IMG/VR virus record: IMGVR_UViG_3300037247_000966
Location: 1 to 27,324 of that record
Direction: 5' to 3' (one strand)
DNA: 27,324 nucleotides
From: a virus
The notes beneath the pieces are model-generated. The model was given only the letters and a program-made list of their open reading frames with translations. It made no database searches and was not told the DNA's origin. Shown here in pieces: positions 1 through 27,324 of the stretch (its first letter is position 1; each line of letters begins with the position of its first letter). The translations under genes were made by a program, and so were the position numbers.

Positions 1-7
1 TCGCGCA

Positions 8-259
8 TTGGTGGCGGATCTAGCCATGACGACCATGGCGAACCGGGTCTGGGAGGAGGAACATCCTGGATCCTTCGAGGTGCCCGCCGATTGGTGGCAA
101 CACTTTCGCCAGCGCTGGTCCCCAGCATGGTGGCTCGCGAGATGGCCAGTCGTGCAACGCAAGCTTCATTACGTCAAGACTTGGAATCACTATCGAGTCT
201 GTCCGCACGTTGCGGCCCGGATTCCAGAGCGGCCCGTGGCGTGGCTGGTCACTGGCTAA
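8..259 (+). CDS. Hypothetical phage protein, possibly 5'-partial
   Basis: I do not recognise this protein. The frame stays open to the left edge of the window, so the true start may lie outside it. In-window candidates are a TTG at 8 and an ATG at 26, and neither has a clear Shine-Dalgarno site. The product (83 aa from 8, 77 aa from 26) is rich in tryptophan and in basic residues in its middle third (W-x-H-F-R-Q-R-W, then WWLARWP), followed by a C-terminal CPHVAARIPERP stretch. No membrane segment or catalytic motif is visible. It is the last gene before a roughly 155-base gap. Confidence 0.5.
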   Translation: MVADLAMTTMANRVWEEEHPGSFEVPADWWQHFRQRWSPAWWLARWPVVQRKLHYVKTWNHYRVCPHVAARIPERPVAWLVTG

Positions 260-415
260 TCCACCGATCCCTCAGCACCGCCCCCTTCCCGGGGCGCCTT
301 GGGGGATAGGCGGCGTTCAGCGCGCTGAGTCGATCCGAGATAGGCCGAACGCGCGAGAGGGCGAATATGGGCGCCATCGTAGATGTTTGAGGATATGAGA
401 CAGGAGGAGGGAAGG
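260..415. other. Intergenic gap with dyad symmetry and an extended RBS
   Basis: This is one of the few non-coding stretches in the window. It holds a 12-base perfect palindrome (317-328), a direct repeat GATAGGC (305-311 and 339-345) and, at the right end, the strong ribosome site AGGAGGGAAG (405-414) of the next gene. C-rich and G-rich runs at 284-305 could pair, but no T tract follows, so I do not call a terminator. No convincing -35/-10 pair was found, although a promoter for the rightward genes could well lie here. Confidence 0.4.
317..328. promoter_or_regulatory. Perfect 12-base palindrome, operator candidate
   Basis: TCAGCGCGCTGA equals its own reverse complement. It lies in a rare gap upstream of the rightward gene array, a usual position for a dimeric repressor site. 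No second copy was noticed nearby, and no promoter could be firmly placed around it. A chance palindrome in GC-rich DNA is possible. Confidence 0.25.
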
Positions 416-664
416 ATGAGTGAACCAACGAAACGAGAAGAAGAGTTAACGGCATGGGGCCAAGGCGAGGCCCTCTCGCGCGCAGGAGAGCTAGAGAACC
501 TCGCGAGCGCCGAACAGCTACAGACCGCCCAAGCTGCGGCCAAGGAACGACGAAAGCTCGTCGGCTTGTCGATGGGACAGGCGTTCATCTGGGTCCGCAT
601 TGGGCAACTGGCGAATTCTGGGTCAACGCTCAAGCAGGCCCCACGGAAGGTGCGGACGCGGTGA
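416..664 (+). CDS. Small hypothetical phage protein
   Basis: I do not recognise this 82-aa protein. The ATG at 416 is chosen because the exceptionally strong site AGGAGGGAAG (405-414) ends one base before it; an upstream in-frame ATG at 383 lacks such a site. The product is charged and probably mostly helical: an acidic and Lys/Arg-rich N-terminus (MSEPTKREEE), then an Ala/Glu-rich segment ending in QAAAKERRKL, then a more hydrophobic C-terminus with a basic tail. Its stop overlaps the GTG start of the methyltransferase at 661, so the two are probably translated in coupling. A role linked to the methyltransferase is only inference. Confidence 0.7.
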   Translation: MSEPTKREEELTAWGQGEALSRAGELENLASAEQLQTAQAAAKERRKLVGLSMGQAFIWVRIGQLANSGSTLKQAPRKVRTR

Positions 665-1329
665 CGATAGCGGTGACCCTCCGCGCCCTGGACCTGTTCT
701 GCGGGGCGGGCGGTGCGAGCATGGGGCTGCACCGAGCCGGCTACGAGGTGACTGGCGTGAACATCAACCCGCAGCCAAACTATCCGTTCCGGTTCATCCA
801 GAAAGACGCCTTCTTGTGGCTTGAAACACCCGGAGCACCAGAGGTCTATGATCTCATCTGGGCGAGTCCGCCGTGTCAAGCCTTCACGGCATACAAGCGC
901 CGTCCCGGCCACGTTGAGCCTTGCGCCGACGTGATCCCATTGACGCGCGAATACCTGCAGGCCGTGAAGACGCCGTGGATTATGGAGAACGTGGAGGGCT
1001 CTACGCTACGGAATCACTGCATGCTCTGCGGTTCCATGTTCGGCTTGGACGTCAGGCGGCATCGCCTCTTTGAGACATCGTTCCCGGTGCTCACTCCGCA
1101 ATGCAGCCACGAACTACAGCGTGGCAGCTACCCACAAGCCACGAATCGTGCCAATCGTCGCAAGACAGTGGAGGTGGGGGTGTGGCGGATCCCGCTCGAC
1201 ATGCAACAGCGGGCCATGGGCGTTGATTGGATGACGCGCGAGGAACTCAGTCAAGCTGTCCCTCCCGCCTACTCGGAATTTTTAGGCGAAATGGCACGGT
1301 CTTCCCACTTCCCATCCGCCGCGGGCTGA
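661..1329 (+). CDS. DNA (cytosine-5) methyltransferase, compact phage type
   Basis: It transfers a methyl group from S-adenosylmethionine to carbon 5 of cytosine in a specific DNA sequence, probably to shield phage DNA from host restriction. Visible C5 motifs in the 222-aa product are: motif I DLFCGAGG (11-18, SAM binding), motif IV SPPCQAF (69-75, nucleophile Cys72), motif VI ENVEG (109-113), motif VIII RRHRLF (132-137), and a motif X-like PPAYSEFLGEM near 201-211. The target-recognition part is short (about 140-185), so the enzyme is much smaller than typical bacterial Dcm proteins (over 350 aa). The GTG start overlaps the previous stop (GTGA). No restriction-enzyme partner is seen, so it looks like an orphan phage enzyme. 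The family is certain; the target sequence is unknown. Confidence 0.93.
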   Translation: MTIAVTLRALDLFCGAGGASMGLHRAGYEVTGVNINPQPNYPFRFIQKDAFLWLETPGAPEVYDLIWASPPCQAFTAYKRRPGHVEPCADVIPLTREYLQAVKTPWIMENVEGSTLRNHCMLCGSMFGLDVRRHRLFETSFPVLTPQCSHELQRGSYPQATNRANRRKTVEVGVWRIPLDMQQRAMGVDWMTREELSQAVPPAYSEFLGEMARSSHFPSAAG

Positions 1330-1452
1330 GTATGATGCCGCCATCTTGGAACCCTGGAACCCAAACCGAAATAGATCAGCCGGTCCCCACCGCACGTAAG
1401 TCTTCCGGGGCTTCCAAGAGCGCGCGGACCGGGGGCCGGCAATTTTTGCCGG
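1330..1452. other. Short intergenic region ending in a hairpin
   Basis: There are 123 bases between the methyltransferase and the DUF1376 gene. An open frame starting with ATG ATG at 1332 crosses the region (to 1547), but it has no ribosome site and runs deep into the next gene, so it is not called. The last 17 bases form a stem-loop that touches the next start codon. Confidence 0.4.
1436..1452 (+). promoter_or_regulatory. Stem-loop directly against the DUF1376 start codon
   Basis: CCGGCAA-TTT-TTGCCGG has seven perfect base pairs and a three-base loop, and ends one base before the ATG at 1453. The gene has no purine-rich Shine-Dalgarno sequence in the usual place, because that place is the 3' arm of this stem. 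A translational control element or a protein-binding site is plausible. A rho-independent terminator is unlikely because no T tract follows. Confidence 0.45.
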
Positions 1453-2421
1453 ATGCCATTGCCGTACTTCAAGTTTTACGCCTCAGACTGGCTCGCCGAT
1501 CCGAAGCGAAGCCTACTGACAACCGAAGAGATCGGGGCCTTCATTGAATTGCTCGCGCACATGTGGACATGGGACGACGGGACTTGCAGCCTACCCGATG
1601 ACGACCGCCTCATCGCTCGCCTCCTTCGGGTCAATCCTCGCACTTGGCGTCGGATCAGACGCACGCTTGTGGAGGGGGAGACGGCCGTGTTGAGGATGAA
1701 CGAGGGCCGAATTCAGTCCCAACGACTGCTGAAAGAGTGGCGAATGGCAGCCGAATTAATCACGAAAAATTCTAAAGCGGGGCGTAAGTCCGCGGAATCT
1801 CGTAAGGCGGCTTCAACGAGTGTTCAACCTCCAGATCCAGATCCAGAACCAGAGCCATATAAGAGTACAGGTACAGTACCAGTACCTCTTACATTGGCGA
1901 CTGACGTCGCCGATCCACTTCCCGGACTCGACCCCAAGGGAGAACCGAGCCCAGGATTCTTCCAACTCTGGGAGACCCTGAACAAACGGGGAAGCCGCGC
2001 CAAGGCATGGGCGCTCTACTGCTACTGGGTGAAGGCCCGGAAGGCGGACCACCGAGACATCCACCGGTCCGCCGAGCATTACGCTGGCCATTGCGTGGCC
2101 ACCGGGCAGACGATGCTCCACGCGGCCACATTCTTGAACAAGGCTGGCGAGCACTGGCCCGAGTGGGTGGACGGATGCGACGAGCACAAGCCTGGGCCGT
2201 GCCAGCCGGACAGTGGCCTCAAGAACACGAGTGGCAACCCAATAGACAAGGCGATCAACCGCGCCCGCGACAGGCGCAAGGACCGGACCCATGAACCAGC
2301 AAGACCTGCAGGACGACTTGGAGGCAATGGTGGGCTATCTGTTCGCTCACTACCCCCGGCCGGGGATAGCCGAGAACACGACGAACATCTGGGCGATGAA
2401 GATACTGGGGACACTCGGTGA
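1453..2421 (+). CDS. DUF1376 (YdaU-type) replication initiation-like protein
   Basis: The first 80 residues match the DUF1376 pattern seen in phage replication regions: PYFKFYASDWLADP, then LTTEEIGAFIELLAHMWTWDDG and an R-x-WRRIR helix, which resembles a winged-helix DNA-binding fold. A Ser/Ala/Lys segment and an Asp-Pro/Glu-Pro linker (about 127-136) lead to a second helical domain (about 160-265, with FFQLWETL and KAWALYCYWVKA). The family is usually placed beside helicase-loader genes, as here, so a role in starting phage DNA replication is the best guess. The ATG at 1453 gives the canonical family N-terminus but has no ribosome site, only a hairpin. The last roughly 43 residues overlap the next gene out of frame and look unlike a conserved domain. 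Repeats inside the gene (1831-1887) may be an origin. Confidence 0.8.
   Translation: MPLPYFKFYASDWLADPKRSLLTTEEIGAFIELLAHMWTWDDGTCSLPDDDRLIARLLRVNPRTWRRIRRTLVEGETAVLRMNEGRIQSQRLLKEWRMAAELITKNSKAGRKSAESRKAASTSVQPPDPDPEPEPYKSTGTVPVPLTLATDVADPLPGLDPKGEPSPGFFQLWETLNKRGSRAKAWALYCYWVKARKADHRDIHRSAEHYAGHCVATGQTMLHAATFLNKAGEHWPEWVDGCDEHKPGPCQPDSGLKNTSGNPIDKAINRARDRRKDRTHEPARPAGRLGGNGGLSVRSLPPAGDSREHDEHLGDEDTGDTR
1831..1887. repeat. Short repeats inside the DUF1376 gene, candidate replication origin
   Basis: Four tandem six-base units, CCAGAT CCAGAT CCAGAA CCAGAG (1831-1854), are followed by an AT-richer patch and a cluster of GTAC elements. The cluster includes an inverted repeat with arms AGGTAC (1869-1874) and GTACCT (1882-1887) and a seven-base spacer. 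Lambda-like phages carry iterons and an AT-rich segment inside the initiator gene, so this could be an origin. It could also simply reflect the Pro-Asp/Pro-Glu linker that the bases encode. Confidence 0.35.
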
Positions 2422-2953
2422 GCGCACATCGCTGGAAATCGTACGGACGGCCATTGATAAATGCACGGCCACCGAAGAGCGGCCGCCGTCCTGGTCGAAG
2501 TTTGAGGGCTATCTCATTGCTGAGATTCAGGACGAGCTCCCGGGCATCCCGGCGAGCGATCACGATCCGGACGACGACGACTGCCGATGTGTGACCTGTG
2601 ATCCTCTGGCCACGCCCGAACAGCATGAGCAGTTCATGGAGCAGGTGCGTCGCATTGCCTACGAGAAGAGCGAGCCAATGAAGCGGCCCGTCCGCACCAA
2701 CCACGATGAACCACTGACCGCCATCGAGCGGGAAGCCGCGGAGCGGGACATCGCCCAGAACCGTATTCGAAACGAACAACGACGAGAGGAGGAGCATGAA
2801 CGTGAGCGACTACGCGACGGACATGGATCGGTTGACGCTGGCCGCGAGGATGATCTCGGAGTTGCCGTTGGAAGAGATGTTGGAGAACGTGCAGCAGGGC
2901 GAGGGGATGAGTCCCGAGCACCGGAATCTCCAGAACCAGCGAATGCTGATTGA
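2291..2953 (+). CDS. Putative helicase-loader-like replication protein
   Basis: The N-terminal 80 residues follow a pattern I associate with phage helicase loader/inhibitor proteins of the G39P kind: a Tyr-Pro dipeptide after helix 1 (HYPRPG), T-x-x-x-W (TNIWAMKIL), a helix ending in AIDKC, then a Pro-Pro-Ser turn (ERPPSWSKF). A Cys pair (CRCVTC) lies near residue 100. The C-terminal third is a charged Arg/Glu region and then a tail that overlaps the next gene out of frame by 158 bases. The ATG follows AAGGA and sits 131 bases inside the DUF1376 gene. Gene order (initiator-like, then loader-like) supports the call, but similarity is remote; treat the function as tentative. Confidence 0.6.
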   Translation: MNQQDLQDDLEAMVGYLFAHYPRPGIAENTTNIWAMKILGTLGERTSLEIVRTAIDKCTATEERPPSWSKFEGYLIAEIQDELPGIPASDHDPDDDDCRCVTCDPLATPEQHEQFMEQVRRIAYEKSEPMKRPVRTNHDEPLTAIEREAAERDIAQNRIRNEQRREEEHERERLRDGHGSVDAGREDDLGVAVGRDVGERAAGRGDESRAPESPEPANAD

Positions 2954-3047
2954 GCCAGCGCTGAACTTGAAGAGAGCGGTCGAGGAAATCAAGCAACGAA
3001 TGAATTCACGAAACTCAGCGCCAAGCGCACAATTAGGAGAGATGTAA
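2796..3047 (+). CDS. Small hypothetical phage protein
   Basis: I do not recognise this 83-aa protein. The strong ribosome site GAGGAGG just upstream fixes the ATG at 2796. The sequence is predicted helical: a DRLTLAARMISELPLEEML helix, an acidic linker, then a second helix containing LNLKRAVEEIKQRM, so a small two-helix or coiled-coil protein is likely. It overlaps the loader-like gene by 158 bases in another frame. Its own stop shares an A with the next start (TAATG), so it is coupled to the gene at 3047. Confidence 0.75.
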   Translation: MNVSDYATDMDRLTLAARMISELPLEEMLENVQQGEGMSPEHRNLQNQRMLIEPALNLKRAVEEIKQRMNSRNSAPSAQLGEM

Positions 3048-3321
3048 TGGAAAAGAGCCAAGCAGTAGTAGTGACCACAGAGCACCGTGGAGTCTTCTTT
3101 GGATATCTCGACGGAGAGCTGACCAAGGAAAAGGTGAAGCTCGCGAAGGCGCGCAACTGTGTGTACTGGGATGCTGGCACACGAGGCTTTATGGGCCTAG
3201 CTGACAGCGGACCAACCGCCCAGTGTCGTGTTGGCCCAGCGATTCCGTCTCTGGAATTGTTCGACATCACGGCCGTGCTTGAGTGCACCGAACACGCAGT
3301 CAAGGCGTGGGAGGAAGGCCC

Positions 3322-3334
<13 letters not shown>
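3047..3334 (+). CDS. DUF6948-like phage protein
   Basis: This 95-aa protein has the pattern I recall for a recurring phage family (DUF6948): an early beta stretch AVVVTTEHRGVFFGYL, then a Lys-rich helix KVKLAKARNCVYW, then RGFMGLADSGP and CRVGPAIPSLEL, and a final helix CTEHAVKAWEEGPW. The biochemical role of the family is unknown. The start is at a TAATG junction, with AGGAGA upstream. The 3' end overlaps the repeat-protein gene by 13 bases. The name is from memory; the reading frame is secure. Confidence 0.75.
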
Positions 3335-3930
<596 letters not shown>

Positions 3931-3950
3931 AAAAACTGAGGAGAAACAGC

Positions 3951-4283
3951 ATGAGCGACCGACCAAACAACGAGAGACAACCGGAATTGGAGAAGCAGGC
4001 GCTTGCCGGGAAGTATGCCGACGCGCTGCTCGCCCAGCTATGGGCGAACGTGCAGGCGTTCATCGGGGAAGCGGAGAACGATGCGGATAAGAGCGTCCGC
4101 CTGCAGACCGCGTATCACGTAGGGACCTTCGTCAAGGAGAAGCTGGGCATGGTGTTGGTGTCCACTGGGCTTCCGGTCCACGTGATCGTCGGTCTAGAGA
4201 ATGGCGGACAGAAGCGCGCGCTGGATCATCTCAAGCGTGATCTTCTTCGAGCGCAAATCTCGAAGCCGGGTGTGGTCCAGTGA
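3951..4283 (+). CDS. Hypothetical phage protein
   Basis: I do not recognise this 110-aa protein. The ATG at 3951 has GAGGAGA upstream and comes 20 bases after the repeat gene. An in-frame extension back through the repeat array would be Leu/Arg only and is rejected. The protein is largely helical and charged: a polar N-terminus, then a long helix ADALLAQLWANVQAFIGEA, then a segment with VGTFVKEKLGMVLVSTGLPVH and a final basic helix. No catalytic motif or Cys pair is seen. Its stop overlaps the GTG of the next gene. Confidence 0.8.
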   Translation: MSDRPNNERQPELEKQALAGKYADALLAQLWANVQAFIGEAENDADKSVRLQTAYHVGTFVKEKLGMVLVSTGLPVHVIVGLENGGQKRALDHLKRDLLRAQISKPGVVQ

Positions 4284-4699
4284 TTCTCGGCGATCAGCGA
4301 CTCGCCGTGATCGAGCGTCGGCTCTTTGCTGCGTGGTCGTTCGTGGAGATGGCCGACACGCGCAAGGCGCTAGCCGAGGTGGACTTCGTGCTCGTGGCGC
4401 TGGGCGAGGAAGTGCATGGCAGCCTTGCGCTAGAATCAGTTCAACCACCCATCGAGAATTTGCGGAGCGCTGAGCCCGCGATGAAGCCGACGAAAGATGG
4501 TCGAGCCAACCAGCGATGCTCGTTGTGTTTCAAGCTCGGACACAACCGAACGGCGTGCCCGGATGAAATCATGCGCTATCACAGTTGGGGTCAGCGGAGG
4601 TGCACAGACTGTGGTGTTGGTCCTGGCGAGGCCTGTAGGGGAATGAACGACACGGTGCGCCCCGGGCCACATCTCGTGAGAACCAACGCGGCGGCGTGA
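4280..4699 (+). CDS. Zinc-knuckle protein
   Basis: A helical N-terminal part (about 1-60) is followed by a classic CCHC zinc knuckle, Cys80-x2-Cys83-x4-His88-x4-Cys93 (CSLCFKLGHNRTAC). A second metal site follows: Cys108-x2-Cys111, Cys119 and His131, in the form CTDCGVGPGEACRG...RPGPH. Zinc knuckles usually bind single-stranded nucleic acid, so a DNA- or RNA-binding accessory role is likely. The GTG at 4280 overlaps the previous stop (GTGA) but has a weak ribosome site; an ATG at 4349, preceded by GGAG, is an alternative that keeps both metal sites. The same knuckle type recurs at 6943. Confidence 0.8.
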   Translation: MILGDQRLAVIERRLFAAWSFVEMADTRKALAEVDFVLVALGEEVHGSLALESVQPPIENLRSAEPAMKPTKDGRANQRCSLCFKLGHNRTACPDEIMRYHSWGQRRCTDCGVGPGEACRGMNDTVRPGPHLVRTNAAA

Positions 4700-4719
4700 G
4701 GCAGACGCAGGAGGGAAGC

Positions 4720-5496
4720 ATGAACCTGTTGGGGATTGATCTGGAAACGACGGGGTTGGACGTGGATGGGTGCTACATCATCGAGGTGGGCGCCGTGCTC
4801 TGGGACCATGGTCGTGGTGTGCCGGTCGACGTGCTCTCGAAGCTGGTCTACGAGGAGAGCACGAACGTCAGCGCCGAGATCACGGAGTTGACGGGCATCA
4901 CGCAGGCCGACCTCGCGCGCTACGGCCACGCGCCGGAGGTGGTACTCGCCCCGCTCGCCGAGATGGCGAAGAAGTCACGGGCCATCGTCTGCCACCACGG
5001 CACGAAGTTCGATAGGCCGATTCTTGGTCGATACTTCGGGCAGCTCGCGGATGCCGGGAAGCTGACGCTCGACAAAGAGCGAAGGCTTTGGATCGACACG
5101 AAGACGGATATCCCGTTCCCCGACAGCCTGAAGGCGCGGCGCCTGAAATACATGGCCGCCGACCACGGCTTCATCAACCCGTTTGAGCATCGGGCAGTGT
5201 TCGACGTGCTGACCATGCTCCGAGTTCTTCAGCACTACGACATCGACGTGGTGATGGAGCGAGCGCGGAGCGCCTACCTGGAGGTGCAGGCCCACGTCGA
5301 CTACGACACGAATCAGCTGGCGAAGGACCGCCGCTTCAAGTGGAACGGCGAGCAGAAGATTTGGTGGAAAGAACTCAAGGAGATCGATCTGGCGGCCGCG
5401 CAGGAAGAAGCACCATTCGAGATCACGATCCTTCGCACGGTCACCGCAGCCCAAGAACCGGAACAAGAGCCGGCGCAGATCGACGGCGCGGGATAG
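4720..5496 (+). CDS. DnaQ-like 3'-5' exonuclease (DEDDh)
   Basis: This enzyme removes nucleotides from DNA 3' ends, for proofreading or nucleotide scavenging. All five acidic/His catalytic residues are visible in the 258-aa product: Exo I GIDLETTG (Asp7, Glu9), Exo II HHGTKFDRP (Asp98) and Exo III HRAVFDVLTM (His157, Asp162), which defines the DEDDh subclass. The exonuclease domain fills about 1-175. A C-terminal extension (about 185-235) contains YDTNQLAKDRRFKWNGEQKIWWKE in an Arg/Trp-rich arrangement, possibly a DNA-binding appendage. The ATG at 4720 is chosen for AGGAGGGAAG (4709-4718); a GTG at 4696 overlapping the previous stop is less likely. The family is certain, the role in phage replication inferred. 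Confidence 0.92.
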   Translation: MNLLGIDLETTGLDVDGCYIIEVGAVLWDHGRGVPVDVLSKLVYEESTNVSAEITELTGITQADLARYGHAPEVVLAPLAEMAKKSRAIVCHHGTKFDRPILGRYFGQLADAGKLTLDKERRLWIDTKTDIPFPDSLKARRLKYMAADHGFINPFEHRAVFDVLTMLRVLQHYDIDVVMERARSAYLEVQAHVDYDTNQLAKDRRFKWNGEQKIWWKELKEIDLAAAQEEAPFEITILRTVTAAQEPEQEPAQIDGAG

Positions 5497-5504
5497 GAGG
5501 GAAG

Positions 5505-5849
5505 ATGGCAGGACCACACGATGCACTGTTGCAGTTGCTGATCGAGGATGAGGAGTTCGGCGACGATATTCGCCGCGAGGTCGGCCGGCACTGGAAGTCG
5601 CTGCTGCCGAAAGTGCTGAACCGCATAACGAGGCAGGGAGGCGCGGGCAAGATCTCGGTGTTGGAGAAGGCCATTGAGGAGGCATGCAAAGGCACGATGG
5701 AGAAGCACCTCGCCACCCTGATCAAGAAGCAGGAATTCAAGGACCTGCTGAAGAAGGCGGTCGAGGAGAACCTCGCGGATCTCGCGCACGGAATGATGAA
5801 GCGGGCTCTCGATAAGATGATCGAACAGGCAGATCCGTATGACTACTGA
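5505..5849 (+). CDS. Hypothetical helical phage protein
   Basis: I do not recognise this 114-aa protein. The site AGGAGGGAAG (5495-5504) abuts the ATG at 5505 directly and overlaps the previous stop. The sequence is almost wholly helical and rich in Lys and Glu: LLQLLIEDEEFGDDIRREV, then SVLEKAIEEACKGTMEKHL, then KDLLKKAVEENLADLAHGMM. A helical bundle or coiled coil is likely. It sits between the exonuclease and the methyltransferase, which suggests DNA metabolism, but nothing in the sequence proves it. Confidence 0.8.
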   Translation: MAGPHDALLQLLIEDEEFGDDIRREVGRHWKSLLPKVLNRITRQGGAGKISVLEKAIEEACKGTMEKHLATLIKKQEFKDLLKKAVEENLADLAHGMMKRALDKMIEQADPYDY

Positions 5850-5858
5850 GGAGGGAAG

Positions 5859-6182
5859 ATGATGACGAGCGACACACTGAAGTCCCGAGCATTCCCCGCG
5901 CCGTGGTGCGACACGGTTGAGTTCCTGGTCGAGAAGAACGTCGACGGGAAGCGCATGGCGGCCACACTCACCGAGTTCGTGGAAGTGAAGCCGACCTTTG
6001 CCGCCACCCCAACGTTCAGCCTTGACTTCAAAGAAGCTCAGGTCCTCATGGATGATCTCTGGGCCAGTGGACTGCGCCCGACCGAGGGCAGCGGCAGCGC
6101 CGGCTCGCTGGCGGCGACAGAGCGGCACCTCAAAGACATGCAGCGGCTGGTGTTCGAGCACAGTGTGAGGAAGCAGCGGTGA
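5859..6182 (+). CDS. Conserved phage protein of unknown function
   Basis: This 107-aa protein carries a C-terminal pattern I recall as recurrent in phages: LDFKEAQVLMDDLWASGLRP, then a Gly/Ser turn, then LAATERHLKDMQRLVF. It suggests a helix-turn-helix-turn-helix fold with an invariant Leu-Met-Asp-x-Leu-Trp core. The N-terminal half is a beta-rich stretch. No catalytic residues are evident. AGGAGGGAAG (5849-5858) ends one base before the ATG. The 3' end overlaps the methyltransferase start by four bases (GTGA), so the two are likely co-translated; a functional link is only inference. Confidence 0.8.
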   Translation: MMTSDTLKSRAFPAPWCDTVEFLVEKNVDGKRMAATLTEFVEVKPTFAATPTFSLDFKEAQVLMDDLWASGLRPTEGSGSAGSLAATERHLKDMQRLVFEHSVRKQR

Positions 6183-6946
6183 GCATCACTCCCTATTACG
6201 AGCATGCGGGAATCACGATCTACCACGGGGATTGCCGGGAGATCCTACCGCACTTGGGCCCAGTGGATTTGGTGCTGACGGATCCGCCGTATAGCTCAGG
6301 AGGCGCCACCAGATCAGATCGAAACTTGCAGCCGTCGCAGAAATATCGAATGAGCAGCACCATGAAGGTGGATCCTGAGTTCTCCGGGGACAACCGAGAC
6401 CAGAGATCATTTACGCTTTGGTGTTCTGACTGGATGGCTGCGTGTTTACGCTGCACCCGTAGTGGTGGGGCCCTTCTGTGTTTCATTGACTGGCGCAACC
6501 TTCCATGCGTTGTAGATGCCGTTCAAGTTGGAGGGTGGGTCTATCGTGGGATTGTTCCATGGGACAAGACGGAGATGACCAGACCAGACAAGGGTTGGTT
6601 TCGAGCGCAGGTTGAATACGTGGTCGGGGCCTCTGCGGGGCCACTTCTGCGGGGCCATGAAGCGCCAGGCATTGCTCAGGTTGGATATATTCGGTGCAAG
6701 ACGGCTGGGGCTGCGAAGCAACACATCACCGAAAAGCCTGTAGATGTTTGCCGAGCATTATTGGAAACCCGCGACGATTGGGGCTTGACGCTGGATCCTT
6801 TCATGGGCAGCGGCACTACCCTCCGAGCTGCCAAGGACTTAGGCCGCAGAGCCATCGGCATCGAGGCTGAGGAGAAGTATTGCGAGATTGCGGCCAAGCG
6901 CCTGAGTCAGGAAGTGCTATCGCTGTTTAGGGAGAGCGGGCCATGA
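6179..6946 (+). CDS. DNA N6-adenine or N4-cytosine methyltransferase, beta type
   Basis: It methylates an exocyclic amino group in DNA using S-adenosylmethionine. In the 255-aa product the catalytic motif IV DPPY (35-38) comes before the SAM-binding motif I DPFMGSGTT (206-214), the order that defines the beta class. The ending GRRAIGIEAEEKYCEIAAKRL is the usual helix after motif I. The central region (60-180) would carry target recognition. Motif IV of the form DPPY favours adenine, but N4-cytosine enzymes cannot be excluded. The GTG start overlaps the previous stop. With the C5 enzyme at 661, this phage has two unrelated methyltransferases and no visible nuclease partner, so protection from restriction is likely. 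Confidence 0.92.
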   Translation: MSITPYYEHAGITIYHGDCREILPHLGPVDLVLTDPPYSSGGATRSDRNLQPSQKYRMSSTMKVDPEFSGDNRDQRSFTLWCSDWMAACLRCTRSGGALLCFIDWRNLPCVVDAVQVGGWVYRGIVPWDKTEMTRPDKGWFRAQVEYVVGASAGPLLRGHEAPGIAQVGYIRCKTAGAAKQHITEKPVDVCRALLETRDDWGLTLDPFMGSGTTLRAAKDLGRRAIGIEAEEKYCEIAAKRLSQEVLSLFRESGP

Positions 6947-7182
6947 GAGATGCCTGCCACTGCCATCGATGCGGCGAGACTGGTCACAACCGGCTCGCAT
7001 GTCCCAACGAGGACGCTGGCTGGCTATGCAAGGAGCCTGGCTGCGTCAACGCGGCGCTCGCCCGTGGCTGGTGTCAGAAGCACTACCGACGATGGCGCAG
7101 GAACGGAACGCTGGCGACACAACGAACGGTGCGCTGCACCGAATGTAAGAGCCCAAACCACAACCGCGCAACGTGCGCATAG
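6943..7182 (+). CDS. Triple zinc-site protein with two CCHC knuckles
   Basis: Nearly all of this 79-aa protein is metal-binding. Knuckle 1 is Cys7-x2-Cys10-x4-His15-x4-Cys20; knuckle 2 is Cys65-x2-Cys68-x4-His73-x4-Cys78 at the C-terminus. Between them, CKEPGCVNAALARGWCQKHYRRW (Cys29, Cys34, Cys44, His47) matches a small module often found beside HNH nucleases and DNA-binding phage proteins. The linkers are Arg-rich. Binding of single-stranded nucleic acid is the likely activity. The ATG overlaps the methyltransferase stop (ATGA), so it may be a partner or targeting subunit of that enzyme; this is inference. Confidence 0.85.
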   Translation: MRDACHCHRCGETGHNRLACPNEDAGWLCKEPGCVNAALARGWCQKHYRRWRRNGTLATQRTVRCTECKSPNHNRATCA

Positions 7183-7193
7183 GAGAACAACCA

Positions 7194-7499
7194 ATGGCCA
7201 AAACAGCGAGGGGAAACGTGACCCAACTACCGAGACAACCACAGTTGGAGGGGATGAAGGACAAGGAGGACAAGGAGCTGACCGATCTGGCGGTCAAGCA
7301 CGGAACGGCGCGCGACGAGCGCATGGTGAAGGGACGCGAGGAGAAGACCGCGAAGAGTGCGCTCGAAGTCAAGATGGACGAGAAGGGCGTGACCCATTAC
7401 CGCGATCCGGAGACGGGGGTCGAGGCCTGGTTCGAGGTGAAGAGGAACCTGAAGACCAAGATCCCCGGCCAGCTTCAGCCGGAAGAGGGCGAGGAGTAG
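7194..7499 (+). CDS. Hypothetical charged phage protein
   Basis: I do not recognise this 101-aa protein. The ATG at 7194 is preceded by TAGGAGAACAACCA. It is highly charged, with Lys/Asp/Glu-rich helices (GMKDKEDKELTDLAVKHGTA, then ERMVKGREEKTAKSA), then a short beta-like part VTHYRDPETGVEAWFEVKRNLK and an acidic tail. No cysteine or catalytic motif is seen. It lies two bases before the RuvC-like gene and its tail codons supply that gene's GAGGAG ribosome site. Confidence 0.78.
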   Translation: MAKTARGNVTQLPRQPQLEGMKDKEDKELTDLAVKHGTARDERMVKGREEKTAKSALEVKMDEKGVTHYRDPETGVEAWFEVKRNLKTKIPGQLQPEEGEE

Positions 7500-7501
7500 C
7501 G

Positions 7502-8104
7502 TTGGACGAGCGCGGCCCAGTGATACTGGGACTGGATCCCGGCATAGCGACGACCGGCTTTGGTGCGGTGATCGTGACGCCGGGGTCCGTGCGCCACCTG
7601 TTCGAGGATTCGATGAGCACGAAGCGCGACAACTCCAAGACCAAGACCGACGACACGCGTTGTAGAGTGGCGCTGTTCTCCGTGCGCCTCCACGAGATCA
7701 TCGAGCATCTCCGCCCGAGCTTCGCGGTGATCGAGCAGTTCTCGCCCCACGGTGGCGCTGGGCCCCGTTCGATGAGCACGTCGACCCCCAGGCTCATCGG
7801 CATGATGCACGAAGCACTGCGAGCGCACGGCGTGGCGGCGGCCGAGGTGCACACGCGAACCATTAAGCGGCTGGTCATCGGGCGCGGCGGGGACAAAAAG
7901 CGCAAGGTGGGGAAGGACGATACGAAGCGGGCGGTGTGTCTGCACCTGGGCATCACACCGCGGAACGAGCACACGGGCGACGCGCTGGCGGCCGCGATAG
8001 CGGGGAGCGCGTTACTGAGAGAGCGCCGCAAAGATTGGGCCGAGAAGATACGAAGCCGGAGACCGCGGAGGTCCGCTCTGGCATTGGGAAAGAGCAAGGA
8101 ATAG
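7502..8104 (+). CDS. RuvC-like Holliday junction resolvase
   Basis: This is an endonuclease of the RNase H fold that cuts four-way DNA junctions, needed to resolve recombination intermediates before packaging. The 200-aa product shows the RuvC catalytic set: Asp12 in GLDPGIATTGFG, Glu78 in FAVIEQF, and His157/Asp160 in NEHTGDALAAAIAG. A basic segment GGDKKRKVGKDD (129-140) matches the Lys-rich loop before the last catalytic pair. The TTG at 7502 is chosen because GAGGAG sits seven bases upstream; a GTG at 7520 would cut into strand beta 1. The tail is Arg/Lys-rich. The resolvase family is clear, the exact substrate inferred. Confidence 0.88.
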   Translation: MDERGPVILGLDPGIATTGFGAVIVTPGSVRHLFEDSMSTKRDNSKTKTDDTRCRVALFSVRLHEIIEHLRPSFAVIEQFSPHGGAGPRSMSTSTPRLIGMMHEALRAHGVAAAEVHTRTIKRLVIGRGGDKKRKVGKDDTKRAVCLHLGITPRNEHTGDALAAAIAGSALLRERRKDWAEKIRSRRPRRSALALGKSKE

Positions 8105-8147
8105 GATACAAGACAGGTCCCGGCCACGGGGCTAGGAGGGAAGACAA

Positions 8148-8330
8148 GTGAACAGTTCTACTCGGCCAGGTCGGCCGATCCGCCGCCTCATCAAGGCGCT
8201 GCTGTGCGCAGCGATGCTCCACTACTGGAGCTTCGACGACTACGCGGACGACGGCGACGGCTATTTCCAGTTATGCAATTGGTGTGACGCAAAGCGCTGG
8301 CGCGAGGGAGCGCCGAGGTGGGTGAGATGA
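8148..8330 (+). CDS. Small protein with Cys pair
   Basis: This 60-aa protein has an Arg-rich N-terminus (RPGRPIRRLIKALLCAAM), a Trp/Tyr/Asp middle (HYWSFDDYADDGDGYFQ) and a C-terminal Cys-x2-Cys (LCNWCDAKRW), which may bind metal or form dimers. The function is unknown. The GTG at 8148 is supported by AGGAGGGAAG (8134-8143) four bases upstream. Its stop overlaps the next ATG (ATGA). Confidence 0.7.
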   Translation: MNSSTRPGRPIRRLIKALLCAAMLHYWSFDDYADDGDGYFQLCNWCDAKRWREGAPRWVR

Positions 8331-8866
8331 GTATTGAACGACAAAACGCGATCATCAAATCGGCAGACCTGAGAATCGATCGAGGAGTCTTCCTCTGCCT
8401 CTGGATCTTCTTGGACTATGACGGCGCTGGACAAGGCGCGGGCGGCCACGTGCTCGCCAACACCGAGAGACTAGATGAGGGCAGTGGCGTGATGTTCTCG
8501 CATCTTGCGCGGCTGATGAAAACGCTTGAGGTTGAATCGTTCGCCGCGCTCGCCAAGACGACGTGTCGAGTTGAGGCAGAGCATAGCAGGGTCCATCGCA
8601 TTGGCCACTTCATGAAGGACAAGTGGTTCGAGGTGGGACCGCTGCCGCAAGACTTGATCATTGACGGAGACAGGCAGCAGCCCACAAAGAAACAGAGACG
8701 CCTCGCAACGCTGGGGCTCGTCAACAGCCTCCATCACGCCGCCAGCGAGAGCACCCACTCCGAAGTCGTGGATAACGTGCATGCTGTCCGAGACGATCTC
8801 GCCGAGCGCCACGGTATCGAGTGGGATGAGGAAGACGGCTACCGACTGAAGGAGGAAGGACAATGA
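8327..8866 (+). CDS. Conserved two-part phage protein
   Basis: Residues 1-105 look like a recurring phage domain of unknown function: AIIKSADLRIDRGVFLCLWIFLDYDGAGQG-AGGHVL, then a helix FSHLARLMKTLEVESFAAL and a C-terminal strand TCRVEAEHSRVHRIGHFM. Residues 110-179 are a separate charged helical part with KKQRRLATLGLVNSLHHA and an acidic end. The ATG at 8327 overlaps the previous stop and has GAGGTGGGTGAG upstream; a GTG at 8318 is also in frame. The next gene overlaps by four bases. Confidence 0.78.
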   Translation: MSIERQNAIIKSADLRIDRGVFLCLWIFLDYDGAGQGAGGHVLANTERLDEGSGVMFSHLARLMKTLEVESFAALAKTTCRVEAEHSRVHRIGHFMKDKWFEVGPLPQDLIIDGDRQQPTKKQRRLATLGLVNSLHHAASESTHSEVVDNVHAVRDDLAERHGIEWDEEDGYRLKEEGQ

Positions 8867-9819
8867 GCCGCAGCACCATCGAATGGCTACAACGCCCGGG
8901 CTGCGTGCCGGAGACGTGGAACCCGGTGACCGGCTGCTCGAAGTGTTCCGCTGGCTGCAAGAACTGTTATGCCGCTGCCATGGCCAAACGGTTCTGGGGC
9001 GACCGGAAGTTCACCGACGTGCAGTGTCACCAAGACCGCCTGAGCCAACCGCTTCGCTGGCGGAAGCCGCGCATGTGCTTCGTCAACTCGATGAGCGACC
9101 TGTTCCACGAGGACGTGCCAGATGGGTTCATCGACCAGGTGTTCGCGGTTATGGCGATCAACGCGCTGCACAGCGTGCGACTCGCCAGCACGCTCGTGCT
9201 TCTCACGAAACGTGCGGAGCGAATGCGCGACTACATGATCGGACTCACGGCAGAGCGGCTAGCCAAGGCCGGCGCGCCGATGATGGAGAACTGGGACAAC
9301 TGGTGGGATAGCCTGTGCCGCGCTCAGCAGAGAATGCCTGCTGGCAAGTGGTTCGGTAATGTCTGGCTTGGCATTTCCATCTCCAATCAGAAGGATGCCG
9401 ACAAATCGCTTCCGTTCTTGCTGCAAACGCCCGCCGCGATGCGCGTCGTGAGCTATGAACCAGCGCTGGAGGCGGTGGACTTCTCGGGCGATTGGTGGTG
9501 CCAGAAGTGTGCAGCTTATCTCAGCGACTCCCGCGTCACCTATAACCAAACTTGTGATGCGTGTGACCATCCGACAGAGGTAGCGAGCCTACTTGGCGAC
9601 GGCCCAGACGGAGAACCGGGCGTCGATTGGCTCATCATGGGCAGCGAATCAGGGCCCGGCGCTCGCCCGATGGAACTCGACTGGGCACGCGCAGCTCGTG
9701 ATCAATGTGTCGAGGCCAGCGTTCCCTTCTTTCTAAAGCAGGCCGAAATCGACGGCAAGCTCGTGAAGATGCCGAAGCTCGACGGCCATGTCTGGGACCA
9801 GTATCCGGAGGTGGGATGA
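8863..9819 (+). CDS. DUF5131 family protein (phage Gp37/Gp68)
   Basis: This family is widespread in phages and has features of radical-SAM-like metal proteins; its reaction is not established. In the 318-aa product the N-terminal cluster WNPVTGCSKCSAGCKNCYA (Cys25, 28, 32, 35) precedes MCFVNSMSDLFHEDVP, a middle LTKRAERM, and the family C-terminus GSESGPGARPMELDW followed by CVEASVPFFLKQ. An extra zinc-ribbon-like insert, Cys213-x2-Cys216...Cys231-x2-Cys234, sits between the middle and C-terminal family motifs. The start overlaps the previous stop (ATGA), after GGAGGAAGGACA. Family membership is secure. Confidence 0.9.
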   Translation: MSRSTIEWLQRPGCVPETWNPVTGCSKCSAGCKNCYAAAMAKRFWGDRKFTDVQCHQDRLSQPLRWRKPRMCFVNSMSDLFHEDVPDGFIDQVFAVMAINALHSVRLASTLVLLTKRAERMRDYMIGLTAERLAKAGAPMMENWDNWWDSLCRAQQRMPAGKWFGNVWLGISISNQKDADKSLPFLLQTPAAMRVVSYEPALEAVDFSGDWWCQKCAAYLSDSRVTYNQTCDACDHPTEVASLLGDGPDGEPGVDWLIMGSESGPGARPMELDWARAARDQCVEASVPFFLKQAEIDGKLVKMPKLDGHVWDQYPEVG

Positions 9820-10181
9820 TGAGCCTACTCAACTACCCACCCGACGTTTCAGCCGAGGAACGCGCCGAGTTCGACGAGTGGTTCGCTGGTCGGCCGAAAG
9901 AGATCCAGGTCATGATCGTCAGCCACCCACCATGGCAACGCTACCGCGTGAAGGCGGGCGCACCCTACGCAATCACCGGTCCCGGGAGCATCGGTCAGAT
10001 CATCAGCTACTTCGAAGACGGCACGGTGAGGTTCGAGACCGAAGCGCCGCAGCCGCAGGTCATGGCCGGCGATCATGTGCTGACCGCGCGAGGCGAGTGG
10101 CACCCACTGCCGCCAGAGGGAATCCACGCGGCCCTCGATCCGAAGTGGTTGGAGGTGGTGGCGGAGGTGAGCCATGGGTGA
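9816..10181 (+). CDS. Conserved phage protein of unknown function
   Basis: This 121-aa protein has an N-terminal helix with EFDEWFAGRPKEIQVM, then PPWQRYRVKAGAPYAI, then QIISYFEDGTVRFET, a layout I recall from small phage proteins next to DUF5131 genes. The C-terminus (HPLPPEGIHAALDPKWLEVV) may form a further small helix. No catalytic motif is apparent. The start is the first of two adjacent ATGs, overlapping the previous stop, with CGGAGGTGGG upstream. Confidence 0.78.
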   Translation: MMSLLNYPPDVSAEERAEFDEWFAGRPKEIQVMIVSHPPWQRYRVKAGAPYAITGPGSIGQIISYFEDGTVRFETEAPQPQVMAGDHVLTARGEWHPLPPEGIHAALDPKWLEVVAEVSHG

Positions 10182-10359
10182 AGGTTGCTGGGTGTGCGGT
10201 GACAAGAAGAACGACATGCGCATAGAGCTTGGCGAATTGGACACACCGTTCGCTTCATGCTTCGCCGTCTCGCTTTGCTACGACTGCTATCGCTTCGTGC
10301 GGGATGCGCTTGAGAAGAAGCGGGAAGAGCGGTTTCCAGTCGACCCGGAGACACCATGA
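10174..10359 (+). CDS. Small zinc-ribbon-like protein
   Basis: This 61-aa protein contains Cys5-x2-Cys8 (CWVCGDKK) and Cys35-x2-Cys38 (CYDCYRF), a spacing typical of a four-cysteine zinc ribbon, with Cys29 nearby. The C-terminus is a charged helix (DALEKKREER). The function is unknown; a protein- or nucleic-acid-binding adaptor is likely. The ATG is preceded by GGAGGTGAGCC and overlaps the previous gene by eight bases. The next gene overlaps by four bases. Confidence 0.78.
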   Translation: MGEGCWVCGDKKNDMRIELGELDTPFASCFAVSLCYDCYRFVRDALEKKREERFPVDPETP

Positions 10360-11111
10360 TCGGTCTCCTCGAATCCCGCCACTCTCGCGACGTGTTCGTT
10401 GCCGAGTGTAAAGACGGCCCGTCGCAGGCGCGGAGCCATCGCCGGCTCGATGCGTGGGTGCTGCGGCGTACGTGGTCGCCCATCACCATGATCGGCTACG
10501 AAATCAAGGAGAGCCGCGCCGACTTCCTGCGCGACGAGAAGTGGCCAGACTATCTGCCCCTCTGCCATCAGTTTTACTTCGCGTGCCCGAGTGGACTGAT
10601 CCAGCCGGACGAATTACCGAAGGGCGTGGGCCTAGTCTGGGCATCAAAGAATGGGAAGCGCCTCTTCAACAAGAAGCGCGCGTTGCGCTGTGAGATCGAG
10701 ATACCGAGCGACCTGCTGGTCTACGTCATCATGAGCCGAGCACGGATCACGCTACCCGGGCTCGGCGAGGTGGCGACCGCCGCCGACTTCTGGCGCGATT
10801 GGCTGAAGACGAAGGCCGAGAATCGGCAGCTCGGGTGGAACGTGCGGCGAGCGCTGGGCGAGGAGACACGCAAAATCGAGCGCCGTAACGATGAACTGGA
10901 GAAGCGCTACGCGGAGTACGACAAGATCCGCGCACGCCTTAAGGAGCTTGGCTTCGACGAGAGTCAAGTGGTGGCCGACTGGCAGGTGCAGAGCCGGATC
11001 GAGGACATCGGTGCAGCGCTCCCCGCAAGGCTCGAATACAACCTGCGCCAGCATGCACGCCAACTCAACGCGGCCGCCGACAAGGTGGCGGAGATCAGGG
11101 GGGAAGGATGA
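10356..11111 (+). CDS. MmcB-like PD-(D/E)XK nuclease-fold protein
   Basis: The 251-aa product begins with a domain resembling the MmcB DNA-repair family: RRLDAWVLRRTW (Asp32), then GYEIKESRADFLRDEKW (Glu49, Lys51), then YLPLCHQFYFACPSGLI and LPKGVGLVW. The Asp...Glu-x-Lys set matches the PD-(D/E)XK nuclease core, so metal-dependent DNA cleavage is possible. Residues 140-250 form long charged helices (TRKIERRNDELEKRYAEYDKI, a likely coiled coil). The start overlaps the previous stop (ATGA). Neighbours are DNA- and RNA-modifying genes. The fold is likely; activity in this phage is inferred. Confidence 0.8.
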   Translation: MIGLLESRHSRDVFVAECKDGPSQARSHRRLDAWVLRRTWSPITMIGYEIKESRADFLRDEKWPDYLPLCHQFYFACPSGLIQPDELPKGVGLVWASKNGKRLFNKKRALRCEIEIPSDLLVYVIMSRARITLPGLGEVATAADFWRDWLKTKAENRQLGWNVRRALGEETRKIERRNDELEKRYAEYDKIRARLKELGFDESQVVADWQVQSRIEDIGAALPARLEYNLRQHARQLNAAADKVAEIRGEG

Positions 11112-11449
11112 GAGCCATGAGCTTTGCGCTGACCAAGGATCAGATCATCGACCGGTCGAAGACCGTGACGCGGCGGGCCGTCGAGACCTGGAACAACCTG
11201 CAGGCTGGCGACCGACTGAAGGCCGTGAACAGGGTGATGGGCTTCCGACTTGGTGAGAAGCAGGTCGTTCTCGGCCAGATCGAAGTCACGTCTGTGACCG
11301 TGGAGGCCTTGTCGGCCATCACCGACGAGGAAGTCGCGCGCGAAGGATTCCCCGGCATGGACGCCGCTTGGTTCGTGGGCATGTTCTGCAAATCGATGAA
11401 GAAGCAACCCGGCGACAAGGTGCGTCGGATCGAGTTCCGCCATGTGTGA
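11108..11449 (+). CDS. ASCH-domain-like phage protein
   Basis: This 113-aa protein fits the phage ASCH pattern: MSFALTKDQIIDRSKTVTRR, then LQAGDRLKAVNRVMGFRLGEKQ, then GQIEVTSVTVEALSAITDEEVAREGFPGM, then FVGMFCKSM and a final strand VRRIEF. ASCH domains share a PUA-like RNA-binding fold; some cleave or bind modified nucleosides. The Lys-Thr-Val-Thr-Arg-Arg stretch is the usual conserved patch. The ATG at 11108 has AGGGGGGAAGG directly upstream and overlaps the previous stop; the in-frame ATG at 11117 is a second option. The substrate is unknown. Confidence 0.82.
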   Translation: MRAMSFALTKDQIIDRSKTVTRRAVETWNNLQAGDRLKAVNRVMGFRLGEKQVVLGQIEVTSVTVEALSAITDEEVAREGFPGMDAAWFVGMFCKSMKKQPGDKVRRIEFRHV

Positions 11450-11762
11450 TCTCCGCACCATGGACTGTCCCAACTGTAAGCGCGGACTGGTGCCCATCGA
11501 CGGCGATCCGGGGCCATGCCAGCGATGTGCCGGGATGGGCGTCCTCAAGGAGCCGGCGTGGCTGGCGCGCTATCTTCGGCTCATGCGCGAGGAGCACTTC
11601 TCCGATGCGTTCGGGGTGATCGCCGAGAGCTTCCGCCAGGCGACAGGCGTGTTGGCCCCGGGCAAAGACGTGGCGCCGGCGATGGGGCCCGCCGAGTCCC
11701 GCGATGATCGGCACTCATTATTCCAAACCTGGTTCCAGACGGAGGTGGTGTTGTGGCCGTGA
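11442..11762 (+). CDS. Zinc-ribbon protein
   Basis: This 106-aa protein begins with a four-cysteine ribbon: Cys9-x2-Cys12 (CPNCKRGL) and Cys26-x2-Cys29 (CQRCAGMG), a DnaJ-like spacing with Gly after the second pair. The rest is a helical segment (AWLARYLRLMREEHFSDAFGVIAESF) and a polar tail that runs into the next gene. No enzyme motif is present. The ATG overlaps the ASCH gene by eight bases. Confidence 0.75.
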   Translation: MCDLRTMDCPNCKRGLVPIDGDPGPCQRCAGMGVLKEPAWLARYLRLMREEHFSDAFGVIAESFRQATGVLAPGKDVAPAMGPAESRDDRHSLFQTWFQTEVVLWP

Positions 11763-12649
11763 ACGACATGGAGAAGAACGAGCCGATGATTATGGCGCCG
11801 GTGCGTTGCCGCGTGTGCGGACAGCCGATAATTCTAGAGGTGACCGGCCCGGATGAGGTCACCACAAGGTTTGATTTCCACGAAGAATGTGTGCCGCCAC
11901 CGCCACCCAAGGGCGCAATCCTCTGGGCGTTCCGCGGCTCTGTCGCCCACGGCATGTTCATACGCAGCGACGCCCCCGACTCCATCGACGACATCGACCT
12001 GATGGGCGTGGTGATCGCGCCGACCGAGAACTACCTGGGTCGACCCGAGTCAGCGTGGGGCAGTCGGGGGATGGCCGAGAGCTGGGAGGGCAAGTTCGAC
12101 ATCGTGATCTACGAGCTGCGGAAGTTCGTGACGCTGCTGCTCAAGAGCAACCCGAATGTTGTGGCCATGCTCTGGCTGCCCGAAGACAAGTACGTGCACG
12201 TCAGCCCGCTCGGCCAGCGGCTCATCGCGCACCGGCATCTGTTCATGTCGCGCAAGGCTTACGATTCGTTCACCGGATACGCCCAGCAGCAGATCGACAA
12301 GATGCGAGGCTCCGCCTACCAGGGCTACATGGGGGCAAAGCGCAAGGAGCTCGTCGATCGGTTCGGCTACGACACGAAGAATGCGGCCCACTGCATCCGG
12401 CTGCTCCGCATGGGCTGCGAGGTACTGCGCTACGGCGAGTATCGGGTGAACCGGTCTGGCATCGACTCCCAGGAACTGCTGGATATCAAGCGCGGCAAGT
12501 GGCCGATCAAACGGGTTGAAGCGTTGGCCGACGCGCTGTTCGATGACGCGGCTACGGCTGTCCGATACTCAGTGCTGCCCGAGGAGCCGGACTACGAGAA
12601 GGCTGAGGCGCTCCTCGTGTCGATGCTGAAGGAGGCGCTGTGGCCATGA
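11753..12649 (+). CDS. RlaP-like nucleotidyltransferase with N-terminal zinc site
   Basis: The main domain matches the polymerase-beta superfamily of the RlaP (RNA-ligase-associated) kind: WAFRGSVAHGMFI (GSxxHG, 62-67), then DDIDLMGVVIAP (Asp80, Asp82), the metal-binding pair, then YELRKFVTLLLKSNPNVVAMLWLP and a later helical half with HCIRLLRMGCEVL. It would transfer a nucleotide to RNA or another target; the true substrate is not known. An unusual N-terminal module has CRVCGQP (Cys19, Cys22) and FHEEC (His43, Cys46), a likely zinc finger. The GTG at 11753 follows GGAGGTGGTGTT. No RNA ligase gene is nearby. The domain is clear, the role inferred. Confidence 0.85.
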   Translation: MAVNDMEKNEPMIMAPVRCRVCGQPIILEVTGPDEVTTRFDFHEECVPPPPPKGAILWAFRGSVAHGMFIRSDAPDSIDDIDLMGVVIAPTENYLGRPESAWGSRGMAESWEGKFDIVIYELRKFVTLLLKSNPNVVAMLWLPEDKYVHVSPLGQRLIAHRHLFMSRKAYDSFTGYAQQQIDKMRGSAYQGYMGAKRKELVDRFGYDTKNAAHCIRLLRMGCEVLRYGEYRVNRSGIDSQELLDIKRGKWPIKRVEALADALFDDAATAVRYSVLPEEPDYEKAEALLVSMLKEALWP

Positions 12650-13170
12650 CGCTGCTGGCGAACATGACTCAGGCCAGGCCGGGCGCCATCTTCGGCGGGG
12701 CGAACCAGGAATACCGCTATCTCCTCACGCGCTCCTGGCTCACGGGCAAAGGCACGTGCTGTTTCATCATGCTCAACCCGAGCACGGCGGATGAGACGGA
12801 GGACGACCCGACTGTGCGGCGCTGCATCCGGTTCGCACAGACTTGGAACTTTAAGCACTTGGTCGTTGGCAACATCTTCGCGCTGCGGTCGACGGATCCA
12901 GCGGCACTGAAGAGCCATCGAGATCCGGTGGGTCCGGAGAATGACGAGTACCTTGCTGCGCTCATGGTCGACTCGTCAATGGTCATCTGTGCGTGGGGAG
13001 CCCACGGTGGGTTGGTGAGTCGCGGACGAACGATCGCCGCCTGGGCGACGAGACTCACGGTGCTCCACCACCTGGGACTGACGAAGGAGGGATACCCAAG
13101 ACACCCGCTCTACTTGAAGGGCGATCTCAAGCCTGTGGAGTGGAAGCGCGATGAGATGTTCCGAGTGTAG
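12640..13170 (+). CDS. DUF1643 family protein
   Basis: The hallmark of this family, CFIMLNPSTADETEDDPTVRR (42-61), is followed by FAQTWNFKHLVVGNIFALRSTDP and AALKSHRDPVGPENDEYL, then MVICAWGAHG and a C-terminal HPLYLKGDLKPVEW. The biochemical role of DUF1643 is unknown; members are common in phages and mobile elements. The product is 176 aa, a usual length. The GTG at 12640 lies four bases after AGGAGG; an ATG at 12646 is an alternative. It overlaps the RlaP-like gene by ten bases, suggesting the two act in the same unit. Confidence 0.88.
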   Translation: MAMTLLANMTQARPGAIFGGANQEYRYLLTRSWLTGKGTCCFIMLNPSTADETEDDPTVRRCIRFAQTWNFKHLVVGNIFALRSTDPAALKSHRDPVGPENDEYLAALMVDSSMVICAWGAHGGLVSRGRTIAAWATRLTVLHHLGLTKEGYPRHPLYLKGDLKPVEWKRDEMFRV

Positions 13171-13543
13171 TGGCAGCGGTACGGTGCCGGCGCCGCAAGG
13201 AGAGCGCGACTGCTTCGGGTGCGGGGGGACGGGCGAGGAAGGATTCTGGGGAGAGAGCAAGGAGGAAGAAGTGCCACACAAGACTATGTGGGAGGGCGAT
13301 TGGAACGTGGCGTTGGGTGATGGAGCGTCAGGCGCCGAGCGTGCTATCAAGGCGGACCACGACCGCATCCGTGAACTTGAGGAGTGTCTCGCGGGCAAGA
13401 CTGTCTGCTGCCCAGAATGCCAAGATCCGATAGAAGACCACAGGGCGCTATGCCGGGACTGCGCAATCGACGCAGCGCTTGAGCGTCTCAAGAGCGTGCT
13501 AACCAGGCCGACGAAGCCCCTCAAAGTGAGCGGATCGAAATGA
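13151..13543 (+). CDS. Cys-rich protein with DnaJ-like zinc module
   Basis: Residues 1-30 hold two DnaJ-type repeats, CSECSGSG (Cys3, Cys6) and CFGCGGTG (Cys21, Cys24). A second metal site lies near the C-terminus: Cys86-Cys87-x2-Cys90 and Cys101-x2-Cys104 (CRDCAIDAALERL). The 130-aa protein may therefore hold two zinc sites joined by a polar linker. Inside the gene, AAGGAGG (13259-13265) precedes an in-frame GTG at 13271, which could start a shorter product without the first module. The ATG at 13151 overlaps the DUF1643 gene by 20 bases. Confidence 0.75.
   Translation: MRCSECSGSGTVPAPQGERDCFGCGGTGEEGFWGESKEEEVPHKTMWEGDWNVALGDGASGAERAIKADHDRIRELEECLAGKTVCCPECQDPIEDHRALCRDCAIDAALERLKSVLTRPTKPLKVSGSK
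13259..13273 (+). promoter_or_regulatory. Internal ribosome site and in-frame GTG
   Basis: AAGGAGG is followed five bases later by GTG at 13271 in the frame of the gene that starts at 13151. It would give a 90-aa product lacking the DnaJ-like module. This is either a second start or a trace of two genes that fused. Confidence 0.4.
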
Positions 13544-13722
13544 TCTGCGAACGCTGCTGGAGCGACGCGACCATCCGGGCGTTCGGCTCGGGCCGCAGCA
13601 CCACCGAGCACTACAACGAGCTGCTGGAAGAGCGGAAGGACGAGCCGTGTGACGGCAGGAGGGAAGAGGATGAGGGAGAAGAAGCCGAACGATCTCAGGG
13701 CCGACATCAAAGGCATGGCTGA
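13540..13722 (+). CDS. Small conserved phage protein with Cys pair
   Basis: The first 37 residues follow a pattern common in phages: CERCWSDA (Cys3, Cys6), then a turn, HYNELLEERKDEPC (the last Cys at 37). The three cysteines plus a His could bind zinc. The rest (about 38-60) is a polar, charged tail that overlaps the next small gene out of frame and may not be conserved. The ATG overlaps the previous stop (ATGA). The function is unknown. Confidence 0.7.
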   Translation: MICERCWSDATIRAFGSGRSTTEHYNELLEERKDEPCDGRREEDEGEEAERSQGRHQRHG

Positions 13723-13765
13723 CGTCGCGCAGCGTATCGTGAAGAAGCACAAAGGAGGAGCGTGA
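13670..13765 (+). CDS. 31-aa basic mini-protein
   Basis: This short gene encodes MREKKPNDLRADIKGM followed by ADVAQRIVKKHKGGA, a likely amphipathic, basic helix. It has a perfect AGGAGGGAAG (13657-13666) three bases before the ATG. Its end supplies the ribosome site AAAGGAGGAG of the next gene, whose ATG shares the last base of this stop (TGATG). That arrangement makes it a believable gene despite its length. The function is unknown. Confidence 0.62.
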   Translation: MREKKPNDLRADIKGMADVAQRIVKKHKGGA

Positions 13766-13983
13766 TGGGATGTCCATGCCAAGGGGCACAGCCGAACTGT
13801 CCGAACGACCACAGCAGCGAGCCACCAGGACCACGCCAGCTCGCCGCTGAACGCCTCATGTTGGCTAGGGCAGTGAAGACGCTCGGCAACGCCGTAGACG
13901 CCGACCCCGGATGGATTCTTACCGGATCTGAGAGGGCAGCGCTTGATTTGGCCCATCGCATTGTCGAGAAGGAGGGAGCGTGA
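13765..13983 (+). CDS. Small hypothetical protein, Cys-rich N-terminus
   Basis: This 72-aa protein begins MGCPCQGAQPNCPNDH, a tight Cys/His cluster that may bind metal. The remainder is helical (AAERLMLARAVKTLGNAVDA, then GSERAALDLAHRIVEK). The function is unknown. The ATG at 13765 has AAAGGAGGAGCG upstream. Its stop overlaps the start of the next mini-gene (TGATG). Confidence 0.75.
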   Translation: MGCPCQGAQPNCPNDHSSEPPGPRQLAAERLMLARAVKTLGNAVDADPGWILTGSERAALDLAHRIVEKEGA

Positions 13984-14105
13984 TGCCCGAGTGTGGCGAG
14001 GACTTCTGCTGGCAGTGCGGCGATTGTCTCGAATGCCACCCGCACGTCCAATGCGCTGAGTGTGGCGGATGTTGGTGCCATTGTTTTGACGAGGAGGAAG
14101 AATGA
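13983..14105 (+). CDS. 40-aa protein with ten cysteines
   Basis: Ten of 40 residues are Cys (4, 9, 12, 15, 18, 24, 27, 30, 32, 34) and three are His. Spacing is mostly Cys-x2-Cys: CWQCGDCLEC, then CAECGGCWCHC, ending in an acidic tail FDEEEE. Such density suggests two or three bound metal ions, as in metallothionein-like or treble-clef mini-proteins, rather than a disulfide-rich secreted toxin, because no signal peptide is present. GAAGGAGGGAGCG precedes the ATG, which shares a base with the previous stop, and its own stop overlaps the next ATG (ATGA). The function is unknown. Confidence 0.72.
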   Translation: MPECGEDFCWQCGDCLECHPHVQCAECGGCWCHCFDEEEE

Positions 14106-14881
14106 GCCACAACGGAATCCTGCCAGGCTGGAACCCTGAAGACCCTCGCTGCCCGGCCCTGGTTGATGGCACGTCAGGGAAATGTTCATGCTGCCGAAGC
14201 TACATAGGTTCGGGCACGCCCGTCGTCGTTGCGTTTGACGACATCACCATCTGCGGAGAATGCGCGTGCAACGTCTTGATGCGATTGGCCACTGTGCGAT
14301 CGGTCTCCGTTCAGTGGTACATGCAGGAGGTCGAGGCCGTCCTCGGCACCAAGCAGCACGAGAAGATGGAGCGGGCTCGCAAGCAAGAGCGCAATCGGAT
14401 GCGCTCCGCCTTCGATGCGACGTGGCCGGATGCCGCGCAGCCCTACCCATTGGAAGACTGGGAGCCGCGAAAGGTTTGGCACCACCTGCGTCGGGTCATG
14501 CTGCGAGTGGTCCACCGTGAAGACGAGCGGTTTACGCCGTCTCCGGATCCGCGGTTGATGAGCGAGGACGAGATCAACGACATCTACGCGCATGACGTTC
14601 CGCTCGACCGCCTTATCAGTCACATCGATGCACTCGTAGAGGCTGCCGAGCGCGAACAGGAAGAGAAGCTCCGGTGCCGTGACGCTATGGTCCAGGCGCG
14701 GCGGAAGCGGGACGATGCGGCCGGTGCTCTGAGCGTCGAACAAGCAACCAATGGAACGCTCCGAGATGAGATGCGGACGATGGCCGAGGAGCTGACTCAG
14801 CTGTGGGCGAAGCAGGATCAGCCAGTCACCCCGGGAGTGCAGATCGCACGGCGCGTGTTGAACCGGAAGGCGGAGGCGTGA
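14102..14881 (+). CDS. Zinc-site protein with C-terminal coiled coil
   Basis: The 259-aa protein begins with a Cys cluster: Cys17, Cys28-x-Cys30-Cys31 (GKCSCCRSYI) and Cys51-x2-Cys54-x-Cys56 (CGECACNVL), a probable zinc-binding fold of about 60 residues. The middle (85-165) is a charged helical part. The C-terminal part (about 180-240) is Glu/Arg/Ala-rich with heptad character (VEAAEREQEEKLRCRDAM, then LRDEMRTMAEELTQLW), a coiled coil that suggests oligomers. I do not recognise the family. The ATG overlaps the stop of the ten-Cys protein, with GAGGAGGAAGA upstream. Confidence 0.78.
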   Translation: MSHNGILPGWNPEDPRCPALVDGTSGKCSCCRSYIGSGTPVVVAFDDITICGECACNVLMRLATVRSVSVQWYMQEVEAVLGTKQHEKMERARKQERNRMRSAFDATWPDAAQPYPLEDWEPRKVWHHLRRVMLRVVHREDERFTPSPDPRLMSEDEINDIYAHDVPLDRLISHIDALVEAAEREQEEKLRCRDAMVQARRKRDDAAGALSVEQATNGTLRDEMRTMAEELTQLWAKQDQPVTPGVQIARRVLNRKAEA

Positions 14882-15228
14882 TCGACGAGGTCTGCACATG
14901 CACGTACAGCAGCCGCTGCCGATGCTGCCTGAAGGCCCAGTTTGGCGCCCAGAACGTGCGTGGGCTGGGCCGGCAGACCATCGGACTCGATCCGCGCACG
15001 ATGATGACGGCCGACGGGGAGACCGCTCAGCAGCTCGCGGCTGCAGGCCAGCTCTACATGCCGGCACCGAGGAGAAGGCCGACTCGCTTCGTGCCCCGCT
15101 GGGTCGAGGAGCCCGACACCTGGGCACGGGCCATCGACGAGATCGAAGAAGCGCTGGGCACGCGCGATCCGGCTGATCCGCCCAGCCGAGGAATGCGCAG
15201 CGCCACGGAAACGATAATCGAGAGGTAG
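14878..15228 (+). CDS. Small protein with N-terminal Cys cluster
   Basis: This 116-aa protein starts with CTCTYSSRCRCCLKAQFG, five cysteines within twelve residues, which may bind metal. The middle includes GLGRQTIGLDPRTMMTADGE and an Arg/Pro-rich RRRPTRFVPRWVEEP; the end is a helical, acidic stretch. The function is unknown. The GTG at 14878 overlaps the previous stop (GTGA) and has GGCGGAGGC upstream. Confidence 0.7.
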   Translation: MIDEVCTCTYSSRCRCCLKAQFGAQNVRGLGRQTIGLDPRTMMTADGETAQQLAAAGQLYMPAPRRRPTRFVPRWVEEPDTWARAIDEIEEALGTRDPADPPSRGMRSATETIIER

Positions 15229-15237
15229 GAGGGAAGG

Positions 15238-15429
15238 ATGGCTGTAGAACAGCGCGACAAAGACTGGGCACACGAGACGGTGCAGCTCTGGCGTCGAATC
15301 ACGATCTTGGATCTTCGTGATGGCCCACCGTCAAACGAGGACTTCGAGGAGCTTGAGAAACAGGTGGCCGACATGCTTTGCCATGCGCGTAGCCGTGGCT
15401 TCGCGGAAGGCCAGGAGGAGAAGCCATGA
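15238..15429 (+). CDS. Small helical phage protein
   Basis: This is a 63-aa protein of two helices: DWAHETVQLWRRITILDL and FEELEKQVADMLCHARSRGF. There is no clear catalytic motif. The strong site AGGAGGGAAG (15227-15236) ends one base before the ATG. The 3' end overlaps the next gene by four bases. The function is unknown. Confidence 0.75.
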   Translation: MAVEQRDKDWAHETVQLWRRITILDLRDGPPSNEDFEELEKQVADMLCHARSRGFAEGQEEKP

Positions 15430-15692
15430 CCGACCGCGCTGAAGTAGCGAAGATCCTCGCCAACGTCCCGGGTGCCAAGTGCTCCCACTGTAACGGGACG
15501 GGCAAGGTGCCGGCGCTGCCGCTCACCGTTGGCGCCGTGATGAGAGAGATGCGGATTGCGCGAGGGCGCACGATTCGGAGCATGGCCAAGAAGCTCGAAA
15601 TCACGTCGGTCCACCTCTCGGACCTCGAACACGGGCGCAAGGAGTGGACGGAAGAGCTGCTCCGCGCGTTCGCGAAGGAGATGCGGAAATGA
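15426..15692 (+). CDS. XRE-type helix-turn-helix protein with DnaJ-like Cys motif
   Basis: Residues 34-86 form a Cro/CI-type helix-turn-helix: VGAVMREMRIARGRTIRSMA, then KKLEITSVHLSDLEHGRKEW, with the typical LSDLEHGR recognition-helix end. It would bind DNA operators and control transcription. Before it, a single DnaJ-like CSHCNGTGKV (Cys19, Cys22) sits in an N-terminal 30-residue extension, an unusual companion that may let the protein dimerise around a metal ion. The product is 88 aa. The ATG overlaps the previous stop. It is the only clear transcription-factor fold in the small-gene stack. Confidence 0.85.
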   Translation: MTDRAEVAKILANVPGAKCSHCNGTGKVPALPLTVGAVMREMRIARGRTIRSMAKKLEITSVHLSDLEHGRKEWTEELLRAFAKEMRK

Positions 15693-15868
15693 AGAGCACG
15701 CTATCGCAGATTGCCGAGTTGGGCTATATCCTCATCTTCATGGTTGCGCTGGGCGCTCTACTGCTCATGTCAATTGATTGGTGGCGCTCGGAACCAACGG
15801 CCTGCGCTATTGCCCTCGGCTTCGCGATGCTTGGCGCCTCCAGAGTCATCCACCGGGGGGAACCATGA
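15689..15868 (+). CDS. Small membrane protein
   Basis: This 59-aa protein has two hydrophobic segments, LGYILIFMVALGALLLMSI (about 11-29) and ACAIALGFAMLGASRVI (about 38-54), joined by a short polar WWRSEPT loop. It is a probable two-pass inner-membrane protein. Holins can look like this, but nothing else in the neighbourhood is a lysis gene, so I do not call it one. The ATG overlaps the HTH gene stop and has GGAGATGCGG upstream. Confidence 0.75.
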   Translation: MKSTLSQIAELGYILIFMVALGALLLMSIDWWRSEPTACAIALGFAMLGASRVIHRGEP

Positions 15869-16128
15869 TCTACCTACTCGCAATCAGCGCAGCACTCGCG
15901 GTGGCGGCATGGGCAACGTGGGCGTGGCGCACGCGGGAACGGTTCGTCTACCACGACAAGAGGAACCCGCTCGACTTCCTGCAGCCCGTCGAGTTCGTCA
16001 TGCCTTGCGCGATCTGCGGGCGGCCTGCGCGAGGCATCGGCGTCTGGGAGCCGTCCGTGGTCTACAAGCACCAGAGCTGCGTGGTGGGCGGCGATGGCCA
16101 CGGGCTATGGACGCGGAGGAAGCCATGA
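15865..16128 (+). CDS. Membrane-anchored Cys protein
   Basis: An N-terminal hydrophobic segment IYLLAISAALAVAAWATWAW (2-21) is followed by a positive patch (RTRERF), so the rest (22-87) probably stays in the cytoplasm. It contains PCAICGRPARGIGV (Cys-x2-Cys) and HQSC, a possible zinc site. The function is unknown. The start overlaps the previous stop (ATGA) after GGGGGGAACC. The two neighbouring membrane genes may act together. Confidence 0.75.
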   Translation: MIYLLAISAALAVAAWATWAWRTRERFVYHDKRNPLDFLQPVEFVMPCAICGRPARGIGVWEPSVVYKHQSCVVGGDGHGLWTRRKP

Positions 16129-16397
16129 CTGACGCCGATCAGATCGTTCAAGACTTGCGGGTGGCGATAGCGAAGGTTGAGGCCATGTGTGGTGGGGGGG
16201 CACCGTCGCACCTGCGGATGAACATAGTGACGTTCGCCCGGATGCAGCAGGCAATTCCGGTCGGCCCGTCCTGGGAGCATCCATTGGTCCTCGACCCCGA
16301 GTTCAAGATCATGGGGCTGCGCGTCGAGTTCGCCGAGGACATGCCAGACGACCACTTCGACACCGTGCTGCGACAGCGCATTGAGTGGAGGGACTGA
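16125..16397 (+). CDS. Hypothetical phage protein
   Basis: This 90-aa protein starts with a helix (DADQIVQDLRVAIAKVEAMC), then GGGAPSHLRMNIVTFARM, HPLVLDPEFKIMGLRVEFAE and a final DDHFDTVLRQRIEW. The mix of beta and alpha suggests a small globular fold. No motif is recognised. The start overlaps the previous stop, with CGGAGGAAGCC upstream. Confidence 0.78.
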   Translation: MTDADQIVQDLRVAIAKVEAMCGGGAPSHLRMNIVTFARMQQAIPVGPSWEHPLVLDPEFKIMGLRVEFAEDMPDDHFDTVLRQRIEWRD

Positions 16398-16669
16398 TGA
16401 GCCTCTATCAATGCGAGGAATGCGGGTGTATCGAGAACACGGCCCTCGGCGAGGTCTGGGACTGGGACGACACCGACGTCGCGGGCCACCCCAAGAAGCA
16501 GAACCTGTGCAGCGAGTGTGGCGGCGAAGGCTGGCATGGCCGATTCAAGCGCCGCTACCTGCCGATGGGCCTCTTCGTGAAGAACCGCGATGGCAACCTG
16601 CAACACCGGGAGACGGGCGAACCGCCCGATAGCTTCGAGAGGGAGGAGCCATGGTCAGAGACTTCATAA
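16397..16669 (+). CDS. Rubredoxin-like zinc-site phage protein
   Basis: This 90-aa protein opens with YQCEECGCIENTALGEVW (Cys6, Cys9, Cys11) and a second pair LCSECGGEGWHGRF (Cys38, Cys41), a layout I recall from small phage proteins. The paired Cys-x2-Cys units with about 27 residues between suggest a rubredoxin-type metal knuckle. The later part is polar. The function is unknown. The ATG at 16397 shares a base with the previous stop and has GGAGGGAC upstream; a GTG at 16385 is less likely. Confidence 0.78.
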   Translation: MSLYQCEECGCIENTALGEVWDWDDTDVAGHPKKQNLCSECGGEGWHGRFKRRYLPMGLFVKNRDGNLQHRETGEPPDSFEREEPWSETS

Positions 16670-16857
16670 ACCGCGTCATGACCAGGCATTGGGATATCGC
16701 AACCTGTCAGTGCCGGTTCTGCCGTCTGGGACGACACTTCGGGTGCGGTCCTGTCGAGAAGCATCTGCCGAGGCGCAAGAGCGACTGGCTCATCTACGCG
16801 CTCTTCGGGCGGGGCTATGCGCTGCGCCCCAAGGAGGGTCCGGGATCAATGCAATGA
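16651..16857 (+). CDS. Small Cys-rich protein
   Basis: This 68-aa protein includes CQCRFCRLGRHFGCG (Cys19, 21, 24, 32) followed by a basic stretch RRKSDWLIYALFGRGYAL. A metal site plus basic helix would suit nucleic-acid binding. The function is unknown. It overlaps the previous gene by 19 bases, and GGGAGGAGCC precedes the ATG. Confidence 0.72.
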   Translation: MVRDFINRVMTRHWDIATCQCRFCRLGRHFGCGPVEKHLPRRKSDWLIYALFGRGYALRPKEGPGSMQ

Positions 16858-17123
16858 GATCCTACGACATGCACGTCTATCAGGTCCGCTTCGAGGACCG
16901 GCGCGGTGACTACGATCAGTTCGTGACGGTGCTCGCCTACACGCGGGAGGACGCCGTGGAGAGCGCGCAACGCTGGTGGAGGGACTACCTAGGACAGGAG
17001 GGGAAGCCACCGAAGATCATCTGCATCATCGGCCAGGGCGTGGCCGTCGTCGATCATCGGGTTCTGGAGGGCGAGCGCTCAGGGCAATCGGTCATCGGAT
17101 CAGACCAGACTTTGACCGCGTGA
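16854..17123 (+). CDS. Hypothetical phage protein
   Basis: This 89-aa protein starts with a beta-rich part (YDMHVYQVRFEDRRGDYDQF, then VTVLAYTREDAVESAQRWW), which resembles small alpha/beta phage proteins that read V...A.t.edA...A..ww. The end (IICIIGQGVAVVDHRV) is another strand pair. No catalytic motif. The ATG overlaps the previous stop, after AAGGAGGGTCCGGG. A long upstream in-frame extension overlaps two other genes and is rejected. Confidence 0.78.
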   Translation: MRSYDMHVYQVRFEDRRGDYDQFVTVLAYTREDAVESAQRWWRDYLGQEGKPPKIICIIGQGVAVVDHRVLEGERSGQSVIGSDQTLTA

Positions 17124-17141
17124 CGTCCTGCCGAGTACTGT
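17112..17141 (+). promoter_or_regulatory. Candidate promoter before the packaging genes
   Basis: TTGACC (17112-17117) is followed after 18 bases by TACTGT (17136-17141). The -35 box matches five of six sigma-70 consensus bases; the -10 box only three of six, so the call is weak. The position fits a promoter for the terminase and head genes, because it lies in the only gap (17124-17259) between the small-gene stack and that module. Confidence 0.25.
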
Positions 17142-17188
17142 AGGGGCGTGTGGTATCGACACGTCAAGAAGATTCGGAAGTGGGAGAA

Positions 17189-17263
17189 ATGACGCGACCC
17201 AACCGACGAGACTCGCACGACTCAGCGATCACGAGCCCGCCGAAAAGAGGTGAAGCTCGGTGA
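17189..17263 (+). CDS. Possible 24-aa leader peptide gene
   Basis: This short frame encodes a 24-aa basic, polar peptide beginning MTRPNRRDSHDS. The purines GGGAGA lie just upstream and its TGA overlaps the GTG of the next gene (GTGA). A still smaller frame (17148-17192, 14 aa, Arg/Lys-rich) ends in an ATGA overlap with this start. The chain of overlaps resembles that of true genes nearby and could serve translational coupling, but the length makes it uncertain. Confidence 0.35.
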   Translation: MTRPNRRDSHDSAITSPPKRGEAR

Positions 17264-17619
17264 GTAATAAATTCACGGAGGAAATCCTACCAGAGCCTGA
17301 TTCGTGGACCTACGATACGCGCAGACGTCGGATGTCTCTGTTGCAGGAGCATCTTCTGAAAGGGCTGAAAGAGATCGTAGACTACGTCGAACGCAAGCAA
17401 TACGCGGCGGCCGGCAGAAAGCTCAGCCCCATCTCTCGAAACCTCACTCGTCTCACCGAAGACAGCAGGCCTGTAAGGGGATCCAGAGTCATCGAATGTC
17501 AGTGGTGCGGCCGTCGAGTCAAGTGCCATCGAAGCACACGGAAAACCTGCGGAGATGCTTGCAAGGCAGCCCTAACTCGCCATGTTATAAGACAACAGAG
17601 AGGGATGAGTGTCGGCTGA
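17260..17619 (+). CDS. Zinc-finger protein before the small terminase
   Basis: The 119-aa protein has a helical N-terminus (SLLQEHLLKGLKEIVDYVERK) and a C-terminal metal site: Cys80-x2-Cys83 (CQWCGRRVKC), Cys97 and Cys101 (CGDACKAALTRH). The layout resembles small zinc fingers found in phage terminase and HNH regions. It may help DNA recognition near the packaging site, but this rests on location only. The GTG at 17260 overlaps the preceding mini-frame and lies ten bases after AAAGAGGTGAAG. The next gene overlaps by 11 bases. Confidence 0.75.
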   Translation: MSNKFTEEILPEPDSWTYDTRRRRMSLLQEHLLKGLKEIVDYVERKQYAAAGRKLSPISRNLTRLTEDSRPVRGSRVIECQWCGRRVKCHRSTRKTCGDACKAALTRHVIRQQRGMSVG

Positions 17620-18226
17620 AGAGCCAAGCGCATGGGAACGCAGAGAGAATGAGACCGATCCTGCGTGGGCAGCGTTTGTTGCCTACAGAGATGCAGGGCC
17701 CCAGAGGAGCACCGCCAAGACGGGGCGCCTCTTAGGCAAATCGAAGAAGCTCATGGACGGGTGGAGTTCCAAGCACTCTTGGGTAGAAAGAACGCGGGCT
17801 TACGACATGCACCTCGACGATGTGGGGCGCAAGGCACACGCCGACGAGATCACCAAGATGCGGAAGCGCCACGCTCGGATCGGCATGCGCATGCAGGGGG
17901 TGGGGATCGGCGCGCTCGATCAGTTCGAATCGAAGGACAAGAAGACAGGCAAGACGACGTTTGCTAGGATCAGTGCATCGGAGGCTTCCCGGCTGGCGAA
18001 GGAAGGTGTACAGATAGAGCGCATCAGCCGCGGCGAGCCCGAGTCGATCCACGAGAACAGGGAGACGGATGTCGACAGCGCCCTTGAGCGAGAGGCACAG
18101 CGACTCCTCGACGACCCCGGAACTCGACGACGACTTGCGCATGCGGGCAGCGGCACTCGCAGCGACGAGAGCGACGCCAGCGGCAATGGGGGAGACGCTC
18201 TCCCAGGGGAAGTGGAGAGCGACTAG
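17609..18226 (+). CDS. Terminase small subunit-like protein
   Basis: The N-terminal half has the look of phage small terminases with a helix-turn-helix: WERRENETDPAWAAFVAYRD, then QRSTAKTGRLLGKSKKLMDG, then SSKHSWVERTRAYDMHLDD. It would recognise the packaging site and recruit the large subunit. The middle (85-150) is charged and helical, as in the oligomerisation part of the family. The last roughly 50 residues overlap the large terminase gene out of frame and are rich in Asp/Gly/Ser. The GTG at 17609 sits after AGAGAGGGAT. Position directly before the large subunit is strong support. Confidence 0.82.
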   Translation: MSAEEPSAWERRENETDPAWAAFVAYRDAGPQRSTAKTGRLLGKSKKLMDGWSSKHSWVERTRAYDMHLDDVGRKAHADEITKMRKRHARIGMRMQGVGIGALDQFESKDKKTGKTTFARISASEASRLAKEGVQIERISRGEPESIHENRETDVDSALEREAQRLLDDPGTRRRLAHAGSGTRSDESDASGNGGDALPGEVESD

Positions 18227-19640
18227 GCACCTCAGCCTTCTGAGCGACACGCTCGCCGACAGCATCTACCGGCAGAACGGGGTTGAGAACGTCATGGCGT
18301 CGATGCCGCCCCGTCATGGCAAAAGCTATCTGACCTCCTGGTGGACACCAGTCTGGGTCCTGGACCTCCATCCCGAGTACAAGATCGGGCTCGCCAGCTA
18401 CGAACTCCAGATCGCCGCGAAGTGGGGGCGCCTTGTCCGGAACACGATCCAGGAGCATACCTCCTCGCTGAGGGTCCGCGTCTCTCGCGACTCCAAGGCG
18501 CGCTCCCGCTGGGACACGACGGCAGGCGGCGGCATGCTCACGGCGGGCGTCGACGGGCCGTTCACGGGGGAAGGCTTCCAAGTCCTGATCCTCGACGATC
18601 TCTACAAGAACTGGCGGCAGTCCAAGTCTCATCTCTATCGTGACATGGTCTGGGACTGGTTCTTGTCGACGGCCCTCACCCGGCTTGAGCCGGGGGGCGT
18701 GATCTGGATCCCAATGACCCGCTGGGACGAGGACGACATCATCGGTCGCATTCAAGCGCAGGCACCGGGCTCTGAGGAGCTCGAAGATCGCGGCCTCGAG
18801 TTCACTGAGATCTGTCTGCCAGCCCTTGCCCTAGAGAACGATCTGATGGGCCGCAAGGAGGGCGAGGCGCTGTGGCCTGAGCGCTATCCAGCAAAGCGGC
18901 TACTCGTCATCAAGCGGACGGTTGGCCATCTGATCTGGCGAGCGGTCTTCATGCAGCGACCCCTGGCCGGTGAGGGCAAGGTCTTCGCCCGGCAGCAGTT
19001 CCGCTATTGGAGACCGCAGACCAACGGCAGCCTACTGTGGTTGCTGACGGGGGGCGAGGGCGATGCGGACCGGCGGGTTGAGCCGCGCCGCACCGTGCGT
19101 TTCGCCACCGTCGACCTTGCGGCCAAGGACAAGGAGCAGCACGACTACGTGGTATTCAGCGCGTGGGCGTTGACCCACTCCAACGATCTGCTGCTTGTCG
19201 ACCGCATTCGATTCAAGAGCGAGGCGCCCGGCCAGCTGGCTGCCGCTCGGCAGTTCTTCGCGCGCAACGGCGGCTTCCTCGTCGTCGAGTCGGTCGCCTA
19301 CCAGCACGCGCTCATCGCACTGCTTCGTCGCGGAGACGCGAACCACGCGCCGGTCCCCTGCCGGGAGTTCCACCCTGGACGCTACGGCGACAAGATCGCC
19401 CGCGCGCGGTCCGCCCAGGTCTTCCAAGAAGGGGGGCAACTCTACTATCCTGCAAAGGCCGAGTGGCTGGATGAGTGGGAGGAGGAGATCGTGAACTTCC
19501 CGAACGTGGAGCACGACGATCAGGTCGACACTCAATCGATGGCCGTGCTAGAGGTCGTGAACGGTCGGATTGGGGTGGGCGTCGCGGCCATCGAACTGGA
19601 CTCTGAACTACTCGAGCGGGTGAATCCCTGGGGAGACTGA
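18069..19640 (+). CDS. terL: Terminase large subunit
   Basis: The packaging motor: an N-terminal ATPase drives DNA into the procapsid and a C-terminal nuclease cuts it. In the 523-aa product, Walker A is PPRHGKS (80-86, Lys85), Walker B is VLILDDL (172-178, Asp176/Asp177), and the nuclease acids are Asp349 (ATVDLAAKD), Glu407 (LVVESV) and the Asp483-Asp484/Asp487 cluster (EHDDQVDT). This is a complete set at usual length. The ATG at 18069 (GGGAGACGG upstream) lies 158 bases inside the small subunit gene; the ATG at 18138 would be a shorter option but lacks a ribosome site. The portal gene follows after two bases. Confidence 0.95.
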   Translation: MSTAPLSERHSDSSTTPELDDDLRMRAAALAATRATPAAMGETLSQGKWRATRHLSLLSDTLADSIYRQNGVENVMASMPPRHGKSYLTSWWTPVWVLDLHPEYKIGLASYELQIAAKWGRLVRNTIQEHTSSLRVRVSRDSKARSRWDTTAGGGMLTAGVDGPFTGEGFQVLILDDLYKNWRQSKSHLYRDMVWDWFLSTALTRLEPGGVIWIPMTRWDEDDIIGRIQAQAPGSEELEDRGLEFTEICLPALALENDLMGRKEGEALWPERYPAKRLLVIKRTVGHLIWRAVFMQRPLAGEGKVFARQQFRYWRPQTNGSLLWLLTGGEGDADRRVEPRRTVRFATVDLAAKDKEQHDYVVFSAWALTHSNDLLLVDRIRFKSEAPGQLAAARQFFARNGGFLVVESVAYQHALIALLRRGDANHAPVPCREFHPGRYGDKIARARSAQVFQEGGQLYYPAKAEWLDEWEEEIVNFPNVEHDDQVDTQSMAVLEVVNGRIGVGVAAIELDSELLERVNPWGD

Positions 19641-19642
19641 CA

Positions 19643-21391
19643 GTGGCAGAGAATCAGCAGACCGCACCGAACGAGGAGACCGTCGCAATAGACCCCATGG
19701 CCATACTCGGCACCACCGGGCTCAAGCAGTTCGGGGGCATGGTCGACGAGGAGTGGCACATCAAGCTCCGCGGCAAGCGGGGCGTGAAGCTCTACCGCGA
19801 GATGAGCGACAACTGCGCGGTGATCGGCGCGTTCCTCTTCGCCATCGAGATGTTCGTCCGGCAGGTGGAGTGGCACAGCGTGCCGGCCGACGAGGACAAC
19901 GAGCAGGCGGTAGAGGCCCAGAAGTTCCTCGACAGCTGCATCGATGACATGGCCGTGACCTGGGACGACTTCGTGGCCGAGGTGCTGACCATGCTCCCCT
20001 TCGGCTGGTCCCTCTTCGAGGAGGTCTACAAGCGGCGGGTGGGGCCGGACGAGGTGGACCCGTCGCGGCGCTCGAACCACACGGACGGCCGCATCGGCTG
20101 GCGCAAGTTCGGGGTGCGGGCTCAGGACACGCTCTGGAAGTGGGAGCTGGACGAGGACGGCACGATCAAAGGCATGTGGCAATGGGACATGTTCGCGCGG
20201 AAGGGGCTGGTGCTCATCCCCATCGAGAAGGCACTACTCTTCCGGACGAGGAGCGCGAAGAACAACCCGGAGGGTAGATCCATCCTTCGGAACAGCTTCC
20301 GTAGTTGGATGCGCATGAAACGCATCCAGGACTTCGAGGCTATCGGCATCGAGCGGGAGCTTGCGGGGATGCCCGTGTTCGAGGTGCCGGTCCACCTGAT
20401 GGACCCGAACGCGTCGGTCTCCGACCGAGCTATCCGGACGAGCTTCGAGCAGCTTGCCCGACGAATCCGCATGGACGAGCTCCACGGTCTGGTCATCCCC
20501 ACGGAGACCGACATCAACGGTCAGCCCACCGGCTACAAGTTCCGGCTAGCAACGACTGGCGGCCGGCGGGCTATCGACGCGTCCAAGACCATCGAGCGCT
20601 ACGAGAAGCGCATCACGACCACCGTGCTCCACGACTGGGTGCTGCTCGGCCAGGACAAGGTCGGGAGCTTTGCGCTGAGCGACTCGAAGACGCAGGCGTC
20701 GAGCACGGCCGTCGGCGGCTTCCTCGGCATCATCAAGTCGGTGATCAACCGGGTGGCCATCCCCCGGCTCTTCCGGCTCAACCCGGAGTTCCCGCGAGAG
20801 GTGTGGCCTTCGCTGGAGCACGGGGACATCGAGATCCCGGACCTCACGATGCTCGGCGATTTCATCACGAAGATGATCGGCAGCGGTGCGCTGTCCCCGG
20901 ATAACGCGCTCGAGCGACATATCCGCCAGAAGGGCTCGCTGCCTGAGAAACAGGAGGACCCAGACCTCACGCCGATGAACGCGGACCCGGCGCGGCCCGG
21001 TGGTTCTGGGCGCATGGATCCGCAGACCAGGCCGAGGGTCCCCGGACAGCCGGTGCCCTCTGCGGTGCCGGCGACGTTGACGCCCGAGCAGCAAGCGGCA
21101 GCGGTCGTGGCAGGGGTACCCGCCGAGGGGCCACCGCCCACCCCGGCGGACGTTGGCGGTGCGCCCACCGAGTCGGCAGAGGTGTTGCTCGATCCGAAGC
21201 TCGCGCTCAACGGGGCCCAGGTCACGGCCATCGTCACCCTGCTCACCTCGGTGGGCGACGGGACGTTGCCGCGTGAATCGGCTATCGAGTTGATCGTCGC
21301 CGCCTTCCCCATCTCTCGGGACAGGGCTGAGGCGATCATGGGCACGGTGGGCACCGCCGCCTTCACGCCAGCCACGGGGGAGGCACCATGA
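19643..21391 (+). CDS. Portal protein, DUF935 (Mu gp29-like) family
   Basis: It forms the dodecameric ring at the capsid vertex through which DNA enters. The 582-aa length is usual. Family-like features: RGVKLYREMSDNCAVIGAFLFAIE near 50-72, an LPFGWSLFEEVYK segment near 117-129, PEGRSILRNSFRSWMRMK near 208-226, and the FRLNPEFP and SLEHGDIEIPDL region near 370-395. Residues 430-510 are a Pro/Ala/Gly linker. The C-terminal LNGAQVTAIVTLLTSVGDGTLPRESA stretch is typical of the DUF935 tail. The GTG at 19643 follows GGGGAGACTGACA. The neighbouring large terminase and gpF-like gene confirm it. Confidence 0.93.
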   Translation: MAENQQTAPNEETVAIDPMAILGTTGLKQFGGMVDEEWHIKLRGKRGVKLYREMSDNCAVIGAFLFAIEMFVRQVEWHSVPADEDNEQAVEAQKFLDSCIDDMAVTWDDFVAEVLTMLPFGWSLFEEVYKRRVGPDEVDPSRRSNHTDGRIGWRKFGVRAQDTLWKWELDEDGTIKGMWQWDMFARKGLVLIPIEKALLFRTRSAKNNPEGRSILRNSFRSWMRMKRIQDFEAIGIERELAGMPVFEVPVHLMDPNASVSDRAIRTSFEQLARRIRMDELHGLVIPTETDINGQPTGYKFRLATTGGRRAIDASKTIERYEKRITTTVLHDWVLLGQDKVGSFALSDSKTQASSTAVGGFLGIIKSVINRVAIPRLFRLNPEFPREVWPSLEHGDIEIPDLTMLGDFITKMIGSGALSPDNALERHIRQKGSLPEKQEDPDLTPMNADPARPGGSGRMDPQTRPRVPGQPVPSAVPATLTPEQQAAAVVAGVPAEGPPPTPADVGGAPTESAEVLLDPKLALNGAQVTAIVTLLTSVGDGTLPRESAIELIVAAFPISRDRAEAIMGTVGTAAFTPATGEAP

Positions 21392-21606
21392 ACCAACCGG
21401 AACAGGTAGTTGGCGCGACGCTCCGCAATGGGCGGCCGCAGGACGAGGACGGCAAGCGCTGCCTGAAGCGCGGTCATCACCGCTACGCTCGGGCCACGAC
21501 CGAATACGACTCGGTCAGCGAGAAGCCGTGCATCGTGCCCTGCTCGGCCGGCGAGGAAGCAACACACCGGGTCTGCCTTGATTGCGGGCTCGTCAAAGCC
21601 ATCTAG
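21388..21606 (+). CDS. Small Cys-rich protein
   Basis: This 72-aa protein has Cys25 and two later pairs, PCIVPC (48, 52) and VCLDCG (63, 66), with His29/His30, consistent with a zinc-binding fold. The function is unknown. It overlaps the portal stop (ATGA) with GGGGAGGCACC upstream. It is the first of several accessory genes inserted between portal and minor head protein. Confidence 0.75.
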   Translation: MNQPEQVVGATLRNGRPQDEDGKRCLKRGHHRYARATTEYDSVSEKPCIVPCSAGEEATHRVCLDCGLVKAI

Positions 21607-21615
21607 GAGGGAACA

Positions 21616-21837
21616 ATGAACGATCTACTACACCCATCAGTCGAGCGCCTTCTTCAGTTCTTCAGCTACACGCACCTGCCCGAGAACCTGCAGGAAATCT
21701 CTCGCCCGTTCTGCGAGCTGGCCACGCAAATGGCTAATAGCCTCCCCGGCAACCCTGAAACCACAGTCGCGCTTCGCAAGCTGCTCGAGGCCAAGGACTG
21801 TGCGGTCCGGTCCTTGCTGGAGGGGGAGAGCAAATGA
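21616..21837 (+). CDS. Acb2/Tad1-like protein, candidate anti-CBASS sponge
   Basis: This 73-aa helical protein matches the pattern I recall for the Acb2/Tad1 hairpin family: HPSVERLLQFFSYTHLPENL, then QEISRPFCELATQM, then NSLPGNPETTVALRKLLEAK and DCAVRSLL. Acb2 proteins bind cyclic oligonucleotides made by host CBASS defence and so stop abortive infection. The conserved LRKLLEAKD-AVR helix and the FxYxHLP motif are the main basis. AGGAGGGAAC (21605-21614) ends one base before the ATG. Its place between portal and head genes is not that of the usual early anti-defence locus. The family assignment is from memory; the binding activity is inferred. Confidence 0.78.
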   Translation: MNDLLHPSVERLLQFFSYTHLPENLQEISRPFCELATQMANSLPGNPETTVALRKLLEAKDCAVRSLLEGESK

Positions 21838-22178
21838 CCTGCGCCAAAGTCCATCCGAACGTCGAGATCACCTGCGACCTGGGGGACCACGAGGGGCCCT
21901 GCCAAGCCGACTGGCCGGAGCATGGTCGCGTTGAGTGGGAGTACAACGAGCGCGGCACGGTCAAGCGCTCGAAGCTGCTGAAGGAAGAGATTGATTGCGC
22001 CCTGGCGGGATGTGATATCGGGAGCGACGACTGCACCCACGTCAGGGCCGTGCCCTGCTATGGCGCCGGCGAGCCCACCCCTATCGGCACCACGATCCCC
22101 GGCGAGCCGTTCGATGATGAGGAGGAGGACGCTGAGGCGCACATGGCGCATGTCCCCGACAAGGAGGCAGGCGAATGA
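21834..22178 (+). CDS. Cys/acidic-rich phage protein
   Basis: This 114-aa protein has several spaced cysteines: ACs at 3 and 14, CQADW (23), then CALAGCDIG (55, 60), CTHVRAVPC (67, 75). The C-terminus is strongly acidic (FDDEEEDAEAH). Metal binding is possible. The function is unknown. The start overlaps the Acb2-like stop (ATGA) after GGAGGGGGAGAGCAA, so the two may be co-translated. Confidence 0.72.
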   Translation: MTCAKVHPNVEITCDLGDHEGPCQADWPEHGRVEWEYNERGTVKRSKLLKEEIDCALAGCDIGSDDCTHVRAVPCYGAGEPTPIGTTIPGEPFDDEEEDAEAHMAHVPDKEAGE

Positions 22179-22471
22179 TCGGCGGCGCCCTCATCATGGC
22201 CGCTGGGCTCGTCTTCGGCTTCATCGCGGGCGTCCTGGTGATGGCCGCCTACTATGGCGGGGTCAAGCATGGGCTAAGCAGTCAGGCCGGCAAACGCGGC
22301 GAACTCAACGTGGGGAAGATCCAGCCCATGATCTACGCGGAGTGCGACGGAGGCTGCAGCCAGACACTCCGCCGGCCGGACGATGGGGATGTGTGGCAGT
22401 GCCAGGAGTGCGCGGCCGACACGTTGGAAGAGGCGGCCCAGGAGGCGGCTGAAGTGAGGACGAAGCATTGA
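22175..22471 (+). CDS. Membrane-anchored zinc-ribbon-like protein
   Basis: An N-terminal hydrophobic segment (MIGGALIMAAGLVFGFIAGV, then LVMAAYYGG) would span the inner membrane. The soluble part holds CDGGC (near 57-61) and CQECA (near 76-79), a possible four-Cys zinc ribbon, and an acidic C-terminal helix (TLEEAAQEAAEV). The function is unknown. The start overlaps the previous stop after AAGGAGGCAGGCGA. Confidence 0.75.
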   Translation: MIGGALIMAAGLVFGFIAGVLVMAAYYGGVKHGLSSQAGKRGELNVGKIQPMIYAECDGGCSQTLRRPDDGDVWQCQECAADTLEEAAQEAAEVRTKH

Positions 22472-22495
22472 TGCACGTTGAAGCAAGGAGTCGCC

Positions 22496-22795
22496 ATGCC
22501 CCGCAAGTACAGCACCACCGTCTACCTGACCGAGTCGCAGCATGGGCGGCTCAAGGTGCTGCGCGAGCGGACTGGCGTCTCGATGGCCGAGTACATCCGA
22601 CAGGGCATTGACATGGTGTTGCACAATCACCGTGACAACGCGGCGCTGGGGCTCGCGAAAATGAAGGCTTCAGAGGCCCGTAATTCGGACGGGTCGGTCC
22701 ACCCAGTGCACGTCGCCCGGGAGATAGCCGAGGCGATCTTCGGCGCGGAGAACGTTGACGCTGAATCGTTCGATGAGGCGGAGGCCGCCACCTAA
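22496..22795 (+). CDS. Ribbon-helix-helix DNA-binding protein
   Basis: The N-terminal 45 residues fit a CopG/Arc ribbon-helix-helix: RKYSTTVYLTESQHGRLKVL forms the strand and helix 1, then RERTGVSMAEYIRQGIDMVL gives the turn (TGVSMAEYI) and helix 2. Such proteins bind DNA as dimers and usually repress transcription. The C-terminal half (50-99) is a separate helical part ending in acidic residues. The ATG at 22496 follows AAGGAGTCGCC; a TTG at 22478 is rejected. A regulator among head genes is unusual and may control nearby genes. Confidence 0.85.
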   Translation: MPRKYSTTVYLTESQHGRLKVLRERTGVSMAEYIRQGIDMVLHNHRDNAALGLAKMKASEARNSDGSVHPVHVAREIAEAIFGAENVDAESFDEAEAAT

Positions 22796-23808
22796 TGCCC
22801 TTCCTCTCCCATCTCCGCAAGCAGCGCGAGCCCCAGAAGCGGGAGCGGGCTCGTGCCTGGACCCGGGCGCAGCTATTCAGCAACCGGTTCGAGCGTCGAT
22901 TCGCGCGGCGTTTCCAGATGGTCGTCCAGAACCTCGAGGACCGGATCACCGAGGACCTGGTGGAGACGGCGGCCGAGGCGCAGAGCGCGGAGATGGTGAT
23001 AGCGGCGTTGCCCATCGGGCTCTACGCGCCGTTGACAAAAGCCTCGACACGCATTCTTAAGCAACCGGAGGATGTACTCCCCGATCTCTCGTTCGACGAG
23101 CAGCTCGACATCCTGCTGGCGACGCTGCTCGCGGAGAAGGCGGAGCTTGAGTTGGGCGTCCTCCTCGGCAAGCTGACGGCCGGCGACAGGAGTCGGGTCG
23201 CCGACTTCCGCTTCGACATCGTCAACCCGCACTCGATTGCCTGGCTGCGGACGCATCGGCTGGAACTGATCCGGGGCATCCAGTCGAATACGGAGAGCGC
23301 CATCCGCGATGCAATCAAGGAAGCCATCGAGCAGGGGATCTCCGCGCCGGCCACTGCCCGCCGGATCCGCGACACCATCGGCCTCACCGCTCCCCAACAG
23401 AAGCACTTGGCCAAGGTGAGGGCACAGCTCGAGGCGGCGGATCCACCGCTCTCTCGGCGAGAGATCGAGAACATGGTGGCGGCCAACCGAAGACGGAAGC
23501 TCAAGGTACGCTCCGAGGCCATCGCCCAGACGGAGATCACGCGGGCTGAGAGCCAGGGTCAGATGGACATGTGGCGCTCGGTGCGGGACGAAGGGCTGCT
23601 GGATGCCGAGACCATGAAGCGCTGGGTGGCTGCGTCGACCGCCGACGCTCTCTGTCGCTCTCTGCACAACGCGGAGCCCGTGCCACTCGACGGTAATTTC
23701 GTGGTGTCGGCCGGCGAGTTCTTCGCGCCGCCCGCGCATCCGCGATGTCGATGCTCCCTGGTCCTCGTCTTCCCTGGCGATCTCACGGCAGAGGAGTCCG
23801 CTGCATGA
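22795..23808 (+). CDS. Minor head protein, Mu gpF-like (head morphogenesis)
   Basis: This 337-aa protein fits the phage Mu gpF / SPP1 gp7 family that joins portal and capsid in assembly. The C-terminal signature is clear: VRSEAIAQTEITRAESQGQM, then a KRWVAAST-DALCRSLHNAEPVPLD region, and FFAPPAHPRCRCSLVLVF at the end (Cys322, Cys324). The N-terminal half is helical and basic. The ATG shares its A with the previous stop (TAATG). The position after the portal, with the protease gene downstream, matches Mu-like head modules. Family is secure. Confidence 0.92.
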   Translation: MPFLSHLRKQREPQKRERARAWTRAQLFSNRFERRFARRFQMVVQNLEDRITEDLVETAAEAQSAEMVIAALPIGLYAPLTKASTRILKQPEDVLPDLSFDEQLDILLATLLAEKAELELGVLLGKLTAGDRSRVADFRFDIVNPHSIAWLRTHRLELIRGIQSNTESAIRDAIKEAIEQGISAPATARRIRDTIGLTAPQQKHLAKVRAQLEAADPPLSRREIENMVAANRRRKLKVRSEAIAQTEITRAESQGQMDMWRSVRDEGLLDAETMKRWVAASTADALCRSLHNAEPVPLDGNFVVSAGEFFAPPAHPRCRCSLVLVFPGDLTAEESAA

Positions 23809-23909
23809 ACGTCGCCACCCAGCCTATTCATAACAGAGCGAGCAACGCTGCCCTCGGCAGACAGGTATCGCTTTCGGCAGCACCCGCCAACCTCACGAAG
23901 GGAGGTAGC
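23809..23909. other. Short gap or N-terminal extension before 23910
   Basis: An ATG at 23805 overlaps the gpF-like stop and stays in frame through this stretch into the next gene, but the sequence it would add is polar and unconserved-looking. The region ends in the strong ribosome site AAGGGAGGT (23898-23906). A small stem CTGCC-CTC-GGCAG lies here without a T tract. I see nothing else in it. Confidence 0.35.
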
Positions 23910-24137
23910 ATGAACCGTATCGCTTTCAAACGAGGTGATCACACGTCGATTCCGGGCGGCTCGTGGATACTTCTCGAGAATGGCCAAGTTGATGTTGCCT
24001 GCCCTACTTGCGGGAAGATCGGGCGACTGACTCACGACATCGCGTCCAGCGGCGACGTGACGCCATCAGCCGGTTGTCCACAAGACGCTTGTGAATTCTT
24101 CGCGTTCATCACGCTCGTTGGATGGGAGGATCCATGA
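23910..24137 (+). CDS. Small zinc-site protein
   Basis: This 75-aa protein has a short N-terminal beta part (FKRGDHTSIPGGSWILLENG), then CPTCGKIGRL and GCPQDACEFFAFI, four cysteines that would bind zinc. The function is unknown. The ATG at 23910 is chosen for its perfect AAGGGAGGT; an ATG at 23805, overlapping the gpF-like stop, would add 35 residues. The next gene overlaps by four bases. Confidence 0.72.
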   Translation: MNRIAFKRGDHTSIPGGSWILLENGQVDVACPTCGKIGRLTHDIASSGDVTPSAGCPQDACEFFAFITLVGWEDP

Positions 24138-24511
24138 CTATCTGTCACAACTGTGGGACACCCGAAACCGTCGAACATCCCGAAATCAACAGCACCAGTT
24201 GCCGATCGTGTCGGCGAATGTGGCTGAAGGGAGGCTCTATGGAGTGGTGCCAGAAGATCGAGGACGGCGTGCAGTGCGTGCTGCAGGCGGAGTTCTTCCC
24301 CGTGCTCCTCATGCGAGTGACGAAAGATGGAGAACCCACGCGCATCGAGTACCCCGACCTAGTACTTTGCCGCCCCCACGGCGCGCAGATCGAGGTTGAC
24401 GACCTGGTGACGGATCCGGGATGGGTGACGATCGTCAGCAACCTCGCCGGCCAGGGGCACGCGGAGCCAGACCGAGAGCTCAATGTGGTGGCACTGGAGG
24501 TGGTGCTGTGA
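24134..24511 (+). CDS. Zinc-site protein with an internal start
   Basis: The first 36 residues are a complete four-Cys zinc module: CHNCGTP (Cys4, Cys7) and SCRSCRRMW (Cys23, Cys26). The rest (from Met36) has WCQKIEDGVQCVLQAEFF, a beta-rich middle and a C-terminal NLAGQGHAEPDREL. Before Met36, AAGGGAGG (24227-24234) stands four bases from the ATG at 24239, so a shorter 90-aa product is likely made too. This resembles two genes fused in frame. The function is unknown. The first ATG overlaps the previous stop, after GGGAGGATCC. Confidence 0.75.
   Translation: MTICHNCGTPETVEHPEINSTSCRSCRRMWLKGGSMEWCQKIEDGVQCVLQAEFFPVLLMRVTKDGEPTRIEYPDLVLCRPHGAQIEVDDLVTDPGWVTIVSNLAGQGHAEPDRELNVVALEVVL
24227..24241 (+). 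promoter_or_regulatory. Internal ribosome site and ATG
   Basis: AAGGGAGG is followed four bases later by ATG at 24239, in frame with the gene that starts at 24134. It closely copies the site before 23910. It would yield the C-terminal 90 residues without the zinc module. Confidence 0.5.
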
Positions 24512-24861
24512 ACGAGAAGCAACTCCCGGCGATCGAGGTTGATCTTGCGCGCGTGGGCCACAACTGCAAGATCCGCGTAGACGGGGAGGATGTGACCGAG
24601 CTTGTCCAATGCCTGACGCTGGTGTCGGAGGTTGGGCAGCCGACAATCCTTACGCTGTCCTGCATCGACATCAACGAGGACGGGAGCATCTACGTCGATC
24701 AGTTCGATGCGGAGGAGAAGCCGATCGACGTAGCCAAGCGCCTCGTCATGCTCGAGGGTGCCGACATTCGGGTGCGGGGGGACGCGTTCGTGCTCAAGGG
24801 GGATGAGGCCGTGGACTGGCTCAAGTCCCGTGCCGAGCGCCTTGAGCTGCGCTCAAAGTGA
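24508..24861 (+). CDS. Hypothetical phage protein
   Basis: This 117-aa protein has a beta-rich first half (AIEVDLARVGHNCKIRVDGE, then VTELVQCLTLVSEVGQ, then ILTLSCIDI) and a helical second half with EEKPIDVAKRLVMLEGADIR and AVDWLKSRAERLELR. It may be a small head- or assembly-linked protein, but I recognise no family. The GTG at 24508 overlaps the previous stop (GTGA) with GGAGGTGGT upstream. Confidence 0.75.
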   Translation: MNEKQLPAIEVDLARVGHNCKIRVDGEDVTELVQCLTLVSEVGQPTILTLSCIDINEDGSIYVDQFDAEEKPIDVAKRLVMLEGADIRVRGDAFVLKGDEAVDWLKSRAERLELRSK

Positions 24862-25010
24862 AACCCGGCCTCTGGGTGGGACCGGGCTTCGAGAGAAGAA
24901 AGAAGATTCTGGCTGTCGCGACCAAACGACGTGTTGTGAAGAAACTACGCACACACGGCGAGGTTGTCAATGGCCCAAAATCCAGAGTCCCCAATCTCCA
25001 AACAAGATGA
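24858..25010 (+). CDS. Possible 50-aa basic mini-protein
   Basis: A GTG at 24858 overlaps the previous stop (GTGA) and opens a 50-aa frame, beginning MKPGLWVGPGFERRKKILAV and strongly basic (RRKK, TKRRVVKKLR). It ends 41 bases inside the protease gene. It fills what would otherwise be a 102-base gap, and a weak stem (24864-24886) lies at its start. No clear ribosome site is present, so it may depend on coupling. The evidence is the overlap and composition only. Confidence 0.45.
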   Translation: MKPGLWVGPGFERRKKILAVATKRRVVKKLRTHGEVVNGPKSRVPNLQTR

Positions 25011-26835
25011 GTCCCCGAAGAACGCATTCGGGCTGACCGCCGCCGAGTCGTTGGCCGTCGTAGAGCGGCGCCGAGCGCAGCACAACGATGGGCCATCCCC
25101 CAGCTTCTTTCATGACGGCCGCTTCAGCCAGAGCAGCGCGAACTACGTGCAGCCGGCGCCGAGCAAGGAGAAGGTGTGCGGTGCGTGCCGGTTCTTCCTT
25201 CGATCGAACGAGGGAGAGCTCGGCCGCTGCCAAGTGGTGGAGGGAGATATCGCGTGGTTTGCCACCTCCGACTACTTCATCGCGGCGGAGGACGAGGCGG
25301 CTGCCACCTTCGAGTTCGTAGCCCAGAAGGATGCAGGCGATCAGCTACTCAGCGCGTTCTGGAAGCAGGTCGAGGGGAAGGCTCCGGTCGTCGTGCGGCC
25401 CTGGGTCGTGCAAAAAAAGATCCAGCTGTGCACCAAGGAGCAGCAGGACCCGGACAAGCCACTGGCCGCCCAGAAGTTCTGTGTGCTGGACGAGGCGGGG
25501 GCGAAGGTGCTGAGCCGCACGGCTACCCGCTCCGAAGCGCAGGGCGAGTTGTCGCGGATCGAGCGCTTCTCAAAGGCAGGCCATCTCAAGCCGAAGGCTT
25601 CGGTCTGCGATCGAGAGAGTTCAGACTACAGCCCAGCGAAGTGCAGGGCGCGCATGTCGAAGGACGGGGGTGCTATCGTCTCTACGCCCCAGGAGCTGCG
25701 CATAGCCGCGCGCAAGGCTCTGGAGACGCCGGGCTGCGAGGGGCTGAAGTTCTACGACAGCCAGGGCGAGGAGCTGCAGACGGTCTTCCGCAGCCCGGAG
25801 ATCGTGAAGTCGGCGCTCGAGGTGGTGCCGCCGGCCATCCCCGATACGGCGCGCGTCGTGTTCGTGGCCGGCGCGCCTACCTCGATGGAGGCATCGCGCG
25901 GTGTGCCGCTCGCCGGGCCCGACGGACGAACGTTCCGCGACGTGTATGCCAAGGCGTTGGGTCTGCCAAGTGGCGACTGGGGCCTGGTGCACGCGATTCC
26001 CACGGAGTTGGACGTTGCTGCGCTGGGCAACGCGAACGACGTCGCGGATCTCTGGAGCATGTGGAGCGGTTGGTTCGATGGGATCGTGGGCAAGGACGAC
26101 GATACGAAGATCGTCGTGGCGCTTGGCAAGCTGGCCCGCAACCTGCTCGGCGAACGCGCTGCGTTCCACCTTCCGCACCCGGCCGCCGTCCGCAAGATGG
26201 GGGACAAGGGGGAGGTCGCGCGGAAGATGCGCGCCATCCGAAAACGGGTGATCGCCGACGCGCTCAAGTCGCTCAACTTGACGGGAGGGGAAACGGACAC
26301 TAGCATCGAAGTCGAGCTCGCCTTTGGGGCGGCCGCCGACAACCTCGAGAAAAGCGAGGGGTGGCTGATCCGAAGGAGCATGACGCCGATGTTCAAGGCG
26401 AATGCTGACGAGCTACAGGTCGTCTACGGAGTTGTGTTGACCCCTTACGGGGTGGACACCCAGGAAGACTGGCCTCCACCGGCCGAGATCCAGAAGGCCG
26501 CTCACAACTACGTTCCGCAAAGCCGAGTAATAGGGCTTGACCACGAGCAGGTGTCGACTGCGTTCCCCGTGGAGTCTTGGCTTGAGTCGTATCCGAGCGA
26601 GGAAGACTACGGCCTAGCCATGAGGAACGAACCACACAGGGCGTACCGTCGGAAGTTTGGGACCGGCGTCCTTCGATCAGGGGAATGGGTGATGGGAACC
26701 AAGGTGCCAGAGACAACCGAATGGAGCGCGATCAGGGCCGGAGAGAGAGCCTCGTACTCCATCGGCGGCAGTGGGTTCCGAACACCGGGCAATGAGTCGC
26801 AGATGCCGGCCGTCGAGTTTATCGACATCGGTTGA
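24970..26835 (+). CDS. Fusion protein: HiPIP-like Cys domain, UDG-like domain, XkdF protease
   Basis: Three parts are visible in 621 residues. (1) About 65-225: VCGACRFFLR (Cys70, Cys73) and GRCQVVEGDIAWFATSDYF (Cys87), with more Cys at 154, 171, 213 and 225; the start resembles a high-potential iron-sulfur fold. (2) About 295-430: a uracil-DNA-glycosylase-like domain with FVAGAPTSMEASRGVPLAGP, VALGKLARNLLGE and LPHPAAVRKMGD. (3) About 460-605: an XkdF-type domain, VVYGVVLTPYGVDTQEDWPP, AHNYVPQSRVIGLDHEQ (His525) and ASYSIGG (Ser597), the likely His/Ser of a prohead protease. The ATG at 24970 follows GCGAGG. Placed before a scaffold-like gene, as expected for a head maturation protease. Activity of the UDG part is unproven. 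Confidence 0.85.
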   Translation: MAQNPESPISKQDESPKNAFGLTAAESLAVVERRRAQHNDGPSPSFFHDGRFSQSSANYVQPAPSKEKVCGACRFFLRSNEGELGRCQVVEGDIAWFATSDYFIAAEDEAAATFEFVAQKDAGDQLLSAFWKQVEGKAPVVVRPWVVQKKIQLCTKEQQDPDKPLAAQKFCVLDEAGAKVLSRTATRSEAQGELSRIERFSKAGHLKPKASVCDRESSDYSPAKCRARMSKDGGAIVSTPQELRIAARKALETPGCEGLKFYDSQGEELQTVFRSPEIVKSALEVVPPAIPDTARVVFVAGAPTSMEASRGVPLAGPDGRTFRDVYAKALGLPSGDWGLVHAIPTELDVAALGNANDVADLWSMWSGWFDGIVGKDDDTKIVVALGKLARNLLGERAAFHLPHPAAVRKMGDKGEVARKMRAIRKRVIADALKSLNLTGGETDTSIEVELAFGAAADNLEKSEGWLIRRSMTPMFKANADELQVVYGVVLTPYGVDTQEDWPPPAEIQKAAHNYVPQSRVIGLDHEQVSTAFPVESWLESYPSEEDYGLAMRNEPHRAYRRKFGTGVLRSGEWVMGTKVPETTEWSAIRAGERASYSIGGSGFRTPGNESQMPAVEFIDIG

Positions 26836-26848
26836 GCAGGGAGACTGC

Positions 26849-27324
26849 ATGAACGTTCTGACCGGACTGGACATAGGCGAGATTAGCCAGGTGTTCCGTG
26901 GCGCTCAGCGGCAGCAGTTTCTCATGACGAAGAGTGACGACAGCCAGGGAGCGGGTATGACCATTGAGGCGATTCTGAAGACGATGCTTGAGGGCGAGGT
27001 CGATGGCGAGGCCGAGTTGGAAGCCTTGCTCAAGGAGGCGGGGGCCACGGACGAGGTAGTGATCCGGGTCAAGTCAGCCGTTCGGCTTCTGAGCAGCGTC
27101 AACGACGAGCTTTCGGCAGAGGCCCTGGCAAAGGTCTTGGCTGCGGCAGGCGTCGACAAGGTTGAGAAACAGAAACCAACGACGGCCGCGCCTGGGGCGG
27201 ACGGCACGAACTCACAGGCGACCCCTGACGGGGCTGGAGGAAACATGGCAGACAAGACCCCAATCACCAAGAAGACTGACGCAGAGCTCAAAGCTGAGAA
27301 AGATGCTGCGGATGCAGAAGCTGC
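26849..27324 (+). CDS. Scaffold-like phage protein, 3'-partial
   Basis: This frame runs off the window after 158 codons. The product starts MNVLTGLDIGEISQVFRGAQ, then a helix-rich acidic region (MTIEAILKTMLEGEVDGEAE, then LEALLKEAGATDEVVIRVKS), then LSAEALAKVLAAAGVD, and then a Pro/Thr/Gly linker and a Lys/Ala/Glu-rich stretch that looks like the start of a coiled coil. This resembles scaffolding or assembly proteins that follow XkdF-type proteases in phage head modules. Position supports it; the missing end prevents a firm call. GGGAGACTGC precedes the ATG. Confidence 0.7.
   Translation, partial: MNVLTGLDIGEISQVFRGAQRQQFLMTKSDDSQGAGMTIEAILKTMLEGEVDGEAELEALLKEAGATDEVVIRVKSAVRLLSSVNDELSAEALAKVLAAAGVDKVEKQKPTTAAPGADGTNSQATPDGAGGNMADKTPITKKTDAELKAEKDAADAEA

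Follow-up and report, generated by a model that had tools for sequence, protein, structure and literature searches.

The window, a stretch of 27,324 nt covering positions 1 to 27,324 of the IMG/VR virus record IMGVR_UViG_3300037247_000966, carries head genes and, also on the plus strand, genes for replication and metabolism. The gene of interest encodes P0001, a protein of 73 aa whose translation is MNDLLHPSVERLLQFFSYTHLPENLQEISRPFCELATQMANSLPGNPETTVALRKLLEAKDCAVRSLLEGESK. The features that bear on it are the following.

18069-19640, plus strand: large terminase gene
19643-21391, plus strand: Mu-type portal gene (PF06074, 1e-19; phrog_113, 3e-63)
21388-21606, plus strand: small Cys-containing ORF of 72 aa upstream of the P0001 gene, without a family match
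21604-21615, plus strand: Shine-Dalgarno region TAGGAGGGAACA preceding the ATG of the P0001 gene (from the sequence)
21616-21837, plus strand: P0001 gene, 73-aa helical-hairpin protein of PHROG 1761/5120 (from translation, profiles and model)
21667-21681, plus strand: codons 18-22 (YTHLP) of P0001; Tyr18 aligns with T4 Acb2 Tyr8, and His20 is invariant in 58 relatives
21775-21810, plus strand: codons 54-65 (RKLLEAKDCAVR), the near-invariant helix-3 signature; Arg54 aligns with T4 Acb2 Thr68
21834-22178, plus strand: downstream ORF of 114 aa, whose start overlaps the P0001 stop codon (ATGA)
22795-23808, plus strand: Mu-F-type head gene (PF04233, 4e-7; phrog_3517, 6e-35)
24964-26835, plus strand: XkdF-protease gene

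Five small genes, extending from 21388 to 22795, form a cassette between the portal and Mu-F-type head genes, and the P0001 gene is the second of the five, touching neither of these head genes. The profile matches of the two head genes agree with an earlier note on this DNA, which had placed the gene between portal and gpF-like genes; the strong ribosome site of its own that the note had described is likewise present, as AGGAGG ahead of the ATG, and the TAG within TAGGAGGGAACA is the stop codon of the preceding gene. No sigma-70-type promoter or plus-strand terminator was prominent around the cassette, and the GC content is undistinctive. The upstream ORF, another gene of this cassette, is probably unrelated; the cassette also contains a gene for a ribbon-helix-helix DNA-binding protein (22478-22795, plus strand; PF12651, 4e-10). 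Elsewhere on the plus strand of the window lie an RlaP-type nucleotidyltransferase of the RNA-repair/polymerase-beta family (11753-12649; PF10127, 1e-20) and an ORF (3283-3930) with a long GYGSGYGDGSGYG low-complexity tract, in which several frames are open on both strands and which is possibly a simple-repeat region. The ORF at 24964-26835 is an unusual fusion, in which a uracil-DNA-glycosylase-superfamily domain (PF03167, 4e-6) is joined to the XkdF-type protease domain (PF14550, 3e-17).

P0001 is a straightforward member of PHROG 1761 and 5120 (phrog_1761, E 4e-30; phrog_5120, E 6e-25), both of which are labeled "unknown function", and its relatives were detected among isolate phages (at least 317 records), in IMG/VR (at least 582 confirmed stretches) and in bacterial genome contigs from many phyla (181). 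Since the match to phrog_1761 is so strong, the isolate records so many and the FxYxHLPENL and LRKLLEAKDCAVR motifs of P0001 near-invariant among 58 relatives, a chance ORF is ruled out and the ORF at 21616-21837 is beyond doubt a genuine gene. The invariant residues of the family (n = 58 relatives) include F16, H20, L21, S29, A36, E48 and L53, and further R54, K55, L56, L57, E58, K60, D61 and R65; this uniformity is due in part to the LRKLLEAK pattern used in the search, and relatives gathered by tblastn without that pattern mostly retain it. An arms-race protein would be expected to vary more in its helix-3 signature than this family does, and the excess uniformity stems partly from search patterns favoring the signature. 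In some records the P0001-type domain follows an additional N-terminal region. Two loci (L041:4821-5195 and L005:4623-5180) have a common N-terminal extension (MGQAFD..G..LG...TKR.VFDKL...H.DAHE.RIKS), and in Erwinia phage pEa_SNUABM_25 (L260:1285-1713) the N-terminal region contains a P-loop-like motif (GPVGSGKSS), which suggests a putative nucleotide-binding fusion.

Acb2/Tad1 proteins sequester the nucleotide signals by which bacterial anti-phage immunity raises its alarm, and the earlier note had assigned P0001 to them from its sequence patterns. Neither P0001 nor any other ORF in the window matched the Pfam family PF24729 (Acb2_Tad1_hairpin; curated cut-off of 27 bits) at E 10, the 58 relatives yielded one sub-threshold match of a size that chance helical families also reach, and divergent members of the family scored 14-16 bits. 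The profile tool works, as T4 Vs.4 (Acb2) and Pseudomonas Acb2 were strongly matched in it. Membership of P0001 in PF24729 was rejected because its score falls below the cut-off. Profiles of PHROG 717 and Acb2 proper also gave no match to the P0001 family, one such search having matched nothing anywhere and being weak alone. Direct sequence matches of P0001 in Pfam, NCBIfam and the PDB were set aside as chance helical matches, and such chance matches included TetR_C_11 and Occludin_ELL for some family members, and designed helical repeats in the PDB.

Remote homology was detected when profiles of short hairpins were compared with the alignment of the P0001 family (A1). The short-hairpin alignment (A2; FTYHPPK...SREKSLAxTKLEEAVMWANA) matches PF24729 with E 1e-24 and corresponds to PHROG 1454, the proteins of which score 80+ bits on PF24729. 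The cleanest homology test was a search of 19 whole isolate phage genomes with phrog_1454, which returned 12 matches, one per genome (E 1.5e-7 to 5e-3), and every one of the 12 was the P0001-family gene. An HMM of the short hairpins, run over the 11,258 ORFs of the A1 loci, placed P0001-family ORFs (99 of which were present) at 78 of its 100 top matches, and its best match outside A1, an ORF in locus L003, probably encodes a true hairpin protein, as it exceeds the cut-off of PF24729. In the reverse search with the P0001-family HMM, short hairpins occupied 48 of the 50 top ranks and PDB 9ptq ranked 41st, all above 3000 shuffles; members of the P0001 family are akin to one another, so the matches in all these searches, that of the 19 genomes included, are not independent observations.

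Alignment of the profiles to each other by hhalign gave 72-82% for A1 with A2, against at most 50% in 150 column permutations, and exceeded the 56-69% obtained for an accepted pair, A2 with an alignment of Acb2 of the Pseudomonas p26 kind (A3; PHROG 717). Addition of 19 more divergent isolate sequences raised the A1-A2 alignment to 92% (E 7e-7) with a score of 35.9, and 450 decoy permutations that preserve helical phase scored no higher than 24.2. Direct hhalign comparison of A1 with A3 gave nothing. The HMM comparison with Acb2/Tad1 hairpins that the earlier note had proposed thus lacks a direct PF24729 match and shows reciprocal remote detection with the short hairpins; with these controls, the P0001 family has profile homology to the wider Acb2/Tad1 hairpin superfamily, and we hold it to be highly probable that the two families are homologous, distantly.

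The AlphaFold model of the P0001 monomer is all-helical (pLDDT 93; helices 7-16, 23-42 and 47-71), in accord with the helical 73-aa protein that the note had read from the sequence, and as a monomer prediction it fits the superfamily layout of a short N-terminal helix followed by two long antiparallel helices. The model of L083, a PF24729 member from the short-hairpin alignment, has helices 9-13, 25-45 and 50-72, and the long helices of the two models coincide after the 3-residue offset of the alignment. A Foldseek search of BFVD with the P0001 model placed the P0001 family at the head of the list, followed by a protein of Providencia phage PS3 annotated as 'Acb2/Tad1 hairpin domain-containing' (probability 0.98, TM 0.64, E 0.3). 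No Acb2 structure was among the PDB matches that Foldseek and VIA-align listed for the P0001 model, which is uninformative, as the control, L083, itself matched 7uq2 (Vs.4) only weakly (E 2.2). L083 also superimposes on PDB 9ptq at 1.8 A over 56 residues with Z 6.2, which carries little weight alone since Z of about 6 is ordinary for helical hairpins, and matches it by sequence with E 4e-7. The 9ptq entry, probably described by Hadary et al., is entitled 'Acb2 homolog 43 in complex with 3'cADPR', so that at least one solved structure among hairpins of such length holds a Thoeris-type signal.

Among the known systems closest to P0001, the short Acb2/Tad1 hairpins (PF24729, PHROG 1454, including 9ptq) resemble it in length (about 60-75 aa) and helix boundaries, and share with it the register ...LA......P...E...AL.KL.EA... 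as well as reciprocal HMM detection. Unlike them, the P0001 family has its own HLP...LRKLLEAKDxAVR signature, lacks REKS..T.LEEAVMWAN and stays below the Pfam cut-off. Proteins of the short-hairpin kind include gp101 of mycobacteriophage Xandras and gp102 of BigBubba (PMC11953737). Acb2 proper (Pseudomonas p26, T4 Vs.4; PHROG 717; PDB 8h2j, 7uq2) has the same short N-terminal helix and two long antiparallel helices and, like P0001, an aromatic residue at the Tyr8 position, whereas P0001 has no direct profile match to it, has Arg in place of Thr68 and has a shorter inter-helix loop. Tad1 (PDB 7uav, 8smd) has a C-terminal hairpin in common with PF24729 proteins and an N-terminal beta-sheet domain that is absent from the all-helical 73-aa model of P0001.

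The residues of the pocket indicate how far the resemblance to Acb2 extends. The Y8A variant of T4 Acb2 is binding-deficient, with its binding-dependent activity abolished, and the T68M variant has reduced affinity (PMC12657230). The counterparts of these two residues are Y17 and T57 in L083, by the Pfam alignments, and Y18 and R54 in P0001, by hhalign. At position 18 an aromatic residue (Tyr, Phe or Trp) is present in 56 of the 58 relatives, and position 54 is Arg in all 58, so that Thr68 of Acb2 is not kept. We infer that the P0001 pocket is related to that of Acb2, with half of it kept and its chemistry changed, and, given the invariant Arg at the Thr68 position, P0001 probably differs from Acb2 in its ligand or in the way it binds one. 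The assignment in the earlier note is therefore partly upheld: the superfamily link stands on the HMMs, hhalign with its decoys, the helices and the Foldseek match, and identity with Acb2 does not, given the missing PF24729 and Acb2-proper matches and the replacement of Thr by an invariant Arg.

The genomic surroundings of the family vary widely. In annotated isolates the gene adjoins the portal gene of Vibrio phage martha, lies among connector genes in Gordonia Ruthy, follows the major capsid gene in Rhodococcus Perlina and precedes the tail sheath gene in Vibrio 1.124.O. Citrobacter phiNP, Brevibacterium AGM6 and Gordonia Jumbo have it in a lysis cassette, Ruegeria RpAliso and Dinoroseobacter R2C have it among nucleotide-metabolism genes, and it lies between topoisomerase and rIIA in Acinetobacter 133, in the right arm of BigNuz and, in other phages, among early genes or at genome ends. 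In Citrobacter phage phiNP (L253, around 1501-1734) the gene lacks an annotation and shares bases with the end of the Rz endopeptidase gene. No family recurred among the immediate neighbors of the IMG/VR relatives (115 proteins scanned), and the ORF at 21834-22178, which the earlier note had suggested as a co-translated partner, has no relatives in phages or IMG/VR; as an orphan next to a gene whose family has no conserved neighbor, it is not supported as a conserved partner. The P0001-family gene behaves as an accessory gene independent of its neighbors and is found at many positions among the modules; such diverse positions without a fixed partner fit a counter-defense gene of this kind. A position among late genes, considered unusual in the note, is common in the isolate phages of the family. 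According to a review, Thoeris is triggered by the major head protein itself, so a sponge co-expressed with head genes could be timely, and late expression would be compatible with a sponge role.

We assign P0001 to a sister family of the Acb2/Tad1 hairpins, distinct from Acb2, and consider it rather likely that it is a sponge-type binder of a nucleotide immune signal with altered specificity. P0001 and the hairpin sponges very probably have a common ancestor, and P0001 would assemble into a small oligomer whose pockets are predicted to form from the Tyr/His segment at the N terminus together with the helix-3 face of neighboring subunits. The oligomer would hold a nucleotide immune signal, which may be a cyclic dinucleotide, a cyclic trinucleotide or a cyclic ADP-ribose of the kind used by Thoeris, and with the signal held the suicide effector of the host would stay off, allowing the phage to evade immunity. 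Several observations weigh against this reading: the missing PF24729 and Acb2-proper matches, the invariant Arg at the Thr68 position, the uniformity of the helix-3 signature and the absence from the window of an RyR gene or a second hairpin gene. As a bolder and more doubtful proposal, PHROG 1761/5120 may constitute a large unrecognized branch of sponges in which the remodeled pocket (Arg for Thr, the HLP segment and the charged helix-3 face) captures a signal that no known sponge targets.

The same charged face could instead bind a protein of the host or phage, such as an effector or a phage regulator, if P0001 has kept the hairpin ancestry and no longer binds an immune nucleotide. The invariant charged residues R54, K55, E58, K60, D61 and R65 exceed the obvious need of a nucleotide pocket, the Acb2 Thr is lost, and fusions to long N-terminal extensions occur, one of them P-loop-like. 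We nevertheless regard this as unlikely, because the N-terminal aromatic/His segment is retained, the closest characterized structure, 9ptq, holds a nucleotide signal, and hosts of many phyla are easier to reconcile with a small molecule that is universal than with a protein target that varies. Far less probable still is a role for P0001 in the head module, as a minor protein of the virion or in assembly: portal, capsid, connector or sheath genes do neighbor the gene in this window and in several isolates, but elsewhere it is found with lysis, nucleotide-metabolism or early genes or at genome ends, and it has no conserved structural neighbor. An equally slight chance attaches to convergence of two amphipathic helical hairpins. 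Short helical proteins yield many weak chance matches; this explanation is largely refuted by the reciprocal searches, which in whole genomes matched the correct gene alone, by decoys that keep helical phase and score far lower, and by the register and helix boundaries that P0001 has in common with the A2 protein.

Whether a phage survives CBASS, Thoeris or a related signaling defense depends on sponge proteins, which host systems such as Panoptes detect in turn. If it acts as proposed, the P0001 family would rank among the most widespread sponge proteins, though labeled only 'unknown function'. The homology link predicts small-ligand binding at Tyr18/Arg54, and candidates from the family are present in phages whose hosts are grown in the laboratory, among them Mycobacterium smegmatis, Gordonia and Vibrio. 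The relatives include Gordonia phage Ruthy gp8, mycobacteriophage BigNuz gp77 and Vibrio phage martha VPCG_00024.

The window contains no RyR gene and no second hairpin gene beside the P0001 gene. RyR-domain proteins, according to a recent report (PMC13232231), bind Thoeris signals or break them down, and an RyR gene was found in one of 50 P0001-family records and one of 50 PF24729 records, so that an anti-Thoeris link between RyR and the P0001 family is suggestive at best. In one of these records the RyR gene lies within 0.5 kb of the P0001-family gene and in the other it adjoins the PF24729 gene (L043:5001-5228 and about 5560-5958; L102:412-933 and 947-1186). In 3 of 40 records the P0001-family gene is accompanied by a canonical hairpin gene that passes the Pfam cut-off. 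Hairpin-like ORFs less than 2 kb from a P0001-family gene were observed at L003:3150-3683, L023:4693-5007 and L078:3656-3937, those of L003 and L078 exceeding the PF24729 cut-off and that of L023 being weak, which indicates that both types can coexist in one phage.
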